In this document: one piece after another, positions 1-64,000 of the stretch
How the letters are laid out: each line of letters opens with the position of its first letter
Position numbering within the stretch: the stretch's first letter is position 1
Source: Alphaproteobacteria bacterium
GTDB lineage: Bacteria; Pseudomonadota; Alphaproteobacteria; Micropepsales; Micropepsaceae
Assembly: GCA_025350465.1 (NCBI GenBank)
Contig: JANXXU010000024.1
Location: forward strand, 186,001 to 250,000
Length of the DNA stretch: 64,000 nucleotides
Direction: 5' to 3'
Made by a program: the position numbers and the translations under genes
The notes under the pieces: generated by a model
Database searches by the model: none
Told to the model about the DNA's origin: nothing
Seen by the model: the letters and a program-made list of their open reading frames with translations, nothing else

Positions 1-505
1 TCGCATCGAACCCGGCGGCATCGAGCGCCTTGGAGTACGGATGGCTTGAGGTCGGAAAGACCGGCGCCACGAGCATTGCGTCGGCACCGTGTGCTCTCGC
101 CGCGACTTCCGCGCTGTGCACGGCCCCCGTGATCAACCAGTGGGGATGGAGACCGCGCCAGGCAGCGATCCGATCGTGCTCGGCCTCGCTCGCGTGGACG
201 CCGTCGGCGGCGAGATGCTCAGCGAGTGCGAGATCGCCGGCGATCAAGCAACGGTTGGCGTTGCGGCGTGCGGCTTCAAGCAGCAGCCGGGCGAGCCGTT
301 CGCGCTCGATCGGGTTGCGATGACGAACGATGACGGCGGAGCCGGCCGGCAGTGCATGTACGGCTTCCAGCCAATCGGCGTCGCGCTGATCGTCGGTCAT
401 CAGGATCAGCGGCGGCAGACCGCGACCATGCGCGTTGCGGGCGTTGAGCGCGCTGCTTATGCGTGTCAGTGTCTCGCGCGCGTCAGCGATTTTGTCTTGG
501 CCCAT
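1..505 (-). CDS. Thiamine-phosphate-synthase-like protein (ThiE/TenI family), 3' end cut by the window
   Basis: About 168 N-terminal residues are present; the C-terminus lies beyond the left edge. The protein starts MGQDKIADARETL and shows the TIM-barrel pattern of the ThiE/TenI family: a strand with LPPLILMTDD, then ADGVH near residue 110, and APVFPTSSHP near residue 150, which resembles the phosphate-binding GPVFPT loop of thiamine phosphate synthase. The usual QLREK strand is replaced by VIVRHRN, so this is a divergent member, and true ThiE activity (joining HMP-PP and the thiazole phosphate) is not certain. Its ATG at 505-503 overlaps the ATG of the divergent yggS gene at 504-506, so the two start codons share two base pairs. 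Confidence 0.72.
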   Translation of the reverse strand, partial: MGQDKIADARETLTRISSALNARNAHGRGLPPLILMTDDQRDADWLEAVHALPAGSAVIVRHRNPIERERLARLLLEAARRNANRCLIAGDLALAEHLAADGVHASEAEHDRIAAWRGLHPHWLITGAVHSAEVAARAHGADAMLVAPVFPTSSHPYSKALDAAGFDA

Positions 506-1193
506 GAACGTATCGATAGCAGCGAGCGACATTGCCGCCAACCTGGCCGACGTGCGCGGGCGCGTCGAAAAAGCGGCGGAAGCCGCTGGGCGCGCGGCCG
601 ACAGCGTCAATCTCATCGCCGTCAGCAAGGGCCATCCAATTGAGGCTGTTCGCGCGGCGCTTGCGGCCGGGCAGCGCAGCTTCGGCGAAAATCGCGTCCA
701 GGAGGCGAAGAGTAAATTTCCGGAGTTGCGCGCGAGCGCTCCCGATCTCGAGCTGCATCTGATCGGTCCTTTGCAGACGAACAAAGCGCGTGAGGCGGTT
801 GCGCTCTTTGATGCGATCCACAGTGTCGACCGCGCGAACCTTGCCGAAACGCTCGGCCACGAAATCGCGCGGACGGGGCGAGCGCCGAAATTGTTCGTGC
901 AGGTCAATACCGGCGAAGAGCCGCAAAAGGCGGGCGTCGCGCCTCGCGAAACACTCGCGTTCGTGCGCCAATGCGGCGAGGCGTTCGGCTTGAAGATCGC
1001 GGGGCTTATGTGCATTCCGCCCGAAGATGAGGAACCGTCATTGCATTTCGCATTGCTGTTGAAGCTCGCGCGCGAGGCGGGTTTGAACGAACGCAGCATG
1101 GGGATGAGCGCGGACTACGAAGCCGCGATCAGGCTCGGGGCAACGCATGTGCGCGTCGGTACGGCGATCTTTGGGGCGCGGTCAAACGTCTAG
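504..1193 (+). CDS. yggS: YggS-family pyridoxal-phosphate homeostasis protein
   Basis: A 229-residue member of the YggS/PROSC/YBL036C family, a single-domain alanine-racemase-like barrel that binds PLP and buffers the cellular PLP pool without a known catalytic reaction. The PLP lysine is K42 in LIAVSKGHP; the following FGENRVQEA motif, the HLIGPLQTNKA strand and the C-terminal MGMSADYEAAIRLG plus VRVGTAIFG phosphate-binding segments are all intact. The start at 504 is chosen because family members begin with a short lead into ANLADVRGRVEKAA; a longer reading from 435 would cover the divergent neighbour. The adjacent thiE-like gene fits a cofactor-metabolism pairing, though the two are transcribed apart. 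Confidence 0.92.
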   Translation: MNVSIAASDIAANLADVRGRVEKAAEAAGRAADSVNLIAVSKGHPIEAVRAALAAGQRSFGENRVQEAKSKFPELRASAPDLELHLIGPLQTNKAREAVALFDAIHSVDRANLAETLGHEIARTGRAPKLFVQVNTGEEPQKAGVAPRETLAFVRQCGEAFGLKIAGLMCIPPEDEEPSLHFALLLKLAREAGLNERSMGMSADYEAAIRLGATHVRVGTAIFGARSNV

Positions 1194-1207
1194 CGGCAAG
1201 CTGCCGA

Positions 1208-1621
1208 TCAGTTCGCGGCGCCGGCGCCGGTCAAGGTTTGCGCAGTCTGATATGCGCGGTTGGCGCGATAAGGATCGCTCGAAGCGACCGTTGTCGTGCT
1301 GTTGCTGCCGCCGTCGCCCTGCAACAGGGACAGGATCGTCTCGCCGACGTCGTGGCCGGTGACTGCCTTCAAGAACTCGTTGCCGAGGGCGCTGAAGAAG
1401 CCGAAGACGCCGCCGTAAAGAGCGCCGCCGATGATTGCCGCCGGCGCACCCATCTTGTCGCCCGTCACCTCGCGATAAATCGTTGAGACGACGGGGATGT
1501 GCTGCAGCGGATTGATGGTGTCGACGAGCGCGTCGAAGTTCAAATCGTCGGCCGTGATCGCGCCGCTCGGGTGGGCGGCGACGGGCTCGGAGGCCATGAC
1601 GGGGCTAACGGAGTCGATCAT
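1208..1621 (-). CDS. Conserved hypothetical protein with a glycine-rich hydrophobic segment
   Basis: About 137 residues from the ATG at 1621; a TTG at 1672 in the same frame would add 17 residues, and neither start has a clear ribosome binding site. The recognisable core is NPLQHIPVVSTIYREVTGDKM (residues 38-58), followed by a Gly/Ala-rich hydrophobic stretch (AAIIGGALYGGVFGFFSAL) that could be a membrane-associated hairpin. I recall similar short proteins in other alphaproteobacteria but know no function. The tail is Ser/Thr-rich and low in complexity. It lies between yggS (convergent) and ribA (same strand, 136 nt upstream), so it may be read with ribA. Confidence 0.55.
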   Translation of the reverse strand: MIDSVSPVMASEPVAAHPSGAITADDLNFDALVDTINPLQHIPVVSTIYREVTGDKMGAPAAIIGGALYGGVFGFFSALGNEFLKAVTGHDVGETILSLLQGDGGSNSTTTVASSDPYRANRAYQTAQTLTGAGAAN

Positions 1622-1757
1622 AAGCCGAGGGCGACGCAAGGCGCGGGCCAGAGTCGACGCCAGCGAATTCAAGGCGTTGAGACGCGACGAAGGTCGCGAC
1701 GCGGCAATTCTTGCCCGGGTGCCGGGGAAGTGCGTTCACCCGTGACGTTCGCTCGAA

Positions 1758-2933
1758 TCAGAGCACATGACCCGCCTTCGCCTTCTTCGTCGCGAGGTAG
1801 GTCTCATTGTGCGGGTTCGCGGGGAACGCATGGGGGACGCGCTCGACGACGTCGATGCCGAAGCGCGTCAGGGCCTCGACCTTGTCGGGATTGTTGGTGA
1901 GGAGGCGCACGCGCGTGAAGCCAAGCTGCTTCAGCATTTCGGCGGCGGCGGCGAAGATGCGCTCGTCGGCCTCGAAGCCCAGGCGCTCGTTCGCCTGAAT
2001 TGTGTCGAAGCCCTGATCCTGGAGCTCATAGGCCTTGAGTTTGTTGATCAATCCGATACCGCGGCCTTCTTGCGCGAGATAGAGCAAGACCCCTGCCCCG
2101 TGTTTGCCGATCACTTTGATCGCACCGCGCAGCTGGTCGCCGCAATCGCATTTGAGCGATCCCAAGAGATCGCCGGTCAGGCACTCCGAATGAAGACGCA
2201 CCAAGACAGGGCCCGGCGGCTCAGGCTCGCCGACGATCAAGGCCAAGTGCTCGTTGCCGCCGCTCGCCGGACGGTAGGCCACGATGCGCGAATTGGGGGC
2301 GTCGGCAAGTGGAAGCTTGGCGCGTGCTACGGCTGTGAGCGTCGCGGCGATGCGACCGTCATAGCGCGCGATATCGTCGGCCTTGACCGCGATCAAGCCT
2401 TCGCGTTTGGCGAGGGCGATTGCCGCGCGCGCATCGAGGGGCGCTTCGAGCACCGCAGGCAAGAGTCCGGCAATCTTTGCGAGCCGAACCGCTTCGCGCG
2501 CAACCGGCGACAGCGGCTTTCGTTCGGCCGCCCAGGGCCCCATCAGCGGATCGCGCATGTCACGCGTCGGGTCGGCCAGAACCTGCGCCGAGAGCACCGG
2601 CTCGTCCCGCGGCAGCGGCACGGCGACGACCTCGTCCGTGTAAAGACGGATCTTGAGCGTCCTCGCGCGATTGTGAGTCAGGAGCACATGCGGCGGGTGC
2701 TTCGTCCATGCCGTCAGTGCCGCGATCAGAGCGGCATTCGCGAGTTCCGCGGCCGCGATCAAAGACGGGCGTCCGCGCGCGGGCACGATAATCACCGGCA
2801 AACCGCGGCGTAGATCGCCGGCCGCGCGCTCAGCGGCGACGAGACTCAAGTCGATGTGAGGCAGCGACAACTTGCGTGGAGAGCGCTTGGGCGCCCTCTT
2901 AACGCGCGTGCGCTTCATCGGCTTTCGCGCCAT
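1758..2933 (-). CDS. ribA: GTP cyclohydrolase II with a non-catalytic N-terminal extension
   Basis: 391 residues. The C-terminal half (about 215-391) is GTP cyclohydrolase II, which opens GTP to the first pyrimidine intermediate of riboflavin synthesis. Visible signatures are [10 protein letters not shown], the zinc ligands C251, C262 and C264 (C-x10-C-x-C), the catalytic QEGRGIGL loop (R291) and LLTNNPDK. The N-terminal 200 residues align loosely with a RibB-like fold ([15 protein letters not shown]) but lack the acidic DDEDRENEGD active site of DHBP synthase, so this is not a working RibBA fusion. The first 20 residues are strongly basic. A GGGAGAGG/AAGGG purine stretch precedes the ATG. 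It is transcribed away from the response regulator. Confidence 0.9.
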
Positions 2934-2968
2934 AAACGCCCTTACCTCTCCCTCATGTGCCTGAATTT

Positions 2969-2996
2969 GCTATAGCCTAGGCCCTCGACCCCGCAA
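2969..2996 (-). promoter_or_regulatory. Predicted sigma-70-type promoter of ribA
   Basis: On the - strand, TTGCGG (2996-2991) is followed after 16 nt by TATAGC (2974-2969). Predicted transcription start is about 30 nt upstream of the ribA ATG. This is pattern matching only. Confidence 0.4.
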
Positions 2997-3029
2997 GTGA
3001 TTTGACTGACCGCAGAAGAAAGCCCCCGC

Positions 3030-3716
3030 ATGACGACCTCGAAACGTGTGCTTTTGGTCGACGATGACACGCCTTTGCGCGAATCGCTGAAGGAGCAACT
3101 CGATCTGCAAGGCGAATTCGTGGTGAACGCCGCCGCGACCGGCGCGTCGGGCCTGGAAAAAGCCAAGACCGAGATGCCGGACATCGTCATCCTCGACGTC
3201 GGTCTGCCCGATCTCGACGGGCGCGAAGTCTGCCGCCTCATGCGCAAGGCGAATGTGCGCTGCCCGATCATCATGCTGACCGGCAATGACGGCGAGGCCG
3301 ATCAGATTCTCGGGCTCGAGGCGGGCGCCAACGACTATGTGACCAAGCCGTTTAAGTTCAACGTGCTTTTGGCGCGCATCCGGGCGCATTTGCGCAATCA
3401 CGCGCAGAGCGAAGACGCCGTCTTTAAAATCGGCCAATACACGTTCCGGCCCTCGGCAAAGCTCTTGTCCGGGCCCAGCAATACCAAGGTTCGACTGACC
3501 GAGAAGGAAACCTCGATCCTCAAATTCTTGTATCGCGCTGGCGACAAGGTGGTCGGGCGAGATGTGCTGCTGCACGAGGTGTGGGGCTATAACCCCGCTG
3601 TCACCACCCACACGCTCGAAACGCATATTTATCGACTGCGGCAGAAGATCGAGAACGATCCGGCGCATGCCAAGCTGCTCGTCACCGAGAGCGGCGGCTA
3701 CCGGTTGATCCCATGA
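3030..3716 (+). CDS. OmpR/PhoB-family response regulator
   Basis: 228 residues with a receiver domain (1-120) and a winged-helix DNA-binding domain (about 130-228). The phosphoacceptor is D56 (VILDVGLPD), with the acidic pocket VDDD at 10-13, the switch T84 in MLTGND and the conserved K106 in TKPFKFN. The effector domain carries LTEKETSILKFL, VWGYNPAV and the recognition helix THTLETHIYRLRQKI, ending in GGYRLIP. No sensor kinase gene is next to it, so it is an orphan regulator here. The stop overlaps the start of the NTF2-like gene (ATGA), suggesting translational coupling. It cannot be assigned to a named regulator from sequence alone. Confidence 0.9.
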   Translation: MTTSKRVLLVDDDTPLRESLKEQLDLQGEFVVNAAATGASGLEKAKTEMPDIVILDVGLPDLDGREVCRLMRKANVRCPIIMLTGNDGEADQILGLEAGANDYVTKPFKFNVLLARIRAHLRNHAQSEDAVFKIGQYTFRPSAKLLSGPSNTKVRLTEKETSILKFLYRAGDKVVGRDVLLHEVWGYNPAVTTHTLETHIYRLRQKIENDPAHAKLLVTESGGYRLIP

Positions 3717-4108
3717 GCGATGCGCTGGTGGTCGCCGAGCGTTTTTTTCGCGCGATCGAAGCGGGCGATGTCGAAACCATCCGCGCCATCTACGCACCGA
3801 ATGCGGTGATCTGGCACAACAACGACGGCCTTGAGCAAACGGTCGATGAAAATTTGCGCGTGCTGAGTTGGGTCGCGCACAATTTGAAGAACCGGCACTA
3901 CCGGGTGAAGCGGCGCGTCGCTATTCCCGGCGGCTTCCTGCAGCAGCACGTGCTTGAGGCTGAGACAGCGAACGGACCGTTCGCGATGCCTGCCTGCATC
4001 GTCGTCGAGATCAAGGATGGGCGGATCAGCCGTCTGGACGAGTATCTAGACTCCGGCCACACGGCGGCGCTGATGCGGCTGGTCCGGGGCGAGCACGCCT
4101 CGCCTTAA
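3713..4108 (+). CDS. SnoaL-like / NTF2-fold protein
   Basis: 131 residues with the SnoaL-like polyketide-cyclase/NTF2-fold pattern: an N-terminal helix AERFFRAIEAGDVETIRAIYAPNAVIWHNN, a central LHRV-type strand (HYRVKRRVAI), and the C-terminal ACIVVEIKDGRISRLDEYLDSG. Such proteins form small cone-shaped barrels and may be isomerases, dehydratases or simple binding proteins; the ligand cannot be read from the sequence. The ATGA overlap with the response regulator implies a two-gene operon and perhaps a shared signal, which is inference. Confidence 0.8.
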   Translation: MSDALVVAERFFRAIEAGDVETIRAIYAPNAVIWHNNDGLEQTVDENLRVLSWVAHNLKNRHYRVKRRVAIPGGFLQQHVLEAETANGPFAMPACIVVEIKDGRISRLDEYLDSGHTAALMRLVRGEHASP

Positions 4109-4114
4109 CCATCT

Positions 4115-4133
4115 GATTTCGCCCAACGAAATC
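4115..4133 (+). terminator. Weak hairpin after the response regulator operon
   Basis: A 7-bp stem (GATTTCG at 4115-4121 with CGAAATC at 4127-4133, 5-nt loop) lies just past the stop codon. There is no T tract, so it is at most a weak or factor-dependent terminator. Confidence 0.3.
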
Positions 4134-4150
4134 GTGAGGGCGCACGGGCG

Positions 4151-4179
4151 TTGCCAATTGCGCTCCAGGCAGCTAGTAT
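4151..4179 (+). promoter_or_regulatory. Predicted sigma-70-type promoter of the GIN-domain gene
   Basis: TTGCCA (4151-4156), a 17-nt spacer and TAGTAT (4174-4179). Predicted start is near 4186, giving a leader of about 34 nt that contains GGAG seven bases before the ATG at 4220. Confidence 0.5.
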
Positions 4180-4219
4180 GCACTTCACATTATGAGCCTT
4201 CATTCACTGGAGTTGAGAT

Positions 4220-5206
4220 ATGAGGACCATTGGCGCTGTTTCGATGCTGGTTCTAGCGGGCGCGCTCCAGGCGTGGGCTGCGGGCGGCCCGGTCGATCAG
4301 AATTTTCCAGTGAAAAAGGTCCATCTCGACGGCCTGGTGGCGCAGGTGACCTTCGACAACGCACAAGGCGGCGGTGTGCGCGTGCAAGCGAACGGCAAGC
4401 CCGAGGTGCTCAAACGCCTTGAGGTGCGCGCGATCGGCGATGAAGTATTCGTCCATCTCGCCGACAGCCCGGGCGGCGACGCTTGGTTTCCGTGGAATTT
4501 GTTCAATCAGTGGTCCGACCATGGCGCCGCCGTCGACCTGCAAGTGCATATCTCGGCGCCGCTGGGCACGCCCGTCGAAATCGAAGACATGGTCGGTTCG
4601 GTGACCGCGGGCGATCTCGATGCGCCGTTGTCGCTCGAAGGCTCGGCGCTCAAGGCGCGTTTCGGGCGTGTGACGTCGGCGCGCATCTCGGTCGCCGGAT
4701 CGGGTTCGATCCTGCTCGGCGCCGTGCAGCAAACGCTCGACATCGACGTCGCAGGCAGCGGCAAGTTCGAGGCTGCATCGGCAGCGTCGGCACGCATCGA
4801 AATCGCCGGCGGTGGCGACGTGAAGATCGGGCCGATCGCGACAAGCCTGAAGACCGAGGTTGCCGGTTCGGGCGATGTTCGTGTCACCTCGGTCAACGGG
4901 CCCGTCGACGTCTCGATCGCGGGTTCGGGCAGCGTCATGATCGACGGCGGCCGCGCGACGCCGCTCAAAGCCGAAATCGCGGGCTCGGGCGACATCGTGC
5001 TCAACGGCGAAGCGGTCGATCCCAACGTCTCGATCTACGGCTCAGGCAGCGTCAAGGTGCGCTCCTATACCGGGCAGCTGCGAAAAGAAATTGCGGGCTC
5101 GGGCGATTGGATCGTGATGAGCCAAGGCGAACAGGGTTCGGCTCCCGTCGCGCCGAAGGCCCCGCCTGCACCCCCGGCGCCACCGACACCACCGCCGCAT
5201 CACTAA
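4220..5206 (+). CDS. Secreted GIN-domain (DUF2807) protein with a proline-rich tail
   Basis: 328 residues. A cleavable signal peptide is evident (MRTIGAVSMLVLAGALQAWA, cut before AGGP). Residues 25-300 form the head-GIN domain: a right-handed beta-helix whose rungs repeat the pattern I/V-A-G-S-G-D/S about every 19-21 residues (at least eight copies, for example VAGSGS, IAGSGD, IYGSGS). The last 25 residues are Pro/Ala-rich and end in PPPHH. Family members are exported, but their function is unknown; a surface adhesin or sensor role has been suggested for some. It has its own promoter and convergent macB-like genes downstream, so it is probably monocistronic. Confidence 0.85.
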   Translation: MRTIGAVSMLVLAGALQAWAAGGPVDQNFPVKKVHLDGLVAQVTFDNAQGGGVRVQANGKPEVLKRLEVRAIGDEVFVHLADSPGGDAWFPWNLFNQWSDHGAAVDLQVHISAPLGTPVEIEDMVGSVTAGDLDAPLSLEGSALKARFGRVTSARISVAGSGSILLGAVQQTLDIDVAGSGKFEAASAASARIEIAGGGDVKIGPIATSLKTEVAGSGDVRVTSVNGPVDVSIAGSGSVMIDGGRATPLKAEIAGSGDIVLNGEAVDPNVSIYGSGSVKVRSYTGQLRKEIAGSGDWIVMSQGEQGSAPVAPKAPPAPPAPPTPPPHH

Positions 5207-5216
5207 GAAAGCCGCT

Positions 5217-6422
5217 TTATTCGTAACGCAGGGCCTCGATCGGATCGAGGCCGGCGGCGCGGCGTGCCGGGAAGAAGCCGAAGACGATGCCGACCGCCGC
5301 TGAAAAGACGAACGAGACAACAACGACCCACGGGCTAAAGATGAACGGCACGCCGATCGCGTAAGCGATGGCCGCGGAGGCAGCGAGGCCGAGCACGGCG
5401 CCGATCATTCCCCCGACGCACGAGAGCAAGATCGCCTCGATCAAGAACTGCATCAGCACGTCGCGTTCGAGTGCGCCGATGGCCAGGCGAATGCCGATCT
5501 CGCGCGTGCGCTCGGTCACCGACACCAACATGATGTTCATGATGCCGATGCCGCCGACGAGAAGACTGATCGCGGCGACCGCAGAAAGGCCCACCGTGAG
5601 CAACGCCGTCGTCGACTCAACCAAACTCGAAATCGATTGGATGTCGCGGATCAAGAAGTTTTCCTGATCGCCGGGGCGGACGCGGCGGCGCTCGCGCATC
5701 AGTGCTTCGATCGAATTCTGAACGGGCTTCACCTGCGGCGCGCTGGCGGCGGAGACGAAGATCTGCTGCACGTCGTCCGTGCCGGTCAGGCGGCGTTGAA
5801 CTGTCGCAATGGGCATCACGACGATGTCGTCTTGATCCTGACCAAATGTCGATTGGCCCTTCTCCGACAAGACACCGATCACTTCGCACGACGTGGTGCT
5901 GACGCGGATCGAGGCGCCTAGCGGGTTCTGACCGCCGAACAATTGCTTCTTGGTGGTCAGGCCCAAGATGCAGACCGTGCGCCCACTGCGCAGTTCGTTG
6001 TCCGTAAAGATGCGGCCCTGCGCCATCGGCCAGTCGCGCACGATGAAGAAATCGTTCGTCGTGCCGGTGACTGCGACGCTCCAATTGTTCGAGCCATAGA
6101 CGACAGTGACCTGCTTCACCGCGCTCGGTGCAACGCCTCCGACTCCTACGATTTCGCGCCGAATTGCCTCTGCATCGTCGATCTTGAAGGGCGTTTGCGG
6201 GGATGGAGGGCCCGCGCGCTGCTGCACGAACGGCAACACGATCAGAAGATTGCGGCCCATCGCGGCGATGTCGGATGTGACCTTCATCGTCAGGCCCTGG
6301 CCCAAGGTGACGACGATAACGACGGCGGCGACACCGACGATGATGCCAAGTGTCGTCAAAATCGAGCGCAGGAAATTCGCCCGCAGTTCGCGCCAAGCCA
6401 GTTGCAGCGTTTGCCAGATCAT
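5217..6422 (-). CDS. MacB-type ABC transporter permease
   Basis: 401 residues with the MacB/FtsX topology: one transmembrane helix near the N-terminus (about 20-45), a large periplasmic MacB core domain (about 50-270), then three helices (about 275-390) with TERTREIGIRLAIGA, the conserved coupling segment. It ends in PARRAAGLDPIEALRYE, the usual family C-terminus. With its ATPase partner (4-nt overlap) and the MacA-like adaptor it should form a tripartite mechanotransmission efflux pump for peptides, lipid-like molecules or antibiotics. No outer-membrane TolC gene is nearby. The ATPase is a separate polypeptide, unlike E. coli MacB where both are fused. Confidence 0.9.
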   Translation of the reverse strand: MIWQTLQLAWRELRANFLRSILTTLGIIVGVAAVVIVVTLGQGLTMKVTSDIAAMGRNLLIVLPFVQQRAGPPSPQTPFKIDDAEAIRREIVGVGGVAPSAVKQVTVVYGSNNWSVAVTGTTNDFFIVRDWPMAQGRIFTDNELRSGRTVCILGLTTKKQLFGGQNPLGASIRVSTTSCEVIGVLSEKGQSTFGQDQDDIVVMPIATVQRRLTGTDDVQQIFVSAASAPQVKPVQNSIEALMRERRRVRPGDQENFLIRDIQSISSLVESTTALLTVGLSAVAAISLLVGGIGIMNIMLVSVTERTREIGIRLAIGALERDVLMQFLIEAILLSCVGGMIGAVLGLAASAAIAYAIGVPFIFSPWVVVVSFVFSAAVGIVFGFFPARRAAGLDPIEALRYE

Positions 6423-7129
6423 TGTGCGGCACTTTGATGCGTCGGGGCGTCGGAGGCAACGTGGCCGTCGCGGAAGCGAATTTGCCGCGCGGCGTAGGCG
6501 GCGATGTCTTCCTCATGCGTGACCAGGACGATCGTGAGGCCGCGTTCGCGATTAAGGCTGGTCAGCAGGTTCATGATTTCGTGGCTGCGCGCCGTGTCGA
6601 GATTGCCTGTCGGCTCATCGGCGAAGACGACGGCCGGATCGGTGACGAGCGCACGCGCGATGGCGACGCGCTGCTGCTGACCGCCGGAGAGTTCCGACGA
6701 GGTGTGATCGGCGCGATCGCTGAGGCCGACAAGTTCTAGAGCGCGCAAGGCGCGCTTGCGCCGCTCGGCCGCAGGTTCGCCGCGATAGATCAGCGGCAGC
6801 TCCAAATTCTCGCGTGCGGTCGTACGCTTGAGCAGGTTGTAGCCTTGAAAGACGAAGCCGATGTAATTGCGGCGCAGAAGTGCCCGCTGGTTGCGGTCGA
6901 GCGAACCGACGTCGACGCCGCGGAAATGGTAACTGCCGCGCGTCGGTGTATCCAGGCAGCCGAGGATGTTCATGGCGGTCGATTTGCCCGAGCCTGAAGG
7001 GCCCATGATGGCAACGAACTCGCCATCGTCGATGCGCAGGTCGATGCCGTCAAGCGCGCGCACTTCGGTCTCGCCTTTGCCGTAGACCTTGCTGACACGC
7101 TCGAAGCGGATGAGCGGGACTTGCGCCAT
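6419..7129 (-). CDS. MacB/LolD-type ABC transporter ATP-binding protein
   Basis: 236 residues from ATG 7129, chosen because it begins [17 protein letters not shown] as family members do and lies 8 nt after the adaptor stop; the frame stays open further upstream but overlaps the adaptor gene. All ABC ATPase motifs are intact: Walker [11 protein letters not shown]-loop FVFQGYNLL, signature LSGGQQQR, Walker [13 protein letters not shown] and the H-switch LVTHEED. It powers the adjacent MacB-like permease. The protein ends with a short Ser/His-rich tail overlapping the permease start by 4 nt. Confidence 0.93.
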
Positions 7130-7137
7130 GCGAGTCG

Positions 7138-8346
7138 CTACGAGCCCGGTTTCGGTGGCGGCGCGATGTCCAGGATGAACGCCTCGCCGGGTTTGACGTT
7201 GCCGCTCGTCACCTGCGTGTGCCGGCCGTCGCTCGCCCCCAGAGTAACGTCGCGCGATACGGGCTTGCCGTTGGGCCCTACGACCCAAACCTTGCCCTTG
7301 CCGGCGGCGATCGGATCGACGGGCGCGATCGGATTGACGGAGCCGGGCAGATTTGAGGCTTGCGCGTCGGGCGAGAAGCGCAGTGCGCCGTTCGGAATGG
7401 TCAGCACGTTGTCGACAATTCTCACCGTGATATCGGCGGTCGCGGTCATGCCTGGTTTCAGCAGGCCCTGCCCGTTGTCGACCGACAGCACGCCTTGATA
7501 GGTGACGACGTTCTGTACCGTTTTGGCGGCGTTGCGCAGCTCGCGCACCGTGGCGGTGAACGTTGTCGCCGGGTAGGCGTCGACGGTGAAGGTCGCGGCC
7601 TGTCCAACGCGCGTTTGACCGATGTCGGCCTCATCGATGTCGACGTTGAGTTCGAGCTTCTTCAAGTCGGAGGCAATGACGAAGAGCTCGGGCGTTTGAA
7701 AACTCGCGGCGACTGTTTGGCCGGGATCGACCTTGCGATCGAGGACGATGCCGTCGATCGGCGACTTGATATCAGCCTTGGCTAAATTGGCGTCGGCTTG
7801 TTCGGATTGCGCGCGCGCGCTCTTCAGCGTCGCGGCCGCCGTGTCGCGTGCGGCGCGCGCGGTGTCGTAAGCCGAAGTCGAGACGAAGCCTTGCCCTTGC
7901 AGGGAGATGGCGCGCTTCAAATCGTTGTCGGCCTTGGCCAGATTTGCTTGGGCTTGTGCAACGGAGGCTTGTGCTTGAAGCGCCAACGCCCGCAACGCAT
8001 CGGTGTTGATGTGGGCTAGGATCTGACCTTTGGTCACGTGGCCATTGAAGTCGACAAGAACGCTGTCGATGCGCCCCGAGACTTCGGCGCCCACGGTCAC
8101 TTTCTCGAGCGGTTGGAGCGTGCCGGTTGCGGTGACAATGGCGCGAACGGTCAAGACCTCGGCTTTGCTCTGGATGTATTCGGTCTTCTGCTTCGGCGTC
8201 AGAACCCACCAGGCCGCGACGAGGGCGACGAGGACGGCAATCGTGATTGCCCACCAGCTGCGCCACCACGGGGCCTTCGCCCTGCCGACGCCGAGCGTGG
8301 CTTGGATATCGCTCGCGTGAAATGCGCCCGTTCCTGCATCAGCCAT
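7138..8346 (-). CDS. MacA-type periplasmic adaptor (membrane fusion protein)
   Basis: 402 residues. One inner-membrane anchor helix near residues 30-48 (WAITIAVLVALVAAWWVL) follows a 28-residue cytoplasmic stretch. The beta-lipoyl halves are visible (VTVGAEVSGRIDSVLVDFNGHVTKGQILA and IKSPIDGIVLDRKVDPGQTV), flanking an alpha-helical hairpin rich in Ala/Gln, then a beta-barrel and a membrane-proximal domain. It would bridge the MacB-like transporter to an outer-membrane channel encoded elsewhere. It is first in the three-gene operon, behind a strong predicted promoter. Confidence 0.92.
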   Translation of the reverse strand: MADAGTGAFHASDIQATLGVGRAKAPWWRSWWAITIAVLVALVAAWWVLTPKQKTEYIQSKAEVLTVRAIVTATGTLQPLEKVTVGAEVSGRIDSVLVDFNGHVTKGQILAHINTDALRALALQAQASVAQAQANLAKADNDLKRAISLQGQGFVSTSAYDTARAARDTAAATLKSARAQSEQADANLAKADIKSPIDGIVLDRKVDPGQTVAASFQTPELFVIASDLKKLELNVDIDEADIGQTRVGQAATFTVDAYPATTFTATVRELRNAAKTVQNVVTYQGVLSVDNGQGLLKPGMTATADITVRIVDNVLTIPNGALRFSPDAQASNLPGSVNPIAPVDPIAAGKGKVWVVGPNGKPVSRDVTLGASDGRHTQVTSGNVKPGEAFILDIAPPPKPGS

Positions 8347-8381
8347 CGATATTTTCCGGCAATCGCTTGCGTCCCCGGGGT

Positions 8382-8410
8382 TATATAGGGCGGCGCGCGG
8401 CGTCGTTCAA
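8382..8410 (-). promoter_or_regulatory. Predicted strong promoter of the macAB-like operon
   Basis: On the - strand, TTGAAC (8410-8405), a 17-nt spacer and TATATA (8387-8382). Predicted start is about 30 nt before the adaptor ATG at 8346. Confidence 0.55.
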
Positions 8411-8423
8411 ACGGTTGTTTGAA
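8406..8423. promoter_or_regulatory. Palindrome overlapping the -35 of the macAB-like promoter
   Basis: Perfect inverted repeat, TTCAAAC (8406-8412) and GTTTGAA (8417-8423) with a GGTT spacer. It covers the -35 hexamer, a position expected of a repressor operator. It also sits just past the end of the oppC-like gene, so a role as a hairpin for that transcript is possible, although no T tract follows. Confidence 0.4.
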
Positions 8424-8439
8424 TCCAAATGTAACACGG

Positions 8440-9534
8440 CTAACTGGCGTAGGGGTCCGCCGCTTCGCGCAGACCGTCGCCCAGAATATTGAAGGCCAGG
8501 ACGACCATCACGACCGGCACCAAGGGCGTCAGAAGCCAAGGATAAAGCTCGATCGCCCCAATATTCTGGGCTTCGTTCAAGAGGACGCCCCAACTCGTCA
8601 CCGGCGGACGCAAGCCCAATCCCAAGAACGAGAGCGCAGTTTCGCCGAGAATCATGTGCGGGACGGCGAGCGTGACACTGGCGATCAGGTGTCCCGAGAA
8701 ATTCGGCAGCATATGGCGGAATAGAATGCGCAGGCGTGAGGCGCCGATCAGCTCGGCAGCCGTCACATAGTCTTCCTCGCGCAGCGACAATACTTTGGCC
8801 CGCACGGCGCGTGCGAGGCCCGGCCAATCGAGCAGACCCAAGATCAGCGTGATGCCGAAAAAGACCCAGATCGGCGACCAGGTCGCCGGCAGCGCCGCCG
8901 ACAGCGCAAGCCACAACGGCAACTCAGGTAAAGAGCGCAACAATTCGATGACGCGCAAGACGGCAGCGTCGGTCCAGCCACCGAGATAGCCGGCGAGGCC
9001 GCCGAGCAGACAGCCCAAGAAGAAGCTCAAACTGACGCCGACGAGACCGATGGTTAGCGAAATGCGTGCGCCGTAAACAATTCGACTGAAGATGTCGCGC
9101 CCCAAACGATCGGTACCCAGAAAATAGAACGTCGAAGCTTCGGCCGGGCAGATGAGATGCGTCGTCGAGGGGCCGAATACCCAATGGTTGTAGGGATCGC
9201 CGGCACAGAAGAAGCGAAGTGGTTCGATCTTCGTTGTGTCGAGCGTGAATTGGCGCTGGAAGGTTTGCAGATCGACGGTCGAGCTATAGCCGTAGACGTA
9301 GGGGCCCGCGAAGGCGCCGTCGTGGAAGAAATGAATCATCTGAGGTGGCGCGAACAATGCCTCGTTGCTGCGTGTGTCGGGTGCGTAAGGCGCCACAATT
9401 TCGGCAAACGGCAGCGAGGCGTAGAGCAACAGCAGAAAGAGCAGGGCCACGAACGCACTCGGCCGCTGACGGACGAGGCGCCGCCAGAAGCCCGGCGCCT
9501 GCGATGTGGCGAGCACGGGAACGTCCATGCTCAT
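8440..9534 (-). CDS. Oligopeptide-type ABC transporter permease (OppC/YejE family)
   Basis: 364 residues, longer than the usual 290-310. The N-terminal helix (about 27-50) is followed by an unusual 70-80 residue periplasmic segment containing two cysteines (FFCAGDP and LICPAE), then the conserved FLGTDRLGRDIFSRIVYGARISL and five more helices. The EAA coupling loop is AAELIGASRLRILFRHMLPN. It ends in LGDGLREAADPYA, typical of OppC. It would pair with the OppB-like permease, whose stop overlaps its start (ATGA). It is the last gene of a ten-gene - strand run. Confidence 0.9.
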   Translation of the reverse strand: MSMDVPVLATSQAPGFWRRLVRQRPSAFVALLFLLLLYASLPFAEIVAPYAPDTRSNEALFAPPQMIHFFHDGAFAGPYVYGYSSTVDLQTFQRQFTLDTTKIEPLRFFCAGDPYNHWVFGPSTTHLICPAEASTFYFLGTDRLGRDIFSRIVYGARISLTIGLVGVSLSFFLGCLLGGLAGYLGGWTDAAVLRVIELLRSLPELPLWLALSAALPATWSPIWVFFGITLILGLLDWPGLARAVRAKVLSLREEDYVTAAELIGASRLRILFRHMLPNFSGHLIASVTLAVPHMILGETALSFLGLGLRPPVTSWGVLLNEAQNIGAIELYPWLLTPLVPVVMVVLAFNILGDGLREAADPYAS

Positions 9535-10556
9535 CTCTCGAGCCCCTGCCCCAACCTGACGCGCGGATCGACCAGGCCCAATAAGAGATCGGAGACGAGC
9601 GTGCCGATCAACGTCAGCACCGCCACAAATAAGAGAATAAATCCGGCGAGGAATTGGTCTTGGGCTTGCAGTGCGTGCACCAGAACGGGGCCGATCGTCG
9701 GCAAGCTTAGGACGACCGAGACGATGACGGAGCCCGACACCAGCGACGGCAGAAGATTGCCGATGTCGGCGATGAACGGAATCAGCGCCATGCGCACGGG
9801 ATAGCGCAGGAGCAACCGCGTCTCGCTCAGTCCGCGCGCGCGCGCCGCGGTGACATAAGGTTTGCGCAGCTCATCGAGAAGATTGGCGCGCAGGCGGCGG
9901 ATCATCTGGCCGACGCCGGAGAAGGCGATGACGGCAACGGCGATGCCCAGATGCGCCGCGATCGAGGCGAGCTTCGCGCCATCGAGCGGTTTGCCTTCGA
10001 AATCGGGGTCCAGCAAGCCGCCGATCGAGATTCCAAACCAACGATGGGCATAGGTCAAAATGAGGAGCGCGAGCAGGAATCCAGGCGTCGCCATGGCGAC
10101 ATAGGCAAAGCCGGCGATGAGGTAGTCGACGAAGCTGTCTTGCCGAACGGCTGCCAAGATGCCGAGCGGCAGCGCCAAAAGATAAACGACGAAGACCGCG
10201 AGCAAATTGACGGCAAGCGTGGGTCCGAGTGCGTAGTCGACGACGTCGGCGACCGGTTTTGAAAATTCGAACGACCAGCCCCAATCGCCTTGCAAGATCC
10301 CCGAAAAGCCGCGCGGGCCGGGCCATACGCCGATCCAGACACCGAATTGTTCGATCACCGGCCGGTCGAGGCCGTGTTCGTGGCGAAGGTATTCGGCTTT
10401 GGCGACCGCCGCGGTGTCGTGCTGGGCGTTGAGTTCGGTGATCTGATTGGAGAGATAGTCGCCGGGCGGCAACTGAATGACGATGAAGATCAGCGCCGCG
10501 ATGGCGATGATCGCCGGCACCATCAAGATCAACCGCTCAACGGCGTAGCGCAGCAT
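9531..10556 (-). CDS. Oligopeptide-type ABC transporter permease (OppB family)
   Basis: 341 residues with six predicted helices in OppB order: TM1 at residues 9-27, a large periplasmic loop with EYLRHEHGLDRPVIEQFGVW, then five helices and the EAA loop VTAARARGLSETRLLLRYPVRMALIPF. The C-terminus LLLGLVDPRVRLGQGLER matches the family. It heterodimerises with the downstream OppC-like subunit and receives energy from the fused OppDF-like ATPase encoded upstream in the same run. It starts 4 nt after the stop of the substrate-binding protein. Confidence 0.92.
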   Translation of the reverse strand: MLRYAVERLILMVPAIIAIAALIFIVIQLPPGDYLSNQITELNAQHDTAAVAKAEYLRHEHGLDRPVIEQFGVWIGVWPGPRGFSGILQGDWGWSFEFSKPVADVVDYALGPTLAVNLLAVFVVYLLALPLGILAAVRQDSFVDYLIAGFAYVAMATPGFLLALLILTYAHRWFGISIGGLLDPDFEGKPLDGAKLASIAAHLGIAVAVIAFSGVGQMIRRLRANLLDELRKPYVTAARARGLSETRLLLRYPVRMALIPFIADIGNLLPSLVSGSVIVSVVLSLPTIGPVLVHALQAQDQFLAGFILLFVAVLTLIGTLVSDLLLGLVDPRVRLGQGLER

Positions 10557-10560
10557 AAGG

Positions 10561-12513
10561 CTATCTCGACTGATCGATCCAGAACTCGTCCATGCGATAC
10601 ATGCCGAACTGGGCGCCGGGGTCCCATGAAAAGAGGCCGCGCTCAGGCACGTTGTGCAGTGTGGTGCGCACGACGATCGGCTGCATTACGCCTGAGACGA
10701 TGCCGACGATGAATTGCTGGTCGGCGTGAATGGCGAGCATGCGCTGCCAAATTGCGGTGCGCTCTTGCGGTGTTTTGGCATGACTCCATTGCGTATTGAG
10801 GGCGAGAAGGTCTTTCGCAGCCGCGAGGTCCGGCGGCTCACCCGATTTGCCGGCGGTTTCGAAATATTGGCCCCATTTCGGCCACGCGAGGAAATCCTGA
10901 TGCGTCGGCGCGATTCCGTCGGGACTCATTTCAGCCGTGGGAATACCGTTGTCCCAGCCCGACTGTGCGGTCATCACCGCATCGCCCGCGTAAGCACGAT
11001 TGCGCATGGCGGTGCGATCCGATGGTTTGACGATCAGCTTGATGCCGACCGCCTTATAGTGCTGCGAGACCAATTGGAGGACGTCCGTTTCCTCCTTCGA
11101 TTCGCCGGACGTTTCAACGATGAGTTCAGCCGGCCGTCCGTCGGCTAACAGGCGCGTGCCGTCGCTATTGCGCTTCGCGAGGCCGATTTGATCCAACAGT
11201 ACATTCGCCTGCTTCGGGTCGTAAGCGGCGTTCGCCGTCAAATATTCCGGACGGTAGAGCGGTGAGGCCTTGAGGACGGCATTGTTACCTTCGACGGCAA
11301 GGCCGAAGAACAACGCCTTGTTGATGTCGCTGCGATTGATGGCGAGCGACAATGCGTGGCGAAAACGAACGTCGCGGAGCAACGCGCGCCATGTCGGATC
11401 GTTCGTGTTGAGATTGGGATAGAGCGCGATGTGGGAGCCCTTGGCGATCGGCCACGTCAGAACGCGGTAGTTGCTCTTGGCTTCATTTGCCTTGAGCGAA
11501 GTGATATCGGCGAAATTGATGCCACGCGCCTGCAGGTCGGCTTCGCCGGCGGCGGCCTTGGCCGGAATCAATCCGGCGTCCGCAATCAGCACCTCGATAC
11601 CGTCGATGTAGGGCAGCTGATTTCCGGCGGTGTCGACGCGATGGAAAAAGGGATTGCGGCGGAAGACGAAGCGATTGGCCGGCATGGCCGTGCGTGCAAT
11701 CCAAGGCTGAAGCGTGGGTAGGTCCGGATTGTCCTCGTTGTCCATCTTGTCCATGAGATTGTGCAACGACGCCCATGAGCTCGCTTTGGCCGTTGCTACC
11801 AGCGCCGCGAGCGTCGCGGCATCGGCATAACGCGCATGGAATTTCTTCAGGTAATGCGCGGGGCGATAGATGTAGGGATCGCGCGCTTGCGCCAGAACCG
11901 CGAGGAAGCGCGGATTCTGTTTCGACCAGCTGTAGCGCACGGTCGTCGCATCGACGATCTCGACCTTTGGGGCTTCGCCATCGTTCAGTATTTCGGCGGG
12001 CGGCCCGGCGGGCGAGATGTCTTTGTTGTTTGCGACGTCTTCCCAGAAGTAGCGAAAATCCTCGGAGGTGAATGGCTGGCCGTCCGACCATCTGTGACCT
12101 TTGCGCAGATGGAGCGTAAAGATGCGGCCGTCCTTCACATCGATTGCTTTCAAGATGTCCGGCTCAAGAGTCAATTTCGGCGTCCAACCGACGAGACGCG
12201 CGTAGCCCCAGGCATTGAGCAAACGCACATCCTTTTCCCTACTCATCAACATGCGGATCGTGCCGCCGGAATCTCCCTGCTCGCGACCTTCTTTTCGCGG
12301 ATCGACGACCAGAGGCTCCTGTGGGACGCGCTGTGCGACGGGCGGCAGTGTCGCGCGCCGCACTTCACCGGCGAGAAGCGGCGTTTCCTTGAGCACCAGC
12401 AGCGGCGCGCTAAGCGGTTGGGGCGGTGCCGGCGGTTTAGGTGGCGGCACAGCTGCCAAAGCCGAAATGCTCAGCGCAAGGACAACGGCGGCAAGCGAGG
12501 CGGACAGACGCAT
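10561..12513 (-). CDS. ABC transporter periplasmic substrate-binding protein (SBP_bac_5 family)
   Basis: 650 residues from ATG 12513. I prefer this start over a GTG at 12528 because GAGGAGAG lies six bases before the ATG and the protein then opens with a clean signal peptide (MRLSASLAAVVLALSISALA). A proline-rich linker (about 20-75) precedes the peptide-binding fold, with FTLHLRKGHRWSDGQPFTSEDFRYFWEDV near residue 135 and FRHALSLAINRSDINKALF near 390, both hallmarks of family 5 solute-binding proteins. It is about 100 residues longer than OppA. Ligand unknown; peptides, murein fragments or glycosides are all carried by this family, and the glycosyltransferase context makes a cell-wall product possible. 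Confidence 0.9.
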   Translation of the reverse strand: MRLSASLAAVVLALSISALAAVPPPKPPAPPQPLSAPLLVLKETPLLAGEVRRATLPPVAQRVPQEPLVVDPRKEGREQGDSGGTIRMLMSREKDVRLLNAWGYARLVGWTPKLTLEPDILKAIDVKDGRIFTLHLRKGHRWSDGQPFTSEDFRYFWEDVANNKDISPAGPPAEILNDGEAPKVEIVDATTVRYSWSKQNPRFLAVLAQARDPYIYRPAHYLKKFHARYADAATLAALVATAKASSWASLHNLMDKMDNEDNPDLPTLQPWIARTAMPANRFVFRRNPFFHRVDTAGNQLPYIDGIEVLIADAGLIPAKAAAGEADLQARGINFADITSLKANEAKSNYRVLTWPIAKGSHIALYPNLNTNDPTWRALLRDVRFRHALSLAINRSDINKALFFGLAVEGNNAVLKASPLYRPEYLTANAAYDPKQANVLLDQIGLAKRNSDGTRLLADGRPAELIVETSGESKEETDVLQLVSQHYKAVGIKLIVKPSDRTAMRNRAYAGDAVMTAQSGWDNGIPTAEMSPDGIAPTHQDFLAWPKWGQYFETAGKSGEPPDLAAAKDLLALNTQWSHAKTPQERTAIWQRMLAIHADQQFIVGIVSGVMQPIVVRTTLHNVPERGLFSWDPGAQFGMYRMDEFWIDQSR

Positions 12514-12524
12514 GAACTCTCTCC

Positions 12525-14369
12525 TCACGCCACGGCCACGATATGGCCATCTGCAACGGTCTCATAGCGCGGCCTCGCGCCCGGCTGAAGGCGGTATGGC
12601 ACATCCCACGCATTGGGATCCGATGCGCGGCCTTCCATCAGGGCGGCCAGATCGAGCGGGCGATCCGGATCGGGCTCAGGGTTCGCGGCAAGTAACGCCT
12701 TTGTGTAGGGATGACGCGGATTGGCGAAAAGCTCCGCGGTAGGCGCGGCCTCGATAATTCGGCCGCGGCACATAACGGCTACTCGCCCGGCGATTGCTTT
12801 GACGACGGCCAGGTTGTGGCTGACGAACAAGCTTGCGATGCCAAGATCGCGACGTAAGCCGTCGAGCAATCCCAAGATCTGCGCCTGGACACTGACGTCA
12901 AGCGCTGAGACCGGCTCGTCGCAAATCAGAAGATCGGGACCGAGCGCGAGGGCACGGGCGATACCGATGCGTTGACGCTGGCCGCCGGAGAACGCGTTGG
13001 GGTGGCGCTTCAACATCGCGGCGTCAAGACCGACCAGCTCAAACAGCGCGCGCGACCAGCGCAAGCGCTCGTTGGCCGAGCCGTAGCCGTGAATGATAAA
13101 GGGCTCGCCGACGATTTCAGCCGCGGTCAAACGCGGATTGAGTGAAGCGAAAGGATCTTGGAAAACATATTGAACACGGGCGCGAAAGCGCTGCAGCGCG
13201 GTGCCCGATAGCGTTTGCAGCGACACCATCTCATTGCCGTCGCGTACCAGAATTGTCCCCGCATCCGGCTTGATCACTTTCATCACCAGTTTCGAAAGTG
13301 TCGATTTACCGCAACCGCTTTCTCCGACCAGGCCCAGGCATTCGCCCGCATTGATTGCAAGATCGACACCGGCGACGGCCTCGACGCTGTCGTCGCCGTT
13401 GGCGAAAGTGCGCTTACGCGGTGCAAAGCGCTTCACAACGCCGGCAATCTCGACGAGTGGCGTACCTACGGGCGGCGCCATGCGATCGCGCCACACAGGC
13501 GCCAATGTTTCGATGGCGCTCGCGCTGGTGCGCGTGGCAAGCAGCGGCGCGGCCTCGCCTTCCAAGCGCGGCACCGCGGCGAGGAGATCGCGCGTGTAAG
13601 CCGTTTGGGGCGATTTCAGAACGTCGCGCACCGAGCCTTGCTCGACGATTTGGCCTTCGCGCAGAACAACGACATGGTCGGCGATGTTGGCGACGACGCC
13701 GAAATCGTGGGTGATGAAGAGAAGGCTCAAGCCCATCTCGTCCTGCAAATCACTCAGCAATTTGAGCGCGAGGGCTTGGACGGTGACGTCGAGGGCCGAG
13801 GTCGGTTCGTCAGCGATGACGAGTGGCGGGCGGCAGATCAAGCTCGCCGCCAACATCGCGCGCTGACGCAAGCCGCCGGAAAGTTCGAACGGAAAGCGGC
13901 GGAACGCGGCTTCAGGATCGGGAAAGCCGACACGCTTCAACGTGTCGAGGGCGCGGCGCTTGGCGGTCGCGGCCGAAACGTTTTCGTGTGCCTGCAGCGC
14001 CTCGACAAGCATGGCGCCCACGCTCCACACCGCCGACAGCGCCGCGGAGGGTTCTTGGAACGCCATCGCGATGCGCGCGCCACGCAGACGGCGATAGCGT
14101 TGCGCGTCGAGTTTTGTCAGATCGACGTCTTGCGTAACCGCGCGCTGATCGCTGAACAAGATGCGGCCGCTCGTGATGCGTGCGCGGGGCGGCAGGAGCC
14201 CCATCACAGCCGATGCGATCGTCGATTTGCCAGACCCACTTTCGCCGACAAGCGCAACGGTTTCGCCCGCGGGCACCGCAAAGTTGATGCCGCGCACGAC
14301 GGGCACATCGCGCGAGCCGACGCGAAAGGCGACCGAGAGGTCTTCGATGCGCAACGTGTCGGTACTCAT
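12525..14369 (-). CDS. Fused OppD-OppF-type ABC transporter ATPase
   Basis: 614 residues holding two complete ABC ATPase domains. Domain 1 (about 5-260): Walker A GESGSGKST, signature LSGGLRQR, Walker B LVIADEPTSALD, H-switch FITHDFG. Domain 2 (about 300-560): Walker A GESGCGKST, signature FSGGQRQR, Walker B LLICDEPVSALD, H-switch FVSHNLA. The oligopeptide C-terminal extension with PRHPYTKALLAANPEPDPDRP is present after domain 2. The fusion replaces separate OppD and OppF subunits, as in YejF. It lies 10 nt after the small membrane protein gene upstream and just before the binding-protein gene. Confidence 0.94.
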   Translation of the reverse strand: MSTDTLRIEDLSVAFRVGSRDVPVVRGINFAVPAGETVALVGESGSGKSTIASAVMGLLPPRARITSGRILFSDQRAVTQDVDLTKLDAQRYRRLRGARIAMAFQEPSAALSAVWSVGAMLVEALQAHENVSAATAKRRALDTLKRVGFPDPEAAFRRFPFELSGGLRQRAMLAASLICRPPLVIADEPTSALDVTVQALALKLLSDLQDEMGLSLLFITHDFGVVANIADHVVVLREGQIVEQGSVRDVLKSPQTAYTRDLLAAVPRLEGEAAPLLATRTSASAIETLAPVWRDRMAPPVGTPLVEIAGVVKRFAPRKRTFANGDDSVEAVAGVDLAINAGECLGLVGESGCGKSTLSKLVMKVIKPDAGTILVRDGNEMVSLQTLSGTALQRFRARVQYVFQDPFASLNPRLTAAEIVGEPFIIHGYGSANERLRWSRALFELVGLDAAMLKRHPNAFSGGQRQRIGIARALALGPDLLICDEPVSALDVSVQAQILGLLDGLRRDLGIASLFVSHNLAVVKAIAGRVAVMCRGRIIEAAPTAELFANPRHPYTKALLAANPEPDPDRPLDLAALMEGRASDPNAWDVPYRLQPGARPRYETVADGHIVAVA

Positions 14370-14379
14370 AGACTCGCGA

Positions 14380-14877
14380 TCATACTGGGGTTTTGGCCAG
14401 GAGGCCGGCAGCGGTCAGGTTGGCATAGGTGGATGATGAAATTCCAATATCGCGCTCGCACGCTGCTTGCCAGCTGCGCGCCAGGATTGAGCGAAAGCCA
14501 TCAAGACGGTCGTCGATGGTGACGGTATATCCCCCGCTCCCCAGCTTCAAATCCATCCAGCCCGCCCCTTTTTCGCGGCGCAAGGTGTAGTAGCGCAATG
14601 CGAACTGGTCGAGCGCTTTCCAACTGATAAGGCGATTGCCGAAGAATCCGGTAACGGCGAGCCCTTCGGGCAACAGCGTCAGTACCGTGCGTGCACGCAA
14701 AGCAGTTTGCGCAAGATAAAGACCGAAGAGGACGGCGAGAGCGAGAAGGGCAAAAAATGCGATGGAGCCAGGCGGGACGAGGAGGAAAAAGAGAAAGCTC
14801 AAGGCGAAGCCGATGCCGCTGCGCAAATAGTCGCCTGCAAGCGCGCTGAGCGGCCACCGATAGATCGCCTCGCTCAT
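14380..14877 (-). CDS. Small two-helix membrane protein with a PH-like C-terminal region, function unknown
   Basis: 165 residues from ATG 14877, which overlaps the stop of the deacetylase gene (ATGA). Residues 21-57 form two adjacent transmembrane helices with a tight PPG turn. The remaining 100 residues look cytoplasmic, with a beta-rich run (VLTLLPEGLAVTG, NRLISWKALDQFAL, GWMDLKLGSGGYTVTID) and a final amphipathic helix (SILARSWQAACERDIG), reminiscent of bacterial PH-like membrane proteins; that assignment is inference. It is placed between the deacetylase and the ABC importer genes, so it may couple surface-glycan enzymes to the membrane. Confidence 0.75.
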   Translation of the reverse strand: MSEAIYRWPLSALAGDYLRSGIGFALSFLFFLLVPPGSIAFFALLALAVLFGLYLAQTALRARTVLTLLPEGLAVTGFFGNRLISWKALDQFALRYYTLRREKGAGWMDLKLGSGGYTVTIDDRLDGFRSILARSWQAACERDIGISSSTYANLTAAGLLAKTPV

Positions 14878-15653
14878 CGTGCTTTTAACTCGAAGGCATC
14901 GGATGCCTTGACGAAGCGGACCGCGGGGTGGGTGACGAGCGTCGACAGGAGGCCGGCGAGCAAGCGCTCTTTGCTTGCGTTCCAATACGTGTGGTGCGTG
15001 AGAAGCCCCAACGGCTCTTCCATTCGCGCCGGTTTCGCTCGGCGCCAGCGCAATTTGCGCAACAAGAGCCCGGCGATCGCCGGCTCGGATTTCAGCATGC
15101 GGCCATGGCGCCAATCGATGAGGTCGAGATGGGCGTTGATTTGAAGGAGACCGGGCACCGGGAATTTCGCGATGCGCGGCTTCCAGGTCGAGAGACCACG
15201 AAAGCCGAGCTTAGGCAAATGAGGCACGGCGCGCGCGGTGATGCGGTTCCACGGCGGTACGAGGATAGGCAGGCAATTTGCGCCGAAGCGTGCGCGGGCG
15301 AGCCGTAGACCCGTCGCTGCGTCGAGCAGAACCGAATCAAGCGACATGTCGCCGCCAAGCTCGCGCTTCGTCCGGTCGGCCCCCGCGTGATTTTCGTGGC
15401 GCAGACCATGAACGAGTACTTCCGCGACCTTCGATTTGGCAACGAGACTGGCGAGACGCGTCGTCGCCTTTGCCGGGATCGCCGACAACGCGATGGGCGT
15501 CGCGAAATTCTCGGCAAGGGCCAGCATCGCCTTCAATTTTGCGTTCCCGTCGGTCGCATCGTCGTCGCGCCACCAGAAAAACGCAGTGCGATTCTTCGCG
15601 CTCCAACGGTCAAGCTCGCTGCGAATTTCGGCCCATGGATCGCGCGCCAGCAC
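14874..15653 (-). CDS. Polysaccharide-deacetylase-like protein
   Basis: 259 residues from GTG 15653, chosen because GGAG stands six bases upstream and earlier codons fall inside the glycosyltransferase gene. It shows the carbohydrate esterase 4-like (NodB-type) metal site pattern: FWWRDDDATD (residues 24-33) supplies the catalytic/metal aspartates, VHGLRHENH supplies the H-x-x-x-H ligands, and ILVPPWNR forms the substrate groove. No signal peptide is seen, so it probably acts in the cytoplasm or on a membrane-bound intermediate, unusual for chitin-type deacetylases. Context suggests removal of an acetyl group from a glycan made by the neighbouring glycosyltransferases. Confidence 0.8.
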   Translation of the reverse strand: MLARDPWAEIRSELDRWSAKNRTAFFWWRDDDATDGNAKLKAMLALAENFATPIALSAIPAKATTRLASLVAKSKVAEVLVHGLRHENHAGADRTKRELGGDMSLDSVLLDAATGLRLARARFGANCLPILVPPWNRITARAVPHLPKLGFRGLSTWKPRIAKFPVPGLLQINAHLDLIDWRHGRMLKSEPAIAGLLLRKLRWRRAKPARMEEPLGLLTHHTYWNASKERLLAGLLSTLVTHPAVRFVKASDAFELKAR

Positions 15654-15655
15654 CG

Positions 15656-16780
15656 TCAGCTCCGGCGCAATAATTTGTTCAGAGCGGCGACAGATCCGGC
15701 GGCGCCGTCGAGGTTCAGCTGGGCTGGCGGAACCGTTGCGTCGGCGAGATCGTCGATCGCGGCGGCAAGCGGGTGTGGATCGAGCGCGTTTTGAGCCATC
15801 ACTTTGATCCAACCGCGCGCGGCGAATCTTTCGGCGCGCATGGCTTGTTCCTTCTCGCGATCGGTCTCGAACGGCACGGCGATCGTCGGGGTACCCGCGG
15901 CAACCGCTTCCACAAGCGTATTGTAGCCAGCCTGCGAGACCGAGACAGCGGCACGTGCCAAACGGGCCCGGAAATCCGGCAGAGTACGGACAACCGTCAC
16001 ATTACCGGCGGCTGTGCGTTGTGCGAGGCCATCGGTCAATGGTCCAGTGACGAAGGTCCAAGGGCAATCCTTGAGGCGCGACAACGCGCGTGCTTGGAGA
16101 GCCGTTTCGATCAGCGCCCCGCCCGCTGCCCCGCCGCCCGCCGAAATCAAGATCTCCGTTCGGCCTGTGGCGGCGCGTTGCGGTCTTGCGCAGATATAGC
16201 CGGTGTAGAGCGTTCGCTCGGCGAGCGAAATCGTCTCGGCGAAACTCTCCTCAAGCCGGACGACGGCCGGATCGCCGTGCACGAGCAGAGCGTCATAGTT
16301 TGCGTGCGCATAAGCAACCATCGCCGCGGCGCGGTCGGGCTTGCGCGGGCGCTGCAAGATGTCGCGAAGCGAGGCGACGATGAGCGGCGGTTGGGCGCGA
16401 GTGTGGGCCGCCTCGATCAACGCGTGCAATTCGAAATTCAAGAGGCGGCGGCCGAAGGGAAATGTTTCGGTGATCACGACGTCCGGACGCGCTTTGTGGA
16501 ATGCGGCAAGCAGTGCGTCGCGTCGCGCTTCATGCCAATGTTGATCGACGAGCGTGCCGTTCTCGTCGACCAGTTCATCGAAGAGTTCGTCCTTGGCGCG
16601 CGCGGGCGGCAATTGTACTAAGGCGTGATCGCGGGGCACGGCATCGCTCGGCGTCATGCCGCCGCTGACCAATGTAACGACAAAGCCGGCATCGCTGAGT
16701 GCAGCCGCCAACGCGCGCGCGCGGGCGAAGTGGCCGAGGCCCAATAGGTGCTGCACCCAAATGAAGACGCGCGCGCTCAT
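15656..16780 (-). CDS. MurG-like (GT28-type) glycosyltransferase, copy 2
   Basis: 374 residues with a GT-B fold. The N-terminal domain opens FIWVQHLLGLGHFARARALAAAL, where the G-x-G-H loop is typical of MurG and related transferases. The C-terminal domain carries ILISAGGGAAGGALIE, then AAVSVSQAGYNTLVEAVAAGTPTIAVPF, the nucleotide-sugar binding motif, with E-x5-Q-x3-A nearby. It resembles the copy at 19107-20270 in plan, so the cluster has a duplicated pair. Substrate unknown. ATGA overlap with the preceding GT4 gene and a 2-nt gap to the deacetylase support co-translation. Confidence 0.85.
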   Translation of the reverse strand: MSARVFIWVQHLLGLGHFARARALAAALSDAGFVVTLVSGGMTPSDAVPRDHALVQLPPARAKDELFDELVDENGTLVDQHWHEARRDALLAAFHKARPDVVITETFPFGRRLLNFELHALIEAAHTRAQPPLIVASLRDILQRPRKPDRAAAMVAYAHANYDALLVHGDPAVVRLEESFAETISLAERTLYTGYICARPQRAATGRTEILISAGGGAAGGALIETALQARALSRLKDCPWTFVTGPLTDGLAQRTAAGNVTVVRTLPDFRARLARAAVSVSQAGYNTLVEAVAAGTPTIAVPFETDREKEQAMRAERFAARGWIKVMAQNALDPHPLAAAIDDLADATVPPAQLNLDGAAGSVAALNKLLRRS

Positions 16781-17871
16781 GCGGGTCTTAGTTCCGACAG
16801 GATAACGCGAAGGCTTTCCGCTGCGGTCGCGACGTCGCGCTCTTGCGTCGCGAAGCGCTGCGCTTGCCGTCCCATCGCAAGGCGCAGCGCGTCGTCTTCG
16901 ATCAGCGCTTGAAGATTGCGCGCATAGGCGCCGGCGTCATTCGGCGCGCAAAGCAAAGCCGTTTCGCCGGAGACGACGACATCCGGCACGCCGCGATCAT
17001 TGCACGCGACAACGGGCAGGCCCGCGGCTTGCGCTTCCAGGTAGACGAGCCCGTAGGCTTCGCCCAAACCGGGCCAAGCGAAGATATCGTTTTCGGCCAT
17101 CAGCGCCGGTAGCTCGGCGTGAGCGACGGCGCCGAGGAAGCGCAGCTGATGGTGAGGTGCGGCCTTGAAGGCGTGCTCGATCTCGGCGCGATGAACGCCG
17201 TCGCCCGCGATCGTCAATGCAGCCGGCGCCGGAATCTTGCCGAGCGCTTGCGCAAGCAGGCGATAGCTCGCGAGTTTGCGGTCGTTGCGCATCATGGCAA
17301 CGGCAAGCAGCTGCGGCCGCTTGCCCAGGTGGTTTCGCCCGGCCTGAGCGAACGGAGTCGAGTCGATGAAAGGCTTCAAGTCGCGCACGCGATCTTTCGC
17401 GATCCACTCCAAACAGACGCGATCGAAGGACGTCATCGCCAGTAAGCGATCCGCGGCTGCAAGCGCTTTCGCGGCGCCTTGGTGACTCAGCGCCCACGGA
17501 CCGTTGGCGCGCTTGGGGGCGTGCGAACCTTCGGCGATAACGTAAGGAATATTCAACGTGCGTGCGATGCGCGGCCCGATCCAATCGGGCGATTTGTAAT
17601 AAACGTGATAGCTAAACCAGAGATCGGGGCGGGGCTCACGGCCGAGTGCGATCGCTTCCAGATAGTTCGTGGCAGCGTTTTCACATTCGGAGAAGAGATG
17701 CGCTTGTCGCGCCGCATCGCCTTTGCCGTCGAAGCTGCGGGGCAGTCGCGTGACATCGACAGCGTGCCCTGCCCGCTCCAAGGCCTGCACGATGAGCGCG
17801 CCGACACGCGAGATGCCGGAGGCCTTGTCGGCTTTTGGCTGGGTAATAGCCGAATAGAATGCGATGCGCAT
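16777..17871 (-). CDS. Family 4 glycosyltransferase, copy 1
   Basis: 364 residues, GT-B fold. The N-terminal acceptor domain begins MRIAFYSAITQPKADKASGISRVGALIVQALERAGH. The donor-binding C-terminal domain shows LAVAMMRNDRKLASYRLL, LTIAGDGVHRAEIE, and the E-x7-E signature region GEAYGLVYLEAQAAGLPVVACNDRG, ending DVATAAESLRVIL. Likely a retaining transferase using a nucleotide sugar for surface glycan synthesis. It starts 3 nt after the stop of the other GT4 gene and ends overlapping the MurG-like gene. Confidence 0.87.
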   Translation of the reverse strand: MRIAFYSAITQPKADKASGISRVGALIVQALERAGHAVDVTRLPRSFDGKGDAARQAHLFSECENAATNYLEAIALGREPRPDLWFSYHVYYKSPDWIGPRIARTLNIPYVIAEGSHAPKRANGPWALSHQGAAKALAAADRLLAMTSFDRVCLEWIAKDRVRDLKPFIDSTPFAQAGRNHLGKRPQLLAVAMMRNDRKLASYRLLAQALGKIPAPAALTIAGDGVHRAEIEHAFKAAPHHQLRFLGAVAHAELPALMAENDIFAWPGLGEAYGLVYLEAQAAGLPVVACNDRGVPDVVVSGETALLCAPNDAGAYARNLQALIEDDALRLAMGRQAQRFATQERDVATAAESLRVILSELRPA

Positions 17872-17874
17872 GGT

Positions 17875-19119
17875 TCAACCGGCGCGTTCGCGCAAGAGTT
17901 CGGCAATACGATCGTAGCCGCTTTCAGCATCGAAGCGATCGCGGACTTGCGCAAAACCGGCGGCGCCAAGCTTTGCGCGCTGCTCGGGGCTCGCGATCAA
18001 TTCGGCGAGCGCTGCCGCCAACCCTTTTGTGTCACCGGCCGGAACGAGGCGCCCGGTCACGTGATCTTCGACCGCCTCGCCCACGCCGCCCGCGGCGCAG
18101 GCAAGGACCGGAATGGCGCGTCCCTGCGCTTCGAGAATCGCATTGGGGATTCCGTCGCGATCGCCGTCGCTGGCGATGTTGGCAGGCAGAACGAAGAGGT
18201 CGCTCGCATCGAGCGCAGCCACAACTTGCGCATAGGGTTGCGCCGCGTGCCACGTGATCTTACCGGCGACGCCGGAGCGAAGCGCCAACGCCCTCAACTC
18301 ATCGAGCAGCGGGCCGCCGCCAATGTGGTGCAACTCGACGGCAAGGCTCGCCGGCAGCATAGCGACAGCGGCGATCAACGTGCGCAGGCCCTTCTTCTCG
18401 ACGGCGCGGGCGACGCACGTTAAACGCACCGGCGCCTGCGCATCGCTGCCGTCGCGCGATTGGGCATGCGATTGGCTGCTCAAACTCTCACGCGGCAGGC
18501 CGTGGTGGATGAGGTGAATCTTGTTTGGATCGCCGAGGTCGGCGAGACGTGCCGCGCCGGTTCGATTGCAGACGGCGACAAATGCCGCATCGGAAATTTT
18601 CTCGGCGAGGTCCCAATTGGGCGTTGTCCAAATGTCCTTTGCGTGCGCCGAAACGCTGTAGCTCACGGCGCGCATCTTCGCGGCATAGCGCACGACCGAG
18701 GTCGGACTGTGCGCGAAATGCGCGTGTATGTGGCGGACGCTTTGAGGCAGTTCCAGCGCGAGGGCGCAGGCTTGGCCCAAGCGGCGTAGGCGCGCGCGCC
18801 CGATGTCGCGCGGCCAGTCGCGACGGAATGCGTTCCAGGCGGCACCAAATCCGGGCAAGCGTCGCGCTGCGGCGAAAGCGCGGGCCACGCGTAGCGGCTC
18901 GTCATGCAGATATTCGGGCAAATATCTCGGCTGCGCTCGCACCGGATTGTGGACGAGCTTGGCGTCCGGGCCAGGATGACGCAAGGCGTGCAAAGTGAAA
19001 TCGAAACCGCGCGCTTCGAGTGCCGCCAGCTCGCGTGCGACGAATGTTTCGGAGAGGCGCGGAAAACCCTTGACGACAATCGCGAGACCGGGGCCCGGCA
19101 CCGAACTCAATTGAGCCAC
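17875..19119 (-). CDS. Family 4 glycosyltransferase, copy 2 (exopolysaccharide type)
   Basis: 414 residues. N-terminal LAIVVKGFPRLSETFVARELAALEARG is the start motif of exopolysaccharide GT4 enzymes such as those that search for S-E-T-F. IHAHFAHSPTSVVRYAA and SVSAHAKDIW are typical of this subgroup. The C-terminal donor site has DGIPNAILEAQGRAIPVLACAAGGVGEAVEDHVTGRLV. The GTG at 19119 is used; it overlaps the preceding MurG-like gene by 13 nt and no strong ribosome binding site is seen, so a start a few codons later is possible. The role in a surface polysaccharide is inferred. Confidence 0.87.
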   Translation of the reverse strand: MAQLSSVPGPGLAIVVKGFPRLSETFVARELAALEARGFDFTLHALRHPGPDAKLVHNPVRAQPRYLPEYLHDEPLRVARAFAAARRLPGFGAAWNAFRRDWPRDIGRARLRRLGQACALALELPQSVRHIHAHFAHSPTSVVRYAAKMRAVSYSVSAHAKDIWTTPNWDLAEKISDAAFVAVCNRTGAARLADLGDPNKIHLIHHGLPRESLSSQSHAQSRDGSDAQAPVRLTCVARAVEKKGLRTLIAAVAMLPASLAVELHHIGGGPLLDELRALALRSGVAGKITWHAAQPYAQVVAALDASDLFVLPANIASDGDRDGIPNAILEAQGRAIPVLACAAGGVGEAVEDHVTGRLVPAGDTKGLAAALAELIASPEQRAKLGAAGFAQVRDRFDAESGYDRIAELLRERAG

Positions 19120-20270
19120 GGTTTCGACCAGGCGACGATGTTCTCCAGACCGTCGAGCATGCCCGGTATGGGATGCGCAGACGGCGGCGCCTGCGACGGC
19201 AAAGCGCGCAACGCACTTGCCATCACCGCCGGGTCACCGCGCGTGTGCTCGTCCGGCTCAGGTAGCATGCGCGACAGCCCCAAACGCTGCGCCGCCTCGG
19301 CGCGGATCGTTTGTTCGAAGCGCGGCGTGCGGCGGGGAACGATCAGGCCGCGCTTGTCGAACGATAGAATCTCGCAAAATGTGTTGTAGCCGCCCATCGA
19401 GGCGACTGCGCAGCAATCCGCCATCAAATGCTCCATTCGAGGCTCGAATACTTCGCAAGGCAGCGACAGTGCGGCAGCGCGTGCTTCGAACGCGGCGCGC
19501 GCTTCGACACGCATAAACGGGCCCAACACGATCAGCGCCGGCGGCAGGGACGGCGCGTGCACTTCATAGGTATCGAGAAGCCAACCGATCAACGCCTCCC
19601 CGTCCCCACCGCCGCCGGGAGTGATGAGAATGCGCTCGTTCAAATCGGGAACGATCGGCACCGCTGGCGCGCTTGGCCGCGTGCGCCTCAAATAACCGGT
19701 GTAGCGCGTCTTGGCGCGCACGCGGGGCGACAGCTCGATTCCTTGCAGAGGATCGTAGATTTCCTTCAAGCCGTAAATCCAAATGTCGTCGTAAATCTCC
19801 TCCAGCGCGGGGGCGACGCGCTTTCGCGCCCATTCCTTGGCGAGCGCGTCGGGCTCGTCCATGACGTCGCGCAAACCCAAGATGAGTCGAGCACCGCGTG
19901 CCTTGAGTCGCTCCAACGTTCCTTCGAGCTCGCCGCGCAAGCCCAGCGGCTCCTTGTCGACGATGACGAAATCGGGCGCGAAATGAAGCGCCGCGTCGTC
20001 GATCAGCGACGAGCGTAACGTCGTCATCTCTTGGATCGAACCGTGCTGGTCGAGCGGCACGTAATCGCCGTTTCGCAGTTTGATGATCGAAGGCACGCGG
20101 ACGAAATCGACGCGAGTCTTGAAATCGAAGCTGCCGATAATGGGCGAACCCGAAACGATTAAGACTTTAAGCTTCGGGTACGCTTCGGCGAGCGCATGCG
20201 CGATCGTTCGGCAACGGCGGATGTGGCCGAGGCCGAAACTGTCGTGGCTATAAATGAGTACGCGCGCCAT
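19107..20270 (-). CDS. MurG-like (GT28-type) glycosyltransferase, copy 1
   Basis: 387 residues. Starts MARVLIYSHDSFGLGHIRRCRTIAHALAEAYP, with the G-x-G-H loop of MurG-like GT-B enzymes. Further motifs are FVIVDKEPLGLRGELEGTLERLK, ILITPGGGGDGEALIG, and CCAVASMGGYNTFCEILSFDKRGLIVPR, the donor-binding GGYNT motif. It is the first gene of the ten-gene - strand run and divergent from the ABC-exporter-like gene, with 136 nt between the starts. No family member with a proven substrate comes to mind; it could act on a lipid-linked or soluble sugar. Confidence 0.86.
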   Translation of the reverse strand: MARVLIYSHDSFGLGHIRRCRTIAHALAEAYPKLKVLIVSGSPIIGSFDFKTRVDFVRVPSIIKLRNGDYVPLDQHGSIQEMTTLRSSLIDDAALHFAPDFVIVDKEPLGLRGELEGTLERLKARGARLILGLRDVMDEPDALAKEWARKRVAPALEEIYDDIWIYGLKEIYDPLQGIELSPRVRAKTRYTGYLRRTRPSAPAVPIVPDLNERILITPGGGGDGEALIGWLLDTYEVHAPSLPPALIVLGPFMRVEARAAFEARAAALSLPCEVFEPRMEHLMADCCAVASMGGYNTFCEILSFDKRGLIVPRRTPRFEQTIRAEAAQRLGLSRMLPEPDEHTRGDPAVMASALRALPSQAPPSAHPIPGMLDGLENIVAWSKPWLN

Positions 20271-20406
20271 GCCTCAGGCGATTGGTTAAAGCGTTGGACC
20301 CGCTTTGATCGCACGCGCCATTGCCGGGTGGAAGGGGCGTGGCCTTTGCTCGCCTTTCTGTCTAGTTTGGCGGCCGGATTTCGGCGGCCACACGAATCGG
20401 CAGGGC

Positions 20407-23097
20407 ATGGCGGGCGAGTCGACCCTTTATCGCTACATTTGGCAGCACTCCCGGCGCGAGCAGCTCGTGGTGCTCATCGTCGCGGTCGCGGCCCAGCCGG
20501 TCTATTTCCTTTCGCTGACCCTGCCCAAGCTCATCGTCAACGGCGCCATCTCGGACGAGAAGTATTGGGCCGCGCACACGACGCGAAACTTCCTGCATTT
20601 CGTCATCGGTATCCCGGAGAGCTTGCAAGGCTGGCTCGGCACGCAATGGGTGCTCCTCAGCGGCTTTGAGCTCGAGCGCGTGCCGTATCTGGTCGCGCTC
20701 AGCGTCGCCTTCCTGGTGCTGGTCGGAGCGACGGGCTTTCTCAAGTTCTTGATGAATACGATGAAGGGGCGCATGGGCGAACGTCTGCTTCGCCGGTTGC
20801 GTTACGAACTCGTCGATAAGGTCTTGCGCTTTCCCTCGGCGCATCTGCGGCGCACGAAACAGTCCGAGATCGCCTCGATGATCAAGGACGAGGTCGAGCC
20901 GCTGGGCGGGTTCATCGGCGACGCGATCGTGTGGCCGGTGTTCCTTGCCGGCCAGGCCCTGACCGCGCTCATCTTCATTATCGTGCAAAATGCCTGGCTC
21001 GGCCTGATCACGGCCACGGTGGTGTCGGCGCAGGCCTTGATCATCCCGCGCTTGCGACGCCCGATCTTGAAGCTCGGCAAATTGCGGCAAGTGCAGGCGC
21101 GCGAACTCGCAGGGCGCGTCGGCGAGATCGTCGACGGCGGCGCCGATATTCGCGTGCACGGCACCTCGAATTGGGAGCGAGCGGAAATCGTACGCCGGCT
21201 TGGCAAGATCTACGACATCCGCTTCGACATCTATCAGCGCAAATATTTCGTCAAATCGCTCAACAATTTCATCGCGCAGATGACGCCGTTCGTTTTCTAT
21301 TTGGTCGGCGGTTATCTTGCGATCAAAGGGCAGCTCGACGTCGGTCAGCTGCTGGCCGTCATCGTCGCCTACAAGGATCTGCCCGGCCCGATCAAAGAGC
21401 TCATCGACTGGGACCTGGCGCGCCAAGACGTGCAGATCAAATACGACCAGGTGATGGATCAGTTCCATCCCGACAACATGGTGCCGGCCGAACTGCAGGC
21501 GCCGCTCGCAGACGCACCGCTGCTATCGGGTCAGATCGAGCTGAAGGGCGTCACCGCGGTCGACGACGCCGGCTTCACGCTGCTCGACAACGTCGATCTC
21601 AGTTTGAACCTCAATCAATCCGTGGCCGCGACGGGAGGGGCCGGCTGCGGCAAGGAAGCACTTGGACTACTCTTCGCACGTCAAGTGACGCTCAAATCCG
21701 GCGCGGTGCGGTTGGGCGGTGTCGAACTGACGACGGCAAGCGACGGCTTCCTCGGCCGGCGCATCGCTTATGCAGGACCGGACGGCTATTTTTTCCCGCT
21801 GAACCTGAAGGACAATTTGCTCTATGGGCTGAAGTATCAGCCGGGTCCGCTGCCCGAGAGTTGCGATCGGGTGGCGAGCGCGCGTTTTGCGGCCGAGGCG
21901 CGCCGGGCAGGCAATCCCGATTTTGCGCTCGACGCCGATTGGCTCGACTACGAGGCGCTGCGTGCACATACGCCGACGGAGATCACCGATCGCATTGCCG
22001 AGGTATTGAGCGTCGTCGGACTCGAGAGCGACGTTTATCAATTCGGCCTACAGGCGCGGCTAGATCCGAAGGCGAACGCATCCGCGGCGCAACGCATCGT
22101 CGAAGCGCGCCATGCGCTGCGCGAGCGTCTGGCCGCGGAAAACATGTCGACGCTCGTCGAACCGTTCGATCCGGGGAGCTATAATCGTAATGCATCGATT
22201 GCCGAAAACCTGCTCTTCGGCACAAGCATCGATCCGGAATTGCAGCCGAGTGCGCTGCCGCATTTGCCGCATTTCCGGCGTGTCGTCGCCGAAGAAGGTC
22301 TTGAGGGCGATCTCGTCGCCATGGGGCTTTCGATCGCCGACACAATGATCGAACTCTTCCGCGATTTCCCGCCGGACCATCCGTTCTTCGACGAGTTCAG
22401 CTTTATTCCGGCGGCCGAGTTGCCCGCCTACCAGGCGATCGTGAAGCGTGTGAAGGCGGGTGGCGCCACCTACGCCGACCGCTCGCAGCTCTCGGTGTTG
22501 CCGCTGCGCTATGTCGAAGCGCGTCATCGCCTGGGTTTGATCACGCCGCAGATTCGCGAACGTCTGCTCGTGGCCCGGCGCACGTTCGCCGAGACGCTGC
22601 CCGCCGAGTTGAAAGCGCGCATCGAATTCTACGAGACCGATCGCTACAACGCCGCCGCCAGCCTGCAGGACAACATTCTGCTCGGGCGCGTTGCGTACGG
22701 CATGGCCGAAGCGGCAACCCGCGTCGGCGTCGTGATGCGCCAGGTGCTCGATCAGCTCGACGTACGCGACGTGATCATCGACGCGGGCCTTGCCTACAAC
22801 GTCGGTGCCGCCGGCAAACGGCTGACGCCCGCGCAACGCCAGAAGCTGGGCCTGGCGCGCGCGCTCATCAAGAATACCGATTTCCTGGTGCTGAACAGCA
22901 CCGTCTCGACGCTCGACGATCAGCAGAAGATCGAGATCGTCGATCGCGTGCTTGCCTATCGCCAAGGCAAGGGCACGGTTTGGGTCTTGAGCAAGGACGA
23001 TTTGGCGCTGCGCTTCGATCGTGTCCTTGTGTTCGATCACGGACGGCTGGTCACCGACAAAGAGCAGGTGACAATGGCGAGAGCGGCGGCGCAATGA
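20407..23097 (+). CDS. ABC-exporter-like membrane protein with an apparently inactive, expanded nucleotide-binding domain
   Basis: 896 residues from ATG 20407, where the sequence opens STLYRYIWQHSRREQLVVL like related proteins. Residues 15-375 form a six-helix type IV exporter domain. The C-terminal domain is an ABC ATPase in outline, but each catalytic motif is altered: Walker A is GGAGCGKEA (410-418, E417 for Ser/Thr), the Q-loop Gln is lost (AYAGPDG), the signature is LTPAQRQK (806), Walker B is FLVLNST (N830 for Asp, S831 for the catalytic Glu), and the switch His is Lys in VLSKDD. Walker A and signature are about 400 residues apart instead of about 100; the insert repeats an N-L/I-L-x-G motif (N470, N601, N756). 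The frame is intact, so it is not a pseudogene. Its stop overlaps an ATG of the cNMP-binding gene. Confidence 0.85.
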   Translation: MAGESTLYRYIWQHSRREQLVVLIVAVAAQPVYFLSLTLPKLIVNGAISDEKYWAAHTTRNFLHFVIGIPESLQGWLGTQWVLLSGFELERVPYLVALSVAFLVLVGATGFLKFLMNTMKGRMGERLLRRLRYELVDKVLRFPSAHLRRTKQSEIASMIKDEVEPLGGFIGDAIVWPVFLAGQALTALIFIIVQNAWLGLITATVVSAQALIIPRLRRPILKLGKLRQVQARELAGRVGEIVDGGADIRVHGTSNWERAEIVRRLGKIYDIRFDIYQRKYFVKSLNNFIAQMTPFVFYLVGGYLAIKGQLDVGQLLAVIVAYKDLPGPIKELIDWDLARQDVQIKYDQVMDQFHPDNMVPAELQAPLADAPLLSGQIELKGVTAVDDAGFTLLDNVDLSLNLNQSVAATGGAGCGKEALGLLFARQVTLKSGAVRLGGVELTTASDGFLGRRIAYAGPDGYFFPLNLKDNLLYGLKYQPGPLPESCDRVASARFAAEARRAGNPDFALDADWLDYEALRAHTPTEITDRIAEVLSVVGLESDVYQFGLQARLDPKANASAAQRIVEARHALRERLAAENMSTLVEPFDPGSYNRNASIAENLLFGTSIDPELQPSALPHLPHFRRVVAEEGLEGDLVAMGLSIADTMIELFRDFPPDHPFFDEFSFIPAAELPAYQAIVKRVKAGGATYADRSQLSVLPLRYVEARHRLGLITPQIRERLLVARRTFAETLPAELKARIEFYETDRYNAAASLQDNILLGRVAYGMAEAATRVGVVMRQVLDQLDVRDVIIDAGLAYNVGAAGKRLTPAQRQKLGLARALIKNTDFLVLNSTVSTLDDQQKIEIVDRVLAYRQGKGTVWVLSKDDLALRFDRVLVFDHGRLVTDKEQVTMARAAAQ

Positions 23098-23120
23098 GTG
23101 GTGTCAGTGAAGGGCCAGCG

Positions 23121-23588
23121 ATGAGCATCCAGACGGAAGTCGAGCGTTTGCGCCGCGTTCCGTTGTTCGCCGCCATCGATACCTCGCGGCTGAAGCTGCT
23201 CGCCTTCACCAGCGAGCGGTTGGCGTTCGAAAAAGGCGCGGTGCTATTCCGCCAGGGCGACCGCGGCGATTCCGCCTACCTCATTCTCGACGGCAGCGTC
23301 GATGTGGTGGTCGATTCCGACAAAGGGCCTGTGACGGTGGCGCATCTTGGACAAAATGCTTTCGTCGGCGAGATTTCGCTCCTCTGCGATACGCCGCGCA
23401 CGGCAGCCGTCGTCGCGACCGCACCGCTCGATACGCTCAAGATCAAGAAGGAGCTGTTCTTCCAGCTGCTGCGCGACATGCCGCAAATGACGCTCGAGAT
23501 CATGCGCGAGTTGGCGGAACGCCTGAACAACACGAATAAGGAGCTCTCGGTGGCGCACGCAAAATTGCGCAGCGCCGGCCTCGAATGA
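23121..23588 (+). CDS. Cyclic-nucleotide-binding-domain protein
   Basis: 155 residues from ATG 23121, preceded by GAAGGG; an ATG at 23094 in the same frame overlaps the upstream stop and would add nine residues. It is a single cNMP-binding domain: VPLFAAIDTSRLKLLAFTSERL, FRQGDRGDSAYLILDGSVDVVV, and a complete phosphate-binding cassette FVGEISLLCDTPRTAAVVA. The C-terminal helices (MRELAERLNNTNKELSVAHAKL) look like a coiled-coil and there is no helix-turn-helix, so it is not a CRP-type transcription factor. Coupling to the ABC-like gene suggests it senses a cyclic nucleotide, or acts as an adaptor, for that membrane protein. Confidence 0.88.
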   Translation: MSIQTEVERLRRVPLFAAIDTSRLKLLAFTSERLAFEKGAVLFRQGDRGDSAYLILDGSVDVVVDSDKGPVTVAHLGQNAFVGEISLLCDTPRTAAVVATAPLDTLKIKKELFFQLLRDMPQMTLEIMRELAERLNNTNKELSVAHAKLRSAGLE

Positions 23589-23589
23589 C

Positions 23590-23743
23590 TTCCCTCCCAC
23601 ATGTGGGGAGGGATAGCGACGCGCCCCGCTTTGTGCGCGGCTCTTTGCGACGCTTGGGTGGGGGTGCTGAGTCTCTGCGGTCACTGACGTCATCGATTCG
23701 GCGGACCCCCACCCTTAATCCCTCCCCACAGGGGGGCAGGGAA
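23590..23743. repeat. Long imperfect palindromic intergenic element
   Basis: Outer arms at 23590-23614 and 23716-23743 match as inverted repeats at about 22 of 26 positions, both with the core CCCTCCC/GGGGAGGGAT. Inner arms are a perfect 10-bp match (23656-23665 with 23705-23714, GGGTGGGGGT/ACCCCCACCC). The element fills most of the 241-nt space between the cNMP-binding gene and rnhB. It looks like a MITE- or REP-like interspersed repeat and may also end transcription. No other copy is evident in the window. Confidence 0.6.
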
Positions 23744-23829
23744 ATGCGAATGCGCATATCCACAAATGCCGCCCGGATATCTTGCGCACAGACATTTGCC
23801 GGCGGAGTCGGATAGGGCACTGTCAGCCC

Positions 23830-24501
23830 ATGCCGCACTATCGCCACGAGCGCAAAATCGATGGACCGGTCGCCGGGGTCGATGAGGCCGGGCGCGGACC
23901 TTGGGCTGGGCCGGTGGTGGCGGCCGCGGTCATTCTCAATCCCGCCAACATCCCGCGCGGTATCAACGATTCAAAGCAAGTGCCGCCTGAGTTGCGCGCG
24001 AAACTCTATGACAAGATCATGGCGACGGCGTTTGCGGTAAAGGCGGTCGTGATCGAGTCCGACGAAATCGACCGCATCAATATCCTTCAAGCGACTTTGA
24101 AAGCGATGCGCGAGGCGGTCGAGGGGCTCTCGTTGGCGCCGGTTCACGTGCTGATCGACGGCAATCGCGCGCCGAAGGAGATGCCCTGTTCGGTGCAAAC
24201 GATCATCGACGGCGATGCGATCTCGCAATCGATCGCCGCGGCGTCGATCATCGCGAAGGTGACGCGCGACCGGCTGATGATCGAGTTGGCAAAAATGCAC
24301 GGCGACTACGGTTTCGACCGCCACAAGGGCTATGGAACGCGGATGCACGCGGAGGCGTTGCTGCGTCTGGGCCCCTGCCCCGAACACCGCCGTTCGTTTG
24401 AGCCAGTGCGTGTGGCGCTGGCCGTGAAAGCGGGCGAAGTCGGCGCCGAGGCGCTTGCCGAATTCGTCGCGCGGCAAGAGACGGAAACCACGACGTCCTA
24501 A
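23830..24501 (+). CDS. rnhB: Ribonuclease HII
   Basis: 223 residues; removes ribonucleotides from DNA by cutting the RNA strand of RNA-DNA hybrids. The RNase HII catalytic residues are seen in GVDEAGRGPWAGP (D-E), HVLIDGNR (D) and SIIAKVTRD (D). HGDYGFDRHKGYGTRMH and PEHRRSFEPV are the conserved C-terminal motifs. ATG 23830 is used because upstream codons lie in the repeat-flanking region and family members start shortly before the VDEAGRG motif. Its TAA overlaps the TAG of xthA (convergent, 3 nt). Confidence 0.95.
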   Translation: MPHYRHERKIDGPVAGVDEAGRGPWAGPVVAAAVILNPANIPRGINDSKQVPPELRAKLYDKIMATAFAVKAVVIESDEIDRINILQATLKAMREAVEGLSLAPVHVLIDGNRAPKEMPCSVQTIIDGDAISQSIAAASIIAKVTRDRLMIELAKMHGDYGFDRHKGYGTRMHAEALLRLGPCPEHRRSFEPVRVALAVKAGEVGAEALAEFVARQETETTTS

Positions 24502-25301
24502 ACCTCGATCTCCGTCACGATCGGCACATGGTCTGAGGGGCGGGTCCAGTCGCGGGCGTCTTTGAGAATTTCGTGCTTCTTCACCGCGCCCTTGAGGGCG
24601 GGGCTGATCCAGACATGGTCGAGCCTGCGGCCGCGGTCGGAAGCGCGCCAATCCTGATTGCGATAGCTCCACCAGGAATAAATCTTCTCGGTCGGCGGAA
24701 CGATCGAACGGGTGACGTCGATCCAGTCATGCGCCGCGTAGGCGCGGGCCAGGCGCTTGGTCTCGGGCGGCGTGTGGCTCACGACCTTCAGCAGCTGCTT
24801 GTGGCTCCAGACGTCGTGCTCGAGGGGCGCAACGTTCAGATCGCCGACGACGATACGCGCGGCCGTCTGCTTCGCGTCCATCTTGGCAAAGTAGGCCGCC
24901 ATCTCGTCGAGGAAGCGCAGCTTGTGGCGAAATTTCTCATTTACTTTGGGATCGGGAATGTCGCCGCCGGCCGGTACATAGAAATTGTGCACCTCGATGC
25001 CGTGGGGCAGCGTCGCACTTATGTGGCGTGCGTCGCCCTTCTTGCAGAACTCCTTGGCGTCGATCTTGGTGAGCGGCAGGCGCGAGAGAATGGCGACGCC
25101 GTGATAGCCCTTCTGTCCGTTGATCGCGATGTGCTCGTAGCCGAGCTTCTTGATTCGTTTGTGCGGGAAGCTCGCGTCGGCGACCTTGATCTCCTGCAGA
25201 CACACAACGTCGGGTTGGTGTTCGCGCGTCAGCTTGCGCAGCAAGGGCATGCGCAGGCGGACGGAGTTGATGTTCCAGGTGACGATTCGGATCGGCGGCA
25301 T
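24498..25301 (-). CDS. xthA: Exodeoxyribonuclease III family AP endonuclease
   Basis: 267 residues from ATG 25301, which gives MPPIRIVTWNINSVRLR, the normal family N-terminus; upstream in-frame ATGs exist but run into the small-RNA terminator. Endonuclease/exonuclease/phosphatase fold with VVCLQEIKV (catalytic Glu), FYVPAGGD, VVGDLNVAP (Asp, Asn), RLDHVWISP and the final SDHVPIV (Asp-His pair). It cuts DNA at abasic sites in base-excision repair, alongside nth encoded 2 kb away. Confidence 0.94.
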   Translation of the reverse strand: MPPIRIVTWNINSVRLRMPLLRKLTREHQPDVVCLQEIKVADASFPHKRIKKLGYEHIAINGQKGYHGVAILSRLPLTKIDAKEFCKKGDARHISATLPHGIEVHNFYVPAGGDIPDPKVNEKFRHKLRFLDEMAAYFAKMDAKQTAARIVVGDLNVAPLEHDVWSHKQLLKVVSHTPPETKRLARAYAAHDWIDVTRSIVPPTEKIYSWWSYRNQDWRASDRGRRLDHVWISPALKGAVKKHEILKDARDWTRPSDHVPIVTEIEV

Positions 25302-25349
25302 CGAGGGGCTGGCAACCGGTACGGGCCGGATTTGTGCAGTGCACATATG

Positions 25350-25383
25350 AAAAGACCCCCGGCTGTGCGTCCAGCCGGGGGTC
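25350..25383 (-). terminator. Intrinsic terminator of the small RNA
   Basis: A perfect 12-bp stem (GACCCCCGGCTG, arms 25354-25365 and 25372-25383) with a 6-nt loop, followed on the - strand by TTTT (25353-25350). The T tract on only this side shows the direction of transcription. Confidence 0.8.
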
Positions 25384-25499
25384 AAAACGCGCTTCTAACG
25401 CGCCACGCACTGGGAGGGGATGGTCCAGTGCTTAGTCGGTCAATCACCGATCCCACAAGCGGGGGGGGGCAACGCAGAATCGGCTCACATCAACCAACT
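25350..25499 (-). ncRNA. Candidate small RNA with own promoter and intrinsic terminator
   Basis: About 150 nt, - strand, no ORF. The 5' domain folds as a long hairpin: GUUGGU (25498-25493) pairs with ACCGAC (25440-25435) and GCCGAU (25484-25479) with AUCGGU (25451-25446), with a C-rich apical loop. A second hairpin has a 7-bp stem GCACTGG/CCAGTGC (25431-25425 with 25413-25407) whose loop shows CCCCUC, resembling anti-Shine-Dalgarno loops of alphaproteobacterial trans-acting small RNAs. The third hairpin is the terminator. The predicted start coincides with the base of the first hairpin. It does not match tRNA, SRP RNA or tmRNA patterns; a 6S-like RNA was considered but the fold is different. 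Confidence 0.6.
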
Positions 25500-25505
25500 G
25501 CGAGG

Positions 25506-25534
25506 ACTATATGCGCCGAGGACACAGGGGGCAA
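25506..25534 (-). promoter_or_regulatory. Predicted promoter of the small RNA
   Basis: On the - strand TTGCCC (25534-25529), a 17-nt spacer and TATAGT (25511-25506), placing the start near 25499, exactly where the first stem begins. Confidence 0.6.
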
Positions 25535-25627
25535 CTTTTTTCTGTGACCTAAAGCAATTTTAATGACTATGGCATTGACGACACACGTTCTTGCGATTCG
25601 TGGGAACCGGGTCACGGTCGTTTGCAA

Positions 25628-27016
25628 CTAGCCTGTGGATTTCCCCAGGTCGCGCGCGGTTAGGTCGAAACATCTCCACGCAAGGTTGACGATTTCATCA
25701 ACCTCGCTCTTCGACACGATGAACGGCGGCGCCAAAACCATCGTGTCGCGAATCGCGCGCATGACGAGTCCGTTCGCAAAACAGTGATTCCGGCACTGAG
25801 TTCCGACATCGATTCGCCGATCGAAGAACTTGCGATTCGTTTTGTCGTCCATGAGCTCGATCGCACCCAAGAGTCCGACGCCCCGTACTTCGCCAACCAG
25901 GGGGTGCTTGCCGAGTTCGCGAATCTTCGCCTGGAAATAGGGCCCGATGTCCGAATCGATTCGCTCGACCATCTTCTCGCGTTCGATGATCTCCAGATTC
26001 TTGAGCGAAACAGCGGCGGCGACGGGGTGGCCAGACCAGGTGAAGCCGGTGACGAGCTCCTCGTTGGCGGTGGCGATCGTCTCACCAATTCGCGCGCCCA
26101 AGCCGACGGCCGAGATCGGCTGATAACCTGAGGACATGCCCTTGGCCATCGACATGATGTCGGGCTCGATGCCGTAGAGGTCGGCGCCGAACCATTTGCC
26201 GGTGCGGCCAAAGCCGGTGATGACTTCGTCGAGATGGAGGAGCACGTCGTATTTGCGGCAGATGCGCTGGATTTCGGGCCAGTAGCTGTCAGGAGGAAAC
26301 ATCAGGCCGCCGGCGCCGTGGATGGGCTCGGCCGAGAACGAGGCGACCCGTTCGGGACCCAGCTCCAAGATCTTTTCTTCGAACTTGCGGGCGACGGCCA
26401 AGCCGTACTCATTCGGGTCCTGATTGCCGCCGAAACCGTACCAGTAAACGGTCGGTACCTTTTCAAAGCCCGGTAGCGGCAAATCCCATTGGGTGTGCAT
26501 GGGCGTCAGGCCCGACAGCGAGGCCGAGGCCATGGTGACCCCGTGGTAGGCGTACTCGCGCGAGAGGTGAATCTTCTTCTCGGGCTTGCCGTGCAGATTC
26601 CAGAAATACCGGATGAGCTTCAGCGCCGTGTCGTTGGCTTCCGAGCCGGAATTGGCAAAGAGGATGCGCGTCATGCCTTTCGGCAGAAGCGAAGCGACCT
26701 TCGCCGCGAGCTCGGTGACGTAAGGATGCGTCGTCTGAAAGAAGGCGTTGTAATACGGCAGCTCTTTCAGCGCCTGATAGCCGGCTTCCGCCAATTCTTC
26801 GCGGCCGTAGCCGATATTCACACACCACAGACCTGACATGCCGTCGATCAGGCGGTTGCCTTCGGAGTCCCAGATGTAGACCCCCTTGGCGCGGGTGATG
26901 ATGCGCACGCCCTTTTTATTGAGCGCCGCCGTGTCGGTGAACGGGTGAATGTGGTGCGCGGCGTCGAGTGCTTGCCAGTGCTTCGTCTGGTTGTGCGTCG
27001 CGGGCTTTGCGGTCAT
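25628..27016 (-). CDS. Class III omega-aminotransferase, putrescine/beta-alanine-pyruvate type
   Basis: 462 residues from ATG 27016. It is a PLP-dependent fold-type I enzyme with LIDGMSGLWCVNIGYGREEL, the cofactor-binding GSEANDTALK, EPIHGAGG, the DEVITGFGRTG strand and the PLP lysine in MSMAKGMSSGYQP. The overall sequence closely resembles Pseudomonas SpuC (putrescine-pyruvate transaminase), so a terminal amine such as putrescine, cadaverine, spermidine or beta-alanine is the likely donor. The final specificity cannot be fixed by eye. No partner genes of a putrescine pathway lie nearby; it seems to be monocistronic. Confidence 0.88.
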   Translation of the reverse strand: MTAKPATHNQTKHWQALDAAHHIHPFTDTAALNKKGVRIITRAKGVYIWDSEGNRLIDGMSGLWCVNIGYGREELAEAGYQALKELPYYNAFFQTTHPYVTELAAKVASLLPKGMTRILFANSGSEANDTALKLIRYFWNLHGKPEKKIHLSREYAYHGVTMASASLSGLTPMHTQWDLPLPGFEKVPTVYWYGFGGNQDPNEYGLAVARKFEEKILELGPERVASFSAEPIHGAGGLMFPPDSYWPEIQRICRKYDVLLHLDEVITGFGRTGKWFGADLYGIEPDIMSMAKGMSSGYQPISAVGLGARIGETIATANEELVTGFTWSGHPVAAAVSLKNLEIIEREKMVERIDSDIGPYFQAKIRELGKHPLVGEVRGVGLLGAIELMDDKTNRKFFDRRIDVGTQCRNHCFANGLVMRAIRDTMVLAPPFIVSKSEVDEIVNLAWRCFDLTARDLGKSTG

Positions 27017-27204
27017 GGGCGTGGCTTTCGAAAGATTGCAGGGCGAGCGTGGCGGCGCGCGATGGGCGCGCGTCAGGCCGCAGCGGCGGGAGGATTGAAG
27101 CCGATGCGTGCGCAGAGGATCAAAAGCTCGTCCTTGGCCGCCATTGCCGCGAGCGTAGCAAAGCAAACCGGACCCCGCCAGGCATTGCACCCACTAGAAG
27201 AATT

Positions 27205-27281
27205 CACCACAAAGCACACGAAGGGCACGAAGCCGCGGGTTGTAGCACCGACGTCTTCGTGTTCTTCGTGACCTTCGTGGT
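27205..27281. repeat. Inverted repeat built of CACGAAG units
   Basis: Left arm 27206-27232 and right arm 27255-27281 match as inverted repeats at 22 of 27 positions; each holds three near-copies of a nine-base unit around CACGAAG. It lies between the divergent aminotransferase and nth genes and could form a large hairpin. It looks like an interspersed intergenic repeat rather than a coding feature. The rest of the 292-nt gap (27017-27308) shows nothing else. Confidence 0.6.
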
Positions 27282-27308
27282 TCCCATCTTCCCTTCTTCT
27301 GGTAGCCG

Positions 27309-27944
27309 ATGAAGCGCGAAAAAATCGAGGCGATCTTCGAGCGGTTGGCGAAAGCCAATCCGCATCCGAAGGGCGAACTCGCGCACGTCAATCCCTACAC
27401 GCTGCTTGTCGCCGTGGTGTTGTCGGCGCAAGCGACCGACAAGGGGGTCAACAAAGCGACGGAGAAGCTCTTCAAGGTTGCCGATACGCCGAAGAAGATC
27501 GTGGCGCTCGGCGAGGCAGGCCTCACCGAATACATCAAGACGATCGGGCTCTATCGCGGCAAGGCGAAGAACGTCGTCGCACTTTCCAAGACGCTGATCG
27601 AAAAATACGCCGGCGAGGTGCCGCGCGATCGCGACGCGCTGGAGGAGCTGCCGGGCGTCGGACGCAAGACCGCGAACGTCGTGCTCAACATCGCCTTCGG
27701 CGAGAAGACGATCGCCGTCGACACACATGTGTTTCGTGTTTCAAATCGTACAGGCATTGCGCCCGGCGAAAACGTGCGCGAGGTCGAGGACAAGCTGATG
27801 AAGGTGGTGCCGGACCGCTTCCTGCAACACGCGCATCACTGGCTGATCCTACACGGGCGCTACATCTGTCTCGCGCGCAAGCCGCGATGCCTGGACTGCC
27901 TCATCAATGATTTGTGCCAGTACAAGCAGAAGACGAAGATTTGA
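27309..27944 (+). CDS. nth: Endonuclease III (DNA glycosylase/AP lyase)
   Basis: 211 residues. Helix-hairpin-helix LPGVGRKTANVVL (about 113-125) with its catalytic lysine K119, the catalytic aspartate in VDTHVFRVSNR, and a C-terminal [4Fe-4S] loop with four cysteines spaced C-x6-C-x2-C-x5-C (CLARKPRCLDCLINDLC). It excises oxidised pyrimidines and nicks at abasic sites. Length and motif order match the family exactly. The ribosome binding site is weak. Confidence 0.96.
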   Translation: MKREKIEAIFERLAKANPHPKGELAHVNPYTLLVAVVLSAQATDKGVNKATEKLFKVADTPKKIVALGEAGLTEYIKTIGLYRGKAKNVVALSKTLIEKYAGEVPRDRDALEELPGVGRKTANVVLNIAFGEKTIAVDTHVFRVSNRTGIAPGENVREVEDKLMKVVPDRFLQHAHHWLILHGRYICLARKPRCLDCLINDLCQYKQKTKI

Positions 27945-27969
27945 CGGATCTCCGCGCGGAGTTAACCGG

Positions 27970-28455
27970 ATGCTCAACGACACCGAACGGCGGATCATCG
28001 ACGGCGTCGAGGAGCACGGCTGGTACGACATGTCCGTTTTTGGAGGTTCCGGTCCGAATTTTTCCTATTCGATCGGATTTTGGGAAACTCTGAAGCTGCC
28101 GGAATTGATTATCTTCGGCCTGGAATTGAAACTGATGCACAGCATGCTGTGGTCGGCCTATCGCCATCTCAAGGCAGGCACGTGTGAAATGAAAGACGGC
28201 GCCCGCTGGCTGGATATTCTCGACAATTTCGAGTGCGTCCCACGGCCCGTGCATCCAACGCAAGTTCGGTTCGAACACTTCAATTCGGCGATGTGGTACA
28301 AATGGCATCGCGGTGGAAACGACGCGTCGCCACTACAGGCCTTTCAGCTGTTCTGGCCGAGCGCGAAGAGCGGGCTGTTCCCCTGGGAAAAGGACAGCGG
28401 CGTCGCCCATCTTCAACCGGCGCTTTACCTGCCGCTTGAACCCGGGATTGCTTAA
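27970..28455 (+). CDS. DUF4262-domain protein
   Basis: 161 residues from ATG 27970, with CGGAG eight to nine bases upstream. The pattern IDGVEEHGWYDMSVFGGSGPNFSYSIGFWETLKLPELIIFGL is the DUF4262 signature, in which the strand with Y-S-I-G-F-W is the best conserved part. No catalytic residues are known and the family has no assigned function, though members are common in environmental bacteria. It follows nth by 25 nt and may be cotranscribed. Confidence 0.8.
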   Translation: MLNDTERRIIDGVEEHGWYDMSVFGGSGPNFSYSIGFWETLKLPELIIFGLELKLMHSMLWSAYRHLKAGTCEMKDGARWLDILDNFECVPRPVHPTQVRFEHFNSAMWYKWHRGGNDASPLQAFQLFWPSAKSGLFPWEKDSGVAHLQPALYLPLEPGIA

Positions 28456-28477
28456 CAAGTAGCACGAGACTGCCGAT

Positions 28478-28502
28478 GTCATCCGCCTACGCGGGGATGG
28501 CG
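28478..28502. repeat. Degenerate palindromic repeat fragment
   Basis: A short hairpin-forming stretch, GTCATCC...GGGGATGG around CCTACGCG, resembling half of the GTCATCCCCGC...GCGGGGATGAC palindromes seen between genes in many proteobacteria. Only one damaged copy is seen here. Confidence 0.3.
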
Positions 28503-28537
28503 AGTGGTGATAGCGTCGATCCTCCTCGGGGGACGAC

Positions 28538-30835
28538 ATGCTCAATCTCAGGCTTTTTGGCGCGGTGCTGCTCGTCGCGGTTTTCACTGCGGTGTTGGCG
28601 TATTTGTGGCAATCGCAGCTGAGCGCGCCGGCAGGGGTGACTGACTCCGGCTTCTCAGAAGAGCACGCCTACGCGACTCTTTCGAAGATTTGGGCTGAGC
28701 AGCGTCCGCACTCTGCGGGATCGCCTGAAAACGCGGTCGTGCGCGATCGCATCGTCGAAGAGTTGAAGGCGGCGGGGTATCAACCGGAGATTCAGTCGGC
28801 GGTCGCATGCGGGCCGGCGGAGCGCAATCCCGGGTGCACGGCCGTCGAGAACATCATCGCGGTCCATAAAGGGACCGGCAACGGAAAAGCCGTGCTGGCG
28901 ACGGGTCACTACGACAGCGTGCCCGCGGGACCGGGTGTGAGCGATGACGGCGCGGGCGCCGTTGTAGTGCTGGAACTCGCACGATACTTCGCCGACAAGC
29001 CGACCAAGAACGACATCATCTTTCTCATCACGGACGGCGAGGAAACCGGCCTGCGCGGTGCGATCGCGTTCGCGAAACATCATCCTCTGATGCCCCATGT
29101 CGGCGTCGTCGTGAATGTCGAAGCGCGCGGCGCATCGGGGCCGAGCATGATGTTCGAAACAGGCGTCGGCAATTCGAAGCTGATGGATTTGTTTGCCTCG
29201 ACTGTGTCCCGGCCGTCGGCGAATTCGGTGACCTATGAAGTTTATCGCCTGCTGCCCAACGACACGGATTTTACCGTCTATCGCAAACTCGGACTGACGG
29301 GCTTCAATTTCGCCTATTCGAACTCGGCCTCGCTCTATCATTCGGGCCGCGACAATCTGCAGTACATCGACCGCAAGTCGCTGCAGCACCACGGTGAGCA
29401 CGCATTTGCCGTGGCGCGCGTGTTGGCGGACGCCGATCTTGCGGCGCTGAAATCATCGTCGGATGCGAGCTACTTCGACATCTTCGGCCAAACGATGGCC
29501 ATCTGGCCGGCCATGATCAATCTGCCGCTGGCGCTATTGGCGCTTGCCGGCATCATCGGGCTCATCGTCGTCCATCGCGGGGCGTTCACGTTGCGCGGAA
29601 CGCTCTGGGCGATCAGCGCGTTCATTGCCGTACCGCTGCTATTGTTCGCGGTCGGTTGGCTCCTCTCCTTCCCGCTCGGCATTTGGCCGGGCGTTCATCC
29701 GCTCGATCACCCTCAACCCTGGTCCGCGCGCATTGCGATCCTGACGGCGGCGCTGCTGGTTGCGCTCTTAGTTGCCGCCGTAGTGCGTGGACGGGTCGAG
29801 ATGCGCGCGCTGCTCTTGGTCAATTGGCTGGTGCTGGCGCTGATCACGGCGGCGGCGGCCTATGGAGTCACTGGCGCGTCGTTTCCGTTCCTTTGGCCGG
29901 CAGTCGCCTTCGTTGTCGTCGGCTGGGCGCAGACTTTGCTTCGCGGGCGCTCGCTCGGGATTGCCGCATGGGTCGGGTTCGGCGGCATCGCCTTCTTCTT
30001 GATGGCGTTCGCTCTCGCGCTCGAGCTCGTGCTCAGCTTCAGCCTTACGCAGTACAAGATTCTCGTGCTGATGCCGGTCGTGTTGGCACTCGTGCCCGTG
30101 TTCGTCGCGTGTCTTGCAGAAAGCTCGGCGCCGGCTTGGGTTCTTTCCGGCGTTTCTGCCGCGGTGGTTGCGGGCGCTTCTGCCATCGCCAGCCAAACGC
30201 CGGCCTATGCGGCGGATCATCCGCGCGGCCTCAACGTGGTCTACTACGACGACAAGGCGGCGAAGCCGCGCTGGCTCATCGGCTTCATCGGCGCGCCGGA
30301 CGAAACGTATCTGCACAGCCAAGGCTTTCCGGCGCAGGATGAAAACTACAAACCGCTAGGGCTGCTCGCCGATCACGGCCGGTTCAAACCAGCGGCCGAC
30401 CAAGGTCTTGCGGTGCCAACATTGAGATTTGCTTCTAGCGATGTAATCGGCATGAGTGCGGGGGCCACCACTATTCGCGCCACTTTGCATAGTGGACGCG
30501 GCGGGTTCGTGATGGGCATCGGCATTCCGCCGCATTCGGGCATTCGTTCGCTGCGTGTCGAAGGCGAGGAGGTGCTGTCGCCTGAGAAGTTGAAAGGCGA
30601 CGATCCGGTCGTCACGCGCTTTTGGGGGTTTGGCACGCGCGACCTGCCGGTCGAAATCACTTTCGATTCGAAACTGCCGTCCAAGGTCGTCTTGTACGAA
30701 CTGTCGCCGCTACCGGAGTCGGACGAGAGCCGCCCTCTGATCGCAGGGCGACCCGACGACGCGACGCCCGCCTACAGAGGCGACAGCGCGGCGGTGTTCG
30801 TCAACGTCGATTTGGCGAGACCGAAAGCACTGTAA
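28538..30835 (+). CDS. Membrane-bound M28 family zinc aminopeptidase
   Basis: 765 residues. An N-terminal signal-anchor (about 7-24) is followed by an M28 peptidase domain (about 40-310) with predicted metal ligands H124 (GHYDS), D136 (SDDGAG), E169 next to catalytic E168 (TDGEETG), E195 (NVEARG) and H268 (LYHSGRD). Residues about 335-610 contain eight to nine transmembrane helices, and residues 620-765 form a beta-rich C-terminal domain. This layout resembles eukaryotic ERMP1/Fxna-type membrane M28 peptidases. The catalytic domain should face the periplasm. Substrate unknown. It is preceded by CTCGGGGGA as a likely ribosome binding site and appears to be a single-gene unit. Confidence 0.88.
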   Translation: MLNLRLFGAVLLVAVFTAVLAYLWQSQLSAPAGVTDSGFSEEHAYATLSKIWAEQRPHSAGSPENAVVRDRIVEELKAAGYQPEIQSAVACGPAERNPGCTAVENIIAVHKGTGNGKAVLATGHYDSVPAGPGVSDDGAGAVVVLELARYFADKPTKNDIIFLITDGEETGLRGAIAFAKHHPLMPHVGVVVNVEARGASGPSMMFETGVGNSKLMDLFASTVSRPSANSVTYEVYRLLPNDTDFTVYRKLGLTGFNFAYSNSASLYHSGRDNLQYIDRKSLQHHGEHAFAVARVLADADLAALKSSSDASYFDIFGQTMAIWPAMINLPLALLALAGIIGLIVVHRGAFTLRGTLWAISAFIAVPLLLFAVGWLLSFPLGIWPGVHPLDHPQPWSARIAILTAALLVALLVAAVVRGRVEMRALLLVNWLVLALITAAAAYGVTGASFPFLWPAVAFVVVGWAQTLLRGRSLGIAAWVGFGGIAFFLMAFALALELVLSFSLTQYKILVLMPVVLALVPVFVACLAESSAPAWVLSGVSAAVVAGASAIASQTPAYAADHPRGLNVVYYDDKAAKPRWLIGFIGAPDETYLHSQGFPAQDENYKPLGLLADHGRFKPAADQGLAVPTLRFASSDVIGMSAGATTIRATLHSGRGGFVMGIGIPPHSGIRSLRVEGEEVLSPEKLKGDDPVVTRFWGFGTRDLPVEITFDSKLPSKVVLYELSPLPESDESRPLIAGRPDDATPAYRGDSAAVFVNVDLARPKAL

Positions 30836-30842
30836 CGTGAAA

Positions 30843-31418
30843 TCAAGATGGATTCTCTTCGGAGCTTTGAGCTTCGGGGCGTTTGATCTCGTTGCGCATG
30901 ATGAAGGGCGCGTTCGCTACGAAGAATAAGAACATCACGCTGGTGACACCCCAAACCTTAAAGCTCACCCAGTCGTCGGTCGAAAGATTGTGACGAGCGA
31001 TTTCGTTGGCAACGGCTACAAAGAGGAATAGCCCGGCGATGCGCCAGGTCAGAGTCCGCCAGCAGCGCTCAGGTAACTCGACCGCAACCTCCAGCATGTT
31101 CTTCGCCAGCGGCTTGCCGATCGCCAAACTGACGAGCAGCCCCGACGCAAGCAGCACGTAGATGATCGTTAGTTTCAGCTTGATGAAGACGTCGCTGTTC
31201 AGCCAGAGCGTGAGACCCCCGAACACCATCACCATTACGCCGGTTACAAGCGGGATGATCGTAAGCTTCTTCGTCAACGCATATGAGACGCCGAGCGTGA
31301 TGATCGTTATGGCCATCAAAGCGCCCGTCGCAGCGTAAATATTGCCCGTGACTTTGTAGGTCGTAAAAAAGACGACCAGCGGCGAAAAATCGAGGCCGAG
31401 TTTCACGAAGGGGTTCAT
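30843..31418 (-). CDS. yciB: YciB/IspZ-type inner membrane septation protein
   Basis: 191 residues with five or six predicted helices. The N-terminal FVKLGLDFSPLVVFFTTYKVTGNIYAATG and the later ERCWRTLTWRIAGLFLFVAVANEIARHN motif are diagnostic for YciB (septation protein A), a protein implicated in envelope synthesis and division. The C-terminal tail is charged and cytoplasmic. Its place after dapF-mtaB-ftsY is the usual alphaproteobacterial order; a 104-nt gap separates it from ftsY. It is convergent with the M28 peptidase gene. Confidence 0.92.
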   Translation of the reverse strand: MNPFVKLGLDFSPLVVFFTTYKVTGNIYAATGALMAITIITLGVSYALTKKLTIIPLVTGVMVMVFGGLTLWLNSDVFIKLKLTIIYVLLASGLLVSLAIGKPLAKNMLEVAVELPERCWRTLTWRIAGLFLFVAVANEIARHNLSTDDWVSFKVWGVTSVMFLFFVANAPFIMRNEIKRPEAQSSEENPS

Positions 31419-31522
31419 GATGCGTCCGACCGTACGCCCATCGCGATGAATGCCGCCATAACCTACGGCTGTGATTCGTCACGTTTGCGTGCGCAGTGAT
31501 GCGCGCGCGTTACTGTTTTCGG

Positions 31523-32470
31523 TCACGCTGCGACGGAAAGTCCCACGAGGGCCCTTGCAAAAGCGTCAGGGTCGAAGGGTTGTAAGTCTTCGGCACGTTC
31601 GCCGACGCCGATGTAGTGCACGGGCAGATCGAATTTTTCGGCCAGGGAGACCAAAATCCCGCCGCGCGCGGTCCCGTCGAGCTTGGTCATCACGCTGCCC
31701 GTGATCTTGGCGATGTCGCGGAACACCTCGACCTGGTTGATGGCGTTCTGACCCGTCGTTGCGTCGAGCACGAGGATCGTGTTGTGCGGAGCGGTGGCGT
31801 CGACCTTCTTCATTACGCGTATGACTTTTTCAAGCTCGGCCATCAGGCCAGCCTTGTTCTGCAAGCGGCCGGCGGTGTCGACCAAGAGCACGTCATAGTT
31901 GCCGGCGCGCGCCGCTTCGAGCGCTTCGTAGGCGAGGCCCGCAGCGTCGGCGCCCGTCTCCTTGGCGATGATCGCGGCACCCGTGCGCTCGGCCCAGATT
32001 TTCAATTGCTCGATGGCGGCGGCGCGGAAGGTGTCGCCGGCGGCCAGCATCACCTTCAATCCGTCGGCGCGATATTTCTCTGCGAGCTTGCCGATGGTCG
32101 TGGTTTTGCCCGAGCCGTTGACGCCGGCGACGAGAACGACATGGGGCTTGTTGGCAGGGTCTAGATGCAAGGGTCTGGCGACGCGGCGGAGGATTTTCGA
32201 AATCTCCTCGGCGAGGGCGGCGCGAATTTCATCCTCGCTCACCTGCGAATTGAAGCGCGTGCGTTTCATTTCGGCGACGACGTCGGCCGCAACGTTGGCG
32301 CCCATGTCGGCGGCGATAAGCAATTCTTCCAACTCGTCGAGCGCGGCTTGATCGAGCGTCTTGCGCGTCAGCGCATGCGTGATGCCTTGCGTCAGCGACT
32401 GGGCGCTGCGCGCAAGTCCCGCTTTGAGCCGCGCGAACAGCCCGGGTTTCTTGGTTTCGGTTTCCGCCAC
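31523..32470 (-). CDS. ftsY: Signal recognition particle receptor FtsY
   Basis: 315 residues from a GTG start (32470) that overlaps the mtaB TAG by one base. The NG domain is complete: the N-domain helices, G1 GVNGSGKTT, DTFRAAA, VDTAGR (G3), TKLDGTARGG (G4) and the closing GVGERAEDLQPFDPDAFARALVG. The acidic A domain of E. coli FtsY is nearly absent, replaced by a 20-residue basic N-terminus, normal in alphaproteobacteria. It docks SRP-ribosome complexes at the membrane; its partner ffh lies 4.5 kb away on the other strand. Confidence 0.96.
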   Translation of the reverse strand: MAETETKKPGLFARLKAGLARSAQSLTQGITHALTRKTLDQAALDELEELLIAADMGANVAADVVAEMKRTRFNSQVSEDEIRAALAEEISKILRRVARPLHLDPANKPHVVLVAGVNGSGKTTTIGKLAEKYRADGLKVMLAAGDTFRAAAIEQLKIWAERTGAAIIAKETGADAAGLAYEALEAARAGNYDVLLVDTAGRLQNKAGLMAELEKVIRVMKKVDATAPHNTILVLDATTGQNAINQVEVFRDIAKITGSVMTKLDGTARGGILVSLAEKFDLPVHYIGVGERAEDLQPFDPDAFARALVGLSVAA

Positions 32471-33714
32471 TAAGCAGCCTCGGCGTAGGCGAAACGCGCG
32501 TCGGTACGCAGGACGCGGGCGCGCAGGATCGATCCCGGCGTCGCACTGGCGCCCAGCTTTACCGGCGCAAAGCTCGGTGCGCGGGCCAGCGTGTCTTGCT
32601 CGACGAGGACGTCGAGCGTGGCGCCGTTCAGCGTTGTGAGATGCTGGGCCAGCGCTACTGCCCCGGCGTTACGCAACTTTGCGGCACGATCCTTGACGAT
32701 ATTCCCCGGCAGTTGCGGCATGCGCGCCGCGGGTGTGCGCTCGCGCGCCGAAAATGGAAAGACGTGAAGATAGGTGAGGCCGCAATCGGCGACATGCCTC
32801 AGCGTCGCGTCGAACATCGCGTCGGTTTCGGTCGGGAATCCCGCGATGAGATCGGCGCCGAACACGATTTCCGGCCGGCGCGTGCGGAGCGCATCGCAGA
32901 AGGCGACCGCCTGCGCGGTCGTGTGGCGGCGCTTCATGCGCTTCAGGATCATGTCGTGGCCGGCTTGCAGCGAGAGATGCAGATGCGGCATCAAGCGCGG
33001 TTCGCTGCCGAGCAACTCGACCAACCGTTCATCGCACTCGGCGACGTCGAGCGAGGAAAGGCGCAAGCGCGGAAGTTCCGGTACGAGGCGTAAGATTTGT
33101 TCGACCAAACGGCCGAGCGCCGGTGTGCCGGGCAGATCGGCGCCATAGGCCGTGATGTCGACGCCGGTCAGCACGACTTCGCGCAAACCCTGAGCCGCGA
33201 GCGCGCGGATGTTTTGCACCACCTCGCCGGCGGCGACGCTGCGCGACGGACCACGGCCATAGGGAATAATGCAAAACGTGCAGCGATGGTCGCAGCCGTT
33301 TTGAATTTGCACGAAGGCGCGGGCGCGCCCGTCGAAACCCGCGATCAGATGTCCCGCCTGTTCGCGCACCGCCATGATGTCGTTGACGCGCACGCGCTCG
33401 GTCGTTGCATCGAAAGCGTAAGCGCGCGCCTCGAGCTTGTCGGCGTTTCCCAGAACCTGATCGACCTCGGGCATGCGCGCGAAGGTTTCGGCTTCGGTTT
33501 GCGCGGCGCAGCCGGTGACGATGACGCGCGCGTTCGGGTGATCCTTGCGGGCGCGACGAATGGTCTGACGCGCCTGGCGCACGGCTTCGGCGGTGACGGC
33601 GCAGGTGTTGACGATGACGGCGTCGGTCAGGCCCGCTTCGCGCGCCCTGGCGCGAATGACCTCGGACTCATAAGCATTGAGCCGGCAGCCGAGGGTGATG
33701 ACTTCAAGGCTCAT
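32470..33714 (-). CDS. mtaB: tRNA t6A37 methylthiotransferase MtaB
   Basis: 414 residues from ATG 33714, which overlaps the dapF stop (ATGA) and opens MSLEVITLGCRLNAYESEV, the MtaB N-terminus. The MTTase domain has its three cysteines (GCRLN, NTCAV, GCAAQ). The radical SAM triad is in GCDHRCTFCIIPYGRG (C-x3-C-x2-C). A TRAM-like domain closes the protein. It converts t6A at position 37 of certain tRNAs to ms2t6A. Confidence 0.94.
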   Translation of the reverse strand: MSLEVITLGCRLNAYESEVIRARAREAGLTDAVIVNTCAVTAEAVRQARQTIRRARKDHPNARVIVTGCAAQTEAETFARMPEVDQVLGNADKLEARAYAFDATTERVRVNDIMAVREQAGHLIAGFDGRARAFVQIQNGCDHRCTFCIIPYGRGPSRSVAAGEVVQNIRALAAQGLREVVLTGVDITAYGADLPGTPALGRLVEQILRLVPELPRLRLSSLDVAECDERLVELLGSEPRLMPHLHLSLQAGHDMILKRMKRRHTTAQAVAFCDALRTRRPEIVFGADLIAGFPTETDAMFDATLRHVADCGLTYLHVFPFSARERTPAARMPQLPGNIVKDRAAKLRNAGAVALAQHLTTLNGATLDVLVEQDTLARAPSFAPVKLGASATPGSILRARVLRTDARFAYAEAA

Positions 33715-34565
33715 CGTGCGGCCTCGAAATAATGCGCCGGCAGCGTGCCGGTGAAACTCAGTTCGGTCGGGCCGGTCATCAGTACGTGGCCGTCGCTCTC
33801 GCGCCATTCGATGTCGAGCGGGCCGCCGTCGAGCACGACGCGCACCTGCCGTCCGGTCAAGCGCTTGCGCGCAGCCGCAACCGCGGTCGCGCAGGCGGCA
33901 GTGCCGCAGGCAAGCGTCTGGCCGACGCCACGCTCCCAGACATGGGCGCGGATCTCGGACTTCGATTTGACCTGAGCGATCGTGATGTTCGCGCGTTCCG
34001 GGAACAGCGGGTGGTATTCGAGCATCGGGCCGATCTTCTTTAGATCATGCGCCTCGGCGTTCTCGACGAAGAAGATGCAATGCGGGTTGCCCATATTGAC
34101 GGCAGAAGGGCCGAACAGAACCGGCGCGTCGATCGGACCCATCTTGATGTCGAGAATGCGCGTGTCCATGCGCTCGGCGAGCGGGATCTCCTGCCACTCA
34201 AGCTTGGGCGCGCCCATGTTGACTGTGATGCGGCCGTCGCTTTCGCGCGTGCAGTCGAGCAGGCCGCCCTTGGTCCATAGCGACATGCGCGGCTTGCCGG
34301 TTTCACCAAGGATCAGGCTCGCGACACAGCGCGTGCCGTTGCCGCAGGATTCGACCTCGTCGCCGTCGGCATTCCAAATGCGCATCTCGGCATCGGCGCC
34401 GTGCTTGCCTTCGCCGATAACGAGAAGCTGGTCGAAGCCCACGCCATGGTGGCGGTCGCCGATGCGGCGTGCGGCGCCCGATCCCACAGTCACGACATGC
34501 TTGCGCGCGTCGATGACGACGAAGTCGTTGCCGAGGCCGTTCATCTTGAGAAAGGGCACGTCCAT
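33711..34565 (-). CDS. dapF: Diaminopimelate epimerase
   Basis: 284 residues from ATG 34565; a second ATG lies seven codons in. Converts L,L- to meso-diaminopimelate for lysine and peptidoglycan. The two catalytic cysteines are present in ESCGNGTRC and LACGTAACA, and KMNGLGNDFVVID and GNPHCIFF are conserved. Together with asd at 49.3 kb it belongs to the aspartate-family pathway. It is the first gene of dapF-mtaB-ftsY. Confidence 0.96.
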   Translation of the reverse strand: MDVPFLKMNGLGNDFVVIDARKHVVTVGSGAARRIGDRHHGVGFDQLLVIGEGKHGADAEMRIWNADGDEVESCGNGTRCVASLILGETGKPRMSLWTKGGLLDCTRESDGRITVNMGAPKLEWQEIPLAERMDTRILDIKMGPIDAPVLFGPSAVNMGNPHCIFFVENAEAHDLKKIGPMLEYHPLFPERANITIAQVKSKSEIRAHVWERGVGQTLACGTAACATAVAAARKRLTGRQVRVVLDGGPLDIEWRESDGHVLMTGPTELSFTGTLPAHYFEAAR

Positions 34566-34698
34566 GAGCCGGTATATACGGTGCGGGGCCAAACTCTGCC
34601 AGGCTCACCAAGGCGTGACCGGGCCTCCGATTGCCGCAGGTGCGGATGAGGCCGGTGACGTGCTAGGAGGCGGGCCGCCTTTGAAAAGGGTTCTTTTC

Positions 34699-36807
34699 AT
34701 GCGTTTGCTCTCGCTACTTACCATCGGTGTTGCCGCCATGAGTGCTATCTCGCCCGCCAGCGCCAAGCCGGTGCAATCCTCAGCCGATCCCTTCCAATGG
34801 ATGGAAGAAATCGAGGGCGCGCGCGCAATCGAGTGGGTCAAGGCGCACAACGAGGAGACGCTGAAAGCCCTCAAGGCCGATCCGTCCTACGAAACGGACC
34901 TCGCCTCGGCACAGACAATCCTCACGGCGCAAGATCGCATCCCTTACGGGTCGATCGCCGGCGGCCAGGTCTATAATTTCTGGCAAGACGATGTGAACGT
35001 GCGCGGCGTTTGGCGGCGCGCGTCGATTGCCGATTACGAAGAACCGAAGCCGAAATGGGAAACGCTGCTCGACCTCGACCAATTGTCGACGGCGGAAAAA
35101 GAGAATTGGGTTTGGAAGGGCGCGCAGTGTCTGCCGCCTGCCTTTACGAAGTGCCTGGTGACGCTGTCGCGCGGCGGTGGCGACGCCAGCGTCGTTCGCG
35201 AGTTCGATCTAACGATGAAATCCTTCGTCAAAGGCGGCTTCGAAATTCCGGAAGCGAAGTCGGACGTCTCATGGGTCGACGAAGACACGCTGCTGATCGG
35301 CACCGATTGGGGCAAGGATTCGCTCACCACATCGGGTTATCCGCGCTTCGTAAAGGTGTTGAAACGCGGACAGAAGCTCGCCGAGGCGCGCAATTTGTTC
35401 GAAGGCAAGACGACTGACGTCGCCGCGGGTGCCATGGTCGATCACGCCGCGGACGGCAAGGTCGAGCGCTTCATCTCGCGCGCCGTCGATTTCTTCAGTT
35501 CGGAATTAAGCTACGTCACGGCGGACGACAAGGTCGTGCGCGTTCCGCTGCCGACCTTCGCCGAATTCAAAGGCCTGCATAAACGGCAGATGCTGTTTAC
35601 GCTGCTGCAGGATTGGAAGATCGGCGGCGAGACGCTGAAGCAAGGGTCGCTGATTGCCTTCTCGCTCGATGAATTCGAGAAGACCGGAGCATTGCCGAAG
35701 ATCACGACGCTGCTCGCGCCGGACGAACGCTCGTCGGTGGAATCGGTTTCGACCGGGCGCGACGCTGTGTTGGTCGCGATGCTCAGCAACGTTAAGGGCA
35801 AGCTTCTCGAGCTTTCCTTCGACGGTAAGTCCTGGTCGCAGCGCGATATACCGCTGCCCGACAACGGCACTGTCGGCATTGCCTCGACCGGCGAATTCGA
35901 CGGCGAAGCGCTGGTGACGTTTACTAGTTTCCTCGTGCCGGACCAGCTCTATGTCATGAGCGCGGGCGGCGCTCCGCGCTCGATCAAACAATTGCCGGCG
36001 CGCTTTTCGGCGGATGGCTACGACGTCAAGCAATTCGAGGCGACGTCGAAGGACGGCACGAAGATTCCCTATTTCATCGTGCGCAAGACTGGTGCACCGA
36101 TGACCGGCGATACCCCGACGCTGCTTTATGCCTACGGCGGCTTTCAGATTTCGACGACGCCTTGGTACTGGTCGACGGCGGGCAAATTGTGGCTCGAGCA
36201 GGGTGGTTCCTACGTCATCGCGAATATTCGCGGCGGCGGCGAGTTCGGACCGCGCTGGCACGAGGCCGCGCTCAAGGAAAACCGCCAGCGCAATTTCGAC
36301 GATCTCGCGGCGGTCGGGCGCGACGTGATCGCGCGTGGCTTCACCTCATCGCGCCGTTTGGGCGAGATGGGCGGATCGCAGGGCGGCCTCTTGGTCGCGG
36401 CGACGTTCGTGCAGAATCCGGATCTCTTCAACGCGGTCGCCTGTCAGGTGCCGCTCGGCGACATGCTGCGCTACACGCATATGTCGGCGGGTGCGAGCTG
36501 GATCGCGGAATACGGCGACCCGGCGGACCCGAAGATGCACGACATCATCGCCAAATGGTCGCCCTATCAAAACATCAAGAATGGCGTGAAATATCCGCGC
36601 GTCTTCTTTATGACCTCGACCAAGGACGACCGCGTCCACCCCGGCCACGCGCGCAAGATGGCGGCGAAGATGGAGGCGAACGGGCAGCCGTTCTACTACT
36701 ACGAGAACATCGAAGGCGGTCACTCGGCGGCGGCAAACCTGAAGCAGCGCGCCGAGCAGCTGGCGCTGACCTACGTCTATCTGCGCAAGCAGCTGATGGG
36801 CCCTTAG
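34699..36807 (+). CDS. Secreted S9 prolyl-oligopeptidase-family serine peptidase
   Basis: 702 residues from ATG 34699, with AAAAGGG eight bases upstream; the open frame extends further but only across dapF. The signal peptide is MRLLSLLTIGVAAMSAISPASA. A beta-propeller region (about 40-420) precedes the alpha/beta hydrolase domain, with the nucleophile in GEMGGSQGGLLVAA, the acid in TSTKDDRVHPGH and the histidine in EGGHSAAAN. ANIRGGGEFGPRWHEA is typical of the prolyl oligopeptidase branch. It probably cleaves short proline-containing peptides in the periplasm. Confidence 0.9.
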   Translation: MRLLSLLTIGVAAMSAISPASAKPVQSSADPFQWMEEIEGARAIEWVKAHNEETLKALKADPSYETDLASAQTILTAQDRIPYGSIAGGQVYNFWQDDVNVRGVWRRASIADYEEPKPKWETLLDLDQLSTAEKENWVWKGAQCLPPAFTKCLVTLSRGGGDASVVREFDLTMKSFVKGGFEIPEAKSDVSWVDEDTLLIGTDWGKDSLTTSGYPRFVKVLKRGQKLAEARNLFEGKTTDVAAGAMVDHAADGKVERFISRAVDFFSSELSYVTADDKVVRVPLPTFAEFKGLHKRQMLFTLLQDWKIGGETLKQGSLIAFSLDEFEKTGALPKITTLLAPDERSSVESVSTGRDAVLVAMLSNVKGKLLELSFDGKSWSQRDIPLPDNGTVGIASTGEFDGEALVTFTSFLVPDQLYVMSAGGAPRSIKQLPARFSADGYDVKQFEATSKDGTKIPYFIVRKTGAPMTGDTPTLLYAYGGFQISTTPWYWSTAGKLWLEQGGSYVIANIRGGGEFGPRWHEAALKENRQRNFDDLAAVGRDVIARGFTSSRRLGEMGGSQGGLLVAATFVQNPDLFNAVACQVPLGDMLRYTHMSAGASWIAEYGDPADPKMHDIIAKWSPYQNIKNGVKYPRVFFMTSTKDDRVHPGHARKMAAKMEANGQPFYYYENIEGGHSAAANLKQRAEQLALTYVYLRKQLMGP

Positions 36808-36810
36808 TTG

Positions 36811-36834
36811 CCTGGGACCGCCCACGGTCCCAGG
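36811..36834 (+). terminator. Hairpin after the S9 peptidase gene
   Basis: A perfect 10-bp stem (CCTGGGACCG with CGGTCCCAGG, loop CCCA) begins 4 nt after the stop codon. There is no T run after it, so intrinsic termination is likely weak. Confidence 0.5.
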
Positions 36835-36909
36835 CCATCTCAGGTTGACTTGAGCCCAGCGCATCCTTAGTTTCCGGCCACTTTCCGGGATCGACTGAAC
36901 GCCGATCCG

Positions 36910-36962
36910 CCTTGGGGTTTCCCCAAGGTCAACGTCCGCCAGCGCGTTGCGCCCGCGGGCGC
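36910..36962 (+). promoter_or_regulatory. Structured leader upstream of ffh
   Basis: Two strong palindromes precede ffh: an 8-bp hairpin CCTTGGGG/CCCCAAGG with a TTT loop (36910-36928) and the 14-nt palindrome GCGCCCGCGGGCGC (36949-36962). They could end upstream transcription or shape the ffh mRNA leader. No promoter hexamers stand out. Confidence 0.35.
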
Positions 36963-36999
36963 GAATGGCGTTTGGGGAATCCGCATTGTTTGGAGCGCT

Positions 37000-38439
37000 A
37001 TGTTCGACGCCTTAACCAATCGCCTGCAGTCGGTGTTCGACGGCTTGACCGGTCGCGGCTCGCTGACCGAGGCCGACGTCGACGTCGCGTTGCGCGAAGT
37101 GCGGTTGGCGCTGATCGAAGCCGACGTCGCGCTGTCCGTGATCAAAGACTTCCTCGCCAAGGTGCGCGAGCGCGCGATCGGGCACGATGTATTGCGTTCG
37201 GTCACGCCGGGCCAGCAGATCGTCAAGATCGTGCACGACGTGCTCGTCGATACGCTCGGCGAAGAGGCGCAAGGCCTCGATCTCGAGGTGACGCCGCCTG
37301 TCGTCGTGATGATGATCGGTCTGCAGGGCTCCGGCAAAACGACGACGACGGCCAAGATCGGCCTGCGCCTGACGACGCGCGACAAGAAAAAAGTGCTGAT
37401 GGCCTCGCTCGATACGCGCAGGCCCGCGGCGCAAGAACAGTTGAAGATCCTCGGCGAGCAGACTGGCGTCGCCACCTTGCCGATCATGGCCGGACAGGCG
37501 CCGACCGACATTGCGCGGCGCGCGCTGCAAGCAGCCAAGTTGTCGGGTTACGACGTCGTCATCCTCGACACCGCCGGCCGCTTGCACGTCGACGAAGCGC
37601 TGATGGCCGAGATCGCGCAAATACGCGACATCTCGCAGCCGCATGAAACCTTGCTTGTCGCCGACAGTCTCGCGGGGCAAGACTCCGTTACCGTCGCCAA
37701 GCAGTTCAACGAGCGCGTCGGTATCTCCGGCATCGTGCTGACGCGTATCGACGGCGACGGTCGGGGCGGCGCTGCGCTCTCGATGCGCGCGGTGACGGGC
37801 GCGCCGATCAAACTGCTCGGCACCGGCGAAAAGCTCGACGCGCTCGAAGATTTTCATCCGCGCCGAATCGCCGGGCGCATCCTCGGCCAAGGCGACGTCG
37901 TCAGCCTTGTCGAACGGGCGGCGGAGACGCTCGACCAGGAGAAGGCCGAGAAGATCGCCGCCAAAATGCAGAGGGGCGTGTTCGATCTCGACGATCTCGG
38001 CGAGCAATTGCGCCAGATGCGCCGCATGGGCGGCATGCAGGGAATTTTGGCGATGCTGCCCGGCATCGCGAAGGTCAAGGACCAGCTCAATTCGGCCGGC
38101 CTCGACGAGAAGCTGTTGAAGCGGCAAGAGGCGATCATCCTGTCGATGACGAAGGAAGAGCGCAAAAAGCCCGACGTCATCAACGGTTCGCGGCGCAAGC
38201 GCATCGCGATGGGCTCTGGCGTCGAAGTCTCCGACGTCAACAAGCTCCTCAAAATGCATCGCCAGATGGCGGACATGATGAAGAAGATGAGCAAAGGCGG
38301 GCGCGGGATGATGAGCGCGCTCTTCGGCGGCAACGCGCCGCAAATGCCGCCGGGCGGCTTGCAGGGATTGGGTCAAGGATTGCCGGGTCTCGGCGGCGGC
38401 ATGCCGAGATTGCCGCCGGGCTATCCGGGTAAGAGATGA
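37000..38439 (+). CDS. ffh: Signal recognition particle protein Ffh (SRP54)
   Basis: 479 residues. N-domain helices (1-85), G-domain with GLQGSGKTTTTAK (G1), DTRRPAAQEQL, DTAGRLHVDEAL (G3), TRIDGDGRGG (G4) and GTGEKLDALEDFHP, then a methionine-rich M domain (about 300-435) that binds 4.5S RNA and signal sequences (RMGGMQGILAMLPGI, SRRKRIAMGSG). The C-terminal 40 residues are Gly/Pro/Met-rich. First gene of ffh-rpsP-rimM-trmD-rplS. Confidence 0.97.
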   Translation: MFDALTNRLQSVFDGLTGRGSLTEADVDVALREVRLALIEADVALSVIKDFLAKVRERAIGHDVLRSVTPGQQIVKIVHDVLVDTLGEEAQGLDLEVTPPVVVMMIGLQGSGKTTTTAKIGLRLTTRDKKKVLMASLDTRRPAAQEQLKILGEQTGVATLPIMAGQAPTDIARRALQAAKLSGYDVVILDTAGRLHVDEALMAEIAQIRDISQPHETLLVADSLAGQDSVTVAKQFNERVGISGIVLTRIDGDGRGGAALSMRAVTGAPIKLLGTGEKLDALEDFHPRRIAGRILGQGDVVSLVERAAETLDQEKAEKIAAKMQRGVFDLDDLGEQLRQMRRMGGMQGILAMLPGIAKVKDQLNSAGLDEKLLKRQEAIILSMTKEERKKPDVINGSRRKRIAMGSGVEVSDVNKLLKMHRQMADMMKKMSKGGRGMMSALFGGNAPQMPPGGLQGLGQGLPGLGGGMPRLPPGYPGKR

Positions 38440-38489
38440 GAAATCGGTAACGCGTTCCAGGTTTCACGAGAACAAAGGACAATGACAGC

Positions 38490-38840
38490 ATGCTGAAAAT
38501 CAGAATGTCGCGCGGAGGCACCAAGAAGCGTCCGTTCTTCAAGATCGTGGTCGCCGATGCGCGCAGTCCGCGCGACGGGCGCTTCATCGAGCGTCTCGGG
38601 CACTACAATCCGCTTCTGCCCAAGGACAATCCCGAGCGCATCAAGATCGACCTCGAGCGCGTGAAGCATTGGCTCGGACACGGCGCGCAGCCGTCGGACC
38701 GCATCGGGCGCTTTCTGGCCGATGTCGGCATCGGCGAGCGCAAGACGACGTTCAACGACCCGAAGAAATCGGCACCGCGCAAGAAGACGCAAGAGCGTTT
38801 GGCGGCCGAGAAGAAAGCGACTGAAGGCGCGGCGGCTTAA
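38490..38840 (+). CDS. rpsP: 30S ribosomal protein S16
   Basis: 116 residues. [42 protein letters not shown] is the bS16 core, followed by the [22 protein letters not shown] segment and an Ala/Lys-rich alphaproteobacterial tail. Preceded by AAAGGACA and second in the operon. Confidence 0.97.
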
Positions 38841-38859
38841 CGCCGTCGCTTAAGCGAAC

Positions 38860-39393
38860 ATGACCGACAAGCGCATCATCATCGGCCGCATCGTCGCGCC
38901 GCACGGATTGAGGGGCGAGGTGAAGATCAAAAGCTTCACCGAAGCGCCGCTCGACGTCGCGTCCTATGGCGCGGTGATGGCGAATGACGGGCGCAAGTTC
39001 ACGCTGACGAGCGCGCGCATGCAGGGCGACGTCGTCGTCGTGACGATCGACGGCATCGCCGATCGCACAAGCGCCGAAAGTCTGCGTGGGCTCGAGCTTT
39101 CGATCAACCGCGCCGATTTGCCGGCGCCGAACGAGGATGAGTTCTATCACGCCGATCTGATCGACTTAGCGGTCGTCGATCCCAACGGGGTGGAGATCGG
39201 GCATGTCGTCGCCTTCCATGATTTCGGCGGGGGCGACGTCTTGGAACTGCGGCGGGGGCCGGCGGCCGTCTTCGTGCCGTTCACGCAAGCGATGGTGCCG
39301 ACGATCGACCTGAAAGCCGGTCGCATCGTGCTGTCGAGCGAAGGCCTGGCGGCGATGATCGATGCGAACGCGGCCAAGGCGGGTGTGGGATGA
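38860..39393 (+). CDS. rimM: Ribosome maturation factor RimM
   Basis: 177 residues. The N-terminal RimM domain has IIGRIVAPHGLRGEVKIKSFTE and the C-terminal PRC-barrel has DEFYHADLIDLAVVDPNG and GAAVFVPFTQAMVPTIDL-like strands. It binds S19/S13 in the 30S head during assembly. Its TGA overlaps the trmD ATG by 4 nt, so the two are probably translationally coupled. Confidence 0.95.
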   Translation: MTDKRIIIGRIVAPHGLRGEVKIKSFTEAPLDVASYGAVMANDGRKFTLTSARMQGDVVVVTIDGIADRTSAESLRGLELSINRADLPAPNEDEFYHADLIDLAVVDPNGVEIGHVVAFHDFGGGDVLELRRGPAAVFVPFTQAMVPTIDLKAGRIVLSSEGLAAMIDANAAKAGVG

Positions 39394-40115
39394 GCGCCAC
39401 CTCGAACAAGACCTGGCTGGCGAGCGTCTTGACGGTGCTGCCTGAAATGTTTCCGGGGCCGCTCGGCATATCGCTGTCGGGCAAAGCGCTGGCCGAACAG
39501 AAGTGGTCGCTGCAGACGATCGACATCCGCAAATTCTCGACGACGCGCTACGGCTCGGTCGACGATACACCGGCGGGCGGCGGGCCCGGCATGGTGATGC
39601 GTGCCGATATCCTGGGCCCGGCGATCGATTCCGTCGAGCGCGACGGCCGGCCGATGATCCTGCTCTCGCCGCGCGGCGTGCCGCTGACGCAGGCGCGCTC
39701 GCGCGAGTTGGCGCAAGGGCCCGGCGTCGTGCTCTTGTGCGGACGCTATGAAGGCATCGACGAGCGCGTCATCGAAGCGCGCGGTTTGCAGGAAATTTCG
39801 CTCGGCGATTTCATGCTCTCGGGCGGCGAGATTGCGGCGATGGCCTTGATCGACAGTTGCGTGCGCCTGCTGCCCGGCGTCGTCGGCGACGACGCGTCGC
39901 TCGAAGAAGAGAGTTTCGAAGACGGTTTGCTCGAATATCCGCATTACACGCGCCCTCCCGTGTGGGAGGGACGCGAAATCCCGAACGTCTTGATGTCGGG
40001 TCACCACGAGCGCATTCGCGCCTGGCGTCACGAACGTTCGATCGAAATCACCAAAGCGCGCCGTCCCGACATGTGGGACGCCTATCTCAAGCGCGTCCCA
40101 AAGACGAAACATTAA
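39390..40115 (+). CDS. trmD: tRNA (guanine37-N1)-methyltransferase TrmD
   Basis: 241 residues with the SPOUT trefoil-knot fold. DDTPAGGGPGMVMRADIL, LLCGRYEGIDERVIE and SLGDFMLSGGEIAAMAL form the SAM-binding knot; SFEDGLLEYPHYTRPPVWEG is the tRNA-contacting segment. It methylates G37 of tRNAs that read CNN and prevents +1 frameshifts. The two-residue lead (MSATSNKTW) overlaps rimM. Confidence 0.97.
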   Translation: MSATSNKTWLASVLTVLPEMFPGPLGISLSGKALAEQKWSLQTIDIRKFSTTRYGSVDDTPAGGGPGMVMRADILGPAIDSVERDGRPMILLSPRGVPLTQARSRELAQGPGVVLLCGRYEGIDERVIEARGLQEISLGDFMLSGGEIAAMALIDSCVRLLPGVVGDDASLEEESFEDGLLEYPHYTRPPVWEGREIPNVLMSGHHERIRAWRHERSIEITKARRPDMWDAYLKRVPKTKH

Positions 40116-40130
40116 CAAGGAACAAGACCG

Positions 40131-40562
40131 ATGAACCTCATCAGACAATTGGAAGCCGAGCAGGCGAAGAAGTTCGGCAAGGGCAAATCCGACGTGGACT
40201 TCGGACCCGGCGACACGCTCAAGGTCAATGTGAAGGTCGTGGAAGAATCGAAAGACGAAAAAAGCGGCCAGATCAAACGGCGCGAGCGTATTCAGGCGTT
40301 CGAAGGCGTGTGTTTGGCGCGCGCCGGCCAAGGGCTCAACGAGAACTTCACCGTGCGCAAGATTTCATACGGCGAGGGCGTCGAGCGCGTGTTCCCCGTG
40401 AACAGCCCGATGGTCGAGTCGGTCGAGGTGTTGCGCCGTGGTCGTGTGCGCCGCGCCAAGCTCTATTATCTCAAGGGCCTCACCGGCAAGGCCGCGCGCA
40501 TCACCGAGCGCCAGCGCGACCGCAGCGGCGACGCAGAACCGGCAGCGGGCGAAGGGGCGTAG
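40131..40562 (+). CDS. rplS: 50S ribosomal protein L19
   Basis: 143 residues. The bL19 core is clear: [56 protein letters not shown] and [20 protein letters not shown] charged Gly/Glu tail is added. AAGGA lies nine bases before the ATG. Last gene of the operon, convergent with the GNAT gene 14 nt away. Confidence 0.97.
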
Positions 40563-40576
40563 CGCCTTCGCCGATC

Positions 40577-41131
40577 TTAGGTAGGTTGGTGCCGCTGCCA
40601 ATCGCCCCGCTTTAAGCGATACAGAATATGCCGCCGCAGCCGGTGACCCTCGGGCAGGCGCGGGTGGTCGAAATCACCGGCGAGGTCGCGGGTCATGCCG
40701 ATGCGCTCCATCACGCGCCATGACGGTTCGTTGGCGAGCACGGTCATCGAGACGATCTCGTCGAGCCCCTTTTGCTCGAAGCCGAATTTGAGTGCGGCGC
40801 GCGCGCCTTCGCTGGCATAGCCCTTGCCCCAAGATGGCGGTGCCAAGCGCCAGCCGACTTCGACGCAGGGCGTGAAATGCGTCTCAAAATTCGTGCGTGC
40901 GAGACCGAGTACGCCGATCAGCGGCGCCACGCCCGGCGCCTCAACCGCCCACATGCAAAAGCCGTCCTCGGCCTGGCGCGCGCGATTGCGTTCGATGAAG
41001 GCATCGCTTTCCTCCCGCGTCATGGGCGCAGGGAAATGGCGCATGGCCACCGGGTCGCCGTTGATGGCGGCGATGAGCGGCAGGTCATCGGGCCGCCAGG
41101 CACGCAGGATGAGACGTTCGGTTTTGATCAA
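40577..41131 (-). CDS. GNAT-family N-acetyltransferase (RimJ-like)
   Basis: About 184 residues if translation starts at the TTG at 41131, which overlaps the desaturase stop (TTGA); no ATG is available near the domain start and no clear ribosome binding site is seen, so the exact start is uncertain. The sequence IKTERLILRAWRPDDLPLIAAINGDPVAMRHF begins like RimJ/RimL-type acetyltransferases of large-molecule N-termini. EVGWRLAPPSWGKGYASEGARAALKFGF is the acetyl-CoA P-loop region (motif A), and NEPSWRVMERIGM is motif B. Substrate unknown. Confidence 0.82.
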   Translation of the reverse strand: MIKTERLILRAWRPDDLPLIAAINGDPVAMRHFPAPMTREESDAFIERNRARQAEDGFCMWAVEAPGVAPLIGVLGLARTNFETHFTPCVEVGWRLAPPSWGKGYASEGARAALKFGFEQKGLDEIVSMTVLANEPSWRVMERIGMTRDLAGDFDHPRLPEGHRLRRHILYRLKRGDWQRHQPT

Positions 41132-42090
41132 GGTGAGCCGTGGAGTCCGAGGCGGCGCAACGCAACCCATCCTACGTGGTCGTTGTCGAGGCGTTGCAGG
41201 GTTGCACGCGGCGGCAGCGTCTCGGGCGTGTTGACGTTCCAAACCAAGCCCAATCTTTTCAGCACCAGGATCAACCACCAGCCGGGATCAGGCTGATCGG
41301 GGTGGATGCCGATTTGGGCAGATGCCGGAAAGGCGTGATGATTGTTGTGCCAGCTCTCGCCCATGCTGAAGAGCGCGGCGACAGGTAGGTTGTATCCTTG
41401 CACGCCCGCGCCGCGCACGATCCAGCTTTGCGAGCCTTCGCGGTGCGCGTAGTAGCTGATGAGCCAATGTCCGGTGACACAGACGCTGACACGCACAGCG
41501 ACGCCCCAGACGGCCCAACCCCAGCCGCCCAATGCTAAGAGCGCGATTGCCAGCGGCAGCTGATGCCAACGCCATGTTTGCTCAAGCCAATTGTAGACGG
41601 GATCATTCGCCAGTCGTGACTCGAGTCGCAATTCGGGCCCGTTCGGTTGGAGAAGCTCGCAGTGCAGCTGCTCGAAATAGTCGCGCAAGATCGTCCGGCG
41701 ATGACAGAGGAATGCGTGACAATCGGGCTGGCGCTGCGACCAGTCGCGTACGTCATGCTGCCGGATTATGCCGAACGGTCCCGCCATGCCGACCAACACT
41801 CCCAATTCGATCAGCACATATTCGACCCACAACGGACATTCGAAGGCGTAGTGGACCATACGGCGGTGCATTCCGACCGAGTGGCCGGCGCAGAGCGTGA
41901 TTGCAGACGACACCACGAAGACGGCAAGTGCGCTCCAGGTAATCGTCAGCGGCCCGAACACGATGGCCACAGCGGTCATGGTGCCGATCCAAATCGATTT
42001 GGCGGGCTTCCATTCGACCCTGCCCGATACCGGATCGGTGTCCGGTCCGTAGAAGATGCGGATGGACCCTGGAACGAAATTCATCTCCAT
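41128..42090 (-). CDS. Membrane fatty-acid-desaturase-like protein, tandem copy 2
   Basis: 320 residues with four predicted helices in two pairs. Histidine motifs: GHSVGMHRR (about residue 68, H-x4-H), RQHDVRDWSQRQPDCHAFLCHRR (about 110-130, an unusual second cluster) and SWHNNHHAFP (about 245, H-x2-H-H), which together bind the di-iron centre of acyl-CoA/lipid desaturases. It shares about the same length and motif spacing with the copy just upstream, whose stop it overlaps by 10 nt; the pair arose by tandem duplication. Position of the double bond made is unknown. Confidence 0.85.
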   Translation of the reverse strand: MEMNFVPGSIRIFYGPDTDPVSGRVEWKPAKSIWIGTMTAVAIVFGPLTITWSALAVFVVSSAITLCAGHSVGMHRRMVHYAFECPLWVEYVLIELGVLVGMAGPFGIIRQHDVRDWSQRQPDCHAFLCHRRTILRDYFEQLHCELLQPNGPELRLESRLANDPVYNWLEQTWRWHQLPLAIALLALGGWGWAVWGVAVRVSVCVTGHWLISYYAHREGSQSWIVRGAGVQGYNLPVAALFSMGESWHNNHHAFPASAQIGIHPDQPDPGWWLILVLKRLGLVWNVNTPETLPPRATLQRLDNDHVGWVALRRLGLHGSP

Positions 42091-43067
42091 GCTCCCGCGT
42101 GGCTGTCAAATTGCTGCCGGATCAGGCGCAAAACCGGACAGCCCGAGTCGTTGTTGTTGAGGCGCTGGAGTTCGGGGCGGAAGGCCATCGTCGCGGGCGT
42201 GCGGATGTTCCAAGCGAGGCCGAGACGTCTCAGAGTTAGGATCAGCCACCAACCAGGGTCGGGCTGATCGGGCATGAGGCCGAGACGCGCGGAGCCGGGG
42301 TAGGCGTGGTGATTGTTGTGCCAGCTCTCGCCCATGCTAAGGAGCGCTGCGATCGGGACGTCGAAACCTTGGACGCTGGCGCCGCGAACGATGAAGCTTT
42401 GCGGGCCTTGGCGATGGGCGAAATGGCCGATCAGCCAATGGCCGGTGACGCAGACGCTGACGCGAGCGGCGACGCCCCAGATCACCCAACTCCAGCCGCC
42501 GAACGCGAAGAGGATCAGCGCCAGCGGCAGCTGGTGCCACATCCAGGTGCGTTCCATCCAATCGTAGACGCGGTCATTGGCGACGCGGGGCTCGGGGCGG
42601 AATTCCGGGCCGCACGTTAGTTGCAGATCGCAGTGCAATTGCCAGAAGGCGTCGTGCCAAAAGCTGCGGCGATGGCAGAGAAAGTCGTGGCACTCCGGCT
42701 GGCGCTGCGCCCAGTCGCGAATGTCGTGCTGTCGCATCATGCCGATGGGGCCGGCCATGCCGACCAACGTGCCGAGTTCCACCAATACATATTCAAGCCA
42801 AAGCGGACATTCGAAGCTGTTGTGTATGAGGCGGCGATGCATGCCGACGGAGTGGCCGCCGCAAAGCGTGACAGCGCTCAATGCAAGAAAAACCGCAAAA
42901 GCGCTCCAGCTGAAGAACAGCGGTCCAAGGAGGAACGCGACGGCGGTCATCGTGCCGATCCAGATCGATTTCACAGGGCGCCACGTGACGACGCCCAAAG
43001 CGGGATGCGAATCCGCATCTGCCAATATTCGCGGCGATCCTTCGACAAGTTTCATCACACCACCCAT
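42081..43067 (-). CDS. Membrane fatty-acid-desaturase-like protein, tandem copy 1
   Basis: 328 residues. Helices and histidine motifs match copy 2: GHSVGMHRRLIH, RQHDIRDWAQRQPECHDFLCHRR and SWHNNHHAYP. The first and third boxes are classical; the middle box with DWAQRQ and CH-x3-CHRR is not the usual HRxHH form and suggests a distinct subfamily. It follows the ArsR gene by 27 nt on the same strand, so the regulator and the two desaturases probably form one operon. A second ATG lies at codon 5. Confidence 0.85.
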   Translation of the reverse strand: MGGVMKLVEGSPRILADADSHPALGVVTWRPVKSIWIGTMTAVAFLLGPLFFSWSAFAVFLALSAVTLCGGHSVGMHRRLIHNSFECPLWLEYVLVELGTLVGMAGPIGMMRQHDIRDWAQRQPECHDFLCHRRSFWHDAFWQLHCDLQLTCGPEFRPEPRVANDRVYDWMERTWMWHQLPLALILFAFGGWSWVIWGVAARVSVCVTGHWLIGHFAHRQGPQSFIVRGASVQGFDVPIAALLSMGESWHNNHHAYPGSARLGLMPDQPDPGWWLILTLRRLGLAWNIRTPATMAFRPELQRLNNNDSGCPVLRLIRQQFDSHAGAWR

Positions 43068-43094
43068 TCCCCAATGATCGAGCGTGATTAGGGG

Positions 43095-43409
43095 CTAAGG
43101 ACGACGACGCTCCTTTATGCGCGCACTCTCGCGCTTCAGCGGGCGCGAGACGGGGCACACCTCCTGCACAAAACCATTCAGTGTATTGGTCAAACTTTCG
43201 CGGACCAGCGAGTAGGTCACGAACTGTCCGTTCTTCTCGCTTTTCACGAGCGCCGCATTCTCCAGAATTTGGAGGTGCTTTGAGATTGCAGGCTTCGACA
43301 TAGAAAAGCGTTCGGCGATTTCACCGGCCGTCAGATCGGTGGCCGAGAGATATGCCAAGATCTTACGGCGCGGTGTGGAAGCGAGAGCAGCGAAGACGTT
43401 GTCGGTCAC
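43095..43409 (-). CDS. ArsR-family winged-helix transcriptional regulator
   Basis: 104 residues from GTG 43409. The helix-turn-helix is ILAYLSATDLTAGEIAERFSMSKPAISKHLQILENAALV, followed by the wing KSEKNGQFVTYSL, typical of ArsR/SmtB repressors. The metal-binding ELCVCDL motif is missing; the only cysteine is C85, so it does not sense metals in the classical way. The position at the head of the desaturase pair and a palindrome over its promoter indicate an autorepressor that controls membrane lipid desaturation; the signal is unknown. Confidence 0.9.
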   Translation of the reverse strand: MTDNVFAALASTPRRKILAYLSATDLTAGEIAERFSMSKPAISKHLQILENAALVKSEKNGQFVTYSLVRESLTNTLNGFVQEVCPVSRPLKRESARIKERRRP

Positions 43410-43416
43410 AAAGCAC

Positions 43417-43438
43417 CATTTAACTTATTAGTTAAATG
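43417..43438. promoter_or_regulatory. Operator palindrome of the arsR-desaturase operon
   Basis: Perfect inverted repeat with 9-bp arms CATTTAACT (43417-43425) and AGTTAAATG (43430-43438) separated by TATT. Such A/T-rich 9-4-9 palindromes are normal ArsR targets. It overlaps the -10 and predicted start of the regulator's promoter, eight bases upstream of the coding region. Confidence 0.75.
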
Positions 43439-43464
43439 ATGTACTAATTGGTGAGCGGCGTCAA
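43436..43464 (-). promoter_or_regulatory. Predicted promoter of the arsR-desaturase operon
   Basis: On the - strand TTGACG (43464-43459), a 17-nt spacer and CATCAT (43441-43436). The -10 overlaps the operator palindrome. Confidence 0.6.
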
Positions 43465-43493
43465 GCCTCGCTTTTGAGGCCGAAGGGAAGTGC

Positions 43494-43521
43494 TTGCATC
43501 GCGCGCGTGGCGGCCTATTTT
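43494..43521 (+). promoter_or_regulatory. Predicted promoter of leuC
   Basis: TTGCAT (43494-43499), a 16-nt spacer and TATTTT (43516-43521); predicted start near 43528, leader about 27 nt. No leader peptide or T-box is seen, so the control of leuC is not visible. Confidence 0.4.
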
Positions 43522-43554
43522 CGAACCCATCAATCCATTCAGTTCGGGCAACCC

Positions 43555-44958
43555 GTGACGCACGCAAAGACGCTCTATGATAAAATCTGGGAAAGCCACC
43601 TGGTCGACGATACACCGGGGGAGGCGAGCATTCTCTATGTCGACCGGCACCTCGTGCACGAGGTGACGAGCCCGCAGGCGTTCGAGGGATTGCGCCTGGC
43701 GGGACGCAAAGTGCGCCGGCCCGACCTTGCGATTGCCGTCGCTGATCACAACGTGCCGACGACCGACCGTTCCAAGGGCATCGCCGATAAGGAATCCGCG
43801 CTGCAGATCGCGACGCTCGAGAACAACGCGCGCGAGTTCGGCATCACCTATTATGGGATGGACGATATCCGCCAGGGCATCGTTCACATCATCGGGCCGG
43901 AGCAAGGGTTGACGCTTCCCGGCATGACGATCGTGTGCGGCGACAGCCACACGTCCACCCACGGCGCCTTCGGTGCGCTCGCCTTCGGTATCGGAACATC
44001 CGAGGTCGAGCATGTGCTTGCCACACAAACGCTGGCGACGCGACGCTCGAAGAATATGCGCGTTACGGTCGACGGCAAGCCGGGTCTCGGTGTGACCGCG
44101 AAGGACATCATCCTCGCGATCATCGGCAAGATCGGCACGGCCGGCGGTACCGGCTACGTCATCGAGTATGCGGGCGAAGCGATCCGCGCGCTCTCCATGG
44201 AGGGCCGCATGACGGTCTGCAATATGTCGATCGAAGCCGGCGCGCGCGCAGGTCTCATCGCGCCGGACGAGGCGACCCTCGCCTATGTGCGCGGCCGGCC
44301 GCATGCGCCCAAGGGCGCAGTGTGGGAAGGCGCAATTCATTTTTGGCGCACGCTCAGGTCCGACGAAGGCGCCCACTTCGACGTCGAAGTGAAGCTGGAT
44401 GCGGCCGACATTCCCCCGCTCGTCACATGGGGCACGTCGCCCGAGACCGTCGTGCCGATCACGGGACGTGTCCCCGATCCGGCGGCCGAGAGCGATGCAG
44501 GCCGGCGCGCCGCGATGGAGCGCATGCTCAACTACATGGGCCTGAAGCCCGGGACCGCGATGAAGGACGTGAAGATCGATCGCGTCTTCATCGGCTCATG
44601 CACCAATGGGCGCATCGAAGATTTACGCGAGGCCGCAAAGGTTGCTAAAGGGCGCAAGGTCGCGGGCCACGTCGGCGCTATGGTGGTGCCGGGCTCGGGC
44701 CTCGTGAAGGAGCAGGCCGAAGCCGAGGGCCTCGATCGCATCTTCGTTGCGGCGGGTTTCGAGTGGCGTGAGCCGGGCTGCTCGATGTGCCTCGCGATGA
44801 ACGCGGACAAGCTGCAGCCCCAAGAGCGCTGCGCCTCGACCTCGAACCGCAATTTCGAAGGCCGCCAGGGCCGCGGCGGGCGCACGCATCTGATGAGCCC
44901 GGCGATGGCGGCAGCGGCTGCGATCAAGGGCACGCTGACCGACGTGCGGGAGATCTGA
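43555..44958 (+). CDS. leuC: 3-isopropylmalate dehydratase large subunit
   Basis: 467 residues from GTG 43555, since family members begin at [15 protein letters not shown]. An aconitase-fold enzyme that isomerises 2- to 3-isopropylmalate with the LeuD subunit. The [4Fe-4S] ligands are C in IGSCTNGR and the pair in [41 protein letters not shown] and [28 protein letters not shown] are conserved. LeuD is 2.5 kb downstream rather than adjacent. Ends eight bases before the DUF2442 gene. Confidence 0.96.
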
Positions 44959-44963
44959 AGGCG

Positions 44964-45197
44964 ATGGCGATCTTGCGTGACCCGCGCGTAAAGGACGTCC
45001 GCTTCGCCGGCGGCGGGCTCGAGGTCTTGCTGCGCGACGGACGCAAGATCAGCGTGCCGCTCTCCTGGTTTCCAAGGCTTCAGGCAGCTAATTTGAGCGA
45101 TCAGGTTGTTTGGAAAATCAGCGACGACGGCCAGGGTGTTCATTGGCCCTCGATCGGCGAAGAATTGCGCGTCGAAGATCTTCTGCGCGGCGACTGA
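44964..45197 (+). CDS. DUF2442-domain protein
   Basis: 77 residues from ATG 44964, with GAAGG upstream. VKDVRFAGGGLEVLLRDGRKISVPLSWFPRL and WPSIGEELRVEDLL are the DUF2442 pattern, a small all-beta plus helix fold. Related genes often stand beside DUF4160 genes as putative toxin-antitoxin pairs; no DUF4160 partner is present, so this is an orphan. It sits between leuC and a serine hydrolase gene, with five and 22 nt gaps. Confidence 0.82.
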   Translation: MAILRDPRVKDVRFAGGGLEVLLRDGRKISVPLSWFPRLQAANLSDQVVWKISDDGQGVHWPSIGEELRVEDLLRGD

Positions 45198-45219
45198 AAC
45201 GGGCGAGGAGGAGAGCAGG

Positions 45220-46347
45220 ATGGGCGACGCGACTTCGGTGCAGGGTTTTGCGCGCGACCGCAATGCGGGCGTGCGCGCAACCTTCGAGAGCAATTTGGCG
45301 AGCGGGGCGGATGTCGGGGCCTCGTTCTGCGCGACGATCAACGGCGAAACTGTGGTCGATCTGTGGGGCGGGTTTGCCGATGCGGCGCGGACGCGGCCGT
45401 GGGTGAAGGACACCATCGTCAACGTCTATTCGACGACCAAGACGATGACGGCGCTGACCGCGCTGCTCATAGCCGATCACGGCGAGCTCGACTTCGGTGC
45501 GCCGGTCGCGCGTTATTGGCCCGAATTCGCGGCCAACGGCAAAGCGCGCGTCAAGGTCAGCCATGTGATGAGCCATGCCGCAGGTCTCTCCGGTTGGAAG
45601 GAAAAGGTCGGCAAGCACGATCTCTACGATTGGGAGAAAATGACCTCGCTGTTGGCGGCGCAGGCGCCCTATTGGGAGCCAGGCACCGCGTGTGGCTATC
45701 ACGCGCTAACGCAAGGCTATCTGGTGGGCGAGATCGTGCGCCGCATCACGGGCCGTTCGCTCGGCACGGTGTTTCGCGAGGAGATCGCCAAGCCGCTCGG
45801 CGCGGATTTTCACATCGGGCTGCCGGCGTCGGAAGACGCGCGAGTCGGTGAACTCATTCCGCCGCCACCCGGACAGGAGATCGGCGCCGGCAACCAGAGC
45901 GAGCTGCAGGCCAACATGTCGAACAATCCCGGCGTCGATGTCGGCGAGACGCGCACGCGAGCATGGCGCGGCGCCGAGATCCCGGCTGGCGGTGGCACCG
46001 GCAATGCGCGCTCGGTCGCGGAGATCCACGCGATCCTCGCCAATGGCGGCGTCGCCAAAGGCAAACGATTTCTCTCGGAAGCAGGCTGCCGCAAGGCGCT
46101 CGAGCTGCAGATCGAGGGCCAAGATCTGATCTTGGGCCAGCCCGTGCGTTACGGCATGGGCTTCGGTCTGCCGGGTTCGATGCTGCCGTTGCCCAATGCC
46201 AACAGCATGTTTTGGGGCGGTTATGGCGGCTCGCTAGTTATCATCGACATGGACGCGCGCGCGACCTACGCCTACGCGATGAACAAGATGGTGGGCACGA
46301 CGAGCGGCGATGTGCGCGCCTTCAGCCTCGTCATGGCGATGGCATAG
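45220..46347 (+). CDS. Serine hydrolase of the class C beta-lactamase fold
   Basis: 375 residues from ATG 45220, preceded by GAGGAGGAG. The S-x-x-K nucleophile motif is VYSTTKTMTALTALL (about residue 70). The Tyr of the Y-x-N site is in CGYHALTQGYLVGE, and the third box is near FWGGYGGSLVIIDMDA (H/W-G-G form). No signal peptide, so it is likely a cytoplasmic esterase of the EstB/LACTB type rather than a penicillin-binding enzyme. Its place between leuC and leuD has no obvious metabolic link. Confidence 0.88.
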   Translation: MGDATSVQGFARDRNAGVRATFESNLASGADVGASFCATINGETVVDLWGGFADAARTRPWVKDTIVNVYSTTKTMTALTALLIADHGELDFGAPVARYWPEFAANGKARVKVSHVMSHAAGLSGWKEKVGKHDLYDWEKMTSLLAAQAPYWEPGTACGYHALTQGYLVGEIVRRITGRSLGTVFREEIAKPLGADFHIGLPASEDARVGELIPPPPGQEIGAGNQSELQANMSNNPGVDVGETRTRAWRGAEIPAGGGTGNARSVAEIHAILANGGVAKGKRFLSEAGCRKALELQIEGQDLILGQPVRYGMGFGLPGSMLPLPNANSMFWGGYGGSLVIIDMDARATYAYAMNKMVGTTSGDVRAFSLVMAMA

Positions 46348-46351
46348 GTCT

Positions 46352-46940
46352 GTGCGCGCGCTTATCGCGGCGTCGCTTCTTGTGTTTGTCTTTACCGAGG
46401 CGGGGCAAGCGAGGTTTGCGCGTGTGCCGGCGGAACGGGTCAGAAGGCTCGCGCGATCGGCCGCTTGCATCTGCTTGCCTATCTGCGACAGACCGAGAAG
46501 CTGATGACTTACCGCAATCGCCCTGCAGAATTCGCGGAAGGCAAAATTGGCGATTGCGCCACTCTCGATCAGCAATCGGTCGGCGTGGGCGATTATGTTT
46601 TTCCGAAGGCAATGCCAGGCGATCTCTGCGAGGAGAGAACGCACGGGCACGGTCATCTGCGACAAGGGCGAGGTGAAGCCGCTGTCCGCCTACAAGATCG
46701 TCGCGCTCAGGAGCGCAGTGGCGACGACATGTGGATCGTGAAGGCCGGCGTGACCTTTGCCGACGGCGAGGTTCGCCCAAGCTATGATTGGCGTGTTCGC
46801 ACGCGCCGCTCATCAGGCCGGTGGTGGCGCCTGCGTCTTCTGCAACGGAGCGGCAGTAGCAACAGGTCTGTTCCCTATTTGTTCTTGACAGTCGACAACG
46901 ATAGCGCGAGGTTCTGCGCCCTAAGAGAGGAGATGAGGCA
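46352..46940 (+). pseudogene. Possible decayed gene for a small secreted protein
   Basis: No intact gene explains this 593-nt stretch. A GTG at 46352 opens a signal-peptide-like segment (VRALIAASLLVFVFTEAGQA) whose frame stops at 46504. In the +1-shifted frame, MTYRNRPAEFAEGKIGDCATLDQQSVG (from 46504) reads naturally. The first frame resumes around 46655-46720 (VICDKGEVKPLSAYKIVALR) and the second again at 46730 (MWIVKAGVTFADGEVRPSYD). This looks like one ancestral ORF broken by several frameshifts, but sequencing errors cannot be excluded. Confidence 0.35.
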
Positions 46941-47330
46941 ATGATCGGTTATGTGACGATTGGCGTGAATGATTTGGACAGTTCGGCTTCGTTCTACGAC
47001 GAAGCGTTCGGGCCGCTGGGTTATGCGCGCACGTTCAAGGATGGCGGCTGGGCCGGCTATGGGCCGGGCGGCAAATCCGGCGACGATGTCTTCATGATCT
47101 ATCTGGCGACGCCGCACGACAAGAATAAGGCGACCTTCGGCAACGGCTCGATGTTGGCATTCAAGGCCAAGGATCGGGCGGCGGTCGACGCGTTCCACAA
47201 AGTCGCGCTTAAGGCCGGCGGCAAGGACGAGGGCGCGCCGGGTGTGCGCGGCGAGAGCAAGCCGGAATGGTATGGCGCCTATGTGCGCGATCCGGTCGGC
47301 AACAAACTCTGCGCGTTTTTCAAGGGATGA
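46941..47330 (+). CDS. VOC-family (glyoxalase/bleomycin-resistance fold) protein
   Basis: 129 residues. MIGYVTIGVNDLDSSASFYDEAFGPLGYARTFKDGGW is a vicinal-oxygen-chelate half module, with GSMLAFKAKDRAAVDAFHKVALKAGGKDEG and the terminal YGAYVRDPVGNKLCAFFKG as the second module. The metal-site Glu of true glyoxalases at the end is replaced (NKLCAF rather than H-x-L-E). GAGGAG lies eight bases before the ATG. Enzymatic role unknown. One of four genes that separate leuC and leuD. Confidence 0.87.
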   Translation: MIGYVTIGVNDLDSSASFYDEAFGPLGYARTFKDGGWAGYGPGGKSGDDVFMIYLATPHDKNKATFGNGSMLAFKAKDRAAVDAFHKVALKAGGKDEGAPGVRGESKPEWYGAYVRDPVGNKLCAFFKG

Positions 47331-47493
47331 TGAACGCCCCCGAAGCGGGTGGCCCGCTGTTAATTCATGTAATTTACAGCGAAATACAGCGGCGGCATGC
47401 CCCAGCGGTATAGGGTCCGCAGCTTTGTCTCGCGCCCGCGAGCCGACCATGATTTATTTGAATGTGACAGCGTAACTGGCGGTACGATCGACG

Positions 47494-48099
47494 ATGCAAA
47501 AATTCAAATCACTGACGGCCGTCGCGGCGCCGCTGCCGATGATCAATGTCGATACCGATATGATCATCCCGAAGCAATTCCTGAAGACGATCGAGCGCAC
47601 GGGGCTGGGTAAGCATCTCTTCGACGAGATGCGGTATGGGTTGGACGGCAAGGAATTGCTCGAATTCGTGCTGAACAAGCCCGCCTATCGCAAGGCACAA
47701 ATCTTGATCGCGGGCGAGAATTTCGGTTGTGGGTCGAGCCGCGAGCATGCGCCGTGGGCGCTGCTCGACTTCGGTATACGCTGCGTCGTGGCGCCGTCGT
47801 TCGCCGATATTTTCTACAACAATTGCTTCAAGAACGGCATTTTGCCGATCGTCTTGCCGCAGTCGGAGATCGACAAGCTGCTCGACGATGCGTCGCGCGG
47901 ATCGAATGCGGTGATCAGCGTCGATCTCGAGAAGCAGGAAATTCGCGGGCCGGACGGCGGCTGCATCAATTTCGACGTCGATGCGTTCCGCAAGCAGTGC
48001 CTCCTCAACGGCTGGGACGATATCGGCTTGACCTTGCGTCATAAGGATAAGATCGATCAGTTCGAAGAGCGCAGGCGCGCGTCGACGCCGTGGATGTAG
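47494..48099 (+). CDS. leuD: 3-isopropylmalate dehydratase small subunit
   Basis: 201 residues. The swivelling domain of the LeuCD isomerase, with [50 protein letters not shown] and [21 protein letters not shown] 163-nt gap precedes it, with a small GC hairpin near 47350 and no clear promoter. It reads into leuB 52 nt downstream. Confidence 0.96.
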
Positions 48100-48151
48100 A
48101 AGAGGGGGCGTCATGGCCGGACCATGTTCCCGGCGGTGACGCGTGAGAGAG

Positions 48152-49258
48152 ATGGCGTTTCGATTGTTGCTCCTTCCCGGTGACGGGATCGGCCCTGAGG
48201 TAATCGCCGAGGTCGAGCGCATCATCGCTTGGTTCAACGCCGAGGGTGCGCGCTTCGAGATCGAGCGTGACTTTGTCGGCGGTGCGGCGTTCGACGTCCA
48301 TGGGACGCCGGTCACCGAAGCCGCCATGAAAAAAGCGCTCGAGGCGGATGCCGTGTTGTTCGGCGCGGTCGGCGGGCCGAAATGGGCGGGGGTGCCTTAC
48401 GACATGCGGCCGGAAGCCGCGCTCTTGCGATTGCGCAAGGACCTCGGGCTCTTCGCGAATTTGCGTCCGGCAATCTGTTTCGACGCGTTGAAGGATTCAT
48501 CCGCGCTCAAGCCTGAGGTCGTCTCAGGCCTCGACATCATGATCGTGCGCGAGCTGACCGGCGGCGTCTATTTCGGCGAGCCGCGCGGGATTACCACACT
48601 CGCCGACGGGGAGCGGCGCGCGGTGGATACGCAGGTCTATACGACCGGCGAAATCCGCCGCATCGCGCGCGTCGCGTTCGAGCTGGCGCGCAAGCGACGC
48701 AACAAGGTCGCCTCGGCCGAAAAGCACAACGTCATGCATTCCGGGCTTTTGTGGAAGGAAGAGGTTACCCACGTCCACGCGACCGAGTTCAAGGACGTGG
48801 AGTTGACGCACATCCTCGCCGACAATTGTGCGATGCAACTCGTGCGTAACCCGAAACAGTTCGATGTCATCGTCACCGACAATCTCTTCGGCGATGTGCT
48901 GTCGGACGAGGCGGCGATGCTGACTGGCTCGATCGGCATGCTGCCGTCGGCATCGCTCGGCAACCGGGACGCGAAGACGGGCAAGCAACGCGCGCTCTAC
49001 GAGCCGATTCATGGTTCGGCACCGGATATCGCCGGCAAGGGTGTCGCAAATCCGCTTGCCGCGATCCTCTCGTTCGCCATGTGCCTTCGCTATTCGTTTG
49101 CCATGGCGCAAGAAGCCGACCTCCTGGAGCGCGCCATCGCGCAAATCCTCGACGATGGTTACCGGACCCGCGATGTGATGCAGGCAGGCCGAAGTGAACT
49201 CGGCACGGCGGCGATGGGCGCCAAAGTGCTTGGCGCGCTTGACAAGCTTCACGCCTAA
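48152..49258 (+). CDS. leuB: 3-isopropylmalate dehydrogenase
   Basis: 368 residues from ATG 48152 (a GTG at 48143 in frame would add three residues). [17 protein letters not shown] is the family start. [27 protein letters not shown], the catalytic Lys/Tyr region [49 protein letters not shown] and [15 protein letters not shown] are present. It oxidises and decarboxylates 3-isopropylmalate with NAD+, the third step of leucine synthesis. Confidence 0.96.
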
Positions 49259-49328
49259 CCGGAGAAATCGTCGGTCCCCTTTCTCTTGCGCGGGTCAAGG
49301 GGCGAGAGGCGGGGCCTAGGAGCTTTTA

Positions 49329-50351
49329 ATGTCGTGGAAAATTGCCGTCGTCGGCGCCACCGGTAATGTGGGCCGCGAGATGCTGAACATTCTGTCGGAA
49401 CGCCAGTTTCCGGCGAGCGAAGTCGTCGCGCTCGCGTCGCGGCGGAGCGTCGGCCGCGACGCCGTCTACGGCGACAAGACGCTCAAGTGCAAAGATCTCG
49501 CCACCTATGATTTTCGCGGAACCGACATCGTGTTGATGTCGGCGGGCGCGACTGTTTCGGGCGAATGGTCCCCGAAGATCGCGGCGCAAGGCGCGGTCGT
49601 CATCGACAACTCCTCGAAGTGGCGCATGGATCCCGACGTGCCGCTCGTCGTCCCGGAAGTGAACCCCGGCGCGATCGCCAAGTTCGGCAAGAAGAACATC
49701 ATCGCCAATCCCAATTGCTCGACGGCGCAAATGGTCGTCGCGCTCAAGCCTCTGCATGATGCGGCGAAGGTCAAGCGCGTCGTGGTCGCGACCTATCAGT
49801 CGGTCTCCGGCGCCGGCAAAGACGGCATGGATGAGCTCTTCACCCAAACGCGGGCGGTCTTCGTTACCGATCCGATGGTGACGAACAAATTCACCAAGCA
49901 GATCGCCTTCAACGTCATCCCGCATATCGACGACTTCATGGACGACGGCTCGACCAAGGAAGAATGGAAGATGGGCGTCGAGACGCGCAAGATCCTCGAC
50001 CCCGACATCAAGGTCGTGGCGACATGCGTGCGCGTGCCAGTGTTCGTCGGACATTCGGAAGCGCTGACGGTCGAATTCGAGCGGCCGATTTCGGAAGCAC
50101 AGGCGCGCAATTTGTTGCGCGAGGCGCCTGGCTGCATGGTCGTCGATAAGCGCGAGGACGGGGGCTACGTCACGCCGGTCGAATGCGTCGGCGACTACGC
50201 GACCTTCATCAGCCGCATCCGCAAGGACCCGACAGTCGAGCACGGCCTCTCGATGTGGATCGTATCGGACAATTTGCGCAAAGGTGCCGCGCTCAACGCC
50301 ATCCAGATCGCGGAGATCTTGATCTCGCGGCACCTGAAGAAGGCGGCTTAG
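49329..50351 (+). CDS. asd: Aspartate-semialdehyde dehydrogenase
   Basis: 340 residues. NADP site VVGATGNVGREML at the N-terminus, catalytic cysteine C130 in NPNCSTAQMV, substrate residues in TYQSVSGAGKDGMDEL and CVRVPVFVGHSEAL. It supplies aspartate semialdehyde to lysine/DAP, threonine and methionine pathways; dapF of the same pathway is at 33.7 kb. AGGAG lies six bases before the ATG. Confidence 0.97.
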   Translation: MSWKIAVVGATGNVGREMLNILSERQFPASEVVALASRRSVGRDAVYGDKTLKCKDLATYDFRGTDIVLMSAGATVSGEWSPKIAAQGAVVIDNSSKWRMDPDVPLVVPEVNPGAIAKFGKKNIIANPNCSTAQMVVALKPLHDAAKVKRVVVATYQSVSGAGKDGMDELFTQTRAVFVTDPMVTNKFTKQIAFNVIPHIDDFMDDGSTKEEWKMGVETRKILDPDIKVVATCVRVPVFVGHSEALTVEFERPISEAQARNLLREAPGCMVVDKREDGGYVTPVECVGDYATFISRIRKDPTVEHGLSMWIVSDNLRKGAALNAIQIAEILISRHLKKAA

Positions 50352-50355
50352 GGAC

Positions 50356-50835
50356 GTGGACCCCTCGAAGAAATATCCGAGGGGATTCGAGCGGCGAACG
50401 CGGGTGGCGTTCGACCGCCTGGAGGACGTGCCGAAATCGTCCGGCCTTTATGTCTGGAAATTCGACGGCGTCGACGATCTCCAGCATTGGACCTATCACT
50501 ATGTCGGCAAGGCGCAGGATCTGCACGCCGATCTCGCCGGCCAGCTCAGCGCGCATTCGCAAAAGAGTTCGCTCCGGCAAAAACTCGCGGCGCTGCTGCA
50601 ATTGCCGGCCAAGCGCAGCCTGTTCGGCAAAGTGATGCTCAGCGCCGACCGCGAGGCTTGGCTGAGCGATTGGATCCGCGGGCACGGCTCGTGCTGGTAT
50701 TTCGAAACGCGCTCGTTCAAGTCGCTTGAGCGCAGCTGGATCAAATCGCTGCAATCGCCGCTCAATTGCGAGGCCGGCGCCGACCCCTTGGGTCTGCGCG
50801 CGCTGCATCAATCGCTGGGCCGCGCCCGGCGTTAG
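50356..50835 (+). CDS. GIY-YIG-like small protein
   Basis: 159 residues from a GTG start five bases after asd. SGLYVWKFDGV (GIY strand) followed by YHYVGKAQDLHADLAGQLSAHSQKSSLRQKLA (YIG strand and helix) resembles the GIY-YIG nuclease fold; LERSWIKSLQSPLNCEAG near the end resembles the terminal Glu and P-x-L-N motif of this fold. There is no second domain, so partner or substrate is unknown. Expression is probably coupled to asd by read-through. It converges with the lipoprotein gene, overlapping by four bases. Confidence 0.65.
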   Translation: MDPSKKYPRGFERRTRVAFDRLEDVPKSSGLYVWKFDGVDDLQHWTYHYVGKAQDLHADLAGQLSAHSQKSSLRQKLAALLQLPAKRSLFGKVMLSADREAWLSDWIRGHGSCWYFETRSFKSLERSWIKSLQSPLNCEAGADPLGLRALHQSLGRARR

Positions 50836-51368
50836 TGCGGCTGCAGTTCCGGCCTGATCACGCGCGAACCGACTTGAGCTAAGACCTCACGAGCATCGAA
50901 GGCGCGAACGTCGCCATCGCTGCGCGGCCCTTTGATCAAGACGACCTCGGCCGAGGCAATGTACGTCGTCACGGGCTCAACGTCGTAAGTTGGACCCCAC
51001 GGATCGCGATACCAGCCCCAGCGCGGGAAGCCGTGATAAAAGAAGCCGCGCCCGCCATACATGTCGACCCAATAGCGATACGAGGTCTTGGCCTCCGTAT
51101 CGCGGCCGACCATGATGAAATGATCGAAGCCGGCCTGCAGCGTCAGTTCAGCGGCGCGGTAGAGCAGATAGTCCTCCACCGTCTCGCGTCGTGTCTGTGC
51201 ATTGCCGCGAAAAGTAATGCGATATCGGTTTTGATCGAGGCGATCTTCGGAATAGCCAAAGCCTTGCGGCGGCGCCGGCTGATAGGGCGTCGGGGCGACG
51301 CAGGCCGCTAATCCGCCGAACAGCATGGCAATTAAGGCCGACCGCGCCGACGATGGTTTGAAAATCAT
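50832..51368 (-). CDS. Lipoprotein of the CC0125/CC1285 family
   Basis: 178 residues from ATG 51368, which is preceded by GGAGGGAGG; an earlier in-frame start at 51404 would place 12 extra residues before the signal. The signal ends at a lipobox, FGGLAAC, so Cys 23 should be lipidated. GYSEDRLDQNRYRITFRGNAQTRRETVEDYLLYRAAELTLQAGFDHFIMV is the conserved core of this alphaproteobacterial family. It contains a Trp/Tyr/Gly-rich stretch (about 105-130) and lacks known function. Convergent with the GIY-YIG-like gene. Confidence 0.82.
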   Translation of the reverse strand: MIFKPSSARSALIAMLFGGLAACVAPTPYQPAPPQGFGYSEDRLDQNRYRITFRGNAQTRRETVEDYLLYRAAELTLQAGFDHFIMVGRDTEAKTSYRYWVDMYGGRGFFYHGFPRWGWYRDPWGPTYDVEPVTTYIASAEVVLIKGPRSDGDVRAFDAREVLAQVGSRVIRPELQPH

Positions 51369-51438
51369 CGATGCCTCCCTCCAAGCGAGGGCGAAGTCTA
51401 CCACGGCAGAGCCGGAACGTTGGGTGAAAGCAGAGCGT

Positions 51439-52287
51439 TCAGGGCGTGATCGAGAAGAGGGCCAAACGTTGCGATGGCTCGCGCAATTGATCCTGAGCGG
51501 AGATCAAAGCCAATTCGTTCGCGCCACACGCAACGCTGGCCTGGATCACCGCGTGGGTCGCCGACGAAGCTGCGCCAAGGGCAATATCTGGCGGCAATCC
51601 GTCCAGGCGCGCGGCCAGATACAGCGCCGAAAGCAAGTCGCCGGTGCCGTTCGGAACACCGGCGAACTTGGGCGTCTTGGTTGCCGCCACTGCATCTCGC
51701 GTGACAATGAGCGTGCCGATGTCCGTCGCGCCAAAGGGAACCGAGGTTACGAGGACTTCGCGCCGCGCAAGCATGCGGGCCGCTGTTGCTGCCTGCGATG
51801 CGTCTTCAATCCGGCGTGCCGTCAGGCTTGCCAACTCAAAGCGGTTGGGAGCGAGGATGTCGGCAAGAGGGACGAGCTGTCGCGCTATCGCCTCGGCCAC
51901 GCCGGGCCTGGCATAGGCGCCCCCATCGTCGCCGAAAACCGGGTCGCAGAGATATATCGCCTCCGGATTTATGCTTTTCACCTGAGCGACGGCTTCGGCG
52001 ACGACATCGGCTTGATCCGCACAACCCAAATATCCGGACAAAACTGCCGCGCAGGTTTTAAGCCAACCGTTCTCGGCGAGGCCCGCCAGAAGGGTGCGCA
52101 AGCTTTGCGCCGAGGTAACTTCGCCGCGAAATTTTCCATGACCCGGATGGTTCGACAGCAGGATCGTCGGCAACGCCCACACCTCAAAGCCCAGACGCTC
52201 GAGTGCGAAGCGCGCGGCACCGTTGCCGACGTGGCCGTAGACGACGTCGGATTGAATCGAGAGGATGGCTCGGCGAGACTCAGGCAT
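51439..52287 (-). CDS. pdxY: Pyridoxal kinase
   Basis: 282 residues, ribokinase fold. ILSIQSDVVYGHVGNGAARFALERLGFEVWALPTILLSNHPGHG is the substrate-binding start of PdxY/PdxK. LCDPVFGDDGG and the catalytic anion-hole loop PNGTGDLLSALYL are intact. It phosphorylates pyridoxal to PLP in the salvage pathway, so together with yggS the window has two PLP-homeostasis genes, 50 kb apart. A perfect hairpin (see below) lies 10 nt upstream of the ATG. Confidence 0.92.
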   Translation of the reverse strand: MPESRRAILSIQSDVVYGHVGNGAARFALERLGFEVWALPTILLSNHPGHGKFRGEVTSAQSLRTLLAGLAENGWLKTCAAVLSGYLGCADQADVVAEAVAQVKSINPEAIYLCDPVFGDDGGAYARPGVAEAIARQLVPLADILAPNRFELASLTARRIEDASQAATAARMLARREVLVTSVPFGATDIGTLIVTRDAVAATKTPKFAGVPNGTGDLLSALYLAARLDGLPPDIALGAASSATHAVIQASVACGANELALISAQDQLREPSQRLALFSITP

Positions 52288-52296
52288 CGGCGCAGC

Positions 52297-52320
52297 GTCT
52301 CATCTTTTCGGCGATGAGAC
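52297..52320 (-). promoter_or_regulatory. Hairpin just upstream of the pdxY start
   Basis: GTCTCATC (52297-52304) and GATGAGAC (52313-52320), 8-nt loop. It is ten bases before the pdxY ATG at 52287 and would be in the mRNA leader, where it could block ribosome access. Confidence 0.35.
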
Positions 52321-52430
52321 GATACTCTAGCTCGGAGACCGGGCCTCAGTGCGCGTCATAAGTATCGGCCTTTGGACGGAGGCCGGCCAATTCGACCTCG
52401 ACACAGCGCCAAAAATTTTTCACAACCGTG

Positions 52431-52448
52431 ATCGCCCAGTTGGGCGAT
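52431..52448. promoter_or_regulatory. Palindrome before the Mcl2-like gene
   Basis: Perfect inverted repeat ATCGCCCA (52431-52438) and TGGGCGAT (52441-52448) with a GT spacer, ending beside the GAGGA ribosome binding site. Either an operator or a hairpin that masks the site. Confidence 0.4.
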
Positions 52449-52459
52449 GAGGACTAATC

Positions 52460-53332
52460 ATGGTTCTGCCGGTACGGCCACGCCGCAGCGTTCTTTATAT
52501 GCCGGGCTCAAATGCCCGGGCGATGGAAAAGGCGGCGGCGCTACCCGCCGACGCCGTAATCCTCGACCTTGAAGACGCCGTCGCACCCGAGGCGAAGGAG
52601 GCCGCTCGGACGCAGGTGTGCGCCATCGTGAAAACCAAGCCATTCGACAAGCGCGAAGTCGTTATCCGCATCAACGGTCTCGACACGCCTTGGGGGCACG
52701 ACGACATGGATGCTGCGGTGGCCGCGGCGCCTGACGCCATCCTCGTTCCAAAGGTGAACGACGGCAGCGACGTTGCGCATGCCAACCAACACCTTGCCCA
52801 GGCGGCGCCTTCGGTCGCCTTGTGGGTCATGATGGAGACGCCAGGGGCAATTTTTCACGCGGAGGAGATTGCGAGTGGCGGCGGACGGCTCGCCTGTTTT
52901 GTTATGGGAACGAACGATCTTATCAAAGAAATGCGCGGGCAACCGACTCCGGGCCGCGAAGGGCTGATGGCGGCGTTGAGCTTGAGTGTGTTGGCCGCTC
53001 GCTCGCACGGACTCGTCGCACTAGATGGCGTCTACAACGAAATTGCCGACGCCAAAGGTTTCGAGGCGATCTGCATTCAGGGGCGCGCGATCGGGTTCGA
53101 CGGCAAGACGTTGATCCACCCTTCGCAGATCGATGCCTGTAATCGCGTTTTTTCGCCGGCGCCCGACGAGATCGCTCGCGCTCGGGCGATCTTGACTGCC
53201 TTCTCTTTGCCCGAGAACAAGGGCAAGGGCGCCATCTCTTTGGACGGGCGCATGGTGGAACTGCTCCATGCCGAAATCGCCAGGCAAACGGTGGCACTCG
53301 CGGATGCAATACAGGAGATGCACAGCTCTTAG
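52460..53332 (+). CDS. HpcH/HpaI-family CoA lyase or thioesterase, Mcl2/CitE-like
   Basis: 290 residues. RRSVLYMPGSNARAMEKAAALPADAVILDLEDAVAPEAKEAAR is the start of the CitE/malyl-CoA lyase family; VVIRINGLDTPWGHDDM carries the substrate-binding Arg, MMETPGAIFHAEEIA the metal-binding Glu, and GKTLIHPSQIDACNRVF the CoA-binding loop. Length and the MGTNDLIKEM segment fit (3S)-malyl-CoA thioesterase (Mcl2) better than the longer L-malyl-CoA lyase Mcl1. In the ethylmalonyl-CoA pathway it would release malate. mch is 1.7 kb downstream and mdh 9.4 kb. Ends before a good terminator. Confidence 0.82.
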   Translation: MVLPVRPRRSVLYMPGSNARAMEKAAALPADAVILDLEDAVAPEAKEAARTQVCAIVKTKPFDKREVVIRINGLDTPWGHDDMDAAVAAAPDAILVPKVNDGSDVAHANQHLAQAAPSVALWVMMETPGAIFHAEEIASGGGRLACFVMGTNDLIKEMRGQPTPGREGLMAALSLSVLAARSHGLVALDGVYNEIADAKGFEAICIQGRAIGFDGKTLIHPSQIDACNRVFSPAPDEIARARAILTAFSLPENKGKGAISLDGRMVELLHAEIARQTVALADAIQEMHSS

Positions 53333-53387
53333 CCTTGGATTTTGGCCCTTTTTGCGCCGTAATTTTTGGAGAACCTTGGTGTCGCTG

Positions 53388-53426
53388 GGCCGCACTCTGG
53401 AAATCGGGGTGCGGCCTGGCTTTTTT
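53388..53426 (+). terminator. Intrinsic terminator after the Mcl2-like gene
   Basis: Stem GGCCGCACTC/GGGTGCGGCC with one G-U pair (arms 53388-53397 and 53407-53416), then TTTTTT at 53421-53426. It isolates the Mcl2-like gene from the TPR genes. Confidence 0.8.
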
Positions 53427-53477
53427 GAGGTCGGTCAGTAAACTCCCGGCCCTTCCAGGGATTGGAACAACAAGGGG

Positions 53478-54161
53478 ATGTCCACGGTGAAGCGTCTTGC
53501 AGCTCTTTTAGTGGGGATCATTGCGGTCACGTCGGTTACCTCGGTTAGGGCGCCGGTCTACGCCATGGGCATTGAGGACGCGCGCGCGCGGGACGCTCAA
53601 CGAGTGAAGCTTGAAGGAGGACTGGGCGACGAGGCCTTGGACGTGAAGAAATACGCTGAGGCGATCGAGCATTATACCAAGGCTATCAACGCCAACGCCT
53701 GCGGCGGCGATTGCGGGAAATACTACTTCAAGCGCGGCCTTGCCTATCAGGGCATGGAAAAATGCGCCGAGGCCGTCGCCGATTACGAAAAGGCCGGCGA
53801 AACGCTGACCGACAATGGCGAACTTTATTTCAACGAGTCGCTCTGCCACAGCGCGTTGAATAAATCGGACTTGGCGCTGGCCGACCTCAACAAGGCGATC
53901 AGGGTCAATCCGGATTCGATGATCTATCACGTCGGCCGCTGCATCGCCCTCTTCAACAAGCAAGACTTCGCCGGCGCGCTGCCCGATTGCGAAGTAACGC
54001 TGACGAGCGCACCGGACGATCAGAAAATGCTCTATGCGGCAGCCATGTCCGCGGAACAGACTGGTGACAAGGCGAAGGCGGCAAAGTTCTACAAGCACTT
54101 GCTTGATCTCGATCACGGCAACACACAGGCGAGCGATGGCCTAAGGCGTGTGGGTAGTTAG
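53478..54161 (+). CDS. Secreted tetratricopeptide-repeat protein 1
   Basis: 227 residues. Signal peptide with KRLAALLVGIIAVTSVTSVRAPVYA. About five TPR units follow (DVKKYAEAIEHYTKAINAN, KYYFKRGLAYQGMEKCAEAVADYEKA, DLALADLNKAIRVNPDS and so on). An alternative GTG start at 53487 is nine bases after AAGGGG and may be the real one, because the ATG at 53478 directly abuts that sequence. TPR proteins in the periplasm act as scaffolds; partners are unknown. It is separate from TPR protein 2 by a terminator. Confidence 0.85.
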   Translation: MSTVKRLAALLVGIIAVTSVTSVRAPVYAMGIEDARARDAQRVKLEGGLGDEALDVKKYAEAIEHYTKAINANACGGDCGKYYFKRGLAYQGMEKCAEAVADYEKAGETLTDNGELYFNESLCHSALNKSDLALADLNKAIRVNPDSMIYHVGRCIALFNKQDFAGALPDCEVTLTSAPDDQKMLYAAAMSAEQTGDKAKAAKFYKHLLDLDHGNTQASDGLRRVGS

Positions 54162-54215
54162 TCGGCCGTGCGATTGGGAACACCTGCGACGTTTGTCCGT
54201 TGGTTCGATGCAGCG

Positions 54216-54245
54216 GCCCTCTAGCGCGAGGGCTGCGGTCGTTTT
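54216..54245 (+). terminator. Intrinsic terminator between the TPR genes
   Basis: Stem GCCCTC (54216-54221) / GAGGGC (54228-54233), loop TAGCGC, followed by TTTT at 54242-54245 after a GC-rich spacer. Confidence 0.5.
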
Positions 54246-54279
54246 GGGCCGCTTGGCCGCCTAAAAGGAGAAAGAAAGA

Positions 54280-54984
54280 ATGATGCGTCTGGTTCTTGCT
54301 CTCTTGCTGTCCTTGGCAGCAATCCCGGCTGCAGTTGCGGCCAACACGCCTCCAGCGCCGGCGGCGCCAGCGACTCCGGTTGTGCCCGTCGTGGCGCCTC
54401 CTGTTCGCTTCGATTGGCAGGGTGAATCCAAAAAGGCCCAGGCCGCACTCAACGCACGGGACTACAAGACAGCCATCGAACTTTTCACCAACGTGATCAA
54501 TTCGGGCCGCCTGCCGCACAACTGGGTGGCGCCGACATTCTATTTGCGCGGCAAATCATACCGCAGCGCGAAGAAATACGATTTGGCGGTCGCCGACTAT
54601 CAGGCCGCGGTGCAGGCAGATCCCAAGCTTGACGTCGCCTACTACGAGCTCGGCGCCTGTTATCAGGAGCTAAACCAACACAACAAGGCGATCGAGGTGT
54701 TCAATCAGGCGATCGCCTTGAAGACAGACAGCGCCGGCTACTTCTACGCGCGCTGCGTCTCGGAGAGTTGGATCAGCAAGTTCGCCGACGCCGCCAATGA
54801 TTGCCGTAAGGCGACCCATTTGAAGCCAGGGGACGCCGATATGCTGGCAACGCTCGGACGCCTCTACGAGGATCAAGGACAAAAGGTCGAGGCGATGGAA
54901 AGTTACAAGGCTGCTCTGGCCATCAATCCAAACCAGCAGGAAGCGAAGGAAGGCATGGCCTTCTTGACCAAGAAGGGCGGCTAA
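54280..54984 (+). CDS. Secreted tetratricopeptide-repeat protein 2
   Basis: 234 residues with a signal peptide (MMRLVLALLLSLAAIPAAVAA) and a short Pro/Ala linker. Three to four TPR motifs follow: NARDYKTAIELFTNVINSG, YDLAVADYQAAVQADPKLDVAYYELGACYQ, HNKAIEVFNQAIALK, and ADMLATLGRLYEDQGQKVEAMESYKAALAINPNQ. AAGGAG is nine bases before the ATG. It is not closely similar in sequence to TPR protein 1 but has the same layout, suggesting ancient duplication. Mch starts 17 nt after the stop. Confidence 0.85.
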   Translation: MMRLVLALLLSLAAIPAAVAANTPPAPAAPATPVVPVVAPPVRFDWQGESKKAQAALNARDYKTAIELFTNVINSGRLPHNWVAPTFYLRGKSYRSAKKYDLAVADYQAAVQADPKLDVAYYELGACYQELNQHNKAIEVFNQAIALKTDSAGYFYARCVSESWISKFADAANDCRKATHLKPGDADMLATLGRLYEDQGQKVEAMESYKAALAINPNQQEAKEGMAFLTKKGG

Positions 54985-55001
54985 CGCTACGTCAGGGCGC
55001 G

Positions 55002-56054
55002 ATGACGAGCGGCGCCGCCGGAAATTTCTTCGAAGACTTTCGCGCCGGCCAGATTTTGCAGCACGGGCCGGCGCGTAGCGTAAGCGTCGGCGACGTTGCG
55101 CTTTATACCGCTCTCTATGGCGGACGCTTTGCACCACAATCCTCCGATGTGTTTGCGCGCAGCCTGGGGCTTCCCGGCGCGCCGCTTGATGATCTTCTCG
55201 TCTTTCATCTCGTGTTCGGAAAAACGGTACCCGAGGTCTCGTTGAATGCGATCGCCAATCTCGGTTACGCCGAGTGCCGCTTTCTGAAACCAGTTTTTCC
55301 CGGCGACACGCTGAGCGCGCGATCCGAAGTGCTGGGTATGCGCGAGAACACCAACCGCGAAACCGGGATCGTCTATGTGCGCTCGACCGGGTTCAATCAA
55401 AACGACGAACAGGTGTTGAGTTATGCGCGCTGGGTCATGGTGCGCAAACGTTCCGCAGAGAAGGACGTGCCAAACGGTCAAGTCCCGAAACTGGCGACGG
55501 TCGTCGAACCGCATGAGTCGACTATGGACCCTCGGGTGACGTTCGAAGCCTTTGACCGGGGCGCCAGCGGCGGATCGCTCTACTTCGAGGACTATGCGAT
55601 CGGAGCGCGGATCGATCACGGCGACGCCATGACCGTCGAAGAGGCGGAGCACATGATGGCGACGCGGCTCTATCACAACACCGCGCGAGTTCATTTCAAC
55701 GCCCATGCCGAGAAGCAAGGACGCTTTGGGCGGCGCATCGTTTATGGCGGACACGTTATTTCAATTGCGCGGGCGCTCAGTTTCAACGGTCTGGCGAACG
55801 CTTGGTTCGTGAGCGCGATCAATGCCGGACGCCATGTCGCGCCCTGTTTCGGTGGCGACACCGTTTATGCGTGGAGCGAAATTATCGGTGCGGCACAGGC
55901 TCCCTCGCGCGACGACATGGGGTATTTACGCGTTCGAACCGTCGCGACGAAAGATCGTTCTTGCGCCGATTTTCCGGACAGGAGCGGGGACGGTGGATAT
56001 GATCCCGCTGTTATCCTCGATCTCGATTATTGGGTCTTGATGCCAAGGGCTTGA
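55002..56054 (+). CDS. mch: Mesaconyl-CoA hydratase (beta-methylmalyl-CoA dehydratase)
   Basis: 350 residues, a double hot-dog (MaoC-like) enzyme. Half 1: GNFFEDFRAGQILQHGPARSVSVGDVALYTALYGGRFAPQSSDVFARSLGLP and FGKTVPEVSLNAIANLGYAECRFLKPVFPGDTL. Half 2: LYFEDYAIGARIDHGDAMTVEEAEHMMATRLYHNTARVHFN and FGRRIVYGGHVISIARALSFNGLANAW. The sequence closely matches the Rhodobacter Mch as I recall it. It interconverts mesaconyl-CoA and beta-methylmalyl-CoA in the ethylmalonyl-CoA pathway. The key enzyme crotonyl-CoA carboxylase/reductase is not in this window. Confidence 0.93.
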   Translation: MTSGAAGNFFEDFRAGQILQHGPARSVSVGDVALYTALYGGRFAPQSSDVFARSLGLPGAPLDDLLVFHLVFGKTVPEVSLNAIANLGYAECRFLKPVFPGDTLSARSEVLGMRENTNRETGIVYVRSTGFNQNDEQVLSYARWVMVRKRSAEKDVPNGQVPKLATVVEPHESTMDPRVTFEAFDRGASGGSLYFEDYAIGARIDHGDAMTVEEAEHMMATRLYHNTARVHFNAHAEKQGRFGRRIVYGGHVISIARALSFNGLANAWFVSAINAGRHVAPCFGGDTVYAWSEIIGAAQAPSRDDMGYLRVRTVATKDRSCADFPDRSGDGGYDPAVILDLDYWVLMPRA

Positions 56055-56056
56055 GC

Positions 56057-57439
56057 ATGCGCGTTCGATTGGCATTCGCGGCCGTGGTGACATGCGGCGC
56101 GGTGATCGGTGCTGCCGTCGAGCGCGCCGGCGCTTGGGATATCATTCAATCGGGCGTCGTGCTGGAGGCACCAGAATGCGTGTCGTGGGGCGCGGGACGC
56201 GTTGATTGCTTTGTGCGCCTGTCGAACGGGCATTTGAACTGGATCATTTACGCGCAAGGGACGTGGTCGCCGGCGCAAGATTTGGGCGGCGACTTGCCGG
56301 TGCCAGTCAGCTGCGTCATTCGTGGACCGGGCGGCATCAATTGCTTTGCACCGTCGGCCAAAGGCGTGCTCGCCGAAATCCATCTCAATGGCACGAAATG
56401 GAGCGCATGGGCCTCGCTCGGTGGCGAACTTGCGGTAGGGCGCGCGTCGTGTGTCGCGCTGGGCCGGGACCACATCGCCTGTTTCGCCCGCGGGCGGCGC
56501 GGGCAGTTGATGTCGCGCAGTTGGGATGGCGGTGCGGCGTGGAACGAGTGGCGCGATCTGGGCGGCGCGTTCAGCGGCGATCCAAGTTGCGTTGCGCTCG
56601 GAGCGCGCGTTGCCTGTTACGGCCGTGGGCCAAGCGGGCAATTGGTGGCCTACCTGCCGAACGATGCGGGAAACGCCGGCGCTTGGGTTACCTACGGCGG
56701 ACAGGTCGAAGGCCGTCCTTCATGCAACGCGTTGAATGCCACCGATGTCGCCTGCGCGGTGCGTGGTGCAGGTCAGCGACTGTTGTTGTTGCGCGGAACG
56801 GCGATCGCCGGACAGGCGAGCGGCAAACTGGTCACGAGCGGTGACCAAGCGACGAGCGATCCTGCGTGCGTTGCGAGTGCGACCGGCCTCACCTGTTTCG
56901 TGCGCGATTCGAACCGCCGTCTGTTGCGCCGGACAATTGCTGCGAACGGCGATATGTCCGACGGCAGAAAGCTCGAGGATGCACCGGAATCGATGGGCGT
57001 CACCTGCCTATCGATACAAAACGGCGCCTTCGCCTGCCTTGTCGTCGACACGGAGCGGCGCCTGCAATTTGCGATCGGCGGCGATCTCAACGGCTCGCAA
57101 GCGGCGGTAAGCGACGCTTCGGGCGCCGACGAGAGTCCCGTCGGAAACTGGTACCTCTCGAGCTTGGAGACGAACGCGCTCTGCCATGTGCAGCTGTTCG
57201 CCGACGAAGAAGGTGGCGCCAAGCGCCTCACTTTCGGTCGGGATTGCGTCGATCTGCCAGGCGTTTCGCGCGCTTCGCTGTGGGAGGCCGATGAAGATCT
57301 GCTTCAGTTCATGACGCCGCGCGGGCGTCCGGTGGTGCGCTTCCGTTTGACGCGTTCAGGGCGTTGGATCAGCCCGATGCCGCGGATGCCGTACATGCTG
57401 TCGCGCGATCGGCCGGAAGGGGCAGGGAACGAGCGGTGA
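56057..57439 (+). CDS. Secreted seven-repeat beta-propeller protein with a C-terminal AprI/Inh-like domain
   Basis: 460 residues from ATG 56057, with a signal peptide (AFAAVVTCGAVIGAAVERAGA). Residues 30-355 hold seven repeats of about 45 residues. Each has a C-x(7-10)-C pair (ECVSWGAGRVDCF, SCVIRGPGGINCF, SCVALGRDHIACF, SCVALGARVACY, SCNALNATDVACA, ACVASATGLTCF, TCLSIQNGAFACL) and several have W-x-x-W/G-G, as in lectin-like propellers. Residues about 365-450 (VGNWYLSSLETNALCHVQLFA...FGRDCVDLPG) resemble the AprI/Inh metalloprotease-inhibitor fold with its paired cysteines. Role: possibly glycan binding plus protease inhibition at the cell surface. Stop overlaps the DgkA-like start (GTGA). 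Confidence 0.75.
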   Translation: MRVRLAFAAVVTCGAVIGAAVERAGAWDIIQSGVVLEAPECVSWGAGRVDCFVRLSNGHLNWIIYAQGTWSPAQDLGGDLPVPVSCVIRGPGGINCFAPSAKGVLAEIHLNGTKWSAWASLGGELAVGRASCVALGRDHIACFARGRRGQLMSRSWDGGAAWNEWRDLGGAFSGDPSCVALGARVACYGRGPSGQLVAYLPNDAGNAGAWVTYGGQVEGRPSCNALNATDVACAVRGAGQRLLLLRGTAIAGQASGKLVTSGDQATSDPACVASATGLTCFVRDSNRRLLRRTIAANGDMSDGRKLEDAPESMGVTCLSIQNGAFACLVVDTERRLQFAIGGDLNGSQAAVSDASGADESPVGNWYLSSLETNALCHVQLFADEEGGAKRLTFGRDCVDLPGVSRASLWEADEDLLQFMTPRGRPVVRFRLTRSGRWISPMPRMPYMLSRDRPEGAGNER

Positions 57440-57837
57440 GCGACCCGGGGCGTAGCGATCGCGCGTTTACGATCGCGGCGAGACTTAAGAGCATCGGCCA
57501 CGCGTTCGATGGACTGCGTCTGATGCTACGCACGCAGCACAATGCGTGGCTCCATCTGACGGCAACTGTAGTCGTCGTCGCCGCCGGGCTACTCCTGGGC
57601 CTTACCGGCGAGGCTTGGATGGCGTTGATCCTCGCCATTGTGATCGTTTGGGTCGCCGAAGCTCTCAACACCGCGTTCGAGCTCCTTTGCGACGTCGCTT
57701 CGCCGGATTTTCATCCGGTCGTGAAAGCGGCCAAGGACGTGGCGGCTGGCGCAGTACTCCTCAGTGCGATGGGGGCGGCTATCGTTGGAACCATCGTCTT
57801 TCTGCCGCGGGTTATTCGGCTTATCGCGTTGAATTGA
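57436..57837 (+). CDS. Diacylglycerol/undecaprenol kinase family protein
   Basis: 133 residues from GTG 57436, which overlaps the previous stop. The DgkA family (Gram-positive-like variant) is shown by HAFDGLRLMLRTQHNAWLHLTATVVVVAAGLLLGL, the ATP/Mg site WVAEALNTAFELLCD and FHPVVKAAKDVAAGAVLLSAMGAAIVG. Three transmembrane helices form the trimeric enzyme, which phosphorylates undecaprenol or diacylglycerol with ATP. The Glu-rich motif E-x2-N-x2-F-E is intact. Confidence 0.88.
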   Translation: MSDPGRSDRAFTIAARLKSIGHAFDGLRLMLRTQHNAWLHLTATVVVVAAGLLLGLTGEAWMALILAIVIVWVAEALNTAFELLCDVASPDFHPVVKAAKDVAAGAVLLSAMGAAIVGTIVFLPRVIRLIALN

Positions 57838-57917
57838 ACGTGGCGTTGGAGCCGCGCCCGCGACAGTGCTAAACAGCCGCCAAACGGGCGCCGAGCGCGC
57901 CATCCAGGAGGATCCAC

Positions 57918-59420
57918 ATGGCGCGAGAACTGAACCACTTCATCGGCGGCAAACAAGTCAAAGGAACAAGCGGACGCTTCGGCGACGTCTTCAACCCGAC
58001 CACCGGTGAGGTTCAAGCACGCACGCCGTTCGCGACGGGGGGCGAAGTGCGCAACGCGGTCGACTCTGCGCAACGCGCCTTTCCGGAATGGGCGGCGCAG
58101 AACCCGCAAAAACGCGCGCGTGTGATGTTCAATTTCAAGGCGCTGGTCGAAAAGCACATGGACGAACTCGCCCATATGCTGTCGTCGGAACACGGCAAGG
58201 TCATTGCCGATTCCAAGGGCGACATCCAACGCGGACTCGAGGTGATCGAATTCGCATGCGGCATTCCCCATTTGATGAAGGGCGAATACACCGAAAGCGC
58301 GGGCACCGGGATCGACGTCTATTCGATGCGCCAGCCGTTGGGCGTCGTCGCCGGCATCACGCCATTCAACTTTCCGGCGATGATTCCGATGTGGATGTTC
58401 GGCGTCGCCATCGCCGCCGGCAACACGTTCGTCTGCAAACCCAGCGAAAAAGATCCGAGCGTTCCGTTGCGCTTGGCTGAGCTTTTCATGGAAGCGGGCG
58501 CGCCGGCCGGCGTGCTCAATGTCATCAACGGCGATAAGGAAGCGGTCGATGCGATCCTCAAGGATCCCGACATTCGCGCAGTGAGTTTCGTCGGTTCGAC
58601 CGTCGTTGCCGAGCATGTCTTTACGACCGGGACAGCGCACGGTAAGCGGGTGCAGGCGATGGGCGGGGCGAAGAACCACGCGATCATCATGCCGGATGCC
58701 GATCTCGACCAAGTCGTCGACGATCTGATCGGCGCGGGTTACGGCTCGGCGGGCGAGCGTTGCATGGCGATCGCGGTCGCCGTGCCGGTGACAGACAAAC
58801 TCGGCGACGAGTTGGTCAAGCGGCTCAAGCCGCGAGTCGAAGCGCTCAAGGTCGCGCCATCGACGGATCCGGACGCGAATTACGGGCCCATGGTCACGCG
58901 CGAGCACCGCGACAAGGTGAAAGCCTATATCGACATGGGCGTGAAGGAAGGCGCGGAACTCGTCGTCGACGGACGCGAATTTCGCATGCAAGGCTATGAG
59001 AAAGGGTTCTTCCTCGGCGGCTCGTTGTTCGATCACGTCAAGCCGAACATGAAGACCTACCAAGACGAAATATTTGGCCCCGTGCTTCAGGTGGTGCGGG
59101 CGAAAACCTTCGACGAAGCGGCCGCCCTACCGTCGAAACATCAATACGGCAACGGCGTCGCGATCTTCACGCGCGACGGCGACGCGGCGCGCGAGTTCGC
59201 GGCGCGGGTGCAGGTCGGCATGGTTGGGATCAACGTGCCGATCCCGGTGCCGCTCGCCTATCACACCTTCGGCGGCTGGAAGCGTTCGGCCTTCGGCGAC
59301 GTCAATCAGCATGGCCCAGAGGGCGTGCGCTTTTTCACCAAGATCAAGACAGTGACGGCGCGCTGGCCCAAAGGCGGCGCGCGCGAAGGTTCGAGCTTTG
59401 TCATTCCGACGATGCGGTAG
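57918..59420 (+). CDS. mmsA: CoA-acylating methylmalonate-semialdehyde dehydrogenase
   Basis: 500 residues, aldehyde dehydrogenase fold. LNHFIGGKQVKGTSGRFGDVFNPTTGEVQ begins as in MmsA/IolA. NAD site GAGYGSAGERCMA with nucleophile C282 and the FVGSTVVAEHVF helix are present. Unlike other ALDHs it makes a CoA ester (propionyl-CoA or acetyl-CoA) in valine, thymine or inositol breakdown. AGGAGG stands six bases before the ATG. Propionyl-CoA made here would feed the methylmalonyl-CoA route. The neighbours are unrelated. Confidence 0.95.
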   Translation: MARELNHFIGGKQVKGTSGRFGDVFNPTTGEVQARTPFATGGEVRNAVDSAQRAFPEWAAQNPQKRARVMFNFKALVEKHMDELAHMLSSEHGKVIADSKGDIQRGLEVIEFACGIPHLMKGEYTESAGTGIDVYSMRQPLGVVAGITPFNFPAMIPMWMFGVAIAAGNTFVCKPSEKDPSVPLRLAELFMEAGAPAGVLNVINGDKEAVDAILKDPDIRAVSFVGSTVVAEHVFTTGTAHGKRVQAMGGAKNHAIIMPDADLDQVVDDLIGAGYGSAGERCMAIAVAVPVTDKLGDELVKRLKPRVEALKVAPSTDPDANYGPMVTREHRDKVKAYIDMGVKEGAELVVDGREFRMQGYEKGFFLGGSLFDHVKPNMKTYQDEIFGPVLQVVRAKTFDEAAALPSKHQYGNGVAIFTRDGDAAREFAARVQVGMVGINVPIPVPLAYHTFGGWKRSAFGDVNQHGPEGVRFFTKIKTVTARWPKGGAREGSSFVIPTMR

Positions 59421-59424
59421 GCGC

Positions 59425-60060
59425 ATGACTCGGATTGCTCTTGCTTCACTGATCTGCGCGGTCGCAGTCGCGTTCCTGCCAAGCGCTTTGGCGCGACCGA
59501 GTTTCGATTGCGCCAAGGCGCAGTCGGCTTCGGAAAAGGAAGTCTGCCGCGTTCCCGAGCTGCAATGGTTCGACCGGCAAGTCAGCCGAATTTATGCGCA
59601 GGTCAAGGCCAAAGGCGACGCGAGCGTGGTCGTCGATCAGCGCGCATTTCTTTCCCGCCGCGAACGGTGCGGCGCGAATCTGGAATGCCTTGAAGCGGCT
59701 TATGGCGATCGTTTGAAGGCCATTGGCAAACTCAGCGACATCACCGATGCGGTGGGTGAATTCCGGCCGACGGCATTTGGCGGCTCTTTGTGGGTCGTGC
59801 GCTTCGGCTTCACGGCCGCGATCAAGATCCTCACCGTCGGCGATGCCGGCCACACTTGCGTGTTCGAGACCGACAATGCGACGCAGACCGGCAAGGGCAT
59901 TCTCAAAGCCGTCGAGGCCGCTGACCGGGGCACGTGCCGGCTCAATGTGATGCCGGACCAAGACGACGAAAACAATCTGCTCGTCGAAACGCACAACTGC
60001 CAAAGCTATTGCGGCATGCGCGCAATCATGGACGGGGCCTATTGGCGCGCCGGCCCCTGA
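59425..60060 (+). CDS. Secreted LprI-N-like protein
   Basis: 211 residues from ATG 59425, with the signal peptide IALASLICAVAVAFLPSALA. PSFDCAKAQSASEKEVCRVPELQWFDRQVSRIYAQVKAK and FLSRRERCGANLECLEAAYGDRLKAI match the lysozyme-inhibitor LprI N-terminal domain (DUF1311-type), with four conserved cysteines. The C-terminal half is a second domain of unknown fold with five further cysteines. It may bind lysozyme-type hydrolases in the periplasm. A strong terminator follows. Confidence 0.82.
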   Translation: MTRIALASLICAVAVAFLPSALARPSFDCAKAQSASEKEVCRVPELQWFDRQVSRIYAQVKAKGDASVVVDQRAFLSRRERCGANLECLEAAYGDRLKAIGKLSDITDAVGEFRPTAFGGSLWVVRFGFTAAIKILTVGDAGHTCVFETDNATQTGKGILKAVEAADRGTCRLNVMPDQDDENNLLVETHNCQSYCGMRAIMDGAYWRAGP

Positions 60061-60100
60061 GGCGTTGACCCGAGCCTTGCCGTGCCGTTAAGCCATGCCG

Positions 60101-60125
60101 GGCTCGCCTGGTCGCGAGCCTTTTT
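60101..60125 (+). terminator. Intrinsic terminator after the LprI-like gene
   Basis: Stem GGCTCGC (60101-60107) and GCGAGCC (60114-60120) with a 6-nt loop, then TTTTT (60121-60125). Well formed. Confidence 0.85.
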
Positions 60126-60143
60126 CTCGAGGCGTATATCGAT

Positions 60144-61250
60144 ATGGCAGTGGGCCTGCTCGAGCGTTACCGCGCCACAGTCGCGGAAGGTCGGTTGACA
60201 GGCGACGCGGCACAAGAGCGCGTCGCCGTCGCGCTTGACACCCTTGCGGTCGAGCTCGCCGCGCAGCGGCCGGCCAAACGCTCGCTCTTCGGTCGTCGTA
60301 ACGGCGCCGCGGGCGTTCGTGGGCTCTACATCCACGGCCCTGTCGGACGCGGCAAGTCCATGTTGATGGATATGTTCTTCGAAACCGCCGCAGTCGCTGC
60401 CAAGCGCCGGGTGCATTTTCAGGAATTCATGGCCGAGGTGCACCGAGGGGTAAAAGCGTGGCGCGACAAGGATGCCGACGATCCGGTCGGCAAAATTGCG
60501 CGCGACATTTCGGTCGAGATCGGTCTTTTGTGTTTCGACGAGTTTCAGGTCAGCGACATCGCCGATGCGATGATCCTGAGTCGTTTATTCAAAGCCTTGT
60601 TCGACGAACGCGTTGCGGTCGTCGCAACCTCGAATCGCGCGCCTGACGAGCTTTATGAAAACGGTATCAATCGGCAGCTGTTCCTGCCGGCGATTGCGCT
60701 GATCGAAGAGCGAATGCAGGTCATAGAGTTGGATGGGCCGATCGACTACCGCCTCGCGAAGCTCGATCGCGCGCATGTCTATTTCACGCCGATAAACATG
60801 GAGAGCGATGCCGCGCTCGATGACGTGTGGCACGACCTGACCGGTATCGGGCACGGAGCGCCGGGAAGCGTGTCCACTCTTGGACGGCAGGTTGCCGTGC
60901 CCGAGCAGGCAAAAGGCGTCGCGCGCTTTACCTTCGACGATCTTTGCGTCGCCGCGCTCGGCCCGAACGATTACCTGGCGCTGGCCGAGGCGTTCCACGC
61001 GATCGTGCTGAAAGGCGTACCGGTCATCCGACCGGATCAGCGCAACGAGGCAAAGCGCTTCGTCACGCTGATCGATGCGCTCTATGAGCGCGGCGTCAAA
61101 CTGGTTTGTTCGGCGGCCGTGCCGCCCTCAGCGCTTTATCCGGCTGGCGACGGCGTACGCGAGTTTGAACGCGCTACGTCACGGCTTATTGAGATGCAAA
61201 GTACCGACTATCTTGCGCGCGCTCATCAGCCGCGCGCAGCGCACGGCTGA
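60144..61250 (+). CDS. zapE: Cell division protein ZapE (AFG1-type AAA ATPase)
   Basis: 368 residues. Walker A YIHGPVGRGKSMLMD, Walker B LLCFDEFQVSDIADAMIL and sensor VAVVATSNRAPDELYENGINRQLFLPAI are characteristic of AFG1/ZapE. It destabilises FtsZ bundles at the division site and is needed under heat or low oxygen in E. coli. No Z-ring gene is nearby. mdh follows 1.4 kb downstream. Confidence 0.95.
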   Translation: MAVGLLERYRATVAEGRLTGDAAQERVAVALDTLAVELAAQRPAKRSLFGRRNGAAGVRGLYIHGPVGRGKSMLMDMFFETAAVAAKRRVHFQEFMAEVHRGVKAWRDKDADDPVGKIARDISVEIGLLCFDEFQVSDIADAMILSRLFKALFDERVAVVATSNRAPDELYENGINRQLFLPAIALIEERMQVIELDGPIDYRLAKLDRAHVYFTPINMESDAALDDVWHDLTGIGHGAPGSVSTLGRQVAVPEQAKGVARFTFDDLCVAALGPNDYLALAEAFHAIVLKGVPVIRPDQRNEAKRFVTLIDALYERGVKLVCSAAVPPSALYPAGDGVREFERATSRLIEMQSTDYLARAHQPRAAHG

Positions 61251-61265
61251 TCGGCTCAATAATCC

Positions 61266-62249
61266 TTACTGCGGCATGACGAGCGGAGTCGGCCCGCCCG
61301 TCGATTGAGGCTGGCCTGAGGATGGCGGCGGAGTCGACGGCGTAGCAAGAGGTGGAGACGCGGGTGCCGTCGGTTCGTCGAGCGTCGGCGACGTGCCCGG
61401 CGTGAAGGCCGCGTTCAGCGGGTCAGGCGCCGCGGGCACGGTTGGAGCCTCCGCTGGCGCGGTCTGTTTGGCCGGTGCCGCGATGGTCGTTACCCGGGCT
61501 GGTTCGCGTGTGTGAGAGCGGCGAACGGGCTCAACAGGTTCGGGCGTTGCTGCGCTCAATGCAGGCTTCACGCGCGGATGGACCGAGATCGCCCGCTGTG
61601 GTTCGACGTGTGCCGCCGCTGGCGCAGCTGCCGGGGTAACGGTGATCGACGGCGTCGCCAGTGCTTGCTCGGTCGGCGGTGCGGAAATGATTGTGGGCTC
61701 GACGGCGTTGTCGGGGTCGCTCCTGTCGACGGCGGGCGCCGCGGCGGTGACGACAGGGGCAATACGTAGGGTCAGGACCGGTTCGCCGTTTTCCAGTTTC
61801 GAAGAGATCATCGCACTCGTCGACTCGGTCGCGATCAGCGGACCACCGGAGGAGGCGGGGATCACGCTTGGTGCGGTCGGGGCGAAGGCTTCTTCGGTCA
61901 CAGGCGGTGTGTCGCCGGCCGAGGCATCCGACGTCGATGTCGCGGCGGTGGCCGGCGTCGCCGTGGCGAGCCGCGCTGTAGCGGTTGTGTTCTCGACGTT
62001 GCGCAGCCGATGCGCCTTCTGACTGGCGGGGGGCTCACCCTCGAGACCCACGGCGACCGAGGCACCCGGAATTTGCAACGCCGCCAGGGGGTCAACGGGG
62101 GCCACAGTCGCCATCAACGTCGCGCGGGACGGCTGATGGCGCAGGTGTTCGCCCAAATAGGGACCGACCAGGAAGGTAGAGGCAAAGCCGGCTGAGCCGG
62201 AAACGAACACTGCAGAGGCAAGAAAACCGGCGAGTGCCGATGAACGCAT
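61266..62249 (-). CDS. Proline/alanine-rich protein with an N-terminal membrane anchor, function unknown
   Basis: 327 residues. The N-terminal 25 residues are a signal or anchor helix (LAGFLASAVFVSGSAGFASTFLVG). The rest is low complexity, Ala/Pro/Thr-rich with repeated PTAPA-type stretches and no domain I recognise, probably a disordered periplasmic stalk. The ATG at 62249 gives the complete frame. Low complexity makes a chance ORF possible, but a clean signal and the lack of any better + strand frame support it. It is convergent with zapE. Confidence 0.55.
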   Translation of the reverse strand: MRSSALAGFLASAVFVSGSAGFASTFLVGPYLGEHLRHQPSRATLMATVAPVDPLAALQIPGASVAVGLEGEPPASQKAHRLRNVENTTATARLATATPATAATSTSDASAGDTPPVTEEAFAPTAPSVIPASSGGPLIATESTSAMISSKLENGEPVLTLRIAPVVTAAAPAVDRSDPDNAVEPTIISAPPTEQALATPSITVTPAAAPAAAHVEPQRAISVHPRVKPALSAATPEPVEPVRRSHTREPARVTTIAAPAKQTAPAEAPTVPAAPDPLNAAFTPGTSPTLDEPTAPASPPLATPSTPPPSSGQPQSTGGPTPLVMPQ

Positions 62250-63659
<1,410 letters not shown>

Positions 63660-63682
63660 GACGAGGTGTTTGGGAATCGGTC

Positions 63683-64000
63683 GTGAACATTCCGACGCTT
63701 GCGACCGACCGCTTCGTTCTTCGTGCGTTTCGCGAAGACGACGTTCCGGCGCTGACTGTTTTGCATAGTGATCCTGAGGTCATGCGCTATCTCAGAACGA
63801 ATGGCGAAACCGAACTGCGCCCGCGCCAGGCGTGGGACTACATGGCCGTACAAATGGGCCATTGGTTGCTCAAGGGCTACGGCAAATGGGTATTGGCTGA
63901 CCGCACGACCGACGAATTGATCGGCCGGGTGGGCTATTTCGATCCACCCTATGAATGGCCCGGCCTCGAACTCGGTTGGACGCTGTCGCGCCGGGTGTGG
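63683..64000 (+). CDS. GNAT-family N-acetyltransferase, truncated by the window end
   Basis: 106 residues of the N-terminal part, from GTG 63683. It starts VNIPTLATDRFVLRAFREDDVPALTVLHSDPEVMRYL, the RimJ/RimL-like pattern, followed by GRVGYFDPPYEWPGLELGWTLSRRVW, which is the strand leading to the acetyl-CoA loop. The CoA-binding motif itself is beyond the right edge. Substrate unknown. It begins 23 nt after mdh. Confidence 0.75.
   Translation, partial: MNIPTLATDRFVLRAFREDDVPALTVLHSDPEVMRYLRTNGETELRPRQAWDYMAVQMGHWLLKGYGKWVLADRTTDELIGRVGYFDPPYEWPGLELGWTLSRRVW

Follow-up and report, generated by a model that had tools for sequence, protein, structure and literature searches.

The window analysed here, a stretch of 64,000 nucleotides, contains at 20407..23097 on the forward strand a gene for a pseudo-ABC exporter protein of 896 amino acids, hereafter P0001. 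The reading frame is clean over all 896 codons, from the ATG at 20407 to the TGA at 23097, and extends open 5' of the ATG to a TTG at 20305; because the first matched residue of most close relatives is residue 1-4 counted from the ATG, we consider this ATG a sound start. Residues 1-360 (20407..21486, forward strand) form an exporter-type transmembrane domain, as indicated by the Pfam ABC_membrane match (residues 93-320, 63.6 bits against a cut-off of 28) and by conservation within the genus. In the remainder, the ABC_tran match is weak and split (36.4 bits, best stretch 393-489). The top NCBIfam model for P0001, TIGR02203 (MsbA), scores 139 bits, far below its cut-off of 602.

An AlphaFold2 model of P0001, built with 61 sequences, reached a pLDDT of 88.6 and a pTM of 0.83. 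It has whole-length structural matches to exporters (60 of the 72 listed references were used in the structure alignment), which, together with the Pfam match, satisfies the membrane-domain requirement for a type I ABC exporter. The nucleotide-binding domain (NBD) fold is complete in the predicted model, the NBD of ComA (3vx4) aligning over 233 of 239 residues with an rmsd of 2.4 and a Z score of 28.4 and covering model residues 371-896.

The next gene downstream, at 23094..23588 on the same strand, has a start codon that overlaps the stop codon of the P0001 gene (ATGA) and encodes a stand-alone cyclic-nucleotide-binding domain (CNBD) protein of 164 amino acids. The cNMP_binding domain (73.1 bits) is its sole Pfam hit above cut-off, and no DNA-binding domain was found among its Pfam hits. 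On the other side, a cluster of glycosyltransferase genes runs divergently on the reverse strand. It comprises an MJ1255/VC2487-type glycosyltransferase at 19107..20270 (NCBIfam TIGR00661, 35.6 bits, below the cut-off), two GT4 glycosyltransferases at 17875..19119 and 16777..17871 (Pfam, 86.3 and 88.4 bits, respectively), and a MurG-like glycosyltransferase at 15656..16780 (Pfam Glyco_tran_28_C, 46.6 bits).

The catalytic positions of the P0001 NBD were taken from the sequence and from HMMER alignments to exporters in the PDB. The Walker A motif is degenerate (GGAGCGKE, residues 410-417, 21634..21657), with the lysine kept and E417 at the position of the Ser/Thr; P458 occupies the position of the Q-loop glutamine; the signature LSGGQ is replaced by LTPAQ within LTPAQRQ (residues 806-812, 22822..22842); and in the degenerate Walker B motif FLVLNS (residues 826-831, 22882..22899) N830 stands for the aspartate and S831 for the catalytic glutamate. 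The residue aligned with the switch histidine is S862, and no histidine is present. P0001 thus fails to match the Walker A pattern GxxGxGK[ST] and lacks LSGGQ, the Walker B Asp, the catalytic Glu, the Q-loop Gln and the switch His. Still in place are the Walker A lysine (Lys416), both Walker A glycines and the D-loop Asp837. P0001 is, then, a protein with the ABC-exporter fold, complete in the NBD as predicted by the model, in which most catalytic residues have been replaced.

A preliminary description of the locus, made without database searches, had listed the same replacements at E417, the Q-loop, the signature, N830 and S831, and all of these held upon alignment to solved exporters. Its statement that every ATPase catalytic residue was lost is too strong, given that Lys416, the Walker A glycines and Asp837 remain. 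It had read the switch histidine as a lysine, and the aligned residue is S862, beside that lysine; the absence of the histidine was correctly noted. Further, the insertion it put at 300 residues is about 260 residues long, and the distance from Walker A to the signature, given as about 400 residues, is 389 between E417 and the start of the signature.

Relatives of P0001 are widespread among Alphaproteobacteria. In a scan of one genome per species, 454 stretches encoded relatives at E <=1e-3, and the 80 that were retained are 45-82% identical to P0001, nearly all aligning end to end. Whole-genome searches detected relatives in 18 of the 96 genomes of the order and in 148 of 387 genomes sampled from the class (the genome of the window included). 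Across a sample of the phylum, 37 of 397 genomes were positive, all 37 from the same class; in the class of one 'Betaproteobacteria' MAG (G827), only that genome and one other carried a relative (2 of 184). Among 72,556 plasmid records, 263 matched, mostly from Rhizobium and Sinorhizobium, and in 262 at least 80% of the query was covered. Cultured bacteria with a homologue include S. meliloti 2011, which carries it on pSymB (L205; L206 is the annotated counterpart from a second strain), and Reyranella massiliensis (L050). No description of this family was found in the open-access literature that we searched; passages on SMb2081x genes in PMC10945364, PMC11387232 and PMC6180224 contained nothing informative, SMb20813 being a guessed, unconfirmed Sinorhizobium meliloti homologue.

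For the family alignment, 202 loci were gathered; after omission of the window itself (L001), paralogue matches (L002-L010), 5 partial or split loci and 13 duplicates, 174 relatives remained, making 175 rows with the window's P0001. All loci were collected by similarity to P0001, so that distant relatives are under-sampled. The signature SGG is absent from all 175 members. Lysine is found at position 416 in 89 members, glutamine at 458 in 43, and glutamate at 831 in 59; position 417 is Glu or Asp in 140 members and Ser or Thr in 13, and position 830 is Asn in 120 and Asp in 28. When seven canonical features were scored, with the switch histidine treated leniently (any His within 861-866), 53 members kept none, 41 a single feature, 34 two, 40 three and 4 four; L163, L165 and L201, with five each, kept the most, and no member of the 175 reached six or seven. 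The preliminary description had proposed a check of conservation at E417, N830 and S831 and had named homologues with intact motifs as the case that would refute it. The positions named vary as given above, and no such homologue exists among the 174 relatives, the nearest approach being the three members with five of seven features. Its designation of the protein as non-hydrolytic is supported at the sequence level across the family, loss of hydrolysis itself being an inference.

In a quick tree that covers 107 of the 175 rows, takes two canonical exporters as its root and leaves 30 of 106 inner branches open, L163 and L201 lie in separate parts, and members with four of seven features lie at further places. 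This scatter of motif-rich members is compatible with repeated loss.

The P0001 gene is under purifying selection and is no pseudogene, in agreement with the preliminary inference of selection from the clean frame, which the wide distribution of relatives also bears out. In comparison with the nearest relative (82% identity), dN/dS is 0.126 overall, and 0.11 in the membrane domain, 0.21 in the front part of the NBD, 0.08 in the insert and 0.20 in the rear part of the NBD. Against other relatives of the same genus, the overall values range from 0.13 to 0.21; against a far relative (L020), they rise to 0.38 overall and 0.53 in the insert. Synonymous differences were high in all of these comparisons. 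The distribution of constraint is the reverse of that in the two canonical exporters from this genome that were compared. In all 9 same-genus pairs, the membrane domain, the best-conserved part of P0001, is conserved above the NBD core, whereas for these two exporters it falls below the NBD in 15 of 15 pairs, once by a single point. Such a reversal would be expected if the NBD no longer catalyses. Neither this pattern nor the linkage to a CNBD gene described below was part of the preliminary description.

The insert within the NBD (residues 479-738, 21841..22620, forward strand) is well predicted, with pLDDT mostly above 85 in the full model and a mean of 89.4 when residues 478-763 were folded alone. 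The insert is conserved, and profile repeats and, with modest Z scores, predicted structure show that it contains additional copies of the ABC helical (ABC-alpha) subdomain. Three helical segments can be delineated on the forward strand: copy 1 at residues 448-582 (21748..22152), with N470; copy 2 at residues 578-737 (22138..22617), with N601; and copy 3, which includes the signature region, at residues 733-838 (22603..22920), with N756 and G760. N601, N756 and G760 are invariant in all 175 family members, and in the AlphaFold2 model, each of the three N-x-L-x-G sites is preceded by a strand and a loop. Profile comparison revealed a tandem repeat, residues 505-660 matching residues 690-838 with a score of 108 and a probability of 99.0, against a best score of 19 among 40 column shuffles. 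The three segments are related pairwise at 92.4, 93.6 and 98.4%, where the best of 30 shuffles for each pair did not exceed 4.4%; the first two values are the weaker matches of copy 1 to copies 2 and 3 (shuffle best 3.3%). A control with 48 random segments of P0001 was spoilt, many of them overlapping the repeats and such segments giving its best values (95.4, 83.6 and 80.9%), and for this reason we relied on the shuffles.

Folded alone, the insert aligns best, over residues 590-729, to the helical subdomain that lies between the Q-loop and the signature of ABC proteins. Such proteins occupy ranks 1-19, with MRP1 NBD1 at a Z score of 5.3 and an rmsd of 2.4 over 71 residues. The Z scores are modest (<=5.3) and the chains were pre-selected by Foldseek, so this ranking is support, not proof; a Foldseek search of the insert alone against the PDB gave no match at E <=0.001 (best 1.2). 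The preliminary description had seen N-[LI]-L-x-G recur at N470, N601 and N756, and this held beyond chance by profile comparison and shuffles; the repeats and the predicted structure, the latter within the limits just stated, support its view that parts of the ABC domain have been repeated in the insert. It had also called for a structure prediction of P0001, which we ran and in which the insert does not resemble an unrelated domain; that alternative is unsupported.

The end helices of the copies were compared separately. Copies 1 and 3 match with a probability of 31.6 (shuffled best 23.3), and none of 30 shuffles reached the score; for copies 2 and 3, 3 of 30 shuffles did. For copies 1 and 2, the sequence does not demonstrate that their end helices derive from the signature helix; the fold merely hints at it.

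The association of P0001 relatives with a CNBD is nearly universal in our sample. By tblastn, 140 of 174 loci encode a CNBD immediately 3' of the P0001 relative on the same strand, and in 18 the domain is fused in frame at the C-terminus; 15 loci lacked one, and 1 (L098) was ambiguous. Pfam then identified 4 of those 15 as fused (L158, L162, L175 and L188), bringing the fusions, of which L163 and L190 are further examples, to 22 of 174, and the CNBD of L154 was accepted by eye. By tblastn, Pfam and inspection by eye, no CNBD was detected beside 10 of 174 (L079, L105, L137, L159, L168-L171, L176 and L195), of which L159 offers just 342 downstream bases to search. The ligand pocket is conserved as well. 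Among adjacent domains, the arginine of the phosphate-binding cassette (R102 in the window) is present in 139 of 140 and the glutamate (E93) in 132 of 140; among the 18 tblastn-fused domains, all have the arginine and 11 the glutamate, with Asp in the other 7. The PDB relatives of the window's CNBD protein include cGMP-dependent kinases, PKA regulatory subunits and the SthK channel (E 4e-12 for SthK). Linkage, fusion and conservation of the pocket are shown; the identity of the ligand is inferred, without binding data. The regulatory role that the preliminary description had tentatively suggested gains weight from the CNBD, which it did not mention.

Class III cyclases are encoded in 147 of the 148 genomes with the P0001 family, many of which carry several, compared with 104 of the 239 genomes without it (387 genomes in all). 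The only family-bearing genome without a cyclase (G186) harbours L176, one of the ten copies without a detected CNBD. The lists were compared by hand, and neither genome size nor phylogeny was controlled for.

The glycosyltransferase genes recur less regularly. Counterparts of the MJ1255/VC2487-type gene were found at 108 of 174 loci, those of the two GT4 genes at 72 (17875..19119) and 36 (16777..17871), and those of the MurG-like gene at 53. The two GT4 queries may match one and the same gene, and the counts are limited by the flank of only about 1.5 kb available at many loci. The cluster is divergent in most such loci and lies upstream on the same strand in Rhizobium; many family loci have no glycosyltransferase in the flank examined. 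On pSymB of S. meliloti, a GT4 glycosyltransferase, a polysaccharide lyase and a cyclase-domain gene are located within 12 kb upstream. The frequency of this linkage suggests a surface glycan or glycolipid as the cargo, or as what is regulated.

By fold, P0001 is an ABC exporter that fails the catalytic features of the class, and in its inferred mode of action it stands closer to CFTR, SUR or a cyclic-nucleotide-gated channel while being a member of none of these. It resembles type I ABC exporters (MsbA, ComA/PCAT1, TM287/288) in the membrane domain and the complete NBD fold, but differs from them in its replaced hydrolysis motifs (save for the Walker A Lys and the D-loop Asp), the 260-residue insert and the CNBD partner. 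Exporters with one degenerate site (TmrAB, TM287/288, TAP) share with P0001 the degenerate Walker B motif and switch region; P0001 differs in that the NBD with these changes has also lost its signature, and in that no partner half-transporter was noticed among its neighbours. With CFTR (ABCC7) and SUR, P0001 shares the ABC-exporter chassis, degenerate nucleotide sites and, by inference, a role other than that of a pump, and SUR entries rank high among the structural matches of the P0001 model. In CFTR, as at S831 of P0001, the Walker B Glu is changed to Ser in one site, the other site still hydrolysing (PMC7756269); SUR likewise keeps one hydrolysing site. Cyclic AMP acts on CFTR via a kinase and not via a bound CNBD; P0001 has no R domain. 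Bacterial cyclic-nucleotide-gated channels of the SthK type likewise combine a membrane part with a CNBD from this domain family; of the features of such a gated membrane protein, the linked or fused CNBD with an intact cassette is present, but the potassium-channel pore is not, its place being taken by the ABC_membrane domain.

We propose that P0001 and the 164-residue CNBD protein constitute a two-part membrane system, namely a non-hydrolysing transporter, channel or flippase on an ABC-exporter chassis that is controlled by a cyclic nucleotide, a hypothesis that we consider as apt to fail as to hold. The P0001 NBD, which extra copies of its helical subdomain have enlarged, would no longer be an ATP-hydrolysing motor and would instead have a structural and signalling role. 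In ABC exporters, this subdomain adjoins the coupling helices. The CNBD protein, a C-terminal fusion in some relatives, is predicted to bind cAMP, cGMP or a similar ligand and to dock on the enlarged NBD, upon which the membrane domain would shift between states. What gates or switches the protein, whether as a passive conduit, a flippase or a receptor, would thus be a second messenger and not ATP hydrolysis; the putative cargo, or target of regulation, is a surface glycan or glycolipid. The fold (as predicted by the model), the residue losses, the family conservation, the repeats, the linkage and fusion, and the ligand pocket are shown; the loss of hydrolysis, the complex, the ligand, the gating and the cargo are inferred, and for P0001, loss of ATP binding or hydrolysis is deduced from sequence alone, with no biochemistry. 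A bolder version, toward which we are rather more sceptical than receptive, is that throughout a widespread bacterial family an exporter exchanged ATP hydrolysis for direct gating of a conduit or flippase by cAMP or cGMP and would be a functional counterpart of CFTR of independent origin.

Several observations count against the proposed mechanism. The retention of Lys416 in about half of the family and the members with five of seven features leave room for ATP binding or turnover in some members, and the combination of a Walker A acid with a Walker B Asn, found in 115 of 137 strict rows, could mark a remodelled nucleotide site instead of a dead one. The ten loci without a CNBD, the dN/dS values for L020, the uncontrolled cyclase association and the loci without glycosyltransferases also weigh against it.

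One alternative, that the gene is a decaying pseudogene or an assembly artefact, has only the motif loss itself in its favour, and it is refuted, and all but excluded, by the open frame, the low dN/dS for the nearest relative, the end-to-end relatives, and the genome and well-covered plasmid counts. P0001 could instead be the degenerate half of a heterodimeric ABC exporter, with a canonical half encoded elsewhere supplying the working ATP site. Heterodimers in which one of the two sites is degenerate are familiar among exporters (PMC7756269), and the window's genome does encode canonical half-exporters. However, each composite ATP site uses the signature of the opposite NBD, and because SGG is missing throughout the family, the site of a canonical partner would be left without a signature, so that the requirement for the degenerate NBD to supply LSGGQ is not met. 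No half-exporter was noticed among recurrent neighbours when the window's own neighbours were searched for and 20 cluster representatives were read by eye, which leaves room for a partner gene at a distance. We regard this explanation as very unlikely.

Two further readings are unlikely rather than untenable. Under one, P0001 would be an exporter still driven or gated by ATP through a remodelled site, in which the acid at 417 replaces the Walker B Asp in magnesium binding and the CNBD merely tunes activity. The near-canonical members L163, L165 and L201 favour this possibility, as does the pairing of positions 417 and 830 in the 137 rows (acid with Asn in 115, Ser/Thr with Asp in 11, acid with Asp in 9, Ser/Thr with Asn in 2). 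On the tree, however, there are only 6 independent 417/830 pairs, and across 200 random pairings, a mean of 3.2 went the same way and 0.0 the opposite way, with a median p of 0.25. The magnesium-site charge swap, striking in raw counts, is thus unestablished on the tree. The window protein, furthermore, also lacks the Q-loop Gln, the signature and the His, and its NBD core is conserved below the membrane domain. Under the other reading, P0001 would form no conduit but would sit in the membrane as a second-messenger receptor or a scaffold and regulate the glycosyltransferases encoded beside it. The CNBD link, the glycosyltransferase link and the docking surface offered by the enlarged helical module are in accord with such a role, but the strongest constraint falls on the membrane domain, which we infer to be beyond the need of a mere anchor, and many loci have no glycosyltransferase neighbours within the flank examined.

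ABC exporters are textbook ATP motors, and if a cyclic-nucleotide-controlled, non-hydrolysing device is indeed what P0001 represents, an exporter framework can be put under the control of a second messenger. The cyclic nucleotides of these bacteria would then gain a candidate target other than a transcription factor, and the family would offer a natural experiment on how NBD movement drives a membrane domain without hydrolysis.

Existing annotations of the two proteins deserve comment. In the annotated S. meliloti record, the pair is named 'ABC transporter ATP-binding protein' and 'Crp/Fnr family transcriptional regulator', and both names are likely to mislead. PADLOC reported mad3 at E 0.0009 on the rear of the NBD and TIR or Pycsar models on the CNBD; these matches probably reflect generic ABC and CNBD similarity.

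The members of the pseudo-ABC exporter family nearest to canonical are three relatives (loci L163, L165, and L201), each with five of the seven canonical ABC ATPase features checked. All three contain the insert (residues 479-738 in P0001, the family member in the window), with a cyclic-nucleotide-binding domain (CNBD) fused or adjacent in each. These proteins could be intermediates, perhaps with ATP use retained. A separate, divergent lineage is represented by L168-L171, where the membrane domain matches poorly in the family alignment and the signature region is disrupted, yet the N601 and N756 motifs of the repeated helical segments are retained. A search for a CNBD at these four loci detected none.

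In the family alignment, E/D417 mostly occurs together with N830 (P0001 residues 410-417 and 826-831). An acid swap between the Walker A Ser/Thr and the Walker B Asp is possible, the pattern being suggestive but not significant on the tree. In the membrane domain of P0001, four short strands are predicted by the model at residues 50-90, between the first two long helices; this predicted segment might form an extra-cytoplasmic mini-domain.

Divergently from P0001, on the reverse strand, lies a glycosyltransferase run (window 14874-20270) encoding an MJ1255-type enzyme, two GT4 proteins, and a MurG-like protein. The run also includes a gene for a putative polysaccharide deacetylase, identified by inspection alone and without a domain scan. 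The genes of this cluster are kept together across the loci of many P0001 relatives. On Sinorhizobium meliloti pSymB (L206, 1-15270), the P0001 homologue has three genes within 12 kb that code for a protein with a cyclase domain, a polysaccharide lyase, and a GT4 glycosyltransferase. The stand-alone CNBD gene there carries the annotation "Crp/Fnr family transcriptional regulator".
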